A stretch of 64,000 nucleotides of DNA, from positions 2,062,478 through 2,126,477 of the forward strand of contig NZ_LT984895.1 of NCBI RefSeq assembly GCF_900258505.1. Reading direction: 5' to 3'. The DNA comes from Brachybacterium timonense. Its GTDB lineage: Bacteria > Actinomycetota > Actinomycetes > Actinomycetales > Dermabacteraceae. Numbering within the stretch: position 1 is the first letter of the stretch; each line of letters opens with the position of its first letter. Made by a program: the position numbers and the translations under genes. The notes beneath the pieces are model-generated. The model did not search any database. It saw only the letters and a list, made by a program, of their open reading frames with translations, and had not been told where the DNA came from. This document shows, piece after piece, positions 1 through 64,000 of the stretch.

Positions 1-1156
1 CGGCCACGGCACGGGAGCGCTCGAGAGCCTCCGGCAGGGCCGCGAGGAGAATGTCGACATCGTCCTCGGTGGAGGTCCAGCCCAGTGACAGCCGCAGGGA
101 TCCGCGGGCTTCGTCGTCGCTGATCCCCATCGCCGTGAGCACGTGGCTCGGGCGGGTGACGCCTGCATGGCATGCGGACCCGGCGGAGGCGTCCACGCCG
201 CGCTCATCCAGCAGGAACAGCAGCGACTCGCTGTCCGTGCCGGGGAAGAGCGTGTGCACGATATGGCCTGCGAGCACGGAATCGTCCGCGACGGTGGCTC
301 GCGAGGTCGGGTCGACGCGGGCGATGCCGGCGCGCAGACGTTCCGCCAATCCGCGCAGCCGCGCCATGTTTTGCTGCCACGTGGCCAGAGTCTCGTGGAG
401 GGCGGCAGCGAAGGCTGCAGTGTGGGCTGCGTCGAGCGTTCCCGAGCGCAGTCCCCGCTGCTGCCCGCCTCCGGTCGTGCCTGCCACCAATTCGATCTCC
501 GGTTTGACCACGAGGGCGCCGATTCCGACGGGGCCACCGATCTTGTGAGCCGTCAGCGACATCAGATCGACGTCATCCCGCGACGGCAACGGTGCATGCC
601 CGATCGCCTGCACGGCATCGGTGTGGACGAGGGCCCCACGGGCACGGGCGGCCGTGCTCAGGGTGCGCAGGTCCTGCACGACACCGGTCTCGTTGTTCAC
701 CAGCGCCGTGGACACCAGGCACACGTCTCCCGGAGCCAGCGCCTGTTCGATACCGTCGGCGGTGAGGATTCCACGGTCATCAACGGGCATCTCCCGCGCT
801 GCGATACGAGAATCGATCAGCGGGGCGGTGTCTCGCACGGCTGGGTGATCTGTGGCGGTCACAGCCACGGCGCAGCGCTGAGGAGTCTTTTGCAGGGCCC
901 GTCGTGCAACGCCGCGCAGAGCGAGGTTGTCAGCTTCGGTGCCGCCGGAGGTCAGCACGATCCAGGTGCGCGGCACCCCAAGGTCCTCCGCGATCTGTGC
1001 GAGCGCTTCATCGAGCACCGCGCGAGCACGTCGGCCCGCGGTATGCACTGACCCTGGATTCCCCACAACGGCGGATGCCTCAAGAAACGCCTCGCGAGCA
1101 GCGGGTCGCAGCGCTGTCGTGGCGGCGTGGTCGAGGTAGGCGCGTGCGGTGCTCAC
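1..1156 (-). CDS. Cysteine desulfurase (NifS/IscS family), C-terminus cut by window edge
   Basis: PLP-dependent enzyme that removes sulfur from L-cysteine for Fe-S clusters or tRNA thiolation. The frame opens with GTG at 1156 and reads through the left edge (385 codons visible). Seen: N-terminal YLDHAATT, a TSGGTEADNLAL motif, the H-T-DAVQAIGH segment, the PLP-lysine motif SLTAHKIGGPVGIG, and the catalytic cysteine loop ASAGSACHAG near the C-terminus. The GTG overlaps the TGA of the upstream gene as GTGA, so translation is probably coupled. In many Actinobacteria this enzyme precedes mnmA (tRNA 2-thiouridylase); that neighbour would lie outside the window and cannot be seen. Only a few C-terminal residues should be missing. 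Whether it serves general Fe-S assembly or tRNA thiolation is not decided by the sequence. Confidence 0.93.
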   Translation of the reverse strand, partial: MSTARAYLDHAATTALRPAAREAFLEASAVVGNPGSVHTAGRRARAVLDEALAQIAEDLGVPRTWIVLTSGGTEADNLALRGVARRALQKTPQRCAVAVTATDHPAVRDTAPLIDSRIAAREMPVDDRGILTADGIEQALAPGDVCLVSTALVNNETGVVQDLRTLSTAARARGALVHTDAVQAIGHAPLPSRDDVDLMSLTAHKIGGPVGIGALVVKPEIELVAGTTGGGQQRGLRSGTLDAAHTAAFAAALHETLATWQQNMARLRGLAERLRAGIARVDPTSRATVADDSVLAGHIVHTLFPGTDSESLLFLLDERGVDASAGSACHAGVTRPSHVLTAMGISDDEARGSLRLSLGWTSTEDDVDILLAALPEALERSRAVA

Positions 1157-2085
1157 CAGGGCTTCTCCGGATCCGCGCCGGAGCCGCCGCCGTCCTCGCC
1201 GTCGCCACCCTGCGCATCCTTGTTGCGCTCCTCGAGCTCATCCTCCTTGGGGTCCGTTCCGTCGTCACCGCCGTCGGTCGGAGCCTCCTCCTCAGGCCCC
1301 TTGCCCTCGGGGTCGTTGCGTTTGGGCTCGCCCGGGTCGCGCGGCGCCTGGCCCTCACCCTCCTCGGTGGGACGATCGGACGGGTCGTTACCCGCCTCCT
1401 CGTCGGCCTTGCGGCGCTCCTCCTTGATCCGCTCACCGTTGCCCTTGGTGGTCTCGGAGTCCTCGTTACCGTTGCCGCCCTCGGATTCCTGATCTCCCTC
1501 GCCGCCACCTCCGCCAGCGCACGGAGCCATCAGCTGCTCCGCTTCGAATAGCCGGTCGGCACGCTGGGCAGGATCCTCGATCTCCTGGGCCTGCCGTTCG
1601 ATGGAGATCGCCAGATTGTTGATGATCTTGCACTGGGCGTGCATCGGCTGGTTGAGGTCCTTGCCCTCAGACCATTTCTGCAAGGAGACGCGCAGCTCAG
1701 CCTCGGCTTCCGCGTGACGGCCCTCCTGCAGAAGATCCGTGCCACGAGTCAGATGCGGAAGGTATGGCTCGAACCAGTTGACCACGCTCACCGGGCCGAG
1801 CCGCTCGGCAGCCGCCGGATAATCACCGTCATCGTAGGCGTCGTCATGCCAGGCCTGCGTGATCGGCATCGAGACGAAACGGACGATCAGCAGCGCAAGG
1901 ATCAGCAGCGGCACGGCAAGGACCGCGAAACAGATAGCCCGCACGCGGCGCAGACGCCGCACATTCAGACCGAAGTTCTGGGGGCGGCCCTTACGCGGGC
2001 GCGCCAGCTGGGCGCGATCCCCATCCCCGTGCGGGGCGCGTTCAACGGGAGCCTGTGGGGCTGGCGGCGGGGCAGTCGTGGTCAT
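1153..2085 (-). CDS. TPR-like single-pass membrane protein with acidic tail, in the MoxR/VWA operon (BatC-like position)
   Basis: 310-residue protein of unknown biochemical role. Seen: a Pro/basic N-terminus, one membrane helix around residues 50-72, a helical segment at about 75-185 resembling tetratricopeptide repeats (ERLGPVSVVNWFEPYLPHL, then EAELRVSLQKW and a CKIINNLAISIE helix), then about 115 residues rich in Gly, Glu, Asp and Lys. The start is taken at 2085 because it overlaps the TGA of the preceding VWA gene as ATGA; the frame stays open further upstream but lacks a supported start. The position after two VWA genes matches the TPR protein (BatC/BatE-like) of Bat operons, inferred to scaffold or assist the VWA proteins at the membrane. 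The tail is low complexity and probably disordered. Confidence 0.8.
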   Translation of the reverse strand: MTTTAPPPAPQAPVERAPHGDGDRAQLARPRKGRPQNFGLNVRRLRRVRAICFAVLAVPLLILALLIVRFVSMPITQAWHDDAYDDGDYPAAAERLGPVSVVNWFEPYLPHLTRGTDLLQEGRHAEAEAELRVSLQKWSEGKDLNQPMHAQCKIINNLAISIERQAQEIEDPAQRADRLFEAEQLMAPCAGGGGGEGDQESEGGNGNEDSETTKGNGERIKEERRKADEEAGNDPSDRPTEEGEGQAPRDPGEPKRNDPEGKGPEEEAPTDGGDDGTDPKEDELEERNKDAQGGDGEDGGGSGADPEKPW

Positions 2086-3077
2086 CGCGCGGCTCCTGTG
2101 ATGTCGTAGCGGTCCAGTCGGCGCGGCAGCCGATACGTCAGCTCCCCCAGTTCCCAAATGAACAGCGCCGCCAGCGGTATCGATGCGACCCAGTACCAAT
2201 CCTCGAACGCAGTCGCCCGATTCCCCTTCTCCAGCGGGATGGGCTTCAGCGTCACGCCCTCCATCGTGCCCTCGATCGGCTCGTCAGGATCGGTGCGGTG
2301 CAGGTACGGGACGCCCAGATCCTGCGCGATCTTTTCGAGCTGCTGCTCATCGATCACGGAGACACCCTGCTTCCCGTTGCCGTCCGTGATGTATTTCCCG
2401 TCGTTCTCACCGCCGCGCGCCTTCATAGGGCCGCCACTCTCGGTCCCGTAGCCGAGCACCCCCCCGGCATCGACGAACGGCTTCGCCTCGCCGAACGGCG
2501 ACGCATCGCGCCCGTCGGTGTTCTCCCCATCGGAGAGAACGTAAACGAGGATCTGCGAGTCAGGGTCATCACGCTTCGTCTCCGCAAGCGACGTCTTCAG
2601 CGTCTGCAGCGGACGATCGACGTTGGAGCCCTTCGAGTAGGCGGTGGGCTCCGTGCTCAGGGTGTCGACCCAGGCCTTCGCAGCGCCCGCGTCGGTGGTG
2701 AGCGGCAACTGCTCAGCCGCCGTCGAATCGAAAGCGATGATCGAGTAGCGAGACCCCTCGGTCATGTCCATGATCCGCTGCATATCGGCCTTCACGCCTT
2801 CCAGCCGAGTCTGCTCACCGTTGTAGTCCTCCGCATTCATCGACCCGGTGCGGTCGACGACGAAGAACACGTTCGCGTTCATCCGCTGGACCTGCTCACC
2901 CTCCAGTGGCGTCACCGGCCGGATCGCCACCACAGCCATCAGGAGGACCATCAGACAGCGGCGCAGCCACGCAACACGCTGGCGTGGCCGCACCACCAGC
3001 AGCGCAGCACAGAATCCCAGCAGGAGAAGGAACAGCGGGATCGATGCCCACAGGGGCAGGAGCGGTTCGAGCCTCAT
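2082..3077 (-). CDS. VWA domain-containing membrane protein (BatB-like)
   Basis: 331 residues. Two N-terminal membrane helices (about 8-28 and 38-54) lead into a von Willebrand factor A domain starting at VFFVVDRTGSMN. This is a MIDAS metal-binding motif in the D-x-T-x-S form, where the partner gene has the usual D-x-S-x-S. A later S-DGEN stretch supplies another MIDAS element. A C-terminal helix around IPLAALFIWELGEL anchors the domain on both sides, as in BatA/BatB proteins. The start overlaps the stop of the preceding VWA gene by four bases (ATGA). In MoxR operons, VWA proteins act with the AAA+ ATPase as adaptors or substrate-binding modules; the client here is unknown. Confidence 0.87.
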   Translation of the reverse strand: MRLEPLLPLWASIPLFLLLLGFCAALLVVRPRQRVAWLRRCLMVLLMAVVAIRPVTPLEGEQVQRMNANVFFVVDRTGSMNAEDYNGEQTRLEGVKADMQRIMDMTEGSRYSIIAFDSTAAEQLPLTTDAGAAKAWVDTLSTEPTAYSKGSNVDRPLQTLKTSLAETKRDDPDSQILVYVLSDGENTDGRDASPFGEAKPFVDAGGVLGYGTESGGPMKARGGENDGKYITDGNGKQGVSVIDEQQLEKIAQDLGVPYLHRTDPDEPIEGTMEGVTLKPIPLEKGNRATAFEDWYWVASIPLAALFIWELGELTYRLPRRLDRYDITGAAR

Positions 3078-4096
3078 CGCGACCTCCAGCCCAGGACGAG
3101 CACCCCCACCAGGGTCAGGAATGTCAGCACGAAGAACGGTCCGGGATGGTCAGTGCGCACCACGGTCGGGGTCGCCCCGAGCTGCTCGGCCTGTGATTTC
3201 TGGATCTGCTGGATGATCGACGGGATCGCGTCCGGGTCGGAGGACTGGTAAATGCTCCCGTCGATGCGTTCCGTCTCCGTCTTCAGCTCGTCGAAGCACT
3301 CCTCGGAGCACTCGAACCGACCGGGGAAGAAGGTGTAGAGCGAGATGTCACGCTCAGCGATCCTGTCGGCCGCCTCCTTGAGGGAGAACACCGGTTCGCC
3401 GTTCACCTCGTTGTCCGTTGCGAAGATGATCGACCGGGAGCGGTCCTTCTCCGCCTGGTCGAAGAGCATTCCGCAGGAGGCGAGGCCATCGGGCACGATC
3501 GATGCCTCATCCGGGATGCCCCTGGTCCCTTCGACGAAGGTGGTGTACTTCGAGACCTTGTCGTCGGAGTAGTCCTTCGTGCCGAGCCGGTACCCGAATT
3601 CGTCGAAGTCGATCGCCTCCGCACCCTCACGAAGCTCCCGCTCGACCAGGTCGTAGTCGTTGGTCAGAGGGAACACAGTGCGGCTGGTGGAGTTGAAGAT
3701 CGACAGCGCGATCCGCTCGCCCTCAAAATCCTTGACCATGTCGGCGAAGGTGTTGAGGATCTCCGTGTCGTATTCGTACATCGACCCGGACACGTCTAAG
3801 CACAGCACGATGTCACGGGAAGCGAACTGGGGCGTCTCGATCCGTTCCGTGGCCACGCGCCCGCTGAGCACCGAGGACGCGAGCACACCCAGCACCGCCA
3901 TCGCCACGGTGAGCACGCGCAGCACCCGCGAGGCGCGCTGAGCGCGCACGAAGCTCGGCACCCGATCGAGGTAGGACGAGTTCGCCACCAGAACGGGCGA
4001 ACGCCGCATCGCGCGCCGGTTCCAGAAGGTGATACCCCACGTCACAAGGGCGGCGAGCAGAAGCAAGCCGGTGACCCACCAGAACGTCATGACCAT
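3074..4096 (-). CDS. VWA domain-containing membrane protein (BatA-like)
   Basis: 340 residues: N-terminal helix (about 4-24), second helix (about 58-78), VWA domain with a complete MIDAS motif in IVLCLDVSGSMYEYD (near residue 100), and a C-terminal helix at FFVLTFLTLVGVLVLGW. This is the standard BatA layout, with the VWA domain outside the membrane and helices on both flanks. Start at 4096 is chosen because GGAGGTGAT lies about eight bases upstream; ATG at 4090 would give an ATGA overlap with the upstream gene but a poorer ribosome-site distance. Part of the moxR-DUF58-VWA operon. A metal-dependent protein-binding role is inferred from the family. Confidence 0.9.
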   Translation of the reverse strand: MVMTFWWVTGLLLLAALVTWGITFWNRRAMRRSPVLVANSSYLDRVPSFVRAQRASRVLRVLTVAMAVLGVLASSVLSGRVATERIETPQFASRDIVLCLDVSGSMYEYDTEILNTFADMVKDFEGERIALSIFNSTSRTVFPLTNDYDLVERELREGAEAIDFDEFGYRLGTKDYSDDKVSKYTTFVEGTRGIPDEASIVPDGLASCGMLFDQAEKDRSRSIIFATDNEVNGEPVFSLKEAADRIAERDISLYTFFPGRFECSEECFDELKTETERIDGSIYQSSDPDAIPSIIQQIQKSQAEQLGATPTVVRTDHPGPFFVLTFLTLVGVLVLGWRSR

Positions 4097-4644
4097 GTGC
4101 GGATCACCTCCCGGGCTCGCTGCACGGAGTCCTCCAGCGCGCGGTCCGACGACAGGGCGAAGTCGGGTTCGTACAGGTCTGCGATCAACCGTCCCACCTC
4201 GCGGGTACGGGGGTCGGCCACGAGGGTGCGCACGTCCTGGCTCGTCACATCATGACCGGTGGTGCGGCGCACAAAACGCCGCATGACCCCGGTCAGCTCA
4301 TGGTGGCCCTCACGGGCAGCCAGATCACCGGCGTCATGCCGGTCAGCGATGTCGTTCACCGCGCGCAGGAACTCGGCTTTCAGCGCTTCGACCTCACTGG
4401 GCCGGCCCCGGTAGGCGGCACGCTTCTCGATCATGCGGGTGATCCGCAGCACCGCGGTCACTAGTGCGATGATCACCAGCAGGCACAGCGCAGCCAGGAT
4501 CAACCAGGCCACCGAGTACTGCGGCGGATCGATGATCTGGGGCTGCGCAGTGATCTGGGGCTGCGCAGTGATCTGGGGCTGCGCAGTGATCTGGGCCAGG
4601 GAGATACCCCCACCCGGCCCGACGGTCAGCTCAGGATGCAGCAT
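4087..4644 (-). CDS. Small single-pass membrane protein of the MoxR/VWA operon, with N-terminal hexapeptide repeats
   Basis: 185 residues from the ATG at 4644, chosen because GGGAG lies seven bases upstream; a GTG at 4662 has no such site. Residues 19-36 are three perfect copies of ITAQPQ followed by a degenerate copy, produced by an 18-bp DNA tandem repeat. One membrane helix spans about 45-67. The cytoplasmic part (70-185) is charged and helical with a conserved-looking VGRLIADLYEPDFAL segment. The gene lies between DUF58 and the first VWA gene, where Bat-type operons usually carry a small membrane protein such as DUF4381; I cannot confirm that family from sequence. It overlaps the DUF58 gene by 14 bases and the BatA-like gene by 10. 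Confidence 0.8.
   Translation of the reverse strand: MLHPELTVGPGGGISLAQITAQPQITAQPQITAQPQIIDPPQYSVAWLILAALCLLVIIALVTAVLRITRMIEKRAAYRGRPSEVEALKAEFLRAVNDIADRHDAGDLAAREGHHELTGVMRRFVRRTTGHDVTSQDVRTLVADPRTREVGRLIADLYEPDFALSSDRALEDSVQRAREVIRTWS
4534..4596. repeat. 18-bp in-frame tandem repeat (three full units plus half)
   Basis: Three identical 18-base units (4534-4551, 4552-4569, 4570-4587) followed by a half unit. Each unit encodes ITAQPQ on the minus strand, so a copy-number change keeps the frame and alters only the length of the segment just before the membrane helix. Identity at the DNA level, including wobble positions, points to recent expansion by slippage. Confidence 0.95.
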
Positions 4645-5527
4645 GACGGTACTCCCGGGCACGCAGCATGCCGATCATGTCGTCGATGACGGTGGTCTCC
4701 CCCTGGGTGAGCACATGGGTGATGTGCAAGCGATCCAGCATCTCTGAGATGCCATCACGACGGGCCCGACGGTACGCCTCGACATCCCGCGCGACGCGTC
4801 GTGATGTGCGCGCGAGCGAATCGATATCGCGCGGGTTCTGGACATCGACCACGTCGTGGTCCAAAGAATCAGTCTGCAGCGGGTCGGCGTCACCGATCCG
4901 CACCACCATGACGTCATGGCGGGTCGTCAAGCGGCGCAGTGCCGTGAACTCCTCCACGGTGGGGTGCGCCTCATCGGTGATGATCGTCATCAGCGTCGGG
5001 CGCGAGGTAACGCGGAAGGCGCGCTCGAGCAGCCACGACGTATTCGTTGCATGCCCCTGCGGGGTCGTGGCCTGCTGAATGGTGCGCAGCAACAGCTCGA
5101 GGTGGCCGTCCGAGGAGCGCGAGGGCAGCAGCACCGGGCGCTGTTCACCACCGGCCACCAGGCCCACCAGATCACCGTTCTGCTGGGCGAGGAAGCACAC
5201 GAGCCCGGCAGCGATCACCATCGCGTCACGCTTGGACGTGCCGTCGGCCGCAATGGCGGACATCGCCGCGGAGGTGTCCGCCACGATCGACAGGTGCCGC
5301 ACGCGCTCCTCATTGAACTGGCGGATCAGCGGCTCACCGGAACGGGCCGTGGCCTTCCAGTCGATGTCGGAGATCTTGTCGCCCGGCTGGTAGTACTTCA
5401 GGTCATCGAAGTCCTCACCGCTGCCCTTGAACAGCGACTTCCCACGCCCCTGAATCAGGCCTCGAGCCCGGTTCGAGGTATGCAGGTCCACCCGGGCCTT
5501 GACCCGGGTCAGCAGCGAGGTGGCCAT
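4631..5527 (-). CDS. DUF58 domain-containing protein
   Basis: 298 residues with the DUF58 hallmark near residues 38-62: DFDDLKYYQPGDKISDIDWK, followed by a TARSGEPLIRQF-type stretch. DUF58 proteins have a VWA-like fold and are nearly always encoded beside MoxR ATPases and VWA proteins, as here. No membrane helix is seen, so this version is probably cytoplasmic; many DUF58 proteins have two N-terminal helices. GGAGGAG sits nine bases before the start. The gene begins 14 bases after moxR and its end overlaps the next gene. Molecular role unknown; inferred partner or adaptor of the ATPase. Confidence 0.9.
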   Translation of the reverse strand: MATSLLTRVKARVDLHTSNRARGLIQGRGKSLFKGSGEDFDDLKYYQPGDKISDIDWKATARSGEPLIRQFNEERVRHLSIVADTSAAMSAIAADGTSKRDAMVIAAGLVCFLAQQNGDLVGLVAGGEQRPVLLPSRSSDGHLELLLRTIQQATTPQGHATNTSWLLERAFRVTSRPTLMTIITDEAHPTVEEFTALRRLTTRHDVMVVRIGDADPLQTDSLDHDVVDVQNPRDIDSLARTSRRVARDVEAYRRARRDGISEMLDRLHITHVLTQGETTVIDDMIGMLRAREYRHAAS

Positions 5528-5541
5528 CGGCGCTCCTCCGC

Positions 5542-6702
5542 TCAGGGCATCGGGACGGCGTGGAACACCGCGTCGATGATCTGCTCGGGTTTGATGCCGC
5601 TAGCCAGCGCGTCGAAGGTGAGCACAAGGCGGTGACGCAGCACGCCGTAGCGCATGGCGCGCACATCATCCGGTGTGACGTAGTCACGGCCATTCAGCAG
5701 GGCATGCGCCTGCCCCACACGCATGAGCGCCAGCGAGCCACGGGGGCTTGCACCCACGCGCACAGACTGCGGCAGGTTCGGCACCGGGCGCGGCCCGGAG
5801 CCGCGGGTGGTGAAGACGAGGTCGATGATGTACCGCTTGACCGCGGCGTCCACATACACCCGGTCCACCATCTGCTGCAGGAAGCGGATGTCGTCGAGCG
5901 TCACCGAGCCAGCCGGCTGCTTCGGTGCAGACAAGCTGCCGGAGGTCGAGCGATCCAGAATCTCGTGCTCCTCCGCCGGACGCGGGTACGTGAGCACGTC
6001 CTTCATCAGGAAGCGGTCCATCTGCGCCTCGGGGAGGACGTAGGTTCCCTCTTCCTCGATCGGGTTCTGGGTGGCGAGCACCATGAACGGCTCGGGCAGC
6101 TTGTGGATCTCGCCGCCGATCGAGGTCTGCCGTTCCTGCATGGCCTCGAGCATGGCCGACTGGGTCTTTGCGCTCGAGCGGTTGATCTCATCCAGGAGCA
6201 CGACGTTCGCGTGGACGGGGCCGAGCTGGGTGGTGAAAGTTCCGGAACCGTAGTTGAAGATCTGCGTGCCGATGATGTCGTTCGGCATCAGGTCCGGGGT
6301 GCACTGGATACGGGAGAACGAACCGGTGATCGCCGAGGCCAGGGCACTGGCGGCCGTGGTCTTCGCCAGACCCGGAACGGACTCCAGCAGCACATGACCG
6401 CCCGCGGCGAGCGCGGCCAACAGAGTCTGGCGCAGATTCTCCTGGCCCACCACGCGCGAGGAGAAGACGTCGGTGATGGTGCGCACGATGTCCCCCGCAC
6501 GCTCCATGTCCTGGCCACCGATCGCAGCATTCGACGGCGCGAACGAGCCGGAGCGGCGAACGCCCTGTGCGGGTGCCCCCGGGGTGCGCTGGCCAGGCTG
6601 CTGGGCGGGGCCCGAGTTCGGCACTGCCCCGCCATGCGGAGCGCGGCTTGGCGCCGACTGATGGCTTCCGGGCGCGCTAGGCGGGTTGGCTGACTGGCTC
6701 AT
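5542..6702 (-). CDS. MoxR-family AAA+ ATPase
   Basis: AAA+ chaperone-like ATPase, first gene of the operon. Start at 6702 (preceded by GGGGGAA) gives 386 residues; an ATG at 6720 has no ribosome site. The first 65 residues are Pro/Ser/Gln-rich and probably disordered. Seen after that: Walker A as ESVPGLAKTT at about 107-116 (the MoxR form of the P-loop), Walker B VVLLDEINRSSAKTQ, sensor region VLATQNPIEEEGTY, and a C-terminal lid with VGASPRGSLALMRV. MoxR ATPases help fold or activate protein complexes together with VWA proteins; the client is unknown. The gene is divergent from glgX, 224 bases apart. Confidence 0.95.
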   Translation of the reverse strand: MSQSANPPSAPGSHQSAPSRAPHGGAVPNSGPAQQPGQRTPGAPAQGVRRSGSFAPSNAAIGGQDMERAGDIVRTITDVFSSRVVGQENLRQTLLAALAAGGHVLLESVPGLAKTTAASALASAITGSFSRIQCTPDLMPNDIIGTQIFNYGSGTFTTQLGPVHANVVLLDEINRSSAKTQSAMLEAMQERQTSIGGEIHKLPEPFMVLATQNPIEEEGTYVLPEAQMDRFLMKDVLTYPRPAEEHEILDRSTSGSLSAPKQPAGSVTLDDIRFLQQMVDRVYVDAAVKRYIIDLVFTTRGSGPRPVPNLPQSVRVGASPRGSLALMRVGQAHALLNGRDYVTPDDVRAMRYGVLRHRLVLTFDALASGIKPEQIIDAVFHAVPMP

Positions 6703-6914
6703 CGGCTGCGGTTCCCCCATCAGGTGCAGGTGCGTCTGGTGGTGCGCTGTGGCGCATCGACGCCGGTCCACCCCGGAGTGGCCGCTGGCGAACCTCCCCC
6801 GTGGACGCGACCAGGCGCCTGGTTGATCCTAACGCCGACGGCGCTCGAGCGCTGACTCCCTGTGCAGTGCGCCGGACGAATCAGCCGCTGGCCAGGATAC
6901 AGCGGCGATTCTGC

Positions 6915-6920
6915 GAGAAT
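6915..6920 (+). promoter_or_regulatory. Possible -10 element of a leaderless glgX transcript
   Basis: The hexamer GAGAAT ends exactly six bases before the GTG taken as the glgX start. The spacing matches that seen at nucS, the response regulator and hisN, although the first base departs from TANNNT. No ribosome-binding site precedes the GTG. No clear -35 is seen. Weak evidence on its own. Confidence 0.3.
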
Positions 6921-6926
6921 GCGCGA

Positions 6927-9152
6927 GTGCTTCCCGATCGATACGACCGCGCCACCCCGCCCGTCGCCCCCACGTCCCCGGGACTCGTCGTCGACGCCCA
7001 GGGCAATGGAACGTTCGCCGTGGCTGCTCCACGCGCCGGTGCCGTGGACCTGTGCGTGCGGCGGGGCGGAACGGAACAGCGGCAACGGCTGCGGCACTTT
7101 GACGGCGGTCTGCGCTGGGACGACGTCACCGGAATGCTGCCGGGCACCGAGTACGGGCTGCGCGTGCACGGAGAGTGGGATCCCGCGCGTGGACTGTTCG
7201 CCAATCCGGCGAAGCTTCTGCTGGACCCGTATGCACGCGGCGTCTCCCATTCCTCAGCGCTGATGAGCTCGTTCTTCCCGATGCAGGTGGATTCGATGCT
7301 GCACCAGGTCGGGCCGACGCCGCTGCGCTGCGATGTCGACAGCGGTCCCGAAGCGGTGTGGTCCGTGGTCACCCACAACCCTTTCGACTGGCAACAGGAC
7401 CTGCGGCCGCTGGTCGACTGGGACGAGACCGTGCTGTACGAACTGCACGTGAAGGGGTACACGCGTCTGCACCCAGCCGTGCCGCCAGAGCATCGAGGCA
7501 CCTACCTCGGGCTCACGCATCCTCGGGTGCTCGACCACCTGCGGGATCTTGGCGTGACGTCCGTGGAGCTGTTGCCGATCCACGCGATGATGGACGAGGC
7601 TCACCTGACCCGAATGGGTCTGACCAACTACTGGGGCTACTCCACGCTCAGTTTCTTCGCACCGAATCCTGCCTACGCCACCGCGGCCGCTCAGAACGCG
7701 GGAGCGCAGGCGGTGCTCGACGAGGTCAAGACGATGGTCCGTGCCCTGCACGCCGCGGGCCTCGAAGTGATCCTCGACGTGGTCTACAACCACACTGCGG
7801 AGGGCGGCGCCGATGGTCCGTCACTGAGTCTGCGTGGCCTGGACGCTCACGAGTACTACCGCATGCATCAGGGCGAGTTCCATGACGTCACCGGCACAGG
7901 CGGATCCCTCGACACCCGCTCGGTGCACGTGATCGACCTGATCCTCGCCTCACTGCGCTACTGGGTGCAGGACGTACACGTGGACGGTTTCCGCTTCGAT
8001 CTGGCCGCCACCCTCGGGCGGGACGACCACGGGTTCCGACCGGATCATCCGCTGCTGCGCGCCATGATCACGGACCCGGTGCTGCGCGGGGTCAAGCTCA
8101 TTGCTGAACCCTGGGATGTTGGTACGGGCGGTTGGCAGACGGGCTCTTTCCCGGCGCCGTTCGCGGAGTGGAACGACGCCTTCCGTGACGACGTGCGCTC
8201 CTTCTGGTTCGCCGACCGCGCCGAGCGACAGCGCAGCGGCACGCAGGCGATCGGCGGCGTGCGCGATCTCGCCACGCGCTTGGCGGCCTCCAGTGACGTG
8301 CTCACCCGGAACGACCCCGTCGGCCTTCCTGCGGGGCGAAGCCTGCGCTCACCGTGGGCGTCGATCAACTACGTCACGGCCCATGACGGCTTCACCCTGG
8401 CCGACCTGGCGACTTACGAGTCAAAGCGGAATCAGGCCAACGGCGAAGACAACCGCGACGGAACCTCAAATAATCGGTCCTGGAATCACGGCCATGAGGG
8501 AGAGGTGGACCCCAACAGCGCCGAGGGTCAGGCGATCCTGGCTCACCGTCGCCGTACCACCCGCGCTGTGCTCGCCACGCTGCTGCTCGCTTCAGGCACA
8601 CCGATGCTCACCGCTGGCGATGAGTTCCATCGCAGTCAGCGGGGCAACAACAACGCTTACTGCCAGGACAACGAGATCTCGTGGGTGGACTGGGAGCATG
8701 ATGAGCATGGCGTGGCGCTTGCCTCGGTGGTGCGCGCATTGACCACGCTGCGACGCGCCCATCCCCAGCTGCGCTCCCCGCACTTCCTGCGCCCGGCTGA
8801 CCCGTCGGCTCTGGATCCCGGCCAGGTCGCGTGGTTCCGCCCCGACGGAGCCGTGATGGACCACGACGACTGGATGAACGCCTCCCAGCATGTGCTGGGC
8901 ATGCTCCGCCCCGGCATTCCTGACGCCGACGGTTGCACGCACCTGTACGTGCTGCTGTCCGGCGAGGAGAACGACACCACCGTCCGCCTGCCCACAGCGC
9001 CCTGGCCGCACGGCATCACCCGCGTGCTGTTCGACAGCACCCTGGAGGTCCCATCCGCGGCCCCATCTGAGCCGCTCAGCAGCGATCAGCTGACGATGCC
9101 CGCGGGAAGCGTGATCGTCCTCGGGATTGAGGTGTCCAAGGACGTAGGCTGA
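6927..9152 (+). CDS. glgX: Glycogen debranching enzyme GlgX (isoamylase-type, GH13)
   Basis: Hydrolyses alpha-1,6 branches of glycogen or limit dextrin. 741 residues from GTG 6927; the frame is open further upstream, but homology-like sequence begins only at about this point (a start with [17 protein letters not shown] follows). N-terminal CBM48-like domain, then a GH13 barrel with VYNHTAEGG (region I), the nucleophile region [11 protein letters not shown] (region II), the acid/base glutamate in LIAEPWDVG (region III) and [12 protein letters not shown] (region IV). [11 protein letters not shown] is typical of GlgX. First gene of a three-gene alpha-glucan cluster with glgE and glgB. The TreX/GlgX family normally has 650-750 residues, so the length fits. 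Confidence 0.94.
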
Positions 9153-9241
9153 TGCTGCACGGCGCTTCCGGACGGGTCCGTCCCAAGGGCCGTGGCCCGG
9201 CTGAGAGACCTCACTCCGCTCCCGAGCAGGCAGGAGACACC

Positions 9242-11308
9242 ATGCCCGAGCCGATCGTGTCCCATCACGGCGACGCCCGCTCCGACGTCGCCCGGATCGA
9301 CCAAGGGGTCGGACGGATCCCGATCATGGATGTGCAGCCCGTCGTCGACGGCGGTCGATTCCCCACCTCCTGCGTCACCGGCGAAACAGTGCGCGTGCGA
9401 GCCAATGCTTTCCGCGAAGGGCATGACGCCATGGGCGTCCAGGTTCTGCTGACCGATCCCGACGGCGCCACCAGTACCCTGCGGATGCGCAGCAGCAACC
9501 CGGGGCTCGACCTCTGGGAGGCGCAGATCCGCCCGGATAGTCCCGGCCACTGGGCCTTCTCGATCGAGGCCTTCGATTCGCCGTACGACACGTGGACGCA
9601 TGTGGCCGACGTGAAGATCCCGGCAGGCATCGATGTCGAACTGGTCGCCGCAGAGGGCGCGATCGTGCTGCAGCGTGCCCTGGATGAGATCGCCGCTGGC
9701 ACACGACCGGAGCATGACAGACCGGTGCTGCGCGCCGCGATCGACGCCCTCCACGATGCGTCCCTCTCCCCCGCCGCGCGCACCGCCCCGGCGCTGGCCG
9801 CTGATATCCGTGGGATCCTCGACCGACGCCCGCTGCGCTCCGGTGTGACCGTCAGCGGACCGCACCCCCTGGTGGTGCATCGCGAACGCGCGCTGTACGG
9901 ATCGTGGTACGAGTTCTTCCCCCGCTCGACCGGTGCGCGTTTCGACCCCGAGCATGGGGGCTGGGTCTCCGGCACCCTGCGCACCGCCGCCCAGGAGCTC
10001 GACCGTGTGGCCGAGATGGGCTTCGACGTCGCCTACCTCACGCCGATCCATCCGATCGGCTCCACCTTCCGCAAGGGCCGCAACAACACGCTGGAACCGC
10101 AGCCTGGCGATCCCGGCTCCCCGTACGCGATCGGGTCCGCCGACGGCGGGCATGACGTGATCCACCCCGATTTGGGCACGATGGCGGACTTCGATGCCTT
10201 CGTCGCTCGCGCCCGCGAGCTGGGGCTCGAGGTGGCGATGGACATCGCCCTGCAGTGCTCGCCGGATCATCCGTGGGTACGGGAGCATCCGGAGTGGTTC
10301 CACATCCGCCCCGACGGCACCATCGCCTATGCGGAGAACCCGCCGAAGAAGTACCAGGACATCTACCCGCTGAGCTTCGAGAACGATTATGAGGGCCTGT
10401 ATGCGGCGATCCGCGACATGCTCGAGCTGTGGGTCGAGCATGGCGTGACCCTGTTCCGCGTCGACAACCCGCATACGAAACCGGTGCGGTTCTGGGAGGA
10501 GCTGCTGGCGGAGTTCGACCGCACGCACCCCGAGGTGATCTTCCTGGCGGAGGCCTTCACCCGCCCCACGATGATGCACACGCTGGGCAAGGTGGGCTTC
10601 CACCAGTCCTACACGTACTTCACATGGCGCCACAGCCCCGACGAGCTGCGGGAGTACATGGAGGAGCTGGTCGAGGCGGCGCCGTACATGCGCCCCAGCT
10701 TCTGGCCCACCACACACGACATCCTCACCCCCTTCATGACCAGTGGTGGCGAGCGAGCGTTCCGTCTGCGTGCGATCCTCGCCGCTACCCTCGTGCCGAC
10801 CTGGGGTATCTACTCCGGGTACGAACTGGTGGAGGACGTGCCGCGGCCCGGTGCGCAGGAGCAGATCGACAACGAGAAGTACGAGTACAAGCCTCGCGAC
10901 TTCGCCGGAGCACTCGACCAGGGCCGCAGCCTCCAGCCTCTGCTGACGGACCTGAACCGGATTCGCCGCGAGCATCCCGCGCTGCAGACCCTCACCACGA
11001 TCCGCTTCCATGACGCCGACGACCCCCAGGTGCTCGTGTTCTCCAAGCACCTCGATGCCGCAAGCAGCCCCACAGGCGCGGCGGACACCGTGATCGTCGC
11101 GAGTGTGACCGAGCACGATCGCGACGCATGGACCACCCTGCACCTCGATCTGGGCGCGCTCGGCGTGTCCGGACCGTTCGAGGTGGAGGATCTGTTGAGC
11201 GGTGAGCGGTTCACCTGGGATGCGAATCCCTTCGTCATCCTCTCCGCGGCCGAGCGCCCGGCGCACGTGCTGCGGGTCATCCACCCAGAGGAGGCCCGAG
11301 ATGCCTGA
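9242..11308 (+). CDS. glgE: Alpha-1,4-glucan:maltose-1-phosphate maltosyltransferase GlgE (GH13_3)
   Basis: Adds maltosyl units from maltose-1-phosphate to the non-reducing end of alpha-1,4-glucan. 688 residues from ATG 9242, which has AGGAG seven bases upstream. GlgE signatures in order: [10 protein letters not shown], the [19 protein letters not shown] block, nucleophile region [17 protein letters not shown], acid/base FLAEAFTRP, and [17 protein letters not shown]. The RVDNPHTK and FTWR signatures separate GlgE from ordinary amylases. The 89 bases after glgX hold no gene, and the stop overlaps glgB by eight bases. The donor is made either by TreS plus maltokinase or by GlgM (a glycosyltransferase using ADP-glucose); neither is in this window. 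Confidence 0.96.
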
Positions 11309-13505
11309 GATCCCCCCGACAGTCCCCGCTCCACGCTCCCCGCGGCCGATGCCTCTGAGCGACCATGAGATCGGTGCCGCCTCGACCGGCAGCTACCACG
11401 ATCCCCACTCTGTGCTCGGCGTGCACCACTACGACGACGGGGTGACGGTCCGCGCGCTCGCGCCGATGGCGCACGCCGTCGAGGTGATCACCCCCGATGC
11501 CGCCGCAACGGCGATGGAGCATGAGCACAACGGCATCTGGGTGACCACGCTGCCGGTCGCGAATCTGGCGTCCTACCGCCTGCGCGTGACGTGGACTGAG
11601 GGCGCTGATCCTGTCGTTGTTGAGGACCCATACCGGTTCCTGCCCACACTGGGCGATCTGGATCTGCATCTGATCCGGGAGGGCCGCCACGAGGAGCTGT
11701 GGAACGCGCTGGGCGCGCACCTGCGCACCGTCGATGGCGTCGCGGGCGCATCGTTCGCTGTGTGGGCGCCCAATGCGCGTGCGGTGCAGGTGATCGGTGA
11801 CGTCAACACCTGGAACGGCCGCTGCCATGCCATGCGTTCGCTGGGCTCCTCCGGGGTGTGGGAGCTGTTCATCCCCGGCGTCGCCGACGGCGACGTGTAC
11901 AAGTTCCGCATCTTGGGCGCTGACGGCGTGTGGCGTGAGAAGGCGGACCCCATGGCGCGCCGCGCCGAGGTGCCGCCGGCCACCGGCTCGATCGTCACCG
12001 GCAGCGACTACGAGTGGGGCGATGACGCCTGGCTGGCTGAGCGCGCGGGCCGCGATGCACTCGCCTCTGCGATGTCGGTGTACGAAGTGCATCTGCCCAG
12101 CTGGCGACCCGGCCTGGGCTACCGGGAGCTCGCCACCGAGCTCGTCGAGTACGTGACGGATATGGGATTCACCCACGTGGAGTTCATGCCGCTGGCGGAG
12201 CACCCCTTCGGCGGATCCTGGGGCTACCAGGTGACCGGCTACTACGCTCCGACGTCGCGTCTGGGCACGCCCGATGAGCTGCGCGCCCTGATCGATGCGC
12301 TGCACCGCGCTGGCATCGGCGTGATCATGGACTGGGTGCCCGCCCACTTCCCCAAGGACGAATGGGCACTGGCCCGCTTCGACGGCACCCCCCTGTACGA
12401 GCATGCGGATCCGCGCCGGGGTGAGCACCCGGACTGGGGCACGTACATCTTCGACGTCGGCCGGCGCGAGGTGCGCAACTTCCTGGTGGCCAATGCCTGC
12501 TACTGGCTCGAAGAGTTTCACGTCGATGGGCTGCGCGTGGACGCGGTGGCCTCCATGCTCTACTTGGACTACTCGCGCAAGGATGGCGAGTGGCTTCCCA
12601 ATGAGTTCGGCGGCCGCGAGAACCTGGATGCGATCAGTTTCCTGCAGGAGGCGAACGCCACCGCGTATAAACGGGCTCCCGGCATCGTCATGATTGCCGA
12701 GGAGTCGACGTCATTCCCCGGCGTGACGCGACCAACGGATGCCGACGGACTCGGGTTTGGCTTCAAGTGGAACATGGGCTGGATGCACGACACCCTCGAG
12801 TACATCGGCGAAGACCCGATCCACCGCCAGTACCACCACGGCGAGCTGACCTTCTCGATGGTCTACCAGTACTCGGAGAACTTCGTGCTGCCGATCAGCC
12901 ACGACGAAGTCGTGCACGGCAAGGGGTCACTGCTACGCAAGGCGCCGGGCGATGACTGGCAGCAGGCAGCAACGCTGCGCGCCTACCTGGCCTTCCAGTG
13001 GACTCACCCGGGCAAGCAGCTGCTGTTCATGGGCAGCGAGTTCGCGCAGGGCACCGAATGGTCCGAGCAGGCTGGCCTGCCCTGGTGGCTGGTGGAGTAC
13101 CCGCTGCATCGCGGGGCCCAGCAGCTGGTCAAGGACCTCAACGCCCTGCAGCGGTCGACGCCAGCGCTGTACGAACTAGATCAGGACCCGGCAGGTTTCG
13201 AGTGGCTGATCGGGGACGACGCCGAGCGCAACACGATTGCGTTCCTGCGGCGAGACCGGGCTGGGAACCCGGTGGCCGTGGTGGTGAACTTCTCCCCGCA
13301 GCCCTGGCACGACGTGCGGATCCCGCTGCCGCAGGGCGGCACGTGGGTCGAGCATCTCAACACCGATGCGACGGTCTATGGCGGCAGCGGCGTCGGGAAT
13401 CTGGGGGCTGTACACGCGGAGGCACTGCCGTCCCACGGCCGTGATCATTCCGTGCGGCTCTCGGTGCCGCCGCTCGGTGCTGTGGTGCTGAGCCCCGAGG
13501 CGTGA
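11301..13505 (+). CDS. glgB: 1,4-alpha-glucan branching enzyme GlgB
   Basis: Cuts alpha-1,4 chains and rejoins them as alpha-1,6 branches. 734 residues from ATG 11301, inside the last codons of glgE with GAGG just upstream. Two N-terminal beta modules ([14 protein letters not shown] N1 and CBM48 at [20 protein letters not shown]), then a GH13 barrel: [10 protein letters not shown] (region I), [17 protein letters not shown] (region II), MIAEEST (region III) and [14 protein letters not shown] (region IV). [12 protein letters not shown] is typical of GlgB. Last gene of the cluster, followed by a strong hairpin terminator. Overlap with glgE suggests coupled synthesis of elongating and branching activities. 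Confidence 0.97.
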
Positions 13506-13530
13506 CCTGATCCGCTGATCCACCAAGAAC

Positions 13531-13564
13531 GCGGCCCGGGCACCGATCGTGGTGCCCGGGCCGC
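13531..13564. terminator. Hairpin terminator between convergent glgB and the CnoX-like gene
   Basis: A perfect 14-bp inverted repeat (GCGGCCCGGGCACC with its complement) around a 6-base loop, 25 bases after the glgB stop. There is no T tract on either side, so it may act as a bidirectional roadblock or RNA-stabilising hairpin for the two convergent transcripts. It lies in the 115-base gap between genes. Confidence 0.75.
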
Positions 13565-13620
13565 GTCCTGTGGCGTGTCATCGCGGCCGGTGACCGTGCC
13601 GCAGTGGCGTATCCGTGCAG

Positions 13621-14508
13621 TCAGTACAGCAGGTTCGCCAGTCGCTTGCGCGCCTTGGCCACACGCGGGTCCTGCGCGCCAGCGATCTCGAACAGCTCAA
13701 GCAGGCGTGCGCGTACCGCATCCTTCGTCTCCGGGTCAGCTCCGCGCAACAGGTCAAGCAGACGAGAGAAGGCGTCCTCGACGTGGCCGCCCATCATGTC
13801 CAGATCCGCTGCGGTCAGCTGTGCATGCAGGTCCGTCGGGTTCTGTGCGGCGGCTTCCCGCACAGCGTTCGGGTCAGCATTGCGGGTACGTCGCATGAGC
13901 TGAACCGTGGCGAGCCCAGCCTTCGCTTCTGCATCGGCGGGCGCCTGCTGCAGCTGCTGCTCGAATTTCTCCACAGCTGCGTCGAGATCTCCGGCCTCGA
14001 CTGCCGCCATGGCCTCCTGCAGCAGCGGCGGCAACGGCTCCGGCTCATCGGCAGCGTCGGTGTCGGCATCGGGAGGCGTTAGCCCCTGCTGCTGGGCGAG
14101 TTGCAGGATCTGGTCGAGCAGAGCCGTGATCTCGGCAGGCGGGAGCACCGACTGGGCGATCGGCTGCACCTGACCGAGCATGAGAAGCATGACCGTGGGC
14201 AGCTGCTGCACACGCAGCGCACCTGCCACACGCGGCTGCGCGTCGGCATCCACCACGGCAAGGCGCACGGCTCCGCCCTTGGCGTCCACTGCCTGGCGCA
14301 GATCGCTCAGGAAGGTCTCACCCTCGGGCACACGGGAGCTCGTCACCACGAGCAGGGTCGGCAGTGTCTGCGAGTCCGCGATGAGCTGTTCGAGCCCCTG
14401 CTCGGTCACCGCGACCTCATACTCGCTCGCGGTTCCACTGGAGCCCGGGGCATCGGCAGCCGGCTGCTTAAGGGAGGCGAGATCGATGACGCCGTACGGG
14501 TCGCTCAC
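13621..14508 (-). CDS. Thioredoxin-fold/TPR protein (CnoX/YbbN-like), no CXXC
   Basis: 295 residues. An N-terminal thioredoxin-like domain (about 30-140, with the cis-proline region RVQQLPTVMLL) is followed by TPR-like helices and a C-terminal LFEIAGAQDPRVAKARKRLANLLY segment typical of CnoX/YbbN. The redox CXXC position reads VVTSSRVPEG, so the protein cannot act as a dithiol reductase; the family works as a chaperedoxin or holdase. GTG start with AAGGAGT seven bases upstream. A thioredoxin-like gene near glgB/glgE is also known in mycobacteria, so the neighbourhood is conserved. Confident on family, not on function. Confidence 0.85.
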   Translation of the reverse strand: MSDPYGVIDLASLKQPAADAPGSSGTASEYEVAVTEQGLEQLIADSQTLPTLLVVTSSRVPEGETFLSDLRQAVDAKGGAVRLAVVDADAQPRVAGALRVQQLPTVMLLMLGQVQPIAQSVLPPAEITALLDQILQLAQQQGLTPPDADTDAADEPEPLPPLLQEAMAAVEAGDLDAAVEKFEQQLQQAPADAEAKAGLATVQLMRRTRNADPNAVREAAAQNPTDLHAQLTAADLDMMGGHVEDAFSRLLDLLRGADPETKDAVRARLLELFEIAGAQDPRVAKARKRLANLLY

Positions 14509-14568
14509 GGTCGATACTCCTTCGACGGATTCTGCTCGGGCGCGATCAGTGTAAACAGGCCGTGGGGC

Positions 14569-15612
14569 TCAGGAACCACTCGCGCCCAGTACTGACATCG
14601 TGGCGCCAATGGGTTGCACCTGACCACCGGCCTCTGCCGCCGGGATGTGGAGGGCCACCACGGTGCCGAACTCACGCACGAAGGACTTCGTGAACTTCTT
14701 GCGGCCAACCAGCTTCGTGTACACATTGTCCTCCCCATAGCTCATCGAGGCACCCTCCTTCACGGTCACGGTGCGGGTGGACATGAGCGTGGCCATCACG
14801 AGGGCACCGCCGTCGTTGGTGCGCAGCCCCAGGAACTCGCCCTCCTTGACCGTGAAGCGCTCCTTGATCGTGGCAACCTCGTCCCACTCGACGCCCGCGT
14901 TCAGCTCCTTGCGCTCCTGGCCGATGTTCTGGTGTTTCTCTGTCTGGAGTGGATTCGGGGCCAGCTTGTCGTCGGGATCGGCGGCGTCACCGTCGGACAG
15001 CACCTTCGCGTACAGCTCGAGCGCCGCCTTCGGCGTCATCACGAGGCCGTCCTGCTCGTACGCCACGGGCTCGGAACCAACGGCCTGGTCCTCCACCGCG
15101 GGCATCTCCACGCCGACGGCCTGCTGCGCCCACCCCCACGTGACATACGGGGAGCGGGCGTCGGCCTGCTGCAGAGCCACGAAGAAGGGGACGCCGCTAT
15201 CCGAAGAGTCGGCCACCAGCGCGATCGCCACGCGCGGGAACTCGGCGCCCACCGAGGTGATCGGCAGCATGAGGTCAGCCGACGGGGTCTTCAGATGATC
15301 CGCCCATTCGGGAACCTTCGCGATCATCTCGTAGTTCTTCGTGCGGAACTCGAGCGCCGAGCCGGTCACGCGCGGCGCAAGCTTCTTGGCGTCGCGCGCC
15401 TTGTCTGCCTCCGCGACAGCATCATGGATCTGCGAGATGACCGGCTCGAGTTGTTCGTCGTAGGCGACAGGCGTGGGCGCCTCCAATGCGGGGCCCGTCG
15501 GAGGAGCCGATGGAGCCTCAGGTTCCGAGGAGCACGCCGCCAAGAGCCCCCCGACGCCGATCGCACCGGCAGAGGCGAGCACGGTGCGGCGGGGCAAATA
15601 CTGTGCGCTCAT
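14569..15612 (-). CDS. Putative lipoprotein, unknown function
   Basis: 347 residues with a lipoprotein signal peptide: RR at residues 8-9 (twin-arginine-like), hydrophobic core VLASAGAIGVGG and lipobox LLAAC near residue 27, followed by a Ser/Pro/Ala linker. The mature part alternates polar strands and helices (about 50-340) with no motif I recognise. Such RR-containing lipoprotein signals can be Tat-exported. The start overlaps the stop of the upstream membrane protein (ATGA), so the two are probably made together. Likely an outer-face protein; function unknown. Confidence 0.82.
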   Translation of the reverse strand: MSAQYLPRRTVLASAGAIGVGGLLAACSSEPEAPSAPPTGPALEAPTPVAYDEQLEPVISQIHDAVAEADKARDAKKLAPRVTGSALEFRTKNYEMIAKVPEWADHLKTPSADLMLPITSVGAEFPRVAIALVADSSDSGVPFFVALQQADARSPYVTWGWAQQAVGVEMPAVEDQAVGSEPVAYEQDGLVMTPKAALELYAKVLSDGDAADPDDKLAPNPLQTEKHQNIGQERKELNAGVEWDEVATIKERFTVKEGEFLGLRTNDGGALVMATLMSTRTVTVKEGASMSYGEDNVYTKLVGRKKFTKSFVREFGTVVALHIPAAEAGGQVQPIGATMSVLGASGS

Positions 15613-16613
15613 CGGTCGTTCTCCTCAGGATCCTCGCGCTGCTCGATCGGCTCGCCCCGGTGACGATGGGGACGCTCTTCCCCGGTGCTCACGGGTGCGA
15701 TCGCATCGGAGTCGACCACGGACCAGGCATCACCGAAGTGCTCATCCTCGGTTCGCGCGTCAGTGCTATCGGTTTCAGCGATGTCAGTGTTGACGACCGG
15801 GCCGACGCCGGCGCTAGCCTGCTCGGTGGAGTCGCCGTCATGATCCGCGACGGCGTCACCGTGCTCCGGCTCGGTGATATCGGCCTCACGGCCTGCAATG
15901 GCGTCTGCGTCATTCATCTCGACGGCATCTGCGTCAACCGACGCCTGGTCCGTATCGTGCAGTTCAGCCTCATCCTCCTCGTCGCGTCGACGGCCGGAGC
16001 TGAGTGAGACGACCAGCAGCACAAATCCGATGACAGCCACAGCGGCGCCCGCGGCATAGGCGTAGGGCACCCATTCGTTGCGAGCATCGACGGGCCAGGT
16101 GATGGACACGCTTGTGGCCCCTGGCGCAGTGCCATCCGTGACCAGGAGGATCGCGCGGAACGGCTGCGGTGCCGTCTCGGTCTCAGCGCGGTGGAAGTCG
16201 GCCACGTCGATCGTTGCGGGACTCGCTGTGGTCTCCACGGAACGCCAGAGATCCGACGAGACTGGATCCGGTATCTCCGCCTCACCCGAGGCGTTGACAT
16301 CCTCCGTCGTCAGAGTCTGCCAGTCACTGAGCCCCGTGATCCGCGTATGGTGGGCGCCGCCCAGATACGCGGTGATGTCGTCGTTGCTCGCGGTGATCAG
16401 GGAGACATCACCATCCGCGGTGATCGTCGCGGTGCCTTCAGTGCCGCCCACATACAGCACACCCGGATCAATGATCACGGCAGAGCCAGGCTCTTTCAGC
16501 TGCACGGTCGCAGTCCGCTCGGTGTCCGGGGCCCACGTGGTCTCCCCCAGACGCCCGAGGATCAATCCCGCCGCGCCCAGCAGGACGAGGACGAGGGCGA
16601 TGATCCGCTTCAC
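15609..16613 (-). CDS. Membrane protein with acidic cytoplasmic tail, unknown function
   Basis: 334 residues. Helix at 4-24, an extracytoplasmic beta-rich domain (about 28-185), a second helix around AYAAGAAVAVIGFVLLVVSL, then about 120 residues very rich in Asp, Glu, Ala and Thr. GTG start with GGAGGAG nine bases upstream. It is coupled by an ATGA overlap to the following lipoprotein gene; the pair may work together at the cell surface. I do not recognise a domain. The gap to divergent nucS is 152 bases. Confidence 0.78.
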   Translation of the reverse strand: MKRIIALVLVLLGAAGLILGRLGETTWAPDTERTATVQLKEPGSAVIIDPGVLYVGGTEGTATITADGDVSLITASNDDITAYLGGAHHTRITGLSDWQTLTTEDVNASGEAEIPDPVSSDLWRSVETTASPATIDVADFHRAETETAPQPFRAILLVTDGTAPGATSVSITWPVDARNEWVPYAYAAGAAVAVIGFVLLVVSLSSGRRRDEEDEAELHDTDQASVDADAVEMNDADAIAGREADITEPEHGDAVADHDGDSTEQASAGVGPVVNTDIAETDSTDARTEDEHFGDAWSVVDSDAIAPVSTGEERPHRHRGEPIEQREDPEENDR

Positions 16614-16753
16614 AGGTCAGTCTCCTCCGGTCAGGGGTCGGGTTCGCACCCGAGTGGTTCACGAGCTCTACACGATACGGGGCCGACGTGTCTCAGGCAC
16701 CGGATCGTGAGCACGCGCACCTCCAGACCCGGTATCTCCCCTCAGGCGTGGAC

Positions 16754-16759
16754 TAAGGT
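16754..16759 (+). promoter_or_regulatory. -10 element of a probable leaderless nucS promoter
   Basis: TAAGGT fits the actinobacterial -10 consensus TANNNT and ends six bases before the GTG start of nucS, so transcription would begin at or next to the start codon. The bases between hold no convincing independent leader. No obvious -35 hexamer. Confidence 0.55.
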
Positions 16760-16765
16760 GTCAGG

Positions 16766-17473
16766 GTGCGTCTTGTCGTTGCCCGCTGCTCCGTCGACTA
16801 CACGGGTCGGCTCACAGCCCATCTGCCACTCGCGCCTCGCCTGCTGATCGTCAAGGCCGACGGATCCGTGCTGGTCCACTCTGACGGCGGCAGCTACAAG
16901 CCCTTGAACTGGATGAGCCCACCGTGCACGCTGCGCACCACCACCCGCAGCGCCGAGGAAGCCGCTCGCGATGAGAGCAGCGACTGGATCGAACAGTGGG
17001 ACGTGACCCATGACAAGAGCGGAGACCGCCTGCGCGTTCGCTTGCACGAGGTGCTGGAGGACTCCGCCCATGAACTCGGCTCGGACCCTGGCCTGGTGAA
17101 GGATGGCGTCGAGGCGCACCTGCAGGCGCTTCTCGCACAGAACATTGAGACGCTCGGCGAGGGCTGGACGCTGGTGCGTCGCGAGTACGCAACTGCCATC
17201 GGGCCGGTGGACATTCTCGCGCGCGATGCGGCCGGCCAGTCGGTGGCCGTCGAGATCAAACGCCGCGGCGAGATCGATGGGGTCGAGCAGCTGACCCGCT
17301 ACCTCGAGCTGCTCAACCGCGATCCGCTGCTGAGCCCGGTGCGCGGCATCTTCGCTGCGCAGGTGATCAAGCCGCAGGCAAAGGTTCTCGCCGCCGACCG
17401 CGGGATCACCTGCGTGACTCTCGACTACGACGCCCTGCGTGGCATCGACGATGCCGAAGCTCGCCTGTTCTGA
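16766..17473 (+). CDS. nucS: Endonuclease NucS/EndoMS (mismatch repair)
   Basis: Mismatch-directed endonuclease that replaces MutS/MutL in most Actinobacteria, cutting both strands at G-T, G-G and T-T mismatches and working with the beta clamp. 235 residues, the usual length. N-terminal [16 protein letters not shown], the dimerisation/DNA-binding half with [10 protein letters not shown], and the C-terminal RecB-like nuclease core: GPVDILARD (Asp149) and VAVEIKRRG (Glu163, Lys165), then [13 protein letters not shown] start. Divergent from the membrane-protein gene and 42 bases upstream of nagA, to which it has no obvious functional link. Confidence 0.96.
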
Positions 17474-17515
17474 GCGCGCCGCTTCCGCTGGCACGACCCG
17501 CTGAGAGGATCCATC

Positions 17516-18724
17516 ATGAGCACCGTCGCCCTCCCCGTTGACCTCGCCCTGCGCGGCACCGCTGTTCTGCCCCGCCAAGTCGTGCCCGATGCGCTCGTGC
17601 TGATCGCCGGGGAACAGATCACCTGGGCCGGCCCCGTTGCGCACGCCCCCGAGCACCGGGCCACATCGACCCGGAACCATGACGGGCTGATCCTGCCCGG
17701 TCTCGTGGATGTGCACTGCCACGGCGGCGGAGGCGCGTCGTTCCCCGATGCATCCACTGCCGAGGAGATGATGACCGCGGTACGCGAGCATCGCCGGGCA
17801 GGCACGACGTCGCTCGTCGCGTCACTGGTGACCGCATCCGCGCAGACGCTCCGGGACCGTGTTCGTGACCTGCGTAGCCTGGCCGATAGCGGCGACATCG
17901 TCGGCGTACACCTCGAGGGTCCGTTCATCTCTGCCGCTCGCAAAGGGGCGCAGAACCCAACGCACATCACCGGTGGTGACGCCGCCCTGGTGCGAGAGCT
18001 CGCCGAGCTCGCCGGCGGAGCCCTCGTCACTATGACCGTCGCCCCGGAGACCGAGGATGCCGATCAGGTCATCGAGGCGCTCGCCACCAGCGGTGCTGTG
18101 CCATCGCTCGGCCATACCGACTGTAGTTCCGAGCAGATGAGCGCAGCCATCGACGCCTCCGCTCGCGCACTGCGCCAGCACCGTTCACGCTCCACGCTGC
18201 CCACAGCGACACACCTGTTCAACGGCATGCGCCCCGTGCATCACCGCGATCCCGGGCCAGCGCTCGCCGCCCTCGACGCGGCGGCCCGCGGAGATCTCCT
18301 GGTGGAGCTCATCGCTGATGGCGTACACCTGGATCCACGCACTGTGGCCCACGTCTTCGCCGTCGCTGCCGAAGATCGTGTGCTGCTGGTCACCGATGCG
18401 ATGGCTGCTGCAGGGATGGCCGACGGCCAGTATTCGCTCGGCTCCCTGGAGGTGACGGTCAGCGATGGCGTTGCCACCCTCACCGATGGTGGGGCGATCG
18501 CCGGCGGGACGGCACATCTGATCGATGTCGTGCGCTGCTGCGTGCAGCGCTCCGGGATCGACCTCGTGCCAGCTGTGCGTGCCGCCTCCGCCGTACCGGC
18601 GCAGATGCTCGGCATGGACGATCGGATCGGCTCGATCACCGCGGGTCTGCGCGCCGATCTGGTGCTCACCGACCACGACCTGCAGGTCCACGAGGTACTG
18701 CGCGGTGGCATCACCGTCTCCTGA
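17516..18724 (+). CDS. nagA: N-acetylglucosamine-6-phosphate deacetylase
   Basis: Converts GlcNAc-6-phosphate to glucosamine-6-phosphate and acetate, in aminosugar catabolism and cell-wall recycling. 402 residues. Amidohydrolase-fold features: LPGLVDVHCHGGGGASF (metal-binding loop), GVHLEGPF (metal-ligand Glu), SLGHTDCS, TATHLFNGMRP, LIADGVHLD and LLVTDAMAAAGM (catalytic Asp). The C-terminus returns to the small beta domain (GSITAGLRADLVL). GAGAGGATCC-type sequence precedes the ATG. It stands alone, without nagB or a PTS gene; the pairing with nucS looks like simple adjacency. Confidence 0.95.
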   Translation: MSTVALPVDLALRGTAVLPRQVVPDALVLIAGEQITWAGPVAHAPEHRATSTRNHDGLILPGLVDVHCHGGGGASFPDASTAEEMMTAVREHRRAGTTSLVASLVTASAQTLRDRVRDLRSLADSGDIVGVHLEGPFISAARKGAQNPTHITGGDAALVRELAELAGGALVTMTVAPETEDADQVIEALATSGAVPSLGHTDCSSEQMSAAIDASARALRQHRSRSTLPTATHLFNGMRPVHHRDPGPALAALDAAARGDLLVELIADGVHLDPRTVAHVFAVAAEDRVLLVTDAMAAAGMADGQYSLGSLEVTVSDGVATLTDGGAIAGGTAHLIDVVRCCVQRSGIDLVPAVRAASAVPAQMLGMDDRIGSITAGLRADLVLTDHDLQVHEVLRGGITVS

Positions 18725-18766
18725 GGAGGCGCAGCTGTGACAGCGCGGGTCTGAGGGCATCGAGAG

Positions 18767-19201
18767 TCAGTCCGCGTCGCCGATCACCAGACCGGTCGGC
18801 GCAGCTTCCAGCCATGCGTTCAGAGCCGCCCCTGACGGGCCGTCGACCACGGCACGCATGATCGTGCCGTCACGCAGGCAGAACTCGACTAGGCACGAGT
18901 CGTCCTCGCCGTGCGTCGGCAACGGCTCACGGTTAAGCGCCAGGATGTCTCGTCGGAATATCAGCACTGAGGGCGCCAGACGCAGGGACAGCCCGTGAAA
19001 CCAGCGCAAGCGGTCTGTGCCGAAGCGCATCATGCCGTGCTGCCACACCGTGCCGCGCAGGGTCCGGCGCTGCAATGTGCAGCTGAACGAGCCGCTGTGG
19101 CGGGCGACGACGCCAGCACGCACGACGAGCACAATGAGAAGAACCCCGGCAGCAAGCATCCCGACCACCAGCATGGTGATCGGGATGCTTGGGTTCTGCA
19201 T
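18767..19201 (-). CDS. DUF2550 family membrane protein
   Basis: 144 residues: one N-terminal helix (about 8-28), then a compact domain with RRGTVWQHGMMRFG-like and RWFHGLSLRLAPS-like segments. Length, layout and position directly after atpC match the DUF2550 family of Actinobacteria, which sits there in mycobacteria too. Function unknown. It begins 19 bases after atpC and is likely the last gene of the atp transcript. It converges on nagA with a 42-base gap that holds no clear terminator. Confidence 0.85.
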   Translation of the reverse strand: MQNPSIPITMLVVGMLAAGVLLIVLVVRAGVVARHSGSFSCTLQRRTLRGTVWQHGMMRFGTDRLRWFHGLSLRLAPSVLIFRRDILALNREPLPTHGEDDSCLVEFCLRDGTIMRAVVDGPSGAALNAWLEAAPTGLVIGDAD

Positions 19202-19220
19202 ATCGGGAGCTTACCTGGGG

Positions 19221-21914
<2,694 letters not shown>

Positions 21915-21984
21915 TGCTCTCCTCGTCCGGCGTCAGTGGCTGGTCGGCCGTCGGTCGCCACCTGGTACGACCGACGGCATGGCC

Positions 21985-23607
21985 TCAGCCTCGGACGATC
22001 GTCTCCTGCTCGATGTCCTCCACCTTCAGGGTGTCGTCGACCTCGCTGTAGGGCTCCTTATCCTCCCCGGCAAGGAAGTTCTTCTTGACCTCGGCGAGGA
22101 TGCGAGTGAGCTCCTCCTCCGTGTCTTTCTCAAACTTCTTGGACTCGCGGATCGCCTGCAGCACGTTGCCGTTGTGGCGCAGATGCTCGAGGAGCTGGCC
22201 CTCGAAATCGCGCACGTCTTCCACGGCGATGTCATCGAACTTGCCGGTGGTGCCCGCCCAGATCGACACGACCTGCTCCTCCACGGGGAACGGCGAGTAC
22301 TGCGCCTGCTTGAGCAGCTCCATCAGCCGAGCACCGCGGTTGAGCTGCTGCTTGGATGCGGCATCGAGGTCCGAGGCGAACATGGCGAAAGATTCCAGGT
22401 CGCGGTACTGGGCCAGCGAGATCTTCAGCGTGCCGGAGACCGACTTCATCGCCTTGATCTGTGCCGAACCGCCCACGCGCGAGACCGAGATGCCGACGTC
22501 GACCGCCGGGCGCTGGTTCGCGTTGAACAGGTCCGACTGGAGGAAGCACTGTCCGTCGGTGATGGAGATGACGTTCGTGGGGATGTACGCGGAGACGTCA
22601 TTCGCCTTCGTCTCGATGATCGGAAGGCCCGTCATGGAGCCGCCACCCATCTCATCCGACAGCTTCGCGCAGCGCTCCAGCAGGCGGGAGTGCAGGTAGA
22701 AGACGTCACCGGGGTAGGCCTCGCGGCCCGGCGGGCGGCGCAGCAGCAGCGAGACGGCGCGGTACGCCTCAGCCTGCTTGGACAGGTCGTCGAAGATGAT
22801 CAGGACATGCTTGCCCTGATACATCCAGTGCTGGCCGATCGCCGATCCGGCGTAGGGCGCAATGTACTTGAAGCCTGCCGGATCCGAGGCGGGCGCAGCC
22901 ACGATCGTGGTGTACTCCAGCGCGCCGTTCTCCTCGAGCGCACCGCGCACAGAAGCGATGGTGGAACCCTTCTGGCCGACGGCAACGTAGATGCAGCGGA
23001 CCTGCTTGTCCGGATCACCGGACTCCCAGTTGGCCTTCTGATTCAAGATCGTGTCGATCGCGATGGCGGTCTTGCCGGTCTGGCGGTCACCGATGATCAG
23101 CTGGCGCTGGCCGCGACCGATCGGTGTCATCGCGTCGATGGCCTTGATGCCGGTCTGCAACGGCTCCTTGACGCTCTTGCGCTGCATCACGGAGGGCGCC
23201 TGCAGCTCGAGAGCGCGGCGGCTTTCCGTGGCGATCTCGCCCAGGCCGTCGATCGGAGCACCGGTCGGATCCACGACGCGACCGAGGTAACCATCGCCCA
23301 CGGGGATCGACAGCACCTCGCCGGTGCGGCGGACCTCCTGGCCCTCTTCGATGCCGTTGAACTCGCCGAGCACCACGACGCCGATCTCACGCAGGTCAAG
23401 GTTCAGGGCAAGACCCAGGGTTCCGTCCTCGAAGCGCACAAGCTCGTTGGCCATGACGTCGGGCAGGCCCTCGACGCGTGCAATGCCGTCGGCGGACTCC
23501 GTGACGCGGCCGATCTCCTCGCGCTCGGTGTTCCCGGACTGGTAGGTGGACACGGCGGTGTCCAGGGCGTTCCGGATCTCCTCCGGACTGATCATGAGCT
23601 CGGCCAT
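21985..23607 (-). CDS. atpA: F1Fo ATP synthase alpha subunit
   Basis: Non-catalytic nucleotide-binding F1 subunit, 540 residues. [16 protein letters not shown] at the N-terminus, P-loop [45 protein letters not shown] Walker B region (here [17 protein letters not shown]) and the [14 protein letters not shown] arginine-finger region. The C-terminus extends with [20 protein letters not shown], an acidic tail like that of other high-GC Gram-positives. Confidence 0.98.
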
Positions 23608-23688
23608 CGCTGTGCTTCGCTTCCTCTCGGTCTCCCAGGCGTGGGATGGGTACTCGTCTGCAGGTGGCGCCGTCAGCGGCGCCGGGGG

Positions 23689-24504
23689 TCAGGACGCCAG
23701 CTGGTCCTTGGCACGGGCGAGCCGCGCCAGAACGGTGGCGTCGTAGAGGTCGTCGCCGACTTGGACCCGAAGTCCACCGATCACCGACGGATCCACCGTG
23801 CAGTTCATGGCGACGGCACGGCCGTAGATCCGGGTGAGGATGGATGCCAGGCGCGCCTGCTGTCCGTCATCCAGTGGCCGCGCCGACTGGACAACAGCCA
23901 TGCTGCGCTGGCGGCGGCGTGAGGCGAACTCGGCAAAGCCGTGGACGCGGCGTGCCGGGGCGAGATCGCCGGTGCGCTGCACCGCCCGGTGGGTCAGGGC
24001 GAGCGTGAGGCGATGCACGCGGGCGCTCAGCACCGCGTCGAGAGCGCCTGCACGTCGCTCGGGGGCGGCCCGTCGGTCGCCCAGAGCGCGGTTCAGGTCT
24101 CCGCTGTCCTCGATCAGGCGGCCGGTTGCGAACAGTTCCTCCTCGACCTGCTCCAGGACGTTCTCACGCTCGGCTTGAGCGAGCAGTGCGCTCACTCCGA
24201 CGAGTTCGATGGCGTCCAGCAGATCAGGCTGCTCACTCCACCGGCTGCGCACCACATCCGTCACAGCCGCGAGCACGGTGCTGCTCACGCGTGAGCTGAA
24301 CAGGCTGCGCACGGTCTGTTCGCGGACGTCGGCAGGGCGGCCAGAATCGGACAGCAACCGCACCAGCTGGTTGCTGCTGTCGATCGCATCCGCCACGGCG
24401 AACAGCTGCTCGGCAACGGGCTCGAGCGAACCGGTCTCGGCGTCGAAGGACGTCCGAGCACGGTCGAGCACGTCGTGCAGGGAAGTGGAGGAGGTGCCTC
24501 GCAT
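23689..24504 (-). CDS. atpH: F1Fo ATP synthase delta subunit
   Basis: Peripheral-stalk subunit that fixes F1 to the b subunits. 271 residues, longer than the roughly 180 of E. coli but usual for Actinobacteria with an unfused delta. Features: SLEPVAEQLFAVADAIDSS, SSRVSSTVLAAV, and the C-terminal DPSVIGGLRVQVGDDLYDAT signature. Start ATG 24504 has AAAGGA eight bases upstream; a GTG one codon earlier is also possible. Confidence 0.95.
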   Translation of the reverse strand: MRGTSSTSLHDVLDRARTSFDAETGSLEPVAEQLFAVADAIDSSNQLVRLLSDSGRPADVREQTVRSLFSSRVSSTVLAAVTDVVRSRWSEQPDLLDAIELVGVSALLAQAERENVLEQVEEELFATGRLIEDSGDLNRALGDRRAAPERRAGALDAVLSARVHRLTLALTHRAVQRTGDLAPARRVHGFAEFASRRRQRSMAVVQSARPLDDGQQARLASILTRIYGRAVAMNCTVDPSVIGGLRVQVGDDLYDATVLARLARAKDQLAS

Positions 24505-24514
24505 CACGGGTCCT

Positions 24515-26198
<1,684 letters not shown>

Positions 26199-26219
26199 CT
26201 CGATCTCCCGTGCTCACGC

Positions 26220-26236
26220 CCGCTGCCGGGCAGCGG
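26220..26236 (-). promoter_or_regulatory. Hairpin just upstream of the atpB ribosome site
   Basis: CCGCTGCC and its exact complement GGCAGCGG flank a single base, giving a tight stem-loop that ends 11 bases before the GGGAG of atpB. It could stabilise the mRNA or affect initiation at the unusual CTG. No T tract follows, so terminator function is unlikely. Confidence 0.4.
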
Positions 26237-26412
26237 ACTCATCCGGCAAGTGAGGACCCTGATGTCCGGCGCGACGGGGTGGGGCCACGCTCCATCGCAG
26301 AGCCCGGTTCACACCCGGCTGCTCGGTGGTCAGGATCAGCGCCTGCGGCTCACCCGGGGTCCGTGGTGTGAGACCGACGAACGCACCTGTGCGGGCCTCT
26401 GGCGCCTTCGCG

Positions 26413-26418
26413 AGCATA
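26413..26418 (-). promoter_or_regulatory. Possible -10 of an atpB-proximal promoter
   Basis: TATGCT fits TANNNT and lies just after the atpI stop, about 215 bases before atpB. The leader between them (26199-26426) contains no recognisable gene. No good -35 is present. It would allow atpB onward to be transcribed apart from atpI and wecA. Confidence 0.3.
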
Positions 26419-26426
26419 CCAAAAGT

Positions 26427-26930
26427 TCAGGGCCTGCTTCTCGGGGACGACAGTCCCTCGTCGGCCTGATCCGACGAGATCTGCACGGGCTGACGCAGGC
26501 GCGAGAAGAGCACCGTCTCAAGGGCCACGCCTGCAAGAGCACCGATCAGCAGCGCGGCGGCGAGCCAGGTCACGGCGACACTGGGGCTGTTCCGAATGAC
26601 CAGCAGAACAATGACCACGAGCGCCATCTTGGCCAACCAGCCGCCGAGCATGATGGCGGCAGCAAGAAGTGGGCTCACACGCGGCGCGAGCAGCGTCGTG
26701 ACGAATGTGGGGATCGTCACGACGAGCCCGAGTGCGGTGCCGATCACGGCGCCGGTGACCGCGGGACCGTCGGCCGTTGCAGCCGCGACCACGACGACGA
26801 CCAGCCCCAGCACTGCGGACAGCACCACGGCCGCACCGGCGGCACGAATCATGCCGCGATCAGCGGGCGTGACGCGCGCCGTCACATCAGGCTCACCGGA
26901 ACGGACCGAGTGATCAGGAGTGGATGTCAT
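26427..26930 (-). CDS. atpI: AtpI-like membrane protein
   Basis: 167 residues with four hydrophobic helices (about 30-50, 57-80, 88-108, 118-138) and polar ends. Position directly before atpB and the small four-helix layout match AtpI/UncI-like proteins, which assist c-ring assembly or metal uptake; sequence similarity in this family is low, so the name rests mainly on context. It overlaps the end of wecA by 17 bases. Confidence 0.75.
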   Translation of the reverse strand: MTSTPDHSVRSGEPDVTARVTPADRGMIRAAGAAVVLSAVLGLVVVVVAAATADGPAVTGAVIGTALGLVVTIPTFVTTLLAPRVSPLLAAAIMLGGWLAKMALVVIVLLVIRNSPSVAVTWLAAALLIGALAGVALETVLFSRLRQPVQISSDQADEGLSSPRSRP

Positions 26931-28074
26931 GGCTCTCCTCGACGGGGGTCACGGGGGCTGGGCGTCGGTGGCCGCGCTCTGTGCGACGGGTGTGCCAGTG
27001 CAGTGGATCGATGGTGAGCACAAGTGCAGCCAGCAGGCCGCCCGCCCAGAACAGCATCACAGCCCAGGGCTTGACCACCAGCGGCAACAGCAGGCCGACG
27101 CAGACCACGATCGTCCACACGTAGATGATCAGCACAGCCCCGGCTTTCGAGTGGCCCAGCCGCAACAGGCGGTGGTGCAGATGCATGCGGTCGGCGTGGA
27201 AGGGCGAGCGACCTGAGCCGATGCGCCGCACGACCGCGAGGGCGAAGTCCAAGAAGGGCACCACCATCACGCCCAGCGGCAACAGAATCGGCAGGAACTG
27301 CCCGAAGATATCTGCGCTGGAGAGCCGCGCGGGGTCGACCTGACCAGTGACCGTGATGGTGCTCGCGGCGAGCAGGAGGCCGAGCAGCATCGACCCGGAG
27401 TCCCCCATGAAGATTCGAGCGCGAGTCAGGTTGTGCGGGAGGAAACCCAGGCATGCTCCGATCATCACTGCGGTGACGAGAGCGGCGAGCGAGGAATAGT
27501 CGGTGGTCGATGCGCTACGGGTCAGGGAATACGCGTAGAGGAAAAAGGCGGATCCGCCGATCGCCATCACGCCAGCGGCGAGGCCGTCGAGACCATCGAC
27601 GAAGTTCACGGCGTTCATCGAGACGACCACCACCAGAACCGTGAGCACGAGCGAGGTGTGGGCGGACAGCAACGTCACACCGCCGATCGGCAACGACACC
27701 AGCTGCACGCCCTGCCATGCCATGAGCAGGGCGGCGAGCACTTGACCGGCGAGCTTCGTGGTCCAGTCCAGATCCCACTTGTCGTCGGCCGCTCCGAGCA
27801 GACACACCAGCGCACCGGCAGCGAGGACCCCGAAGGCCTCCCGTGGCTGGGTGAACAGTCCTTCGAGGAACGGCACCTGGGCCGCCATGAGCATGCCGGC
27901 GGTGATGCCGGCGAGCATGGCGACGCCGCCCAGCCGCGGCGTGATGGAGTCGTGCACATCGCGCTCGCGCACGGCCGTCATGGCGCCGGCGCGGCGCGCG
28001 AGAAGCCTGACCGCCGGGGTCGTCAGGTAGGTGACGGCCGCGGCGATCAGAAGGATGAAGACATAGACCCTCAC
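26914..28074 (-). CDS. wecA: Undecaprenyl-phosphate N-acetylglucosamine-1-phosphate transferase (WecA/TagO/MraY family)
   Basis: Integral membrane enzyme that starts polymers on undecaprenyl phosphate by adding a sugar-1-phosphate. 386 residues with about ten helices. Motifs: ITPRLGGVAML, LLGAADDKWDLD (the Asp-rich Mg site), NAVNFVDGLDGLAAG, RIFMGDSGSMLLG and FHADRMHLHHRLLRLG; the HADxxHxHH motif marks the WecA/TagO group rather than MraY. In mycobacteria the homologue beside the atp operon starts arabinogalactan linker synthesis. GTG start overlaps the TsaC-like gene (GTGA). The C-terminal 35 residues are basic and His/Pro-rich. Confidence 0.93.
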   Translation of the reverse strand: MRVYVFILLIAAAVTYLTTPAVRLLARRAGAMTAVRERDVHDSITPRLGGVAMLAGITAGMLMAAQVPFLEGLFTQPREAFGVLAAGALVCLLGAADDKWDLDWTTKLAGQVLAALLMAWQGVQLVSLPIGGVTLLSAHTSLVLTVLVVVVSMNAVNFVDGLDGLAAGVMAIGGSAFFLYAYSLTRSASTTDYSSLAALVTAVMIGACLGFLPHNLTRARIFMGDSGSMLLGLLLAASTITVTGQVDPARLSSADIFGQFLPILLPLGVMVVPFLDFALAVVRRIGSGRSPFHADRMHLHHRLLRLGHSKAGAVLIIYVWTIVVCVGLLLPLVVKPWAVMLFWAGGLLAALVLTIDPLHWHTRRTERGHRRPAPVTPVEESHDIHS

Positions 28075-29063
28075 GAGGGGCGATCCCCGGGCGCGGTGTC
28101 CGGGGCAGAAGGCTCCTGGAGCGGGGACTCCTCGATGGCAGTGGCTGAGGAGTCACTGAGGTCGTGCAACTCGGGCTCGCGCGGAAGGTTCAGTGCGCCC
28201 GCGGAGTGCTCTGCGCCAGAGCTGTCCGTACCGGTGTTCGAGCCGACGGGCTCAGTCCGCTCACCGGGGGTGCTGTCAGGGTCGCCGATCTCATCCCCGC
28301 AGGAGCCAGCATTGCCGTGCTCGACGTGCGCGGAGTCGGTGCAAGAAGCGTCCCCGTCGGCGGTGTCGGCCGTGGCGTGCTCAGCGTCTTCTTCAGGGTC
28401 TGCGGTCTCGTCCTCCGGTTCGGGCTGTGTGAAGATATCGCCCAGGACCTCGATGATCCGTTCCCGGCTGAGCGCACCGTCACGCACGATCTCCGGGGGG
28501 TCCACAGTCATGTCGATGATCGTCGAGGAGGCGCCCAAGACGGTGGTGCCGCCATCGAGGTACACGTCCACGGCATCACCCAGCTGGGTCGCTGCATCCA
28601 GCACGGTCTGCGCTGCGGGCCGGCCGTGCCGGTTCGCACTGGAGACCGCCAGCGGGCCTGTGCGGCGCAGCAGCTCGAGGGCGACCTCATCCTCCGGCAT
28701 CCGCAAGGCCACCGTGCCGCGGGTCTCACCGAGGTCCCAGGTCAATGATGGCTGCGCGGTGAGAATCAGGGTCAGTGGCCCGGGCCAGAACTCCTCGGCC
28801 AGACGCTCGGCGACCTCGGGCACATCCACGGCGAGAGCCATGAGCACCGCAGGGTCGCCGACGAGCACCGGCGGAGGGGTGTCACGACCGCGGCCTTTCG
28901 CATCCAGCAGGGCCTGCACGGCCTCCGGGGCGAACGCGTCGGCCCCGATCCCATACACGGTGTCCGTGGGGAGAACAATCAGGCGGCCATCGCGGACCGC
29001 CTCGACCGCGGCCTCGAGGGCCTGCTCGCGGGTGTCATCGTCTCGGGTATCGTGCACGCTCAC
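28071..29063 (-). CDS. L-threonylcarbamoyladenylate synthase (TsaC/Sua5/YrdC) with acidic C-terminal extension
   Basis: Makes threonylcarbamoyl-AMP for the t6A modification of ANN-decoding tRNAs; TsaD, which uses it, is at 42205-43266. 330 residues: a YrdC domain at 15-210 (LPTDTVYGIGADA, EEFWPGPLTLIL, VALRMPEDE, AVSSANRHG, STIIDMTVDPPEIVRDG), then about 120 residues rich in Asp, Glu, Ser and Thr with no resemblance to the Sua5 C-terminal domain. The extension is probably disordered. It follows prmC after four bases and is coupled to wecA. Confidence 0.92.
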   Translation of the reverse strand: MSVHDTRDDDTREQALEAAVEAVRDGRLIVLPTDTVYGIGADAFAPEAVQALLDAKGRGRDTPPPVLVGDPAVLMALAVDVPEVAERLAEEFWPGPLTLILTAQPSLTWDLGETRGTVALRMPEDEVALELLRRTGPLAVSSANRHGRPAAQTVLDAATQLGDAVDVYLDGGTTVLGASSTIIDMTVDPPEIVRDGALSRERIIEVLGDIFTQPEPEDETADPEEDAEHATADTADGDASCTDSAHVEHGNAGSCGDEIGDPDSTPGERTEPVGSNTGTDSSGAEHSAGALNLPREPELHDLSDSSATAIEESPLQEPSAPDTAPGDRPS

Positions 29064-29067
29064 CGTG

Positions 29068-29991
29068 TCAGTCTCTCACTTCCGTCCGGTCGGACGTGTC
29101 CATCTGCCGGTGTGCCATGACAAAGCGGTCACGGCCGGCGAGATCGCGCACCGTACGCACCCGGTTGAAGGCACCCGTTGCCCGGGTAAGTTCACGCATC
29201 GCCGCGCCCTGCACATCGGCATGCTCCACAGCGAGCAGCCCACCGGGGCGGAGCATGGTCGAAGCACGGGCCAGCACCGCGGTGGGTACCTCGAGTCCGT
29301 CCTCGCCGCCGCCGTACAGGGCCCGCTCCGGGTCGTGCTCACGCACTTCCACCTCGCGTGGCACCGCACCCGGCGGAATGTAGGGCGGGTTCGACAACAC
29401 AGCATCGGCGCCGTCGATGTCGGTGAGCTCAGCCTCGGCACGCACATCGGCGATGCGCAGCTCCCACCGTTCTGATCCCGCGATCCGGTGCAGGTTGCGT
29501 CGCGCCAGGTTCGCAGCGTGCGGGTCCCGCTCCACGGCGATCACACGAGCACCGGGCAGTTCATCAAGAACGGCTGCCGCCACAGCGCCGCTACCGGTGC
29601 ATAGATCCACCACGAGTGCGGCATCGGGCATCTGTTGCAGCAGCAGGTCGACGAGAAGCTCCGTCTCCGGCCGCGGGATGAACACACCGGGCTCGACGGC
29701 CAGCTCGAGCCGACGGAACGGAGCACGGCCCAGGATGAGCTGCAGCGGCTCGCGGTGGAGGCGCCGAGAGACCATCTGCGCCAGGCGGGCATCGAAATCA
29801 TCGGGAAGGCTGTCAACCAGCAGCAGATGTCCCTCGGCTTCGGCTGCTTCAGTGACCAGGGCCCGGGATTCGGCAGCCGGCGACGCGGAAACATCGGCCA
29901 GCACGCGTGCCGTGTGCTGCAGGGCGCGACGCAGGCGCCGCTGCGGGTCAGCGTCGCGGCAGCCCGGCGCCACGTGGTCCGCGCATGTCAT
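29068..29991 (-). CDS. prmC: Peptide chain release factor N5-glutamine methyltransferase
   Basis: Methylates the glutamine of the GGQ motif in release factors. 307 residues: N-terminal helical release-factor-binding domain, [17 protein letters not shown]-binding [15 protein letters not shown], and the catalytic [18 protein letters not shown] overlap with the end of prfA, its substrate gene. Confidence 0.96.
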
Positions 29992-31157
29992 GTCCGGTCC
30001 TCGCCCCGTTGCGGGCTCGCGGTGCTTTCAGCGCGCGCAGCCTCCAGCCGACGCCGACGCTCGAGCTCGCGGCAGGAGTCGATCACCGCGTCGAGTGCAC
30101 CGTCGAGAACCTGCGGCAGGTTGTTCGCTTTGTAGCCGGAGCGATGGTCGGCGATACGCGACTCGGGGAAGTTGTAGGTGCGCACCCGCTCGGAACGGTC
30201 CACGGTGCGCACCTGGGACCGACGCGTTAGCGAGGCCTGCGCCTCCTGCTCGATCCGATGGGCATTCAGCAGGCGTGCCCGCAGAATGCGCAACGCTTGC
30301 TCGCGGTTTTGCAGCTGGCTTTTCTGGTCCTGGCAGGAAGCCACAATGCCCGTGGGCAGATGGGTGATGCGCACTGCGGAGTCGGTGGTGTTCACGCTCT
30401 GCCCGCCGGGGCCGGAGGAGCGGAACACGTCGATACGCAGGTTCGCGGGGGCCAGCTGCTCGGTCAGGAGCTCTGATTCATCGGTGTCGTCGGCTTCTGG
30501 GAGCACCAGCACGCCGACAGCCGAGGTGTGAATGCGGCCCGCTGATTCGGTGACGGGAACCCGCTGGACCCGGTGCACGCCGGCCTCGTGCTTGAGGAAG
30601 GCGTACACGCCCTCGTCCTCGCTGCCGCGGGACGACACCGAGCAGGTCACTTCGCGCAGGCCGCCCAGATCCGACTCGCTCGCATCGAGCACCTCACAAC
30701 GCCAGCCTTTCGACTCCACATACGCGCGGTACATCCGGAGCATCTCCGCCGCGAACAGTGCGGATTCCTCTCCCCCGGCACCCGCGCGGATCTCCAGAAT
30801 CACATCGCGAGCGTCGTCGGGATCACGCGGGGCAAGCAGGTCATCAAGTTCGGTGCGCGCCGCCTGAACAGCCTCGGTCAGCTGCTCCGCTTCAGCGGCG
30901 AAATCAGGGTCGGCATCGGCGAGCTCTCGGGCCGTCTGCAGGTCGCCAGACAGGGTGTCGAGTCGATCGGCAGCGTTCAGAATCCGTTCGACTCTGGCAT
31001 GCCGGCGGGCGACGCTACGGGCACGGGAGGGATCCTCATGCAGTAACGGGTCTGCCAGCTCACGCTGCAGATCATCGTGCTCGCGGCGCAGCGCATCGAT
31101 CTCGGCGCCGCGCCCTTCCCGTTCTTCCTGCGTGGTGTGCAGGTCCGGACGGTTCAT
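29988..31157 (-). CDS. prfA: Peptide chain release factor 1
   Basis: Terminates at UAA and UAG. 389 residues, slightly longer than usual, with polar ends. Seen: the helical domain 1, the codon-recognition tripeptide as P-V-T in [16 protein letters not shown] (PxT marks RF1; RF2 has SPF), [18 protein letters not shown] with the GGQ hydrolysis motif, and [15 protein letters not shown]. First of the prfA-prmC-tsaC-wecA block, 79 bases after rpmE with a terminator between. Confidence 0.97.
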
Positions 31158-31188
31158 CGCGTGGCCTTCCCCTTTCCGTCAAGACGAC

Positions 31189-31225
31189 GACGCCGGCGCG
31201 CATCCGTGTGGTGCGCGCCGGCGTC
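31189..31225 (-). terminator. Hairpin terminator after rpmE
   Basis: Perfect 14-bp stem (GACGCCGGCGCGCA and its complement) with a nine-base loop, beginning 11 bases beyond the rpmE stop. The downstream side on the minus strand is only weakly T-rich. It separates rpmE from prfA and may attenuate rather than stop read-through. Confidence 0.75.
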
Positions 31226-31236
31226 GGGGAGAGGTC

Positions 31237-31449
31237 TCAGGCCTTCTTCTTGCCGTAGCGAGCCTCGAACCGGGCCACGCGGCCGCCGGTGTCGAGGATC
31301 TTCTGCTTGCCGGTGTAGAACGGGTGGCACGCGGAGCAGACCTCAGTGTTGATCACACCGTCGCTCTTGGTGCTGCGTGTGGTGAAGGAGTTGCCGCAGG
31401 TGCAGGTCACCTGGGTCTCCTTGTATTCGGGATGAATGTCGGCCTTCAT
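31237..31449 (-). CDS. rpmE: 50S ribosomal protein bL31, zinc-binding form
   Basis: 70 residues from ATG 31449 (AAGGAG six bases upstream). The zinc ligands are all present: Cys16, Cys18, Cys38 and Cys41 (TCTCGNSF and [14 protein letters not shown]). This is the C+ paralogue, used when zinc is plentiful; the cysteine-free version made under zinc shortage is not in the window. Confidence 0.96.
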
Positions 31450-31682
31450 GATGTCTCCTTCGTCGGGTCGCTGGGTCGGCGCGCCGGTGCGTGCCGTGAA
31501 CCAGAACCGACCCACAAGTGTGCCATGACCAATGCCCTACCGCTATGGCGACGACGTGCGGCACCGGACACATCTGTGTCGTGAACGAGGCTATGTCCCA
31601 CAGACCCGCTTACGGGGATACGAACCCCGGGGCTGACAGCGTCCTTGGGGCGCGGCGATCGCGGTCGACGGGCTGGGCGGGG

Positions 31683-33617
31683 TCAGTCGGCGGGTCGGCT
31701 GTTCACGCTCGGGGTGTTCTTCTGCACTGTCATGAGGAACTCGGTGTTGGACTGCGTCTTCTTGATGCGCTCCAGCAGCAGCTCGAGCGCCTGCTGCTGC
31801 TCGAGCGAGCCCAGCACGCGGCGCAGCTTCCACATGATCGCGAGCTCCTCGCGACCCATGAGCTCCTCTTCGCGCCGGGTGCCGGAGGCGTTGACGTCCA
31901 CGGCCGGGAAGACGCGCTTGTCGGCGAGCGAGCGCGACAAGCGCAGCTCCATATTGCCGGTGCCCTTGAACTCCTCGAAGATGACCTCGTCCATCTTCGA
32001 GCCGGTCTCCACCAGTGCGGAGGCGAGGATCGTGAGGGATCCGCCGTTCTCGATATTGCGGGCGGCGCCGAAGAAGCGCTTGGGCGGGTACAGCGCGGAG
32101 GCATCCACGCCACCGGAGAGGATGCGCCCAGAGGCCGGAGCGGCCAGGTTGTAGGCGCGCGAGAGGCGCGTGAGCGAGTCCAGCAGCACGACCACGTCAC
32201 GGCCCATCTCCACCAGACGCTTGGCGCGCTCGATCGCGAGCTCAGCCACGATCGTGTGGTCGGAGGCAGGACGGTCGAAGGTCGAAGCGATCACCTCGCC
32301 CTTCACCGTGCGCTGCATGTCGGTGACTTCCTCGGGGCGCTCATCCACGAGCACCACCATGAGGTGCACCTCGGGGTTGTTCGCGGTGATCGCGTTGGCG
32401 ATCTGCTGCATGATGATCGTCTTGCCGGCTTTCGGCGGTGCCACGATGAGCCCGCGCTGCCCCTTGCCGATCGGCGAGACCAGGTCGATCACTCGCGGCG
32501 AAATGCTGGTGGCCGAGGTCTCCAGGCGCAGTCGCTCATCGGGGTACAGCGGGGTGAGCTTGGTGAAGTCCACGCGCTGACGGGCCCGCTCGGGCGTCAT
32601 CCCGTTGATCGTGTCCACCTGGACAAGCGGGGCGTACTTCCCCTGGCCGCCCTTGTGTCCGCGGCGGCCGCGGCCTCCACCGGAATGGAAGGCCTGTTCG
32701 CGCGCCTGTTCCTCGCCTTCGCGCGGCGCCTTCACCTGTCCGGTGATGGCGTCGCCCTTACGCAAGCCGTTGCGGCGCACCTGGTTCATACTCACGTACA
32801 CGTCGCTGGGGCCGGGAAGGTAGCCCGTCGTGCGCACGTAGGCGTTGTTGTCGCGGATGTCGAGGATGCCGGCGACAGCCACCAGCTCGTCGCCCTCGCG
32901 GATCTCCTCGTCGCCACCGTGCTGTGAGTTCCCGCCCTGGTCGCCGCCATTGCCATTGCGGCCGCGGCGTTTGCGGTCACGAGAGCGGTTGCGGGAACGG
33001 CCGCGGCCGCGGCGCTCGTCATCGCCGTCGCCTCCGTGCCTGGAGCCGTCGGAGCCCTGATTCTGCCGCTCACCGCCACGCTCGGAGCGCTCGTCGTCTT
33101 CGCGGCGGCGCTGTTCGGATCCGGAGCGGTCGGGCAGTTCGATCTGGTCCACACTCGTGGGGCGTTCGCGGCGTGAGCCGCGCTGTCCGCTGCTCGTCCC
33201 GCGTACGTCTCCCTGGGCATCTCGGTCGTGACCGCTGCGGTCAGGAAGCTGAATCCCCAGGTCGGGAGTGTTCGAGCGGGCCTGTTTCGGCTGCTGATCA
33301 GCGTCGTCGCGGCGTGTCTCGTTGCGAGGCGCCTCGGTGCGTCCCGTTGCAGTGCCTGCGTCGCGTCCGGAGTCGTCGGGCCGAGCGGTCACGGAGTCAT
33401 TGCGGCGCGCCTGGTCGTCCGAGCCGCCACTGCGCTGCCCGTCGCGTGGCGTATCACCGCTGTGCTGCGGAGCGCGCCCGGTGCTGATCGCCTCGATCAG
33501 CTCACCCTTGCGCAACCGGCGCACGCCCTTGATGCCCATTCCGGAGGCGATCGCTTGCAGCTCGGGAAGCTTCTTGGATGCGAGCGAGGTGTCGCTCGTC
33601 GGGGTGGAATCGTTCAC
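31683..33617 (-). CDS. rho: Transcription termination factor Rho with long Arg/Gly/Asp-rich insertion
   Basis: RNA-dependent hexameric ATPase that ends transcription. 644 residues from GTG 33617 (AAGGAA five bases upstream). Rho N-domain at about 1-48 ([20 protein letters not shown]), then roughly 215 residues of low-complexity Arg, Gly, Asp, Asn and Ser, then the cold-shock-like RNA-binding domain ([20 protein letters not shown]), P-loop [16 protein letters not shown], Walker [17 protein letters not shown] and the [16 protein letters not shown] loop ([16 protein letters not shown]). Such insertions are typical of actinobacterial Rho and widen RNA binding. Its 328-base leader is listed separately. 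Confidence 0.97.
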
Positions 33618-33945
33618 CCGGGTTCCTTCCTGTCGGACCGGTGGCCCGGTCCCGTGATGGTCTGTGATGTCGGCGTAGGCGGTGGGATGGCATCCCGGAG
33701 CCGCACAGAGCATGCCGGCCCCGCTCCACGGGCGCTCTGACGCGGGCAGGGGTCGCTCGCGGAACACGCGGGTGAAACGGGGGTGCGTCGCGCCATAAGG
33801 GCCGTTCACCGGCCGCGCCGTCACGCGGCGCAGAGAAGCGATGACGGGGGAACATCCGACCGACCGCATCACCACCGACAGACATGATCCTCCGGACCGG
33901 TCGGGGTGTGATGCGGGCGACGGCATGGTCGCCCGGACGCGGCTC
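33618..33945 (-). other. Leader of rho / end of thrB (328 bases without a gene)
   Basis: No credible gene. A 7-bp stem (GGGCGAC, loop of six, GTCGCCC) at 33915-33934, just after the thrB stop, could be a weak terminator without T tract. A smaller GC stem lies near 33815-33831. The remainder is a long GC-rich leader to the rho start; Rho genes are commonly autoregulated in such leaders, but no specific element is identified. Confidence 0.5.
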
Positions 33946-34860
33946 TCAACCTACCACAGCAGCGGATGCATGCGGACGCACCTCGAGTGCAGCGATTCGC
34001 CAGGCTGCCGGCTCATCCACAACGCGTCGAGTCAGCGCGCGAAGCTCTTGAGCATCGCCGCGCAGCACCAGGATCGCGGGACCGGCACCGGAGACGACAG
34101 CGGGGTGCCCTTCGTGGCGCAGGACACGCAACAGCTCGAGGCTCTGCGGCATCCCGGCGGCACGCTGCTCCTGGTGGATGCGGTCCTCGGTGGCAGTCAG
34201 CAGCAGCTCCGGCTCGTGGGCCAGGGCGTGGACGAGCAGGGCGGCACGCGCTGCGTTCATGGCCGCATCGGGGTGCGGGACCTGCGCGGGCAGCAGTGAG
34301 CGGGCCGCGGCGGTGGACAGCACGGTGCGAGGAAGCAGCACAACGGGTGAGAGGGCGTCTGGGTGCACGGGCAGGCGGCGTGTATGCGCCGTGCCCGCCT
34401 CAGTCCAGGAGATCGTCGCTCCGCCCAGCAGCGCGGGGGCCGCATTATCGGGGTGACCTTCGAACTCCGTCGCGAGCTGCAGCAGGGTCCGCTCATCCAA
34501 GGCTTCGGGGTCGGAGAGGAGATCGCGAGCCAGCAGCAGTCCGCCCACCGTTGCAGCGGCGCTCGACCCCAGGCCGCGCCCGTGCGGAATACGGTTGCGG
34601 GTGCGCAGCCGGATTCCGACCTGCGGCGCCCCGGCGTGGTCCAGGGCACGGCGCACGGCCCGAACCACCAGGTGCTCCTCCCCCGTCGGTACATCGGCGG
34701 CGCCCTCCCCTTCAGCTGTGATCTCCACACCGCCGGTGGTGGCGTCAAGCTCAAGCTGGTCCGTCAGGCCGAGCGCGACCCCTAGGGCGTCGAAGCCCGG
34801 CCCCAGGTTCGCCGACGTCGCTGGAACCTCAACGCTCACGCGAGTGTGCGCGATCCTCAT
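33946..34860 (-). CDS. thrB: Homoserine kinase
   Basis: Phosphorylates L-homoserine for threonine synthesis. 304 residues, GHMP kinase fold: PATSANLGPGFDALGVAL at the N-terminus, the ATP-binding IPHGRGLGSSAAATVGGLL, FEGHPDNAAPALLGG, and the C-terminal VSGAGPAILVL. AGGAGGT precedes the ATG. 61 bases after thrC, last of the lysA-hom-thrC-thrB block. Confidence 0.96.
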   Translation of the reverse strand: MRIAHTRVSVEVPATSANLGPGFDALGVALGLTDQLELDATTGGVEITAEGEGAADVPTGEEHLVVRAVRRALDHAGAPQVGIRLRTRNRIPHGRGLGSSAAATVGGLLLARDLLSDPEALDERTLLQLATEFEGHPDNAAPALLGGATISWTEAGTAHTRRLPVHPDALSPVVLLPRTVLSTAAARSLLPAQVPHPDAAMNAARAALLVHALAHEPELLLTATEDRIHQEQRAAGMPQSLELLRVLRHEGHPAVVSGAGPAILVLRGDAQELRALTRRVVDEPAAWRIAALEVRPHASAAVVG

Positions 34861-34921
34861 GCGACCACCTCCTGATCAGCGGCTGCGCTGCGGACGTCGC
34901 ACAGCCCGATGGCCGTCGGTC

Positions 34922-35986
34922 TCACAGGCCCATAGCGGTCGCTGCCGCCTGGATATCGGGGTCAATCACGACGGGGGTGAGGTCGCGGCCGCTCAGCGCC
35001 GTGTCGATGTCCTTGAGTCCGTTGCCGGTCACGGTTATCGCGATCGTGGCGCCGCGCGGCACGGCGCTGCGCTCCGCCTGCTGCAGCAGGCCAGCGACAC
35101 CGGCCGCAGAAGCCGGCTCAACGAAGATACCGACCTCGTCGGCAAGCAGACGCTGGGCAGCGAGGATCTGCTCGTCGCTGACCGCGTCGATGAGCCCGCC
35201 GGAGTCATCCCGAGCGGCCGTGGCGAGGGACCATGACGCCGGGGCGCCGATACGGATGGCTGTCGCGACGGTTTCCGGCTCGGGGATCGGGTGCCCTGCG
35301 ACGAACGGTGCGGCACCGGCGGCCTGGAAGCCCCACATGGCCGGGGCGGACCCGGTGATTCCCTTGTCGCGATACTCCTGGTATCCCATCCAGTAAGCGG
35401 AGATGTTTCCAGCATTGCCCACGGGCAGCACATGGATATCGGGGGCGGCCCCGAGCGCATCGCAGATCTCGAATGCGGCCGTTTTCTGCCCCTGCAGGCG
35501 ATACGGGTTCACCGAGTTCACCAGCTCCACGGGATGCTCGGCTTCGATCTTGCGGGCGATCTCGAGGCAGTCGTCGAAGTTTCCGCGCACCTGCACCAAG
35601 CGGGCTCCATGCATGACGGCTTGAGCAAGTTTGCCGGCAGCGATACGCCCTTCGGGGATCAGCACCACGCAGGTCAGACCCGCCCGGGTGGCGTATGCGG
35701 CCGCCGAGGCGCTCGTATTGCCTGTCGAGGCGCAGATCACCGTCGTCGCGCCGTCATTGAGCGCGCGGCTCATGGCGGACACCATCCCGCGGTCCTTGAA
35801 GGAGCCGGTGGGGTTCTGCCCTTCGACCTTGATGTGGACGTCCGCGCCCACGCGGTTCGACAGCGCCGGGGCATGGACGAGCGGGGTGCCGCCCTCCCCC
35901 AGCGTGAGCAGAGTGTCCTCAGCGGTGAAGGGCAGATGCTCGCGATACTCCTCGAGCACGCCACGCCACTGGTGAGCCATGGTCAT
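34922..35986 (-). CDS. thrC: Threonine synthase
   Basis: PLP enzyme converting O-phosphohomoserine to threonine. 354 residues: [12 protein letters not shown], the PLP lysine in [25 protein letters not shown], and the phosphate-cup region [14 protein letters not shown]. Short class of threonine synthase, usual in Actinobacteria. ATG overlaps the hom stop as ATGA. It begins MTMAHQ, so the second ATG is also possible. Confidence 0.97.
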
Positions 35987-37311
35987 TCTCCTTCGATGCG
36001 CAGCAGGGAGTCGATCGACATGACGACGGGGCGAGCACGCAGCACATCCAGTGCGGACTGCATGGCCTGCTCGCGCGCGCGATGCGTGGTGATGCCGATG
36101 AAGGCAGAGTCTGCGGTGTTCCCCTCGTCGTTCCCTTCGGCAGGTTCCTGGTGGATGGTGGAGATGGAGATGCCGTGATCGGAGAGCGTGCCAGCCACCT
36201 GGGCGAGCACGCCCGGCTCATCGTGCACGTGCAGTCCGAGGTAGAACTTCGAGCGCAACTGATCAAGCGGCACGATCTCGAGCCCGGCGTACCGGGACTC
36301 TCGCGGGCCCACTCCCCCGCGCACGCGCTGGCGGGCCGCGGTCACCACGTCGCCCAGCACGGCGGACGCGGTCGGAGCACCGCCGGCGCCCTGCCCGTAG
36401 AACATGAGTGATCCGGCTGCCTCGGCCTCGACGAACACGGCGTTGTACGCCTCGGACACGCTGGCCAGAGGGTGCGCATCGGGGATAAGAGCCGGGTATA
36501 CCCGGGCGGAGATCCCTGCAGGCTCGTCGGCGCCGCCGCTCACGCGCTCGACGATGGACAGCAGTTTGATCGTGCGGCCCATGCGACGCGCCGCCTCGAT
36601 GTCGCGGGAGCTCACGGCCGTGATGCCCTCGCAGTGGACGTCTTCGAGGCCGACGCGACTGTGGAAGGCGAGCGAGGCGAGGATCGATGCCTTCGCTGCG
36701 GCGTCATGGCCCTCCACGTCAGCGGTCGGATCAGCCTCGGCGTACCCGAGCTCGGTGGCGGTGGCAAGTGCCTGCTCGAAGTCGGCACCGGTGCGAGTCA
36801 TGGCGTCCAGGATGTAGTTCGTCGTCCCGTTGACGATGCCGAGCACCCGGTGGATGCTGTCGCCCGCGAGCGACTCGCGCACCGGGCGCACGATGGGAAT
36901 CGCTCCGGCCACAGCGGCTTCGAAGTACAGGTCCACGCCGTTGGCGTCGGCTGCTTCGTACAGCGTCGGCCCGTCGGCCGCCAGAAGGGCCTTGTTCGCG
37001 GTGACCACGGCGGCCCCGTGTCGCAGCGCATCCAGCAGCAGGCTGCGGGCCGGCTCGATCCCGCCCATCAGCTCGATCACGAGGTCGGCGTCACGCACCG
37101 CAGAGCTCGCATCACCGGTTAGCAGCTCGCGCGGCACATGCGGCCCGCGGTCGCGCTCCAGATCCTGCACCGCGACCGCAGTCACCGTGAGACGGGCACC
37201 GATGCGGTGGGCGAGGTCCTCCTGCTGCTCGGCAAGGATCCTCAGCACTTCGGCGCCGACAGTCCCGGCACCGAGCACGACGACCTTGAGCTCGCCAGGG
37301 GGCTGTGACAT
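35983..37311 (-). CDS. hom: Homoserine dehydrogenase with ACT domain
   Basis: Reduces aspartate semialdehyde to homoserine. 442 residues from ATG 37311 (AGGAAGGA upstream). Rossmann motif [23 protein letters not shown], the catalytic [33 protein letters not shown], and [16 protein letters not shown]. The C-terminal 80 residues are an ACT domain ([20 protein letters not shown]), the site of threonine feedback inhibition in relatives. First of the coupled hom-thrC pair, 101 bases after lysA. Confidence 0.97.
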
Positions 37312-37412
37312 ACGACGATCCTTCCTCTGCGTCTGAGGGGCGCCGGAGGAGCACGGCGCCGGCAGCTGCACTGTATCGAGGCCTCGCCCGCTGCCGGGCA
37401 CAGTGTGACAGT

Positions 37413-38837
37413 TCACGTCTGCAATCCGACATCAAGAGCCATGAGGTCTTCTTCTGTCTCACGGCGCATGAGCGTGCGGATGTTTCCGTCGCGCACAGAG
37501 ACGACCGCGGGGCGGGGCACGTGATTGTAGTTCGAGGCCATCGAGTAGCAGTAAGCACCGGTCACGGGGACCGAGATCAGATCGCCACGGTGCACGTCCG
37601 CCGGCAGATATTCGTCCTTGACCACGATGTCGCCGCTCTCGCAGTGTTTGCCCACCACACGCACGACCGTCGGCTCTGCCTGCGAGACGCGAGAGGCCAG
37701 CAGGCAGGAGTAGTCGGCGTCGTACAGGGCGGTGCGCATGTTGTCACTCATGCCGCCATCGACCGAGACGTAGAGGCGGTGGCGGTCCGCACCCAGGTGC
37801 ACGTCTTTGAGCGTGCCCACAGCGTAGAGGGTCTGGGTGGATGGGCCAGCGATCGCACGGCCAGGCTCCACCACGATACGGGGCGCCGTCATGCCGAGCT
37901 GCCTGCTCTCCTCGCCCACGATCCGCGCGAGCCCCTGAGCGATCCGCTCGATCGGCCACGGCGTGTGCTGCGTGGTGTACATGACGCCGAAACCGCCGCC
38001 GAGATCCACCAGGTCGATCTCGTGGCCGAGCTCGTGGCGGATCCGCGCGAGCAGTTCGAGCACGCGCCGCGCAGCCACCTCGAATCCGCCCACGTCGAAG
38101 ATCTGTGAACCGATGTGGGAGTGGATACCGATCAGCTGCAGCGCATCGGCCCGTTCCAGGGTGCGCTGCACAGCCGTGAAGGCATCTCCAGTGCTCAGCG
38201 AGATCCCGAACTTCTGGTCCTCATGGGCGGTGGCGATGAACTCATGCGTGTGCGCCTCGACCCCGCTGGTGATCCGCAGCAGAATCGGGGCACGCACGCC
38301 CCGTTCCCGCGCGATGCCGGTGAGCAGGTCGAGCTCGTCCAGAGAATCCACCACGATGCGACCGACGCCACTGTCCAGCGCTCGTTCGATCTCCGCGCGG
38401 GACTTGTTATTCCCGTGCATCGCGATTCGTGCCGGGTCAACCCCGGCGCGCAGCGCAACAGCGAGTTCGCCGCCGGTGCACACATCCAGGCCGAGCCCTT
38501 CCTCCTGCACCCAGCGCGCCACCGCCGTGCACAGGAACGCCTTGCCCGCGTAGCAGGTCTCAGCGCCGCGCAGGGATGCGAAAGCGTCCTCGAAGGCTTC
38601 GCGGTGCCGACGGGCGCGGGCACGGAAATCTTCCTCGTCCAGGATCATCACGGGCGTTCCCACAGTGTGGGCGATCTCCTGCACGCTCACGCCCCCGACC
38701 TCCAAGGCGCCATCGCTGCGTCGGCGGGTGGTGCATGACCAGAGTCCATCGATCAGGGCATGGACGTCCGTGGGGTACGGCAGCCAACTGGGCACGGGAT
38801 CGTTGCCGTGCAGGGCGCCTGCTTCGTGAGCGCGCAT
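37413..38837 (-). CDS. lysA: Diaminopimelate decarboxylase
   Basis: Last step of lysine synthesis, decarboxylating meso-diaminopimelate. 474 residues: PVMILDEEDFRARAR, PLP lysine in CYAGKAFLCTAVARW, MHGNNKSRAEIERAL, IGSQIFDVGGFEVAARRV, LGGGFGVMYT, EPGRAIAGPS and the C-terminal CESGDIVVKDEYLP loop with the catalytic cysteine. AGGAG four bases before the ATG. In many relatives argS lies upstream; here it is replaced by the divergent otsAB gene 223 bases away. Confidence 0.97.
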   Translation of the reverse strand: MRAHEAGALHGNDPVPSWLPYPTDVHALIDGLWSCTTRRRSDGALEVGGVSVQEIAHTVGTPVMILDEEDFRARARRHREAFEDAFASLRGAETCYAGKAFLCTAVARWVQEEGLGLDVCTGGELAVALRAGVDPARIAMHGNNKSRAEIERALDSGVGRIVVDSLDELDLLTGIARERGVRAPILLRITSGVEAHTHEFIATAHEDQKFGISLSTGDAFTAVQRTLERADALQLIGIHSHIGSQIFDVGGFEVAARRVLELLARIRHELGHEIDLVDLGGGFGVMYTTQHTPWPIERIAQGLARIVGEESRQLGMTAPRIVVEPGRAIAGPSTQTLYAVGTLKDVHLGADRHRLYVSVDGGMSDNMRTALYDADYSCLLASRVSQAEPTVVRVVGKHCESGDIVVKDEYLPADVHRGDLISVPVTGAYCYSMASNYNHVPRPAVVSVRDGNIRTLMRRETEEDLMALDVGLQT

Positions 38838-39027
38838 CGTGCTCCTGGATGATCGAGACTCGACAGATGGCGGGGCGAAGGCCCACAGAGCACGGTAGAG
38901 GACGCGACGCTTCCCTGTCCGAACGGTCCGTTTCGCGGTCCGCTGCGCGCGGCCACAGCCTCGTTTTCCTCCCGACTCCCCTGATCAGCACCGTGAACAG
39001 AGCGATGTCGCCTGGAGGCGTGCTTGA

Positions 39028-39033
39028 TAGCGT
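39028..39033 (+). promoter_or_regulatory. Possible -10 element for otsAB
   Basis: TAGCGT fits TANNNT and would put the transcript start about 20 bases before the GTG, leaving room for the AAGGAG ribosome site. No clear -35. The 223-base gap also serves divergent lysA. Confidence 0.4.
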
Positions 39034-39060
39034 GGCCTCATCCCAGCGAAGGAGACCCCT

Positions 39061-41316
39061 GTGAGCAGCCACGAGCTCGTGATCGTCGCCAATCGTCTGC
39101 CCGTCGACGCCCGCACTCTTCCGGACGGTGCCACAGAGTGGGTGACGTCCCCCGGTGGCCTGGTCACGGCAATGGAGTCGGTGATGCGCCATGTGGAGTC
39201 CGGTGCGTGGGTGGGCTGGCACGGCTCGCCTGGTGAACAGCCGGAGCCGTTCACGGCCGACGGCATGAGCCTGTACCCGGTGCGGTTGGATGCGGACGAG
39301 GTGGCCCGCTACTACGAGGGCTTCTCCAATGCGACGCTATGGCCCCTCTACCACGACGTGATCGTGGACCCGGAGTTCCACCGCACCTGGTGGGACACCT
39401 ATCTGGCGGTAAATCGCCGTTTCGCGAAGGAAGCCGCCGCTGTGGCCGGCCCGGGTGCGACGGTGTGGGTGCACGACTATCAGCTGCAGCTCGTGCCCGA
39501 GATGATCCGCAAGGACCGGCCGGATCTGCGTATCGGCTTCTTCAATCACATTCCGTTCCCACCGGTCGAGCTCTTCAGCCAGTTGCCCAAGCGCAACCAG
39601 GTGCTGCGCGGGCTGCTGGGTGCGGATCTCGTCGGCTTCCAACGCGAGGGCGACGCCCAGAACTTCCTGGCCGCCGCCCGGCAGCTGCTCGGCTACCACG
39701 TCGAGGGCCATGCGGTGACCGTGCCGGGCATCGGCACACAGCCCGCGCGTGATGTGGTCGCAGGCGCCTATCCGATCTCGATCGACTCGGCCGCGGTCTC
39801 TGCCCTCACGGAGGATGCAGAGGTTCGGGCGCGTGCCCGGCAGTTGCGTGAGGACCTCGGGCAGCCAAAGAAGATCGTGCTGGGTGTGGACCGACTCGAC
39901 TACACCAAGGGCATCCGCCATCGCCTCAAGGCATGGGGTGAGCTGCTCAACGACGGCGTCGTGGATCCGCAGGATGCTGTCTTCGTGCAGGTCGCGACAC
40001 CGTCTCGTGAGCGTGTGGATGCCTACCGCCAGCTGCGCGACGAGGTGGAGCTCACCGTGGGCCGGATCAACGGCGACTTCGCGCCGATCGGGCGTCCGGC
40101 GATTTCGTACCAGCACCGCACCTTCGACCGACGCGACATGACCGCGCTGTATATGGCTGCTGACGTGGCGCTTGTGACCTCGCTGCGCGACGGCATGAAC
40201 CTGGTTGCGAAGGAGTACGTGGCTTCTCGGCCGGATCTGCGCGGGGCGCTCGTGCTGTCCGAGTTCACCGGCGCTGCCGACGAGCTGCGCGCAGCGATCC
40301 TGGTCAATCCGCACGACATCGATGAGCTGAAGGCCTCGATCCTGCAGGCTCTCGCGATGACAGAGGATGAGCAGGAGCTCGCCATGACCTCCCTTCGTCG
40401 CCAGGTTCTCGACCACGACGTGCAGGCCTGGGCGCACGAGTTCCTCGAGGATCTCGAACAGGCCGGGAACCCTGCCGAGCCCGTCTCGCACACCGTGACT
40501 CTGGCTGATGGCGACGATGGCGATGCCGAGCAGCTCGAAACGAAGCTCACCGAATTTGCTCACACGCCGCGGATTCTCGTCGCATCGGATTTCGACGGTG
40601 TGATCGCACCGATCGTGGCTGATCGGGACGCGGTGATGCCCGATGCCGGGACGCTCGAGGCGCTCACCGAGCTCGCCGAGGATGACGACGTCACGGTGGC
40701 ACTGGTCTCCGGGCGCGCACTTGCCGATCTCGACAAGCACACCCAGATGCCGAGCTCCGTGGTGCTGATCGGCTCCCACGGCGCGGAGATCGGCGCACTC
40801 CCTCCCACGGTGAACGCCGGCGTGCTGGATGCCGCATCGCTGACGATGGACGAGACCCGTCAGGGGCGCCTGGACTCGGTGATCCGTTCTTTGAAGACGA
40901 TCGCGCTCAAGCATCCCGGTGCCGAGGTGGAGGTCAAGCCGACCGCTGCGGTGCTTCATACGCGCGGTGTGCGGGGGCGTAGTGCGCCGGATGCTACTGA
41001 GGCTGCTCTGGATTACGCACGCACCTTGCCGTGGGCCACCGTGACCCCCGGCAAGGAGGTTGTGGAGTTCTCCGTGGTGGAGACCAGCAAGGGTGAGGCG
41101 CTCGACGCGCTCGCTCGCGCGTGCGCCGCGGATGCATGGCTCTACCTTGGTGATGACGTCACCGACGAGTCCGTGTTCGTCCGGGCGGGTGAGCATGACC
41201 TCGCGGTGAAGGTCGGGGACGGTGACACGGCAGCGGACCATCGTGTGGCGGACACGGATGCGGTGCGGGAGCTCGTGCAGTCTCTGCTTGAGAAGCGTCG
41301 GGCCAACGGGCGCTAA
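39061..41316 (+). CDS. otsA: Bifunctional trehalose-6-phosphate synthase/phosphatase (OtsA-OtsB fusion)
   Basis: Makes trehalose-6-phosphate from UDP- (or ADP-) glucose and glucose-6-phosphate, then removes the phosphate. 751 residues. OtsA half (1-480, GT20): VIVANRLPVDA, WVTSPGGLVTAME, GWHGSPGE, TVWVHDYQLQLVPEMIR, GFFNHIPFPP and LGVDRLDYTKGIRHRL. OtsB half (about 500-751, HAD): ILVASDFDGVIAPI with nucleophile Asp, VALVSGRAL, and WLYLGDDVTDESVF with the Mg-binding acids. Motif I ends DGV rather than the usual DGT. GTG start with AAGGAG. Separate otsA and otsB are common elsewhere; this fusion also occurs in other Micrococcales. Confidence 0.95.
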   Translation: MSSHELVIVANRLPVDARTLPDGATEWVTSPGGLVTAMESVMRHVESGAWVGWHGSPGEQPEPFTADGMSLYPVRLDADEVARYYEGFSNATLWPLYHDVIVDPEFHRTWWDTYLAVNRRFAKEAAAVAGPGATVWVHDYQLQLVPEMIRKDRPDLRIGFFNHIPFPPVELFSQLPKRNQVLRGLLGADLVGFQREGDAQNFLAAARQLLGYHVEGHAVTVPGIGTQPARDVVAGAYPISIDSAAVSALTEDAEVRARARQLREDLGQPKKIVLGVDRLDYTKGIRHRLKAWGELLNDGVVDPQDAVFVQVATPSRERVDAYRQLRDEVELTVGRINGDFAPIGRPAISYQHRTFDRRDMTALYMAADVALVTSLRDGMNLVAKEYVASRPDLRGALVLSEFTGAADELRAAILVNPHDIDELKASILQALAMTEDEQELAMTSLRRQVLDHDVQAWAHEFLEDLEQAGNPAEPVSHTVTLADGDDGDAEQLETKLTEFAHTPRILVASDFDGVIAPIVADRDAVMPDAGTLEALTELAEDDDVTVALVSGRALADLDKHTQMPSSVVLIGSHGAEIGALPPTVNAGVLDAASLTMDETRQGRLDSVIRSLKTIALKHPGAEVEVKPTAAVLHTRGVRGRSAPDATEAALDYARTLPWATVTPGKEVVEFSVVETSKGEALDALARACAADAWLYLGDDVTDESVFVRAGEHDLAVKVGDGDTAADHRVADTDAVRELVQSLLEKRRANGR

Positions 41317-41343
41317 TCTGACCCCGCTGAGCATCGCACCCGC

Positions 41344-41877
41344 TCAGAACAGGCGTGTGGTGATGCCGAGTGCGCCGAGCAACGAGGGCAGGAACGAGGC
41401 GGCGTACACCCACATCCCCCAGGTTGACTCGCTGAGAGCCCCCAGAAGCAGGTAGCCGATGAACAGGCCCGCTGTGGGAAGCAGCCCGAGCAGAACAGCA
41501 GGAAGCACGATCCAGCGGGCGGCCCCCACTCCAGCGACTGCCAGGATTGCGGTCATGAGCAGCACAAAGGCGGCGAGTGCGGCAAGAGCGAAGGAGATGG
41601 CCATCAGCCAGCCGTAGATGCGGTCATTCTCGATGTTCACCAGCGCCTGCGTCCACCCATTCAGAGGCGGGCTGTAGTAGCTGATCCCGTCACTGAGGTC
41701 GTTATCTGGCGTGCCGTAACCAGGATTGAAACGGAGGAACGGGCTGACAACGGCCAAAAACGCGCTGAGCAGAAGGAACGGCGGGCTGATGAACAGGTGC
41801 TTGCGCTTCTTCGCTGGTGTCGTCGGCGTCGTGGTGCCAACGGGCTCACCCGCGTGTTGCGTAATGGACTGTGACAT
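41344..41877 (-). CDS. Four-helix membrane protein, unknown function
   Basis: 177 residues from ATG 41877 (GGAGG six bases upstream). A polar, Thr/Pro/Lys-rich N-terminus is followed by helices at about 35-52, 85-110, 117-138 and 145-167. A loop of about 30 residues (RFNPGYGTPDNDLSDGISYY) faces one side after the first helix. No family recognised. It converges on otsAB with a 27-base gap and lies after tRNA-Arg. Confidence 0.72.
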   Translation of the reverse strand: MSQSITQHAGEPVGTTTPTTPAKKRKHLFISPPFLLLSAFLAVVSPFLRFNPGYGTPDNDLSDGISYYSPPLNGWTQALVNIENDRIYGWLMAISFALAALAAFVLLMTAILAVAGVGAARWIVLPAVLLGLLPTAGLFIGYLLLGALSESTWGMWVYAASFLPSLLGALGITTRLF

Positions 41878-42010
41878 GTCATGCCTCCCCACGGCAGTTC
41901 TAGTGCCATCCCGACCCCGGGGCGAGGCTACCAACCACAGACCGACAGAAGAAGGCCCGAACCGCATAACGCTGGTTCAGGCCATTCCGATGTCCTGAGA
42001 CATCACGGGG

Positions 42011-42083
42011 CGCCCGCGACAGGATTCGAACCTACGACCTTCTGCTCCGGAGGCAGACGCTCTATCCACTGAGCTACGCGGGC
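42011..42083 (-). tRNA. tRNA-Arg (anticodon CCG)
   Basis: 73 bases that fold into a full cloverleaf: 7-bp acceptor stem GCCCGCG/CGCGGGC, D arm GCTC-GAGC, anticodon stem TCTGC/GCAGA with loop CTCCGGA (anticodon CCG, reads CGG), and T arm with TTCGAAT loop. Two wobble pairs in the T stem. The 3' CCA is not encoded, as in many Actinobacteria. Confidence 0.96.
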
Positions 42084-42093
42084 CAACCCCGGC

Positions 42094-42099
42094 AGTCTA
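42094..42099 (-). promoter_or_regulatory. -10 element for tRNA-Arg
   Basis: TAGACT lies 10 bases upstream of the mature tRNA 5' end and fits TANNNT, giving a start a few bases before the tRNA. A conserved -35 is not clear. The tRNA is therefore likely transcribed independently of tsaD. Confidence 0.5.
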
Positions 42100-42204
42100 G
42101 CAACCAACGCGCTGTGGCGGCGTCCTGCAGCGGGTGACAGAGCGAAGGGAGACACACCTCACCGCGCATGTGCGGCGTCGACATCGCTCAGACCTGCGCC
42201 CCTG

Positions 42205-43266
42205 TCAACGTGGCAACGGAAGCTGCGCGCCGTGGAGCACGGCCGAGGGATCCGCACCGATCGCGAGCGTATGCGCGGGGGCGCCAGCCCTCGCCAACAG
42301 GTCCCCGACGGCCGCGATCATCGCACCATTGTCGGTGCACAGTCGTGGCGGTGGGATGCGCAAATCGATGCCACGTTCCGCACAGGCCCGATCAGCCACC
42401 GCGCGCAGACGCGCATTCGCCGCAACCCCGCCGACGATCACGAGAGTGTCGAGTCCGCGTTCAGCAACGGCCCGCAGCGCCTTCGCCACGAGCACATCCA
42501 CCACGGCTTGCTCAAACGATGCAGCGATGTCTGCCACAGGCACAGGCTCTCCACGCCGTTCGAGCGTCTCGACGGTACGTGCCACTGCGGTCTTGAGCCC
42601 CGAGAAGGAGAACGTGTACGGGGCGTCGCCCGGGCGCATCATCGCCCGGGGGAAGGAGAATGCCGACGGGTCGCCGTCGACGGCGGCGCGAGAGATCGCC
42701 GGACCGCCTGGGTAGCCCAAGCCGAGCAGGCGCGAGACCTTATCGAAGGCCTCGCCAGCAGCGTCATCGAGGGTGTCGCCCAAGTGTTCGATAGGGTCGC
42801 GCACCAGGTCGCCGACGGCGAGGATCGACGTATGGCCACCGGAGACGATCAGCACGATGGATCGCTCGGGCAACGGGCCGTGCTCGAGCACATCAGCAGC
42901 AGCGTGGCCCGCGAGGTGGTGCACGCCGTACAGGGGGACATCGAGTGACCAGGCAATGGCCTTGGCCGATGCGAGGCCCACATGCACGGCCGTGGCGAGC
43001 CCTGGGCCGGACGTGGCTGCGACGTGAGTGATGTCCTGCAGATCCACGCCCGCGTCATCCAAGGCGATCTGCAAAGTGGGGACTGCCGCTTCGAGGTGAG
43101 CACGGGCAGCGATCTCCGGGACAACGCCACCGAAATCAGCATGCTCCATTGCGCTGGAAGCGAGCCCTTGTCCGAGCAGGCGCCCTTCGGTGACGATCCC
43201 GAATCCAGTTTCGTCGCACGAGGATTCGACCCCGAGGACGACGGGGGTCCGTGCAGCGTTGTTCAC
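42205..43266 (-). CDS. tsaD: tRNA N6-adenosine threonylcarbamoyltransferase
   Basis: Transfers the threonylcarbamoyl group to A37 of ANN-decoding tRNAs. 353 residues from GTG 43266, which overlaps the M23 peptidase stop (GTGA). Motifs: [12 protein letters not shown], the metal-binding [35 protein letters not shown] and [11 protein letters not shown]. The usual tsaE-tsaB-rimI neighbours are absent; only an unrelated peptidase precedes it. The TsaC-like partner is at 28071-29063. Confidence 0.96.
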
Positions 43267-44090
43267 CGCAGAATCGACATCGGGTTGGAGTAGTTGCCCG
43301 AATCGTCCATGACAGCGAAGTGCAGGTGGCATCCAGTGGAGCGTCCCGTGGTGCCCACGTATCCGATGACCTCGCCCTGCTTCACGGTGGCGCCAACGGA
43401 GGTGGCGTAGCCCTGCAGGTGGAAGTATCCGGTGGTGATGCCGTTACCGTGGTCGACCTTCACGCGTTTGCCGGAGCTGGAGGTGTACTCAACGGCCACG
43501 ACAGTGCCGGCTTGTGAGGCACGAACGGGAGTGCCACAGCCGGAGCCGAAGTCGACGCCTTCGTGCATTTTGCGGTAGCCGAGCACGGGGTGGGTGCGGT
43601 AGCCGTAGCCGGAGGTGATCGGTCCGCCAACGGGGCGGATGAAGCCGGAGTCAGACTGGGGAATCTCCGCGCCGGACTCGTCGACCGCAACGGGCTCGGG
43701 CGCCTCGACCTCAATACCGGTGGAGGGGACCTGCTGCTCCTCATCCTGCTGGGCTGCATCAGCGTCATCAGCGGGGGCACTGCGCTCGGCGGCCCGGGAT
43801 GCCGCGTCGACACCGGCGCGCGACTCGAGCGACCCGTGCACGGTCGGGATGTTCACGGAGGACGCGGGCGCCGAGGGAACCTCAGCAGGCGCGGGAATCG
43901 CGGCAGAAGCCGGTGCGGGCTGATCGCCCGCGGTGGCGGTGGCCAGCGGGACGGCAATCGTGGCAGTAGCCAGAGCGCCCACAACGCCAGCCTTCACCAT
44001 GCCAGCGGGGATCGCGGAATCACGGTGGGCGCCGGTGGAGACCTTCAGAGGACGCACATGCGCCGGACCTGCTGCGCGATGATTCGCCAC
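43263..44090 (-). CDS. M23 family metallopeptidase (LytM-type cell-wall hydrolase)
   Basis: Cuts peptide cross-links of peptidoglycan outside the membrane, or activates amidases. 275 residues. A hydrophobic stretch at about 28-52 ([20 protein letters not shown]) serves as signal or anchor. Then about 95 residues of Ala/Pro/Glu linker. The C-terminal M23 domain (150-275) has [15 protein letters not shown] and the zinc-ligand [10 protein letters not shown], with the internal [12 protein letters not shown] start with only a weak ribosome site (GCAGGTTGAC). Coupled to tsaD. Confidence 0.92.
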
Positions 44091-44441
44091 GTCAACCTGC
44101 TTCCATCTGTCGACTTCGAGTCCCTGGTTCCGGTGCGACGCCGGAAGGGAAGGACGCGTCGCCGAACAACCTCGTCCAATCTACGGCCCGCGCGTCGGGA
44201 CCTCCGGGTCTCCAGAAGGAGGCATTGCCAAGTCTTTGCACTGAGCGAATCGGCGAGGCCGGATCTTGACGAAGAGGCCACGAGGATGGCCACGACGATG
44301 CGGCCCACACCACACCCGTCACATCGTGGCTTTCGATCGCGTATGCCCGCACAGGTGCCCGCGCGGGCGCCCGCGCGTGGCCAGACTCCCTGCTGCGCAG
44401 GCCGGGCAAGTTCGCCGGCAGTTGGCTACGGCTGGGCAGGC
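44091..44441 (-). other. 351-base gap upstream of the M23 peptidase gene
   Basis: No supported gene on either strand. Contains the 18-bp GC palindrome listed separately and a candidate leader for the M23 gene. Wall-hydrolase genes in Actinobacteria often follow a cyclic-di-AMP (ydaO-type) riboswitch; I looked for that motif and could not find its conserved core. Confidence 0.55.
44360..44377. terminator. 18-bp GC palindrome, possible terminator of the CNNM genes
   Basis: Perfect palindrome CGCGCGGGCGCCCGCGCG, about 65 bases beyond the stop of the second CNNM gene. The stem has no natural loop and no T tract, so it could instead be a protein-binding site or a cruciform. Confidence 0.35.
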
Positions 44442-45494
44442 TCAGGCGCGGTGGGCCTGCATCATGTCGTGCACCTCGCCCACGAGTTCCTCGAGAACGT
44501 CCTCGAGGAACACCACCCCGATGCTGCGTGCTCCCGGTGAGTCCACGCGAGCCATGTGCGCGCCGTTGTACTGCATGGCGCGCAGGGCATCCTCGACCGC
44601 GTCGTCGTCGGCCACGGAAACCACGGCGCGCACGATGCCAGGATGGATCGGCCGGTCGTACGCGGCCTCATCGGCGCCTTCGGGCAGCAGCACGTCCTTG
44701 AGGTGGAGGTAGCCGACGAGGTCTCCAACGTCGTTACGCACGCCGATCCGGCTGAAGCCGGTGCTCGCGACGACCTCTTCGATCTGGCCGGGTGTGGCGT
44801 CGTAGGTGACGGTGACGACGTCAGCGATCGGGACCATGACGTCCCACGCGGTGTGATCCGAGAACTCGATCGCGCCGCGCAGAAGCCCCTGATCGTCCTC
44901 CACCAATCCTTCGCGGCGAGATTCGTCCACGATCGCTGCGATCTCTTCCGCGGTGAAGTCGCTGGACACCTCATCCTTCGGTTCGATCCGCAGCAGGCGC
45001 AGGATCGCGTTGGCCGTGTGATTCAGCGTCCAGATCACCGGGGCGAACACGCGGGCGAAGAACACCAGCGGGGTTGCCAGCAGGAGCACCGCCGGCACCG
45101 GCATGGCGATCGACATGTTCTTCGGCACCATCTCGCCCAACACCACGTGGAGATAGGAGGCGATCAGCAGCGCGATGGTGAAGGCAATGGTATGGACCAG
45201 AACCTCGGGAACGGAGAGCGAGGCGAGGACCGGTTCGATGTAGTGGGCGATCGCCGGCTCCGCCACGGCGCCGAGCGTCACGGAGCAGACAGTCACACCA
45301 AACTGGGCTGCCGCGAGCATGACCGACACATGCTCGATCGCCCACAGCGCGGTACGTGCCCCCGGGCGTCCAGCATTGACCAGCGGCTCCACCTGCGGGC
45401 GACGCACGCTCATCACCGCGAACTCGGCGCCGACGAAGAAAGCGTTGCCCAGCAACATGGCGAGGCCCAGGAGAAGTGCTGCCGAATCACTCAT
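44442..45494 (-). CDS. CNNM/CBS-domain membrane protein (HlyC/CorC family), short form
   Basis: 350 residues from ATG 45494, which lies inside the last codons of its upstream paralogue. DUF21/CNNM domain with three to four helices (LLLGLAMLLGNAFFVGAEFAVMSVRR, VMLAAAQFGVTVCSVTLG, GEMVPKN) and two CBS domains (VMVPIADVVTV-, GVVFLEDVLEELVGEVHD). No CorC_HlyC domain follows, unlike the partner. These proteins are linked to Mg efflux or heavy-metal tolerance. The tandem pair is typical of Actinobacteria. Confidence 0.9.
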   Translation of the reverse strand: MSDSAALLLGLAMLLGNAFFVGAEFAVMSVRRPQVEPLVNAGRPGARTALWAIEHVSVMLAAAQFGVTVCSVTLGAVAEPAIAHYIEPVLASLSVPEVLVHTIAFTIALLIASYLHVVLGEMVPKNMSIAMPVPAVLLLATPLVFFARVFAPVIWTLNHTANAILRLLRIEPKDEVSSDFTAEEIAAIVDESRREGLVEDDQGLLRGAIEFSDHTAWDVMVPIADVVTVTYDATPGQIEEVVASTGFSRIGVRNDVGDLVGYLHLKDVLLPEGADEAAYDRPIHPGIVRAVVSVADDDAVEDALRAMQYNGAHMARVDSPGARSIGVVFLEDVLEELVGEVHDMMQAHRA

Positions 45495-46821
45495 CGTCAG
45501 CCTCCTCCTGGTGGAGAAGCACATCGGGATCCACCGCGGTCAATCGCAGCGAGTCGACACGGTGGCCGTCCATCTCGAGCACTTCCAGGCGAAGCCCATC
45601 GGTCTCCACGATGTCGCCGACCGCGGGGATCCGTGCCAGGCGATCCATCACGAGCCCGCCTAAGGTGTCATATTCGGAGGATTCGGGCACGGTCACGTGC
45701 AGATCCCGAGCGATCTCATCGGGGCGCATCAGGCCGGAAACGGTCCAGGTGCTGGCGTGCTCGGCGATGAACCGCTCCGGCTCATCGTCGTCATGCTCGT
45801 CGCTGACCTCGCCGACGATCTCCTCGATCACATCCTCAAGGGTCACGATGCCGCTGGTCCCGCCGTACTCATCGACGACCACGGCGAGCTGCGCACCCGC
45901 TTCACGTAGCTCCAGCAGCAACGTGTCCAGGCTGACGGTCTCCGGCACACGCGGCATCTCCGTCAGGATCTCCCGCACGCGCGTGGTGGCCCGCTCGGCG
46001 CGGGGCACGGTGACCGCCTGACGTACCTGCACAACACCGATCACATCGTCCTCACCCCCCTGAATCACAGGGAAACGGGAATGGCCGCTGGTGCGGGAGA
46101 GCTCGAGAACATCCCGGGCACTGGCGTCCTGCGCGATGGTGATCATCGCGCCACGGTGCGTCATCACGTCTCCGGCTTCGCGGTCAGCGATCTGCAAGGT
46201 ACGTGTGAGCAGGCGGGCCGTGCCCACATCCAGGGTGCCGGCCCGGGCCGAGTGCCGCACCAGCGAGTCAAGCTCGGCCGGGGAGCGTGCGGCGGACAAC
46301 TCCTCCTGCGGCTCAATGCCCACCAGGCGCAGCACGAGGTTGGCGGTCGAGTTGAACACGAGGATCAACGGCTTGAACGCGACGGTGAACCCGTGCTGGA
46401 GCGGCGCAACCACGCGGGCGGTAGCCATCGGCGCGGCAATCGCCAGATTCTTCGGCACAAGCTCACCGAACAGCATGGAGAAGAGGAAAGCGAGCACCAT
46501 CGCGGTGATCACGGCGATCGGACCGATGGCGGTCTCTGGCACGGGCAGCGCGCGCATGAGCGGAGTCAGCACCCGCGCCAGCGGATCCTGCACGGCGAAG
46601 CCGAACAGCAGCGTGGTGATGGTGATGCCGAGCTGCGCGCCGGAGAGGTTCGTGGACAGATGCGTGATCGCGGTGAGCACACCTCCGGCCGCTCGGTCCC
46701 CGTCGGCGTGTGCTTTCTCGACCGTGTGCTTGTCAAGGGCGACGAGGGAGAACTCGGAGGCGACGAAGAGGGCTGTTCCCGCGGTGAGCAGAACACCGGC
46801 CGCGAGCAGGATCCAGGTCAT
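45487..46821 (-). CDS. CNNM/CBS-domain membrane protein with CorC_HlyC domain
   Basis: 444 residues. DUF21 helices at the N-terminus (LLAAGVLLTAGTALFVASEFSLVALD, GAQLGITITTLLFG, GELVPKNLAIAAP), two CBS domains (DVMTHRGAMITI, VVDEYGGTSGIVTLEDVIEEIVGE) and a C-terminal CorC_HlyC beta domain (ERFIAEHASTWTVSGLMRPDE to VDPDVLLH). ATG 46821 is taken; a GTG one codon before is equally possible and neither has a strong ribosome site. First of the pair; divergent from the response regulator, 119 bases away. Confidence 0.92.
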   Translation of the reverse strand: MTWILLAAGVLLTAGTALFVASEFSLVALDKHTVEKAHADGDRAAGGVLTAITHLSTNLSGAQLGITITTLLFGFAVQDPLARVLTPLMRALPVPETAIGPIAVITAMVLAFLFSMLFGELVPKNLAIAAPMATARVVAPLQHGFTVAFKPLILVFNSTANLVLRLVGIEPQEELSAARSPAELDSLVRHSARAGTLDVGTARLLTRTLQIADREAGDVMTHRGAMITIAQDASARDVLELSRTSGHSRFPVIQGGEDDVIGVVQVRQAVTVPRAERATTRVREILTEMPRVPETVSLDTLLLELREAGAQLAVVVDEYGGTSGIVTLEDVIEEIVGEVSDEHDDDEPERFIAEHASTWTVSGLMRPDEIARDLHVTVPESSEYDTLGGLVMDRLARIPAVGDIVETDGLRLEVLEMDGHRVDSLRLTAVDPDVLLHQEEADDE

Positions 46822-46928
46822 CACTGCAGCGTGACCCCCGACTGTTCACCGACGCGGCCGTGGCATAACGGAATGCTCATGATGAGGGGAGTCTAAGGGA
46901 ACGTACGGGCTCGCGGGGTGGGCATCGC

Positions 46929-46934
46929 TACAGT
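46929..46934 (+). promoter_or_regulatory. -10 element of a probable leaderless response-regulator promoter
   Basis: TACAGT ends six bases before the ATG, with no ribosome site between. The same spacing as at nucS and hisN. Confidence 0.55.
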
Positions 46935-46940
46935 GTCGCC

Positions 46941-47702
46941 ATGCAGCCTAGGGATCAGACCGACAGCGGCTCCACCCAGGTCTCTGTCGTTGTCATCGAG
47001 GACGAGCCGACCATCACGCGAGCGATCGCTGATCGGCTGCGCGCTGAGGGGTGGGATGTCCACACCGCGCTGGATGGCCCCTCCGGTGTGCGCCAGGTGA
47101 CCGAGCATCACCCTGACCTGGTGGTGCTCGACGTGATGCTGCCGGGCTTCGACGGTCTCGAGGTGTGTCGGCGGATCCAAGCAGAGCGGCCGGTGCCGGT
47201 GCTCATGCTCACCGCGCGCGATGACGAGACAGACATGCTCGTCGGCCTCGGCGTCGGCGCCGACGACTACATGACCAAGCCGTTCTCCATGCGGGAGCTG
47301 GTGGCCCGGTTGAAAGCGCTCCTGCGCCGGGTGCGCCGCAGTGCACACAGCGAGACGCACGGGAGCTCAGACCCCACCGGTGCGCAGATGGCACTGGAGA
47401 TCGGCGACCTCGTGATCGATCGTGCCGGGCGGCGTGTCATGCGCGCTGGACAGCCGGCGCATCTGACGCCGACGGAGTTCGACCTGCTGCTGTGCCTTGC
47501 CTCTGCGCCAGGGACTGTTCTCACCCGTGAACAGCTGTTGGCCGATGTGTGGGACTGGGTGGATGCAACTGGCACCCGCACAGTCGACTCGCACATCAAG
47601 GCGCTGCGTCGCAAGCTGGGCGCGGATCTGGTGCGCACCGTGCACGGCGTGGGGTACGCACTGGATGTTCCGTCAGATCCGACGAGTGCTGCGGAAGGCT
47701 GA
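46941..47702 (+). CDS. Two-component response regulator, OmpR/PhoB family
   Basis: 253 residues. Receiver domain with VVVIEDEPTI (acidic pocket), phosphoryl Asp64 in VVLDVMLPGFDGLEV, and KPF (MTKPFSMREL). After a 20-residue linker, a winged-helix DNA-binding domain (LTPTEFDLLLCLASAPGTVLTREQLL, DSHIKALRRKLG, VHGVGYAL). The kinase follows after seven bases. Signal and targets unknown; divergence from the CNNM genes does not prove that it controls them. Confidence 0.95.
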   Translation: MQPRDQTDSGSTQVSVVVIEDEPTITRAIADRLRAEGWDVHTALDGPSGVRQVTEHHPDLVVLDVMLPGFDGLEVCRRIQAERPVPVLMLTARDDETDMLVGLGVGADDYMTKPFSMRELVARLKALLRRVRRSAHSETHGSSDPTGAQMALEIGDLVIDRAGRRVMRAGQPAHLTPTEFDLLLCLASAPGTVLTREQLLADVWDWVDATGTRTVDSHIKALRRKLGADLVRTVHGVGYALDVPSDPTSAAEG

Positions 47703-47709
47703 GGCAGCT

Positions 47710-48837
47710 ATGGCGGGGACGCGCCCAGAATCGGCTGAACCAGCACCGACCAGCGCTGAGCGGCGCCGCCTGGATCTACGGCCACTGGACCCCTTCCGCT
47801 CCTTCAAACTCAAGCTCGGCGTCCTCGTCGTGGCCACGACCACCGCCACGGCACTGCTCACCTGGGTGGGGCTGCGCGCCGGGCTCGAGCCTCTGTTGGC
47901 GATCCCGCTGGTGGTCGGTGCCTCGCTGGTGATCACGCAGGTGCTGGCACGCGGCATGACGTCCCCGCTGCGGGAGATGACGCGCGCCGCGCAGGCGATG
48001 GCGCGAGGCGACTATTCACAGCGGATCCACGCCACCAGCCACGACGAAGTCGGCCAGCTCGCGGAAGCGTTCTCGACGATGTCCGCGGAGCTCGAGCAGA
48101 CCGACCGGATGCGACGGGATCTGGTCGCGAACGTGTCCCACGAGCTGCGCACCCCGGTGGCCGGGCTACGCGCCCAACTGGAGAACATCGTCGACGGGGT
48201 GACTCAGCCGGACCCGGCAGCACTGTCGGTAGCGCTGACCCAGACAGAGCGGCTCTCACGCCTGGTGGATCATTTGCTGGACCTCTCACGGCTCGATGCG
48301 GGCGCGGTCCAGCTTGAGCGCGAGCAGATCGCGCTCACCCCGTTTCTGCACGAAGTGGTGGATGCGACATCGTTGACCGCCCGCGCACGCGAACTGCACT
48401 GGGCCGTCGATGTGCAGCCCGCGCAGCTCACTGCCGTCGGCGATGCCGCACGGATCCACCAGGTCATCGCCAATCTGGTCGACAACGCCGTGCGCCACTC
48501 CCCTCCCGCCGGATGGATCACCGTGCGCGCACGCCCCACCGACGATGGCGGGGTACGGATCGACGTACTCGACGACGGCCCTGGCATCGCGCGGGAGGAT
48601 CGCGACCGGATCTTCGAGCGATTTCAGCGCGGCGGACGGGACGATTCCTCGGGCGGTACCGGGTTGGGGCTGGCTATCGCCCGCTGGGCGGTGGGCCTTC
48701 ACGGTGGCACGATCGAGGTGCTCGATGACCCCCGTCCGCAGCGCCGCGCGGCTGGCCGTTCCTCTGCGATCCGGGTGACCCTTCCAGGCATCGGCCTGAC
48801 GCAGCACATGGAGACGCCTGATCACGCCTCGACGTGA
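47710..48837 (+). CDS. Sensor histidine kinase
   Basis: 375 residues from ATG 47710 (GAGG five bases before); a GTG at 47686 would overlap the regulator gene. Two membrane helices at about 35-53 and 62-80 with a very short outer loop (GLRAGLEP), so it probably senses within the membrane or from inside. HAMP domain (78-131), phospho-acceptor His144 in VANVSHELRTPVAGL, N box LVDNAVRHSP, DDGPGIA and GTGLGLAIARW. Partner of the preceding response regulator. Confidence 0.95.
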   Translation: MAGTRPESAEPAPTSAERRRLDLRPLDPFRSFKLKLGVLVVATTTATALLTWVGLRAGLEPLLAIPLVVGASLVITQVLARGMTSPLREMTRAAQAMARGDYSQRIHATSHDEVGQLAEAFSTMSAELEQTDRMRRDLVANVSHELRTPVAGLRAQLENIVDGVTQPDPAALSVALTQTERLSRLVDHLLDLSRLDAGAVQLEREQIALTPFLHEVVDATSLTARARELHWAVDVQPAQLTAVGDAARIHQVIANLVDNAVRHSPPAGWITVRARPTDDGGVRIDVLDDGPGIAREDRDRIFERFQRGGRDDSSGGTGLGLAIARWAVGLHGGTIEVLDDPRPQRRAAGRSSAIRVTLPGIGLTQHMETPDHAST

Positions 48838-48959
48838 CTCCAATCACGACCGTGAGGGCGCGCGGTCCTCGTGGCGGGACCTGGGTCCCGGGTGTCGGTG
48901 TGAGCGGCTAGGCTGGTGCCGTCCGCAGAATCGATCGTGAGAAGGCTGGCGAAAGCAGA

Positions 48960-51900
48960 GTGTCACAGGAGACACAGAACTCTCAGTCCTCGGAGTTCGG
49001 ACCGAATCAATGGCTCGTCGACGCACTGCGGGAGCAGTGGATTCAGGATCCCACCAGCGTGGATCCCAGCTGGGCGGAGTTCTTCAGTTCCAGCACCCCC
49101 GCCGACGCATCGACCGATGCACGCCCCCGTGATGGCGTGGCCACACCGGATGCCGGCTCCACGAATTCCGCGGGAGCTGACGGCGCGAACGCCCCAGGCG
49201 CCCCGGACGTGCAGGAGACGACGGCCGCCTCGAGCGCTGACAGTGCCTCCACGTCGGACGGCCCCTCCTCCGCTGAGCTTTCGCGTGGCGAATCCGCTGC
49301 CGATGCGCCCGCTCCATCGGCCCCCTCCCCTACCCCCGTGTCCACGACGCCCCCGAAGGATCACGCAGACGTGCTCGAGAAGACCGACGTCCAGCAGGCC
49401 CCCGTCGCCAAACAGCCCTCGCTGTCCACCACCACGGATCGCCCCCACAAGGTGGCTGCCGAGTCCGGGGATCAGGCACCTGAGCCACGCGAGCCCGAGG
49501 TCAAGAAGCTTCGCGGCCCGGCTGCGGCGGTTGTGCGGAACATGGACGAGTCCCTCACCGTGCCCACCGCGACCTCGGTGCGCGACGTGCCGGTGAAGCT
49601 CCTGTTCGACAACCGGATCGTCATCAACAACCACCTCAAGCGCAATCGCATGGGGAAGGTGTCCTTCACCCACCTGATCGGCTGGGCGATGATCGAGGCG
49701 ATCACCGAACTGGGCGACATGAACAACGGCTTCGACGTGGTCGATGGCAAGCCCGTTCTGCTCGAACGCGAGGACGTGAACTTCGGCCTCGCCATCGATA
49801 TGCCGCGCCCGGACGGCTCCCGCGGCCTTGTCGTGCCGAACATCAAGGCAGCGCAGCGGTTCGACTTCTACGGCTTCTGGAACGCCTACGAGCAGGTCGT
49901 GAAGAAAGCCCGCGCCGGCAAGCTGACGATGGATGACTTCACCGGCACCACCGTATCGCTGACCAACCCCGGCGGCATCGGCACTGTCCACTCGATCCCG
50001 CGCCTGATGAAGGGCCAGGGATGCATCGTGGGCGTCGGCGCCATGAACTACCCGGCACAGTTCCAGGGCGCGAGCCCCGAGACTCTGGCAGATCTCGGAG
50101 TTTCCAAGGTCATGACGCTGACCTCCACCTATGACCACCGCATCATCCAGGGCGCTGCCTCCGGCGAGTTCCTGAAGATCATGGCGGACAAGCTGCTGGG
50201 GCTCGACGGTTTCTACGACCGCGTCTTCGAGTCCCTGCGCATCCCATACCAGCCGGTGCGGTGGGTGACGGATAACCCGTTCAAGGCCACGAAGGCGGAG
50301 AAGTTCGCCCAGGTGATGGATCTGATCCATTCCTACAGGGTGCGCGGCCACCTGATGGCGGATACCGATCCGCTGCAGTACAAGGTGCGTCACCACCCTG
50401 ATCTCGACGTCGAGACATACGGTCTGACCCTGTGGGACTTGGACCGCACGTTCCCCACGCGCGGTCTTGGCGGCAAGGATCGACTGCCGCTGCGCGACAT
50501 CCTGGGCGTGCTGCGCGACGCGTACTGCCGTTCCATCGGCGTGGAGTACATGCACATCACCGATCCGGAAGAACGGGCCTGGCTGCAGCAGAAGTTCGAA
50601 ACGCCTCAGGCTGACCTCGACAAGGCAGCCCTCACGCGCATCATCGACCGCCTCAACGCCGCGGAGGCCTTCGAAACCTTCTTGCAGACGAAGTTCGTCG
50701 GGCAGAAGCGTTTCTCCCTCGAGGGCGGGGAATCACTCATCCCGATGCTCGACGCGATCCTGCATCAGGCCGCCCATGATCACGTGGACGAGGTCTGCAT
50801 CGGCATGGCCCATCGCGGCCGCCTGAACGTCCTGTCGAACCTGGCCGGAAAGAGCTTCGGCCAGATCTTCCAGGAGTTCGAAGGCACCGTCGGCTCCAGC
50901 TCGATGGGCTCGGGAGACGTGAAGTACCACCTGGGAACCGAGGGCACCTACACCGCCCGTGACGGTGAGAAGACCAAGGTGTACCTCGCGGCGAACCCCT
51001 CGCATCTGGAGGCCGTCAACCCTGTGCTCGAGGGCGTGGTGCGCGCCAAGCAGGATCGGCTCGAGCAGGGCACGACGTACCCGGTGCTGCCGATCCTCCT
51101 GCACGGCGATGCGGCATTCGCTGGCCAGGGCGTTGTCACTGAGACCCTGAACCTGTCTGAGCTGCGCGGCTACCGCACCGGCGGCACGATCCATGTGGTG
51201 GTCAACAACCAGATCGGCTTCACCACGCTGCCGGACTCCTCACGCTCGTCCTTCTACTCGACGGACGTTGCGAAGTCGACACAGCTGCCGATCTTCCACG
51301 TCAACGGCGATGATCCCGAGGCGTGCGTGCGCGTGGCAGAGATCGCCTTCGAGTACCGCCAGAAGTTCCACCGCGACGTGGTCATCGACATGGTGTGCTA
51401 CCGACGCCGCGGCCACAACGAGGGGGATGATCCCTCGATGACGCAACCGCTGATGTACAAGCTGATCGGCGACAAACCGAGTGTGCGCAAGCTGTTCACG
51501 GCCACGCTGATCGAGCGTGGCGACCTCACCGAGGATGAGACGCAGGACGTTGTGCGCAACTTCCAGCAGCACCTGGATGAAGCGTTCGCCGCAGCTCGTT
51601 CGGCCTCGTCCGAGGCTGACCCGTCCACCACGGTGCAGGGGCTGGAGAAGCCGTCGGCGCAGCGGACCGCCGCCCGCCTGGGCGATGTGACCACTGCCGT
51701 GGACGCCGCCGTGATCGAGCGTATCGGCGATGCTCACTCGGAGATTCCCGACGGTTTCACGATCCACCCGAAGCTGAGCCAGCTGGCCTCCAAGCGCACG
51801 CAGATGTCCCGCGAGGGGAAGATCGACTGGGCCTACGGAGAGCTGCTGGCCTTCGGTTCGCTGCTCATGGAGGGGCACCGGGTACGTCTGGCCGGCCAGG

Positions 51901-52850
51901 ATTCCCGCCGCGGTACCTTCACCCAGCGTCACAGTGTGTTCATCGACCACGAGAACCAGGCCGTGTGGACGCCGCTCTCGCATCTGACCGACGAGCAGGC
52001 GCGCTTCAACGTGTACGACTCCTCGCTGTCGGAGTTCGCGGCACTCGGCTTCGAGTATGGCTACTCCGTCGAGTCCCAGGACTCGCTAGTGCTGTGGGAG
52101 GCGCAGTTCGGCGACTTCGTCAACGGCGCGCAAACCATCATCGATGAGTTCATCTCCGCATCGGAGCAGAAGTGGGGCCAGAACTCGGGTGTGGTGATGC
52201 TACTGCCGCATGGTTACGAGGGCCAGGGACCCGATCATTCGTCGGCACGCATTGAACGGTTCCTGCAACTGTGCGCGGAGCAGAACATGCGCGTGGCCAT
52301 GCCGTCGACACCAGCGAACTATTTCCATCTGCTGCGCCGCCAGGCAAAGATGGATCCGCGCAAGCCGCTGGTGGTGTTCACCCCGAAATCCATGCTGCGC
52401 AACAAGGCTGCGGTGTCGGCGGTGGAGGATTTCACCTCCGGCGCCTTCCAGCCCGTGATCGACGATGCGACCGTCGACCCCGCACAGGTGGACCGGATCC
52501 TGCTGACGTCCGGAAAGCTGTACTGGGATCTCGTTGCCCGCCGCAAGGAGCTGGAGGATGGGCGCACGGCGATCGTCCGGATTGAACGTCTCTACCCGCT
52601 GCCCACAGAGGAGTTGCGCGCAACGCTGGATCGCTACAGCGAGGATGTCGAGCTCACCTGGGTGCAGGAGGAGCCGCACAACCAGGGTGCGTGGGGCTTC
52701 ATGGCGCTGAACTTCGCAGTCGAGGTGGGCCGCACATTGCGTGTGGTCGCCCGGCCAGCGTCGGCCTCGCCCGCCACCGGTTCGGCCCGCACGCACAAGA
52801 CCGAGCAGGAGGAGCTGCTGCAGCACGCGTTCGAGCGCCACAGCGACTGA
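48960..52850 (+). CDS. kgd: Multifunctional 2-oxoglutarate decarboxylase/dehydrogenase E1 with E2-like domain (Kgd)
   Basis: Decarboxylates 2-oxoglutarate with thiamine diphosphate and passes the product to an acyltransferase domain in the same chain; a lipoyl E3 partner comes from elsewhere. 1296 residues. N-terminal QWLVDALREQWIQDP segment, an Ala/Pro/Asp-rich linker (about 40-185), an E2-type acyltransferase domain at 190-430 with TYDHRIIQGAASGEFL, and the E1 domain (450-1296) with MAHRGRLNVL, YHLGTEGTY, VVNNQIGFTT, the THDP site (CYRRRGHNEGDDPS) and the C-terminal EEPHNQGAWGFM. No lipoyl domain. GTG start; the ribosome site is weak. Same architecture as mycobacterial KGD and corynebacterial OdhA. 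Confidence 0.97.
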   Translation: MSQETQNSQSSEFGPNQWLVDALREQWIQDPTSVDPSWAEFFSSSTPADASTDARPRDGVATPDAGSTNSAGADGANAPGAPDVQETTAASSADSASTSDGPSSAELSRGESAADAPAPSAPSPTPVSTTPPKDHADVLEKTDVQQAPVAKQPSLSTTTDRPHKVAAESGDQAPEPREPEVKKLRGPAAAVVRNMDESLTVPTATSVRDVPVKLLFDNRIVINNHLKRNRMGKVSFTHLIGWAMIEAITELGDMNNGFDVVDGKPVLLEREDVNFGLAIDMPRPDGSRGLVVPNIKAAQRFDFYGFWNAYEQVVKKARAGKLTMDDFTGTTVSLTNPGGIGTVHSIPRLMKGQGCIVGVGAMNYPAQFQGASPETLADLGVSKVMTLTSTYDHRIIQGAASGEFLKIMADKLLGLDGFYDRVFESLRIPYQPVRWVTDNPFKATKAEKFAQVMDLIHSYRVRGHLMADTDPLQYKVRHHPDLDVETYGLTLWDLDRTFPTRGLGGKDRLPLRDILGVLRDAYCRSIGVEYMHITDPEERAWLQQKFETPQADLDKAALTRIIDRLNAAEAFETFLQTKFVGQKRFSLEGGESLIPMLDAILHQAAHDHVDEVCIGMAHRGRLNVLSNLAGKSFGQIFQEFEGTVGSSSMGSGDVKYHLGTEGTYTARDGEKTKVYLAANPSHLEAVNPVLEGVVRAKQDRLEQGTTYPVLPILLHGDAAFAGQGVVTETLNLSELRGYRTGGTIHVVVNNQIGFTTLPDSSRSSFYSTDVAKSTQLPIFHVNGDDPEACVRVAEIAFEYRQKFHRDVVIDMVCYRRRGHNEGDDPSMTQPLMYKLIGDKPSVRKLFTATLIERGDLTEDETQDVVRNFQQHLDEAFAAARSASSEADPSTTVQGLEKPSAQRTAARLGDVTTAVDAAVIERIGDAHSEIPDGFTIHPKLSQLASKRTQMSREGKIDWAYGELLAFGSLLMEGHRVRLAGQDSRRGTFTQRHSVFIDHENQAVWTPLSHLTDEQARFNVYDSSLSEFAALGFEYGYSVESQDSLVLWEAQFGDFVNGAQTIIDEFISASEQKWGQNSGVVMLLPHGYEGQGPDHSSARIERFLQLCAEQNMRVAMPSTPANYFHLLRRQAKMDPRKPLVVFTPKSMLRNKAAVSAVEDFTSGAFQPVIDDATVDPAQVDRILLTSGKLYWDLVARRKELEDGRTAIVRIERLYPLPTEELRATLDRYSEDVELTWVQEEPHNQGAWGFMALNFAVEVGRTLRVVARPASASPATGSARTHKTEQEELLQHAFERHSD

Positions 52851-52880
52851 CCGCAGTGCGCCCTGCCCTGAGCCCATGTC

Positions 52881-52905
52881 GGGCCCGCACTACAGTGGGC
52901 CTTTT
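52881..52905 (+). terminator. Rho-independent terminator after kgd
   Basis: Stem GGCCCGC/GTGGGCC (one wobble pair) with the loop ACTACA, followed directly by TTTT, 31 bases after the kgd stop and 30 before the next start. Confidence 0.75.
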
Positions 52906-52931
52906 CATCCCCGCTCTCCCAGGAGGTCCTC

Positions 52932-53588
52932 GTGTCCACTGAGCCGACTGCGTCTGCGCCGACTGCGACTGCCCGCATCCGTCTCATCGGGCTGGGCGAC
53001 GAGCTTCTGGCCGGTGCTGGGGATCCGCGGTGCCTGGGCTGGATCGGGCGTGCCATCGCATCGGCGCAGGGTTCCCGCAGCCGTGCTGACCTGTTCACCG
53101 CCGCCTTGCCGTCAGAGACATCAGCGCAGCTCGCCGACCGGTGGGAGCGGGACGTCAGTGACCGGCTCGATGCTGACGGTTGGGCCGACGGCAGTGTCGA
53201 TCACCGTGTGGTACTGGGGTTGGGTCGCGCAGATGTGCGCGCAGGCATTTCCCTGGCCCGCTCACGGCTGAACCTCGCCAAGGTGCTCGACGGTTTGGAG
53301 CGGCAACGTCTCTCGGCGTTCGTCGTCGGGCCGCCTCCCAGCAGCGACAATGCACTCACCGCCGGCGTGCGGGAGCTGTCCGGGGCCTTCTCGGACGTGT
53401 GCTCGCGGCGTCGCGTGCCGTATGTCGACACGGTGGCCGCTCTGTCCGACCACGACCAGTGGCTCGAGGACATGCGCTCCGCCACCGACGACACCCCCGG
53501 ACAGACCGGCTACGGACTGATGGCCTGGCTCGTGCTCCACGGCGGGTTCGGCGCCTGGGCGGGACTCGAGGAGCCTGCATCGGCGTGA
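52932..53588 (+). CDS. SGNH/GDSL-fold protein with Glu in place of catalytic Ser
   Basis: 218 residues from GTG 52932, six bases after AGGAGG. N-terminal strand and block I read IRLIGLGDELLAGAG where active enzymes have G-D-S; the later DTPGQTGYGLMAWL lacks the Asp-x-x-His dyad. The Gly of block II (VVLGLGRADVR) is recognisable. The fold is therefore assigned with moderate confidence and esterase activity is doubtful. The GDE form recurs in related actinobacterial proteins from memory, which argues for a conserved non-hydrolytic role. No signal peptide. Confidence 0.7.
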   Translation: MSTEPTASAPTATARIRLIGLGDELLAGAGDPRCLGWIGRAIASAQGSRSRADLFTAALPSETSAQLADRWERDVSDRLDADGWADGSVDHRVVLGLGRADVRAGISLARSRLNLAKVLDGLERQRLSAFVVGPPPSSDNALTAGVRELSGAFSDVCSRRRVPYVDTVAALSDHDQWLEDMRSATDDTPGQTGYGLMAWLVLHGGFGAWAGLEEPASA

Positions 53589-53677
53589 TGCTGCTCGCCC
53601 CGCACCGCGTAACGGATGCGCCGGAGCTGGTCTGTGACAGAATGGACGGGTTGCCCGGGCGAAGGAAGGAGACCGCT

Positions 53678-53752
53678 ATGAGCAAGCGTGGACGCAAGCG
53701 CAAGGCTCGCCGCAAGAACGGTGCGAATCACGGCAAGCGCCCCAACTCCTGA
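53678..53752 (+). CDS. 50S ribosomal protein bL37 (24 residues)
   Basis: Very small basic protein: begins MSKRGRKRKARRKNG and ends NHGKRPNS, matching the actinobacterial bL37 form known from mycobacterial ribosomes (similar start KRGRK and end NHGKRPN). GAAGGAAGGAG stands seven bases upstream, an unusually strong ribosome site. It is followed by a classical terminator. It is below most gene-finder cut-offs. Confidence 0.85.
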   Translation: MSKRGRKRKARRKNGANHGKRPNS

Positions 53753-53784
53753 GCCGTGACGGACCGCGTCGGCGACGACGCTCG

Positions 53785-53820
53785 AAGGCCTCTCCCCCAG
53801 GGAGGGGCCTTCTTCCTTCC
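53785..53820 (+). terminator. Rho-independent terminator after bL37
   Basis: Stem AAGGCCTCTCCC/GGGAGGGGCCTT (12 bp, one wobble) with a three-base loop, then CTTCCTTCC. The strongest intrinsic terminator in the window, marking the end of the bL37 transcript, in the convergent gap to the anti-sigma gene. Confidence 0.9.
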
Positions 53821-53859
53821 CCGGAGGCTCCCGGGTCCATTCTCAGCAGGTAGGTTCCT

Positions 53860-54174
53860 TCAGCTCTGCGGAGGGCGCACCGTGCGCGTGCTGCGCATGC
53901 TCACGCGAGCACTCCCGTCGCTGCTGGTGATCTCGATGCTGCGGTACTGGATGGTGATCCGCTCGCGCAGCGATCGCGGTGCCACCGCATCGCGACAGCT
54001 GCGGCGGATAAGCGCCTTGATGCAGCGCATGCGCTCAAGCTCAGCCGCACAGTCCGGGCAGTCTTGGGCGTGGGAGATCAGCTGATCGGCGACAGCGGCA
54101 GGCAGCTCGCCATCGAGGGCCTGCTCCAGCCGATAGCGCTCGTCCAGTGTGTCGTCATCGCGCGGCGTGCTCAT
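53860..54174 (-). CDS. Anti-sigma factor of the RsrA/ZAS type, N-terminal cysteines absent
   Basis: 104 residues. Zinc-binding anti-sigma motif H35-x3-C39-x2-C42 ([13 protein letters not shown]), then Cys51 and Cys60 in the helix that binds the sigma factor ([12 protein letters not shown]). Homologues such as RsrA carry two more cysteines near positions 3 and 11, one being the redox trigger; none is present here, so thiol sensing may differ. ATG overlaps the sigma-factor stop (ATGA), as in sigR-rsrA pairs. Low-complexity C-terminus. Confidence 0.88.
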
Positions 54175-54875
54175 CGCGCCTCCTCCTCGTCGCGCTCATC
54201 GCGCAGATAGCCCAGCGACCGCGCGTGATCGGCCAGCAGCTCACGCAACTGGGCGCGACCGCGATGCAGACGGGACATGACCGTGCCGATCGGTGTGCCC
54301 ATGATCTCGGCGATCTCCTTGTAAGCGAAGCCCTCAACGTCCGCGAGGTAGACCGCCATCCGGTAGTCGTCACGCAGCTGCGCGAGAGCCTCGGTGACGG
54401 CGGAGTCCGGCAGGTTATCCAGCGCCTCGTTCTCCGCAGAGCGCAGGCCCCGGCTGGTGTGGGACTCGGCGTCTGCCAGCTGCCAGTCCTCCACGGTGTC
54501 TGTCCAGGATTCCTTGGGCCGACGCTGCTTCTGCCGGTAGGTCGAGATGTAGGTGTTCGTCATGATCCGGTACAGCCAGGCGCGCATGTTCGTGCCCGGA
54601 GTGAACCGGTCGAGGGCGCGGAACGCCTTCATATAGGTCTCTTGGACCAGATCCTCGGCATCCTGCGGGTTGCGGGTCATGCGCAGCGCGCCGCCGTACA
54701 GCGAGTCCAGGTGGGACAGTGCCTCGGTCTCCACATCCGCGGCGTAAGCCCCGTCGGTATCGGGACCGTTCTCGCGGACTGCATGCGGACGCGCCACCTC
54801 ATCCGGCGCGGGAACGGAGGCAGGACTGTTGTTCTCGGTCGGATCGGCCATGGCAGGCGGAGGTGTGGCGCTCAT
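54171..54875 (-). CDS. sigR: ECF sigma factor, SigR/SigH type
   Basis: 234 residues from ATG 54875. A polar N-terminus (1-45) precedes region 2 ([37 protein letters not shown]) and region 4 ([41 protein letters not shown]). Close to the SigR/SigH group that answers disulfide and heat stress, which matches the neighbouring anti-sigma gene. TACCGT lies eight bases before the ATG with no ribosome site, so the message may be leaderless. No SigR-type GGAAT...GTT promoter was found upstream. Confidence 0.9.
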
Positions 54876-55184
54876 CAACGTCAACGGTACGCCAGCGCGG
54901 CGGCTATCGCCCCGGACCAGGGTGCCCCGGGATGCCCCTGTGTGCTGGTGATCGATCACCGCGGTTGGCGCCATCCGTGTTCGTCTCCTGTCTGCCGTGT
55001 CCTCTGCGCCGTGAACGCTCCGACCACAGTGTCAACGCGCCCAGGACCGAGGATGTTCCCGGCGCGATAGGGTTCTGTCACCGGCGGTGTGAGGCCGCTG
55101 ACCGACCGGACCAGGCATCAGGCATCTGAACGTCTTTCCGGCTCGGAGTTCGCTGTGTCGACCATCTGGAAACGTGAGGACACC
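54876..55184. other. Divergent promoter region, sigR / DoxX-like gene (309 bases)
   Basis: No gene found. TACCGT on the minus strand lies eight bases before the sigR ATG. TAGGGT at 55068-55073 on the plus strand is a possible -10 for the DoxX-like gene. No recognisable regulator site. Confidence 0.4.
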
Positions 55185-55772
55185 ATGGCTCTCATCCGCC
55201 GCATCGCCCGCCCCCTGCTCGCCGCCCCCTTCATTCTCGAGGGCGTGCGTACCGCGCTGACCCCTGAGCGTGACATCGACGTCTTCCCGGAGGCGTTCGA
55301 GGCGGTCGATTCTGCGATCACCAAGACCTCCGCCCCGTCTTTCGTCGACGCCCGCACGATCGTGCGCGCCTCAGGCGCTGTTGCTGCGGGCGCTGGCCTG
55401 CTCTACGCGACGAACCGCGCCCCGCGTCTGGCCGCGGTCACGCTGCTGTGCACCACGACTGTTGGGTGGGCTGGCCGCAAGCGGGTCTGGGAGCTGTCCG
55501 GTGAGGAGCGCACTGCGGAGATCCAGTCGATCTTGACCGACGCTGGCCTGCTGGGCGGTCTGCTGCTCGCCGCGGTGGACCACGACGGCCGACCCTCCAT
55601 GGGCTACCGCTGGGACCAGTTCGTCAAGCGCAGCCAGAAGAACGCTGAGAAGAAGAAGACACAGCTCGAGAAGAAGCGGGCCCAGCTCGAGAAGAAGGCC
55701 GGCCGTCTCAACTCACAGGCCCGGTCCACGGTTGAGGACGCCCAGAAGAAGCTGAGCTCTTCGCTGGCGTGA
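55185..55772 (+). CDS. DoxX-like membrane protein with coiled-coil tail
   Basis: 195 residues from ATG 55185 (GAGG upstream); the frame is open earlier without a supported start. RPLLAAPFILEGVRT at the N-terminus and helices around GAVAAGAGLLYATN, AAVTLLCTTTVGWAG and GLLGGLLLAAVDH suit DoxX-type four-helix proteins. The last 50 residues are Lys/Glu-rich heptads (KKKTQLEKKRAQLEKKAGRL), a likely cytoplasmic coiled coil. Four bases before aroA. DoxX proteins are linked to redox and thiol balance; the role here is inferred only. Confidence 0.82.
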   Translation: MALIRRIARPLLAAPFILEGVRTALTPERDIDVFPEAFEAVDSAITKTSAPSFVDARTIVRASGAVAAGAGLLYATNRAPRLAAVTLLCTTTVGWAGRKRVWELSGEERTAEIQSILTDAGLLGGLLLAAVDHDGRPSMGYRWDQFVKRSQKNAEKKKTQLEKKRAQLEKKAGRLNSQARSTVEDAQKKLSSSLA

Positions 55773-55776
55773 TGCC

Positions 55777-57105
55777 ATGACCTCGGATGTGCTGTGGACG
55801 GCCCCGGTCGCACGGGGGCCGGTCGATGCTCTGGTGAGGGTCCCGGGATCGAAATCGCTGACAGCGCGGTGGATGGTGCTCGCAGCGATCGCGGCGGAAC
55901 CAACCGTGCTGCACGGCGCGCTCTCCTCCCGTGACACACGGCTGATGCGTGATGCCCTGGAACGATTGGGCGCTCGCTTCGAGGCGGATGAGGGCGCGCT
56001 GACGGTCACGCCATTACCTGCCGCATCGGAGCATCCCGCAGCCCCCATGGAGATCCACTGCGGCCTGGCCGGAACGGTGATGCGTTTCGCGCCGCTGGTC
56101 GCCGCTTTGCATCACGGCGATGTGCGTTTCATCGGGGACGCCGGTGCACTCGCACGGCCGATGCACGCAGTGATCGACGTGCTTCGTGTCCAGGGGGTCC
56201 GCGTCACGGAAGAGGGCGAGCCTGGACACCTGCCGATCACTGTTCATGGCACAGGGAGGCTCAGCGGCGGGCGCGTCGAGGTCGATGCCTCGGCCTCCAG
56301 CCAGTTCATCTCCAATGCACTGCTGGTCGCGGCCCGCGGTGATGAGGACCTGGATCTGGTGCACACCGGTCGCACACTCCCGTCGCTCCCGCACATCGAT
56401 ATGACGCTGGAGACGCTGCGTTCCGTCGGCGTCCAGGCGCATTCCGAGATCGACAGCAATGGCCGCCATCACTGGCACGTCGGCACCGGCCCCGTCGGCG
56501 GCGGAGTGCGCACGGTGGAGCCGGATCTGTCCAATGCGGGCCCTTTCCTCGCCGCGGCGCTGGTCACTGGTGGAACGATCGGAGTTCTCGACTGGCCCGA
56601 GCAGACGACTCAACCGGGTGATGCCTACCGTGAGCTGCTCACCCGCATGGGCGGGGAGGTGTTCCGCGAGGACGGCGCCTTGTGCGTGAGCGGGACCGGG
56701 CAGATCGCCGGCATCGACGCTGATCTCTCGGCCACAGGCGAGCTCACCCCGACCATTGCGGCGCTCGCGGCGCTCGCCCAGTCCCCGTCACAGCTGTCGG
56801 GTATCGGCCATCTGCGCGGCCATGAGACCGACCGTCTGGCGGCGCTCGCCACGGAGCTCACACGGCTCGGCGCCCCAACGGAAGAGACTGCCGACGGACT
56901 GAGGATCACCCCCGGTGAGCTGCACGGAGCCGTGGTGGAGACATACGAGGACCATCGCATGGCGACCGCGGCGGCGATCATCGGTCTGCGCGTGCCGGAT
57001 GTGCGCGTGGTCAACATCCAGACCACGCAGAAGACGCTCCCGGACTTCGTCGGCATGTGGCTGTCGATGCTGCACACTGACGCGCCGGCAGGCGGAACCT
57101 GGTGA
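55777..57105 (+). CDS. aroA: 3-phosphoshikimate 1-carboxyvinyltransferase (EPSP synthase)
   Basis: Sixth shikimate-pathway step. 442 residues. Seen: VPGSKSLTARWMVLAA (the PEP-binding Lys), CGLAGTVMRFAPLVAAL, DASASSQFISNALL, and the C-terminal GHETDRLAALATELTRLG and YEDHRMATAAAIIGLRV. The aroA-rsgA pair beside a SigR-type system is conserved in Actinobacteria. The stop overlaps rsgA (GTGA). Confidence 0.97.
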   Translation: MTSDVLWTAPVARGPVDALVRVPGSKSLTARWMVLAAIAAEPTVLHGALSSRDTRLMRDALERLGARFEADEGALTVTPLPAASEHPAAPMEIHCGLAGTVMRFAPLVAALHHGDVRFIGDAGALARPMHAVIDVLRVQGVRVTEEGEPGHLPITVHGTGRLSGGRVEVDASASSQFISNALLVAARGDEDLDLVHTGRTLPSLPHIDMTLETLRSVGVQAHSEIDSNGRHHWHVGTGPVGGGVRTVEPDLSNAGPFLAAALVTGGTIGVLDWPEQTTQPGDAYRELLTRMGGEVFREDGALCVSGTGQIAGIDADLSATGELTPTIAALAALAQSPSQLSGIGHLRGHETDRLAALATELTRLGAPTEETADGLRITPGELHGAVVETYEDHRMATAAAIIGLRVPDVRVVNIQTTQKTLPDFVGMWLSMLHTDAPAGGTW

Positions 57106-58142
57106 GGCGATCGATCCGGGACTGGGACGAGTCCGATGTGCGGATCCGGCCGAACCGTCGAGGCTCGCGGCCGCGCACGAAGGACAGGCCGCGTCATGAG
57201 GACGCGGTACCGGCGCGCGTGGTCTCTGTCGATCGCGGACGCTGGCGCACAGTTCTGTTGGAACCGGACGCGAACGTGCGCGCTGTCACCGCGATGCGTG
57301 CACGTGAACTGGGCCGCTCCCCCATCGTGCCCGGCGACGTGGTGGCGCTCGTCGGTGACACCTCCGGGCGGGACGGCACGTTGGCGAGGATCGTGCGGAT
57401 CCAGGAGCGCACCTCGTTCCTGCGGCGCAGCGCCGATGACGATGACACCTCGGAGCGCCCGCTGGTGGCCAATGTGGACACGATGGCAATCGTCACGGCG
57501 CTCGCGGATCCCGAGCCGCGCGGAGGCATGGTGGATCGCTGCCTGGTGGCCGCGACCGTCGCCGGGATCCGCCCGCTGCTCGTGCTGACGAAGGCTGATC
57601 TGCGGGCGCCCGAGGAGTTTTTGCGCTCGTACGCCCCGCTCGGCGTGGAGCATGTAGTCACTCGGCGTCATGACGACGGGGAGATCGCGGGGCTGGCCGC
57701 GCTGCGGGACATTCTCGCGGGCCGTACCACGGTGCTCGTCGGCCATTCCGGCGTGGGCAAGTCGACGCTGCTGAACGCACTGGTGCCGGGCGCGGACCGC
57801 GCCACGGGTGCGGTGAACGACGTGACGGGGCGCGGACGCCACACCTCCAGTTCGGCACTGGCCATGCCGCTGCCCCAGGGTGGCTGGGTGATTGACACGC
57901 CCGGGGTGCGCTCCTTCGGCTTGGGGCATGTGCGGGCCGAGGAGCTGTTGGATGCTTTCACGGATCTCGCGGTGCTTGCCGAGGAGTGTCCGCGAGGATG
58001 CAGCCATCTGGCGGATGCACCGGACTGCGCTCTCGATGCCCAGGTCGCCCAGGGCGCTGCGGGCAGTGCGGGGCCTGCACGGCTCGCTTCCTACCGCCGT
58101 TTAGCGGAGGCTCTGCGGCGCAACGACCCCTGGGAGGCGTGA
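57102..58142 (+). CDS. rsgA: Ribosome small-subunit-dependent GTPase RsgA
   Basis: Circularly permuted GTPase that tests late 30S assembly. 346 residues: basic N-terminus, OB fold (RVVSVDRGRWRTVLL), then GTPase motifs in permuted order: G4 LVLTKADL, G1 VLVGHSGVGKSTLLNAL, G3 VIDTPGVRSFGL. The C-terminal zinc finger is CPRGCSHLADAPDCAL. GTG overlaps the aroA stop. Confidence 0.96.
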   Translation: MRRSIRDWDESDVRIRPNRRGSRPRTKDRPRHEDAVPARVVSVDRGRWRTVLLEPDANVRAVTAMRARELGRSPIVPGDVVALVGDTSGRDGTLARIVRIQERTSFLRRSADDDDTSERPLVANVDTMAIVTALADPEPRGGMVDRCLVAATVAGIRPLLVLTKADLRAPEEFLRSYAPLGVEHVVTRRHDDGEIAGLAALRDILAGRTTVLVGHSGVGKSTLLNALVPGADRATGAVNDVTGRGRHTSSSALAMPLPQGGWVIDTPGVRSFGLGHVRAEELLDAFTDLAVLAEECPRGCSHLADAPDCALDAQVAQGAAGSAGPARLASYRRLAEALRRNDPWEA

Positions 58143-58195
58143 AAAGCTGCGCGGTTCACGCCGCGTCGATACCGTGCCGACGGCCCGAAGCGCTC

Positions 58196-58201
58196 TAGGC
58201 T
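58196..58201 (+). promoter_or_regulatory. -10 element of a probable leaderless hisN promoter
   Basis: TAGGCT ends six bases before the ATG of hisN, and no ribosome site lies between. Same geometry as upstream of nucS and the response regulator. Confidence 0.55.
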
Positions 58202-58207
58202 GATTCC

Positions 58208-59005
58208 ATGTCCACCAGCCGTTACGCCGAGGATCTGCGTCTGGCCCACGTGCTCGCCGACGCCGTCGACCAGCACACCATGACCCGCTTCAAAGCGCAG
58301 GATCTGCGTGTCGAGATGAAGCCCGACATGTCGGAGGTCACCGACGCTGACAAGGACGCCGAAGAGATCGTGCGTCGTCAGCTCGCCCGCTCCCGTTCGC
58401 GCGATCAGGTGATCGGTGAGGAGTTCGGGTCCACCGGCACGGCGTCACGTCAGTGGGTGGTCGATCCGATCGACGGCACCGCGAACTTCGTGCGCGGCGT
58501 GCCTGTGTGGGCCACGCTCATCGGCCTGATCGAGGAGGGGCGCTGTGTGATGGGCGTCGTCTCCAGTCCCGCCTTGTCGCGACGCTGGTGGGCGGCCGCG
58601 GATGCGGGCGCCTTCACCGGGTCACGATTGAGCTCGGCCACGGCGCTGCGTGTCTCCGGCGTGGATGACATCGCGAACGCGTCGCTGTCGTACTCATCGC
58701 TGCACGGCTGGGCGGACATCGAACGCTTGGGCGAGATGCTGAACTTCATGCAGCGCTTCTGGCGTACGCGCGCCTACGGCGACTTCTGGTCGTACATGCT
58801 GCTGGCTGAGGGAGCCGTGGACGTGGCCTGTGAACCGGAACTGAAGCTGCACGATATGGCCGCCCTGGTCCCGATCGTCACCGAGGCTGGCGGGCGTTTC
58901 ACGTCGCTGGACGGTGAGCCCGGTCCCTTTGGTGGCAACGCCGTGGCAACCAACGGTCTGCTCCATGAGGAGGCACTCGCAGCGCTCGCGCCGCGCACGC
59001 GCTGA
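58208..59005 (+). CDS. hisN: Histidinol-phosphatase, inositol-monophosphatase family
   Basis: 265 residues, the length usual for actinobacterial HisN. Metal-binding motifs GEEFG, WVVDPIDGTANFVRGVPVWATLI and, at the C-terminus, ACEPELKLHDMAALVPI. HisN replaces the PHP- or HAD-type histidinol phosphatase in Actinobacteria; general inositol phosphatase activity is the alternative. It lies 65 bases after rsgA, and this aroA-rsgA-hisN run is also seen in mycobacteria. Confidence 0.93.
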   Translation: MSTSRYAEDLRLAHVLADAVDQHTMTRFKAQDLRVEMKPDMSEVTDADKDAEEIVRRQLARSRSRDQVIGEEFGSTGTASRQWVVDPIDGTANFVRGVPVWATLIGLIEEGRCVMGVVSSPALSRRWWAAADAGAFTGSRLSSATALRVSGVDDIANASLSYSSLHGWADIERLGEMLNFMQRFWRTRAYGDFWSYMLLAEGAVDVACEPELKLHDMAALVPIVTEAGGRFTSLDGEPGPFGGNAVATNGLLHEEALAALAPRTR

Positions 59006-59088
59006 GTCGGGGGCCTTGGCTGGCAGGAGCGGCCGCGAGGGTGGTTAGGATCGAGTCGACCACGACCCGACCAGAAGGGACATACCCC

Positions 59089-60309
59089 ATGACCGTCAAG
59101 CGCGTCGCTCTGCTCACCGCCGGTGGCTACGCCCCCTGCCTCTCCTCCGCTGTTGGCGGCCTCATCGAGCGGTACAACGAGCTCGTGCCCGAGGTCGAGA
59201 TCATCGCGTACAAGCACGGCTACTGGGGTCTGCTGCGCGGCGAGAAGATCGTGGTGGACGACGAGGTGCGCGCGAACGCCGGTGTGCTGCACAACTACGG
59301 CGGCTCCCCCATCGGCAACTCCCGGGTGAAGCTCACCAACACGAAGAACCTGGTCGAGCGCGGCCTGATCCAGGAGGGCCAGAACGCACTGGAGGTCGCC
59401 GCTGATCAGCTCAAGGCCGACGGCGTCGACGTTCTGCACACCATCGGCGGTGACGACACCAACACCACCGCCGCGGACCTCGCGGCATTCCTGCACGAGA
59501 ACGACTACGAGCTGCACGTGGTGGGCCTGCCCAAGACGATCGACAACGACATCGTGCCGATCCGCCAGTCGCTCGGCGCCATGAGCGCGGCCGAGCAGAC
59601 CAGCATCTTCGCGCAGAACATCATCGCCGAGAACGGCTCGAATCCGCGGATGCTCATCATCCACGAGATCATGGGCCGCGCCTGCGGGTACCTGACCGCA
59701 CAGGCCGCCGAGTACTACCAGCAGTGGCACGCCCAGCAGACCTGGCTGCCGTCCATCGGCCACACCGCCGATCGCTGGGACGTGCACGCCGTGTTCCTGC
59801 CGGAGATGGCGCTGGACATCGAGGCGGAGGCCGCACGCCTGAAGACCGTCATGGACGAGACCGGCTGCGTGAACATCTTCCTGTCCGAGGGTGCCGGTAT
59901 CCCGGAGATCATCGCGGAGATGGAGTCGCGCGGAGAGTCCCCCGAGAAGGATCCCTTCGGCCACGTCAAGCTGGACACGATCAACCCCGGCCAGTGGTTC
60001 GCGAAGCAGTTCGCGGAAAAGCTCGGCGCGGAGAAGGTCATGGTGCAGAAGTCCGGGTACTTCTCCCGCTCCGCGAAGGCGAACGCCGAAGACCTGCGCC
60101 TGATCAAGTCGATGACGGACCTCGCTGTGCAGGTGGCGCTCGAGGGCGGCACCGGCGTGATCGGCCACGACGAGGAGCAGGGCGATCGCCTGCGTGCGAT
60201 CGAGTTCGAGCGCATCGCCGGCCACAAGGCCTTCGATATCTCCCAGCCGTGGTTCCAGAAGGTGATGGAGCGCGTGGGGCAGACGGTCACCCCGGCCGCT
60301 GATCACTGA
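59089..60309 (+). CDS. PPi-dependent 6-phosphofructokinase
   Basis: Reversible phosphorylation of fructose-6-phosphate using pyrophosphate. 406 residues from ATG 59089 (AAGGGA eight bases upstream). HTIGGDDTNTTAADL carries the GGDD that marks the PPi form (ATP enzymes have GGDG), and GLPKTIDNDIVPIRQSLGAMSAAEQ has the catalytic TIDND. IIHEIMGRACGYLTAQ binds the sugar phosphate. Actinobacterial PPi-PFK is of this size. It stands alone, with no other glycolysis gene beside it. Confidence 0.94.
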   Translation: MTVKRVALLTAGGYAPCLSSAVGGLIERYNELVPEVEIIAYKHGYWGLLRGEKIVVDDEVRANAGVLHNYGGSPIGNSRVKLTNTKNLVERGLIQEGQNALEVAADQLKADGVDVLHTIGGDDTNTTAADLAAFLHENDYELHVVGLPKTIDNDIVPIRQSLGAMSAAEQTSIFAQNIIAENGSNPRMLIIHEIMGRACGYLTAQAAEYYQQWHAQQTWLPSIGHTADRWDVHAVFLPEMALDIEAEAARLKTVMDETGCVNIFLSEGAGIPEIIAEMESRGESPEKDPFGHVKLDTINPGQWFAKQFAEKLGAEKVMVQKSGYFSRSAKANAEDLRLIKSMTDLAVQVALEGGTGVIGHDEEQGDRLRAIEFERIAGHKAFDISQPWFQKVMERVGQTVTPAADH

Positions 60310-60348
60310 CCGATCGCCGCAACGGTGAATCGCCCCGTCGGCTGACCG

Positions 60349-61203
60349 ATGGACACTGCCGCAGAGGGTCCGCGTACGACACCCCCGTCGTGCGCGGACC
60401 CTCGCACCGTGCCAGCAGGGCTTCGAGCGCCCCGTACCTGGCGCCGACGGGCAGAAGCCGCGGTGGCCGCCGCGGCGTGGCGCAGCTCGGTGGCTGCTGC
60501 CCTGGGCATTGAGGGCCTGCCCGCACGGCACACTCTGCGGGCCGACACGACCGCCTGGACGCTGCGTCCTCGTCCTCAGCAGGGGCGCTGGGGCAACTGT
60601 TGGGTGATGGCGCCGATGCTCGCGCTGCACGAGGTGGCGCCTGAGCGCATCGCCGCGATGCTCACCACTGCTGCGGGCGATGCTGTGCTTGTGCAGCTGC
60701 CCGGAGTCCCGGAGCAGATCCGGGTCGCCCGGTCCTTCCCTCGCGATGCGACGGGACGGCTGATCGGGGCACGGCAGGAGAGCGGTCCGCCGGGCTGGCC
60801 GGCCGTGCTGGAGGCGGCAATCGCCGACCATGTGGCAGGCGGCTACCGGATGCTGCAGCGGGGTTTTGCCCGCTTCGGCTTCGGGATTCTCGTAGGCCGC
60901 GCCTCGCGCACACTGCTGCGTTTGCCGACGCCAGAACAGGTGCAGACCTGGGCTTCACAGCATCGGGCCATGACCGCATCAACACATCCCGCGAGCACGT
61001 TCCTCGCGCACGGCTGGATGGATAATGGCGCGCGGCGCGTTCTTGCGGCGAACCATGTCTATGCGCTGGTGGGCGCCGATCCGCATGCTGACGTGTTCCT
61101 GCTGCGCAATCCGGTGCGGCCGGGCGAGGTGCTCTCTGTGGCACGAACAGCGTTCCGCCGGGGTGTGCTGAGCGTGGATGTGACGGAACCGCTGCGGAGC
61201 TAG
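60349..61203 (+). CDS. Calpain-like (C2-type) cysteine protease candidate
   Basis: 284 residues. The core reads PQQGRWGNCWVMAPMLALHE at 77-96: a Gln (oxyanion hole) then G-x-C-W as in calpain QGxLGDCWFLAA, with Cys84. LEAAIADHVAGGY (154-166) matches the calpain LEKAYAKxxGGY. NHVYALVGADPHADVFLLRNP has His236 and Asn254, with C-to-H (152) and H-to-N (18) spacing near that of calpains. No signal peptide or membrane helix; Arg/Ala-rich N-terminus. Probably cytoplasmic, substrate unknown. No calcium-binding or other domain. Not recognised by simple similarity; the call rests on motifs I see. Confidence 0.68.
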   Translation: MDTAAEGPRTTPPSCADPRTVPAGLRAPRTWRRRAEAAVAAAAWRSSVAAALGIEGLPARHTLRADTTAWTLRPRPQQGRWGNCWVMAPMLALHEVAPERIAAMLTTAAGDAVLVQLPGVPEQIRVARSFPRDATGRLIGARQESGPPGWPAVLEAAIADHVAGGYRMLQRGFARFGFGILVGRASRTLLRLPTPEQVQTWASQHRAMTASTHPASTFLAHGWMDNGARRVLAANHVYALVGADPHADVFLLRNPVRPGEVLSVARTAFRRGVLSVDVTEPLRS

Positions 61204-61242
61204 GCTCAGCATCGGTCCGCGTCATGTGTGCCGGCGTAGGCG

Positions 61243-61887
61243 TCAGCGGCTGGTGTGCTCCACGGTCGCGAAGGCTTTGAGCCAGGCATCGGCAATCAGG
61301 CGATGGCCGGCCATCGTCGGGTGAATGCCGTCCTGGGCGATCGTCTCCGGGGTGTGGCCATCACGCCACGCCTGGTCGAGAACAGCTTCGAGGTCCACAA
61401 CAGGGTGCTGGAACTCGTGCGCTAGTGCGCGGATCACGGCGACCTTGCCGTCAAGATCCTCGTGGAATCGTGCTTTCTCCTGGTCGACGTCGGCGACGAA
61501 CGGTACGACCATCAGCACGGGTGCGCTTGGTCGTGTGGCGGAGAGCTGGTCGAGCATGTATCGATAGTCGGCCTCGAAATCCGCGTCGCTCGTGGGGTCG
61601 TTTCGGTCGTAGCGGCGCCAGGTGTCGTTCACGCCGATGTAGATCGTGATGACGTCGGGGTCCAGGTCAAGGCAATCGGTGTCGAATCGGGCTCGGAGAT
61701 CCTTCGTACGCTCCCCGCTCACGCCGCGATTGAGCACGCGGGATGCTGGCTCGTGCGCGGCGAAATGCTCGGCGATGAGCCGGACGTAGCCGAAACCCAG
61801 ATGAGCTTCATCCTGCTGTCGCCCACAGTCGGTCACGGAATCGCCCAGGAACACAAACGTGCGCGCGAGGCGCGGCTGCTCAGTCAT
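61243..61887 (-). CDS. SGNH/GDSL-type hydrolase
   Basis: 214 residues with complete catalytic blocks: FVFLGDSVTDCG (Ser), NRGVSGERTKD (Gly), YIGVNDTWRR (Asn) and QDGIHPTMAGHRL (Asp and His). No signal peptide, so it acts inside the cell; substrate likely a small ester or acylated sugar. It converges on the calpain-like gene with 39 bases between. Contrast with the 52932-53588 protein, which lacks the Ser. Confidence 0.92.
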   Translation of the reverse strand: MTEQPRLARTFVFLGDSVTDCGRQQDEAHLGFGYVRLIAEHFAAHEPASRVLNRGVSGERTKDLRARFDTDCLDLDPDVITIYIGVNDTWRRYDRNDPTSDADFEADYRYMLDQLSATRPSAPVLMVVPFVADVDQEKARFHEDLDGKVAVIRALAHEFQHPVVDLEAVLDQAWRDGHTPETIAQDGIHPTMAGHRLIADAWLKAFATVEHTSR

Positions 61888-62126
61888 GAAGTGATTCTCT
61901 CACGCTGTGTCGGCGCGGGCCACGCACTGGCCCCCTGGCCTGGTGCACTCGCCATGACACCTGTGGAGGGCGTGGGAGCACTGCCAACCGCGCTCCGCCG
62001 CTCGGGACACGCCAGCTTCCCGCCTGGCCGACGGTTATCCACATCTTCGGCGGTCCCGTGGCATGGGCTGGGCGGGGCTGTCTACCGTTCTGGTGTCCCC
62101 GAGCCCGGATGAGTCGAGGTCCCCGC

Positions 62127-62930
62127 ATGCAGCGCCGCACCGTTCACATCACGCCCCATCACGCCAAGCACAGCGATCACGCTGCTCTCTCACCCGAGGC
62201 GATGCTGGCTGGCCCTGCGGGTGCACTGTCTGGCGCCGCGCCCGCCGCCTCCGCTGGCCTACTGGCCGGTGCCGCGCCTGCCCACTCAGGGAGGCAGCGC
62301 CGTGGCGCACGCGTGTTCGCCGCATCCGCCGCACTCATGCTTGCCCTGTCTGCCTGTGGTGGCGATGAGCCGCCCGACAACGGCCTCGACGGCACCATGC
62401 CCGACCTCAGCACCAGCAGCGACAACGGCGGCGCCAGCGACAACGGCGGGGCAGACAACACCGCAGCAAGCGACGCAGGTGGCGACAGTGGCGGGGAAGA
62501 CCTTGCCGCCAGCATCCCCGCGCCCGATCCCGCTGACTATCCCGGCATGGACCAGAACACCCCCGAAGGCGCCGAACAAGCCTTCAAGTACTACATCGCG
62601 GTCCTCATCTGGGCGCACCAGACCGGGGATACGCAAACCTTGTCGGAACTCAGCACAGATAACTGTTCGAAATGCGCTTCACTGATAGACGAGGTGAAAG
62701 CGATCTCATCCGAATCATCCTATTGGTCCACGAAGGGTTTCGATGAAACCGGAACGGCCATACACGAAAGCAACACCTTCGACCACGAGGTCGGATACAT
62801 CTACACTCTGACCTACGAAAGCCAAGGTGCCTCTCGGAAGGTCGAGACGAACACTATCGGGGGGATGGTATGGCTCGCCGACTCATGGAAGGTCGATGAG
62901 ATGATCTCCGAGTCGAAGGACGTCACATGA
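62127..62930 (+). CDS. Lipoprotein, DUF6318-like, with long N-terminal extension
   Basis: 267 residues from ATG 62127, which has GAGGT six bases upstream. A lipobox, LALSAC (Cys77), follows a basic RQRRGAR segment, but about 55 residues of Ala/Gly/Pro/Ser and His come before it, which is unusual for a lipoprotein signal. The mature part has a Ser/Gly/Asn/Asp linker, then a compact domain: APDPADYPGMDQNTPEGAEQ, FKYYIAVLIWAHQTGDTQ, DNCSKCASLIDEV and VWLADSWKVDEM, matching DUF6318-type lipoproteins from memory. DNA becomes more AT-rich towards the end. It is coupled to the next gene (ATGA). Confidence 0.78.
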   Translation: MQRRTVHITPHHAKHSDHAALSPEAMLAGPAGALSGAAPAASAGLLAGAAPAHSGRQRRGARVFAASAALMLALSACGGDEPPDNGLDGTMPDLSTSSDNGGASDNGGADNTAASDAGGDSGGEDLAASIPAPDPADYPGMDQNTPEGAEQAFKYYIAVLIWAHQTGDTQTLSELSTDNCSKCASLIDEVKAISSESSYWSTKGFDETGTAIHESNTFDHEVGYIYTLTYESQGASRKVETNTIGGMVWLADSWKVDEMISESKDVT

Positions 62931-63903
62931 ATAGAATGCCTGCCACACCAAGCTTCCTCCTAACATCGGTCACCATATTCCTCCTTGCATTCTCTCTATC
63001 CGCTTCACACTTTCCCGCTGCTCACGCAGGCGGGTCTGGAAAGGACGGATTTACTACAACGCTCGAGGAGAACCGAGAACGCATTGAAGAAGGGGGAAAC
63101 TCGGGGCGTCCCGGATCAGGAAGACAGCGCGGATCGACCAGATCAGCTCCGACGGTGCGGACGATCTGGCAGCGGCCCGAGGGCGGGGTCCGTTACGAGT
63201 GCGGGGCACCGGGCGCCGATCAGTGGTCGTGCACGGTCCCGAAGAACTCGTGCGAAGCCGCGTATGTCCCGCCTCTGCATGGGCAGGGTGAGGACGGTCT
63301 GCTGATCAACCAACCACGACAGCGCGGTACAGCTGACCCGAACAAGATCACCCAACGCGGCACCCGGATCACGCTCGCAGACGGCACCAGAACAGACCTC
63401 GGCCACCGCTGCATCACCCTCGGCAGCCCCGGTACCGCAGCCATCCCGGGGGCGCCACCGGTGGTCATCACCGTCACCCGCGAAGACTTCGCCACCCTCC
63501 CCGTCCAGCCGCTGGAGGCCACTGCCGGGCCACCCGATGGGTGGCTACCGGTGAACATGGTCAACGTCCTCCACACCAACCCGGCCGAGCAAACCCTCGC
63601 AACGACACTGCTGGGTACCCCGGTGCAGATCAGGGCGATCCCCATCGAATACCACTGGGACCTCGGAGACGGGAACACCATCACCACCACCAAACCCGGC
63701 AAACCCTTCCCCTCCGAAGAGGTCACCTCCACCTACCGGTACGAAGGCTGGTACGACATCACGCTCACCACCACGTTCGCGGGACAGTTCTCCGTTGACG
63801 GCGGGCCCTGGCAAGACATCGACGGCACCATCACCATCACCAGCGACCCCGTCCCCCTCTACTCCGCAAGCCTCACCAGCCGCCTGACCAACCCCCACAA
63901 ACC
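62927..63903 (+). CDS. Secreted PKD-domain protein, 3' end missing (contig end)
   Basis: About 325 genuine residues. Signal peptide at 1-34 (SFLLTSVTIFLLAFSL, cleavage near AHA-GG). Then a Gly/Arg/Ser-rich stretch, a Cys-containing segment (RYECGAPGADQWSCTVPKNSCEA), and a PKD-like domain (IPIEYHWDLGDGNTITTTKPG, TYRYEGWYDITLTT). The frame stays open to 63994, but everything after 63903 is sequencing adapter, so the apparent C-terminus (CPLYTSDAADA and what follows) is not part of the protein. The true end lies outside the assembly. Secreted or surface protein, partner unknown. Confidence 0.85.
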
Positions 63904-64000
63904 CTGCCCCTTATACACATCCGACGCGGCCGACGCACCACCCCGGGGAGACCTCCGGGGCCGCCGTATCACTAAAAAAAAAAAGAGAAGCTAGAGATGA
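63904..64000. other. Illumina Nextera adapter read-through at contig end
   Basis: 63904-63922 matches the transposase mosaic end CTGTCTCTTATACACATCT at 16 of 19 bases. 63923-63936 continues as the Read-1 adapter (12 of 14). 63937-63944 sits where the eight-base i5 index belongs. 63945-63973 matches the P5 complement at 22 of 29, with almost all changes T to C or G. 63974-63984 is eleven A, as after adapter read-through. This is library sequence, not genome. Confidence 0.97.

Follow-up and report, generated by a model that had tools for sequence, protein, structure and literature searches.

Reads that run past the end of a library fragment continue into adapter sequence, then into a run of A, and then into seemingly random sequence (PMC3906532). 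In the parts available, this paper prints both Nextera read-through strings, and PMC10528933 gives the layout of P5 and index. In assembled genomes, Moeller et al. 2024 (PMC11536531) describe contamination that is concentrated at the ends of contigs, with adapter there and its reverse complement at contig beginnings. That contamination is found in both isolate and metagenome-assembled genomes and is tied to broken contigs.

The window (the whole stretch of DNA analyzed, 64,000 nt) represents positions 2,062,478–2,126,477 of a 3,085,439-base record, one of four records in the genome of Brachybacterium timonense. Its last 97 bases (positions 63904–64000, + strand) track the Nextera i5-side read-through, ungapped but with errors. 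With a probability of about 0.98, these bases are an erroneous Nextera read-through that was likely left untrimmed on a contig and joined onward by a single N.

Adapter match at the 3' end of the window

The canonical string used for comparison consists of the mosaic end, the complement of the Read-1 adapter, an 8-base slot and the complement of P5. Placed at position 63904 (+ strand), it is identical to the window at 50 of 62 informative bases without a gap. In a scan of every position of the window, on either strand, the runner-up has 35/62 (mean 15.7, sd 3.6). Ten A residues that follow the P5 complement likewise agree with the canonical read-through. The initial annotation had listed, one after another, mosaic end, Read-1 adapter, index slot, P5 complement and poly-A, and the alignment confirms the observation: the adapter parts, through to the poly-A, have the canonical order and spacing in the tail. 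The features are as follows.

62927..63903, + strand: genuine part of the last gene, 3' end lost (ORF; paralogues; Pfam PKD scores)
63904..63922, + strand: Nextera mosaic end (16/19 bases)
63923..63936, + strand: Read-1 adapter complement (12/14 bases)
63937..63944, + strand: i5 index slot of 8 bases, ACCACCCC (adapter alignment)
63945..63973, + strand: P5 complement (22/29 bases)
63974..63984, + strand: poly-A run past the fragment end (sequence; pattern as in the available part of PMC3906532)
63985..64000, + strand: random-looking bases, then N (sequence)

A single N comes directly after the window, and the tail thus reads outwards at a contig end. Of the 12 mismatches to the adapter, six are T>C, four T>G, one A>C and one G>C. 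This deviation, 19% of the informative bases in the tail, counts against an artefact, but may be due to errors at the end of a read. The i7-side adapter was also tried as the source of the tail and rejected, with a score of 15 vs 48 for the i5 side.

The interrupted gene and its paralogues

The last ORF (62927–63994, 355 codons) overlaps the preceding gene by 4 bases and continues in frame through the tail. Its first 326 codons precede the junction, and the tail adds 29 residues that begin CPLYTSDAADA. Two paralogues in the same genome, L024 with an intact end and L025, a 3' part at the first base of the scaffold, agree with the window through 63904. After the junction they run on for 32 and 38 ordinary residues, respectively. 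The junction is at 63903/63904 and is ambiguous by one base because the first C of the adapter coincides with the base of the gene at this position. That the last gene is truncated and its end artificial, as was proposed from the sequence of the window, is borne out by the divergence of both paralogues at the junction and by their ordinary ends. The predicted protein should be trimmed to 326 residues and flagged as incomplete.

A natural, conserved gene end that resembles the adapter by chance would also leave the reading frame open over 29 codons, as is found here. By inspection, however, the canonical adapter itself is open throughout in this same frame, while its other two frames hit TGA or TAG; as one of three adapter frames is open, an in-frame fusion is unremarkable. 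The paralogues terminate differently. The gene is matched in 35 of 38 genomes of the genus, source genome counted, and 25 homologous loci of relatives were scored in two sets of 6 and 19, with at least two pairs representing the same gene from two collections. No adapter scar is found in these 25 loci, where the highest score is 23.4 vs 51.6 in the window. The top two values, 23.4 (L082), a chance alignment, and 21.7 (L030), both fall inside coding sequence and are below the lowest score of a scar, 32.9. A natural end is rejected on the paralogues and homologous loci and is the least credible of the explanations considered, and the absence of the same tail from the homologous gene in these relatives leaves adapter read-through as the preferred reading. 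The initial annotation regarded the translated tail as a known mark of such contamination. No published statement of this was found: the one literature search, for LYTSDAADE, gave no match, although the peptide is encoded by the canonical adapter in the same frame.

The interrupted gene has matches to Pfam families PKD_4 (22.8 bits, cut-off 27) and PKD (22.3 bits, cut-off 23.5), both of which are below threshold. Its neighbour encodes a DUF6318 protein (53.2 bits, cut-off 23.8). In the source genome DUF6318 has three strong matches, along with two more copies that are weak and distant. The PKD-like gene is present in four stretches of the genome, of which only L024 is whole; each of the other three is cut off by a gap or by the scaffold edge. 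Units that combine DUF6318 and PKD-like genes are located as follows.

62058..63903 of the window
G000:C1:1434853-1438782 in the source genome (L024)
G000:C1:123369-125251 in the source genome (L026)
L083-L085 in a relative (G023), which has the same design in three copies

The outer flanks of the window unit are 89–94% identical by BLAST to those of the other two units in the genome, which are 94–98% identical to each other. A core at approximately 62,660–63,140 is very different, with identities of 25–67% per 60-base bin, about the level of unrelated flanking DNA in such alignments. Its G+C content of 47–62% is lower than that of the flanks. The core takes in the 3' half of the DUF6318 gene together with the 5' part of its PKD-like neighbour, and the two genes overlap. 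Genomes G007 and G022 have single pairs that are more diverged along their whole length. Tentatively, and with somewhat less than even confidence, the core may represent a hypervariable low-GC cassette, in which case Brachybacterium would diversify a surface pair by swapping cores between homogenised flanks, and the similarity of the flanks would have broken the assembly. A literature search for DUF6318 found nothing. This multicopy two-gene unit is the sole biology of interest at the end of the window.

Scars at other gaps and the scaffold join

When the tail and the two canonical adapters were used as queries, adapter-like scars came up at eight places in the genome. Ten gaps were examined, eight found through these scars and two encountered when 20 stretches of 20 kb were sampled systematically, and 200 bases were scored from each of the 20 gap flanks. 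Eight of the ten gaps are scarred, a share that is biased by the finding of gaps through scars. There are nine scars in total, with scores of 32.9–51.6; the gap at 1,373.6 kb has scars on both flanks, and the scar at 847.7 kb is the only one of the nine that represents the i7-side adapter. The 11 unscarred flanks score no higher than 12.9 with the better adapter. Over all 40 comparisons the wrong orientation never exceeds 13.5, and none of 4,000 random 200-base segments drawn from the window exceeds 20.6. All nine scars are oriented towards their own N, and their errors differ from scar to scar. Of the 26 matches listed by one adapter search, eight were taken on to inspection of their loci; the other 18 had E values no better than 0.145. 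Weak matches at L010/L020 (one place), L011, L019, L021 and L022, and a 28-base adapter match at 66.66 kb (E 9.2e-4), have no N within their loci and were taken as chance.

The mosaic end derives from Tn5 ends. The tail could thus be a real chromosomal insertion with later mutations, either the end of a Tn5-type transposon or an integrated construct, and an inexact copy of the adapter is what such an insertion would leave. Over these 19 bases the window has 3 differences from the mosaic end and 5 from the natural Tn5 outside end. However, the match extends past the mosaic end via synthetic adapter, index slot and P5 complement into poly-A. An inverted second end is absent; the opposite flank of the gap scores only 8.5 and 8.6. 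The nine copies in the genome are dissimilar, and each faces an assembly gap. A search of the genome for the mosaic end with 2 mismatches allowed found two places, both distant from the window and both at scars. An insertion is therefore very improbable, if slightly less so than a natural gene end. The suggestion in the initial annotation of adapter read-through at a contig end agrees with the base-level match, with the similar scars at other gaps, and with paralogues and homologous loci that are without a scar.

Across the eight i5-side scars the error rate is 40% at T (mostly to C), 28% at A, 18% at G and 11% at C, values that are inflated by the ungapped rows and by the poor alignment of the scar to the right of the 1,373.6 kb gap. 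The eight i5 slots concur roughly, and ACTACCCT and ACTACTCT are the 8-mers that fit them best. Of 18 i5 indices compared, S502–S506 of which are in PMC10528933, S504 fits best but inexactly. It ranks 26th of all 65,536 8-mers, and its first base is seen in none of the eight slots; the lack of an exact known index counts against the artefact. The i7 slot has 7 of 8 bases as in N706. The library is identified here as Nextera, and the index pair is left unnamed.

The initial annotation also stated that the assembly stops at the end of the window. The contig does end at 64000, but the scaffold resumes after one N and continues for almost one megabase, to base 3,085,439. Seven of the ten gaps consist of 1 N and three of 11 N. 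In the two unscarred gaps the flanks overlap exactly over 137 bases (L039 at 9951, L042 at 6875), and the first 137 bases of the scaffold (G000:C1:1-137) recur exactly at the end of the sequence that leads up to the gap at 125.3 kb. The scaffold thus looks like assembly-graph contigs laid end to end. The 137-base overlaps of contig ends also mean that short stretches of the scaffold are duplicated across gaps. At the 847.7 kb gap (L012, approximately 1300–1440 and 1630–1780) the flanks overlap with many miscalls and a local score of 41. No flank overlap is found at the gap of the window (score 10).

To the right of the N at the end of the window are a tRNA-Met and a 1,035-codon ORF, presumably UPF0182. 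The window itself has a gene at 59095–60306 that is taken to be phosphofructokinase. In all of the 30 relatives where a single contig carries this gene and the 1,035-codon ORF, the two face each other, at a spacing of 1.25–21.0 kb, compared with 4.2 kb here; in 5 further relatives they are on separate contigs. The order of contigs across the N is likely correct because the facing pair recurs in all 30 relatives. The tail may nevertheless be adapter on contigs that were wrongly joined at this N, which is compatible with adapter read-through. The 249 bases to the right of the N do not resemble the paralogues at their 3' ends, so that the end of the gene is missing there, and a different gap, at 125.3 kb, has a loose 3' end of a gene copy on its right side. 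Against the recurrent gene pair, a wrong join is unlikely, though it is a less remote prospect than an insertion.

Adapter read-through, the preferred reading, likely arose as follows. A short tagmented fragment would have been read beyond its end, with the read passing from bacterial DNA through mosaic end, Read-1 complement, i5 index and P5 complement, and then into poly-A and random calls. The assembler would have retained the tail where the contig breaks, within a gene that has similar copies elsewhere. Scaffolding would then have strung the contigs together, separated by 1 or 11 N.

Other assemblies and published contamination

Matches to the i5-side adapter at E <= 0.001 are present in 3 of 38 genomes of the genus, source genome counted. 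Genome G018 has four scars, all at contig ends (L053, L055, L057, L060). Two of its index slots are exactly S503. Genome G014 has seven (L054, L056, L058, L059, L061-L063), of which six lie within contigs and the seventh at the start of one. The fetched loci of the internal scars have no N, and scars therefore need not adjoin visible gaps, a point against the artefact reading. The flank at L056 in this genome resembles the flank at the contig start L058, a shared flank that hints at a misassembly.

Public viral contigs also retain Nextera adapters at their ends. The exact Nextera pattern is present 98 times in 95 stretches (L090-L184), and 97 of the 98 patterns are within 120 bases of the stretch end and point outwards. 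Similarly, 97 of the 98 index slots match one of the 18 i5 indices; 53 of the 98 are S504. These scars have the same string as the window and the same outward orientation at ends, but they are exact copies with readable slots, whereas the slot of the window is blurred.

The tail of the window is an ordinary data artefact of a kind that is already published, and its importance is for quality control only. The source genome is listed as 99.98% complete, yet its one 3.09-megabase record is a chain of contigs in which gene ends beside an N should be distrusted. Scars that are about one-fifth wrong and lie inside a scaffold would probably escape near-exact adapter screens at the ends of records.

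As in the sections of PMC11536531 available, adapter contamination is here found at contig ends. That study concerns exact matches to the Illumina universal adapter, and its main text contains neither the word Nextera nor the word scaffold, whereas the window has an error-worn Nextera adapter that adjoins an N within a scaffold. The closest description of the tail is the read-through in PMC3906532, which, in the part available, has the identical adapter strings followed by an A run and random sequence, but in reads and not in an assembly.
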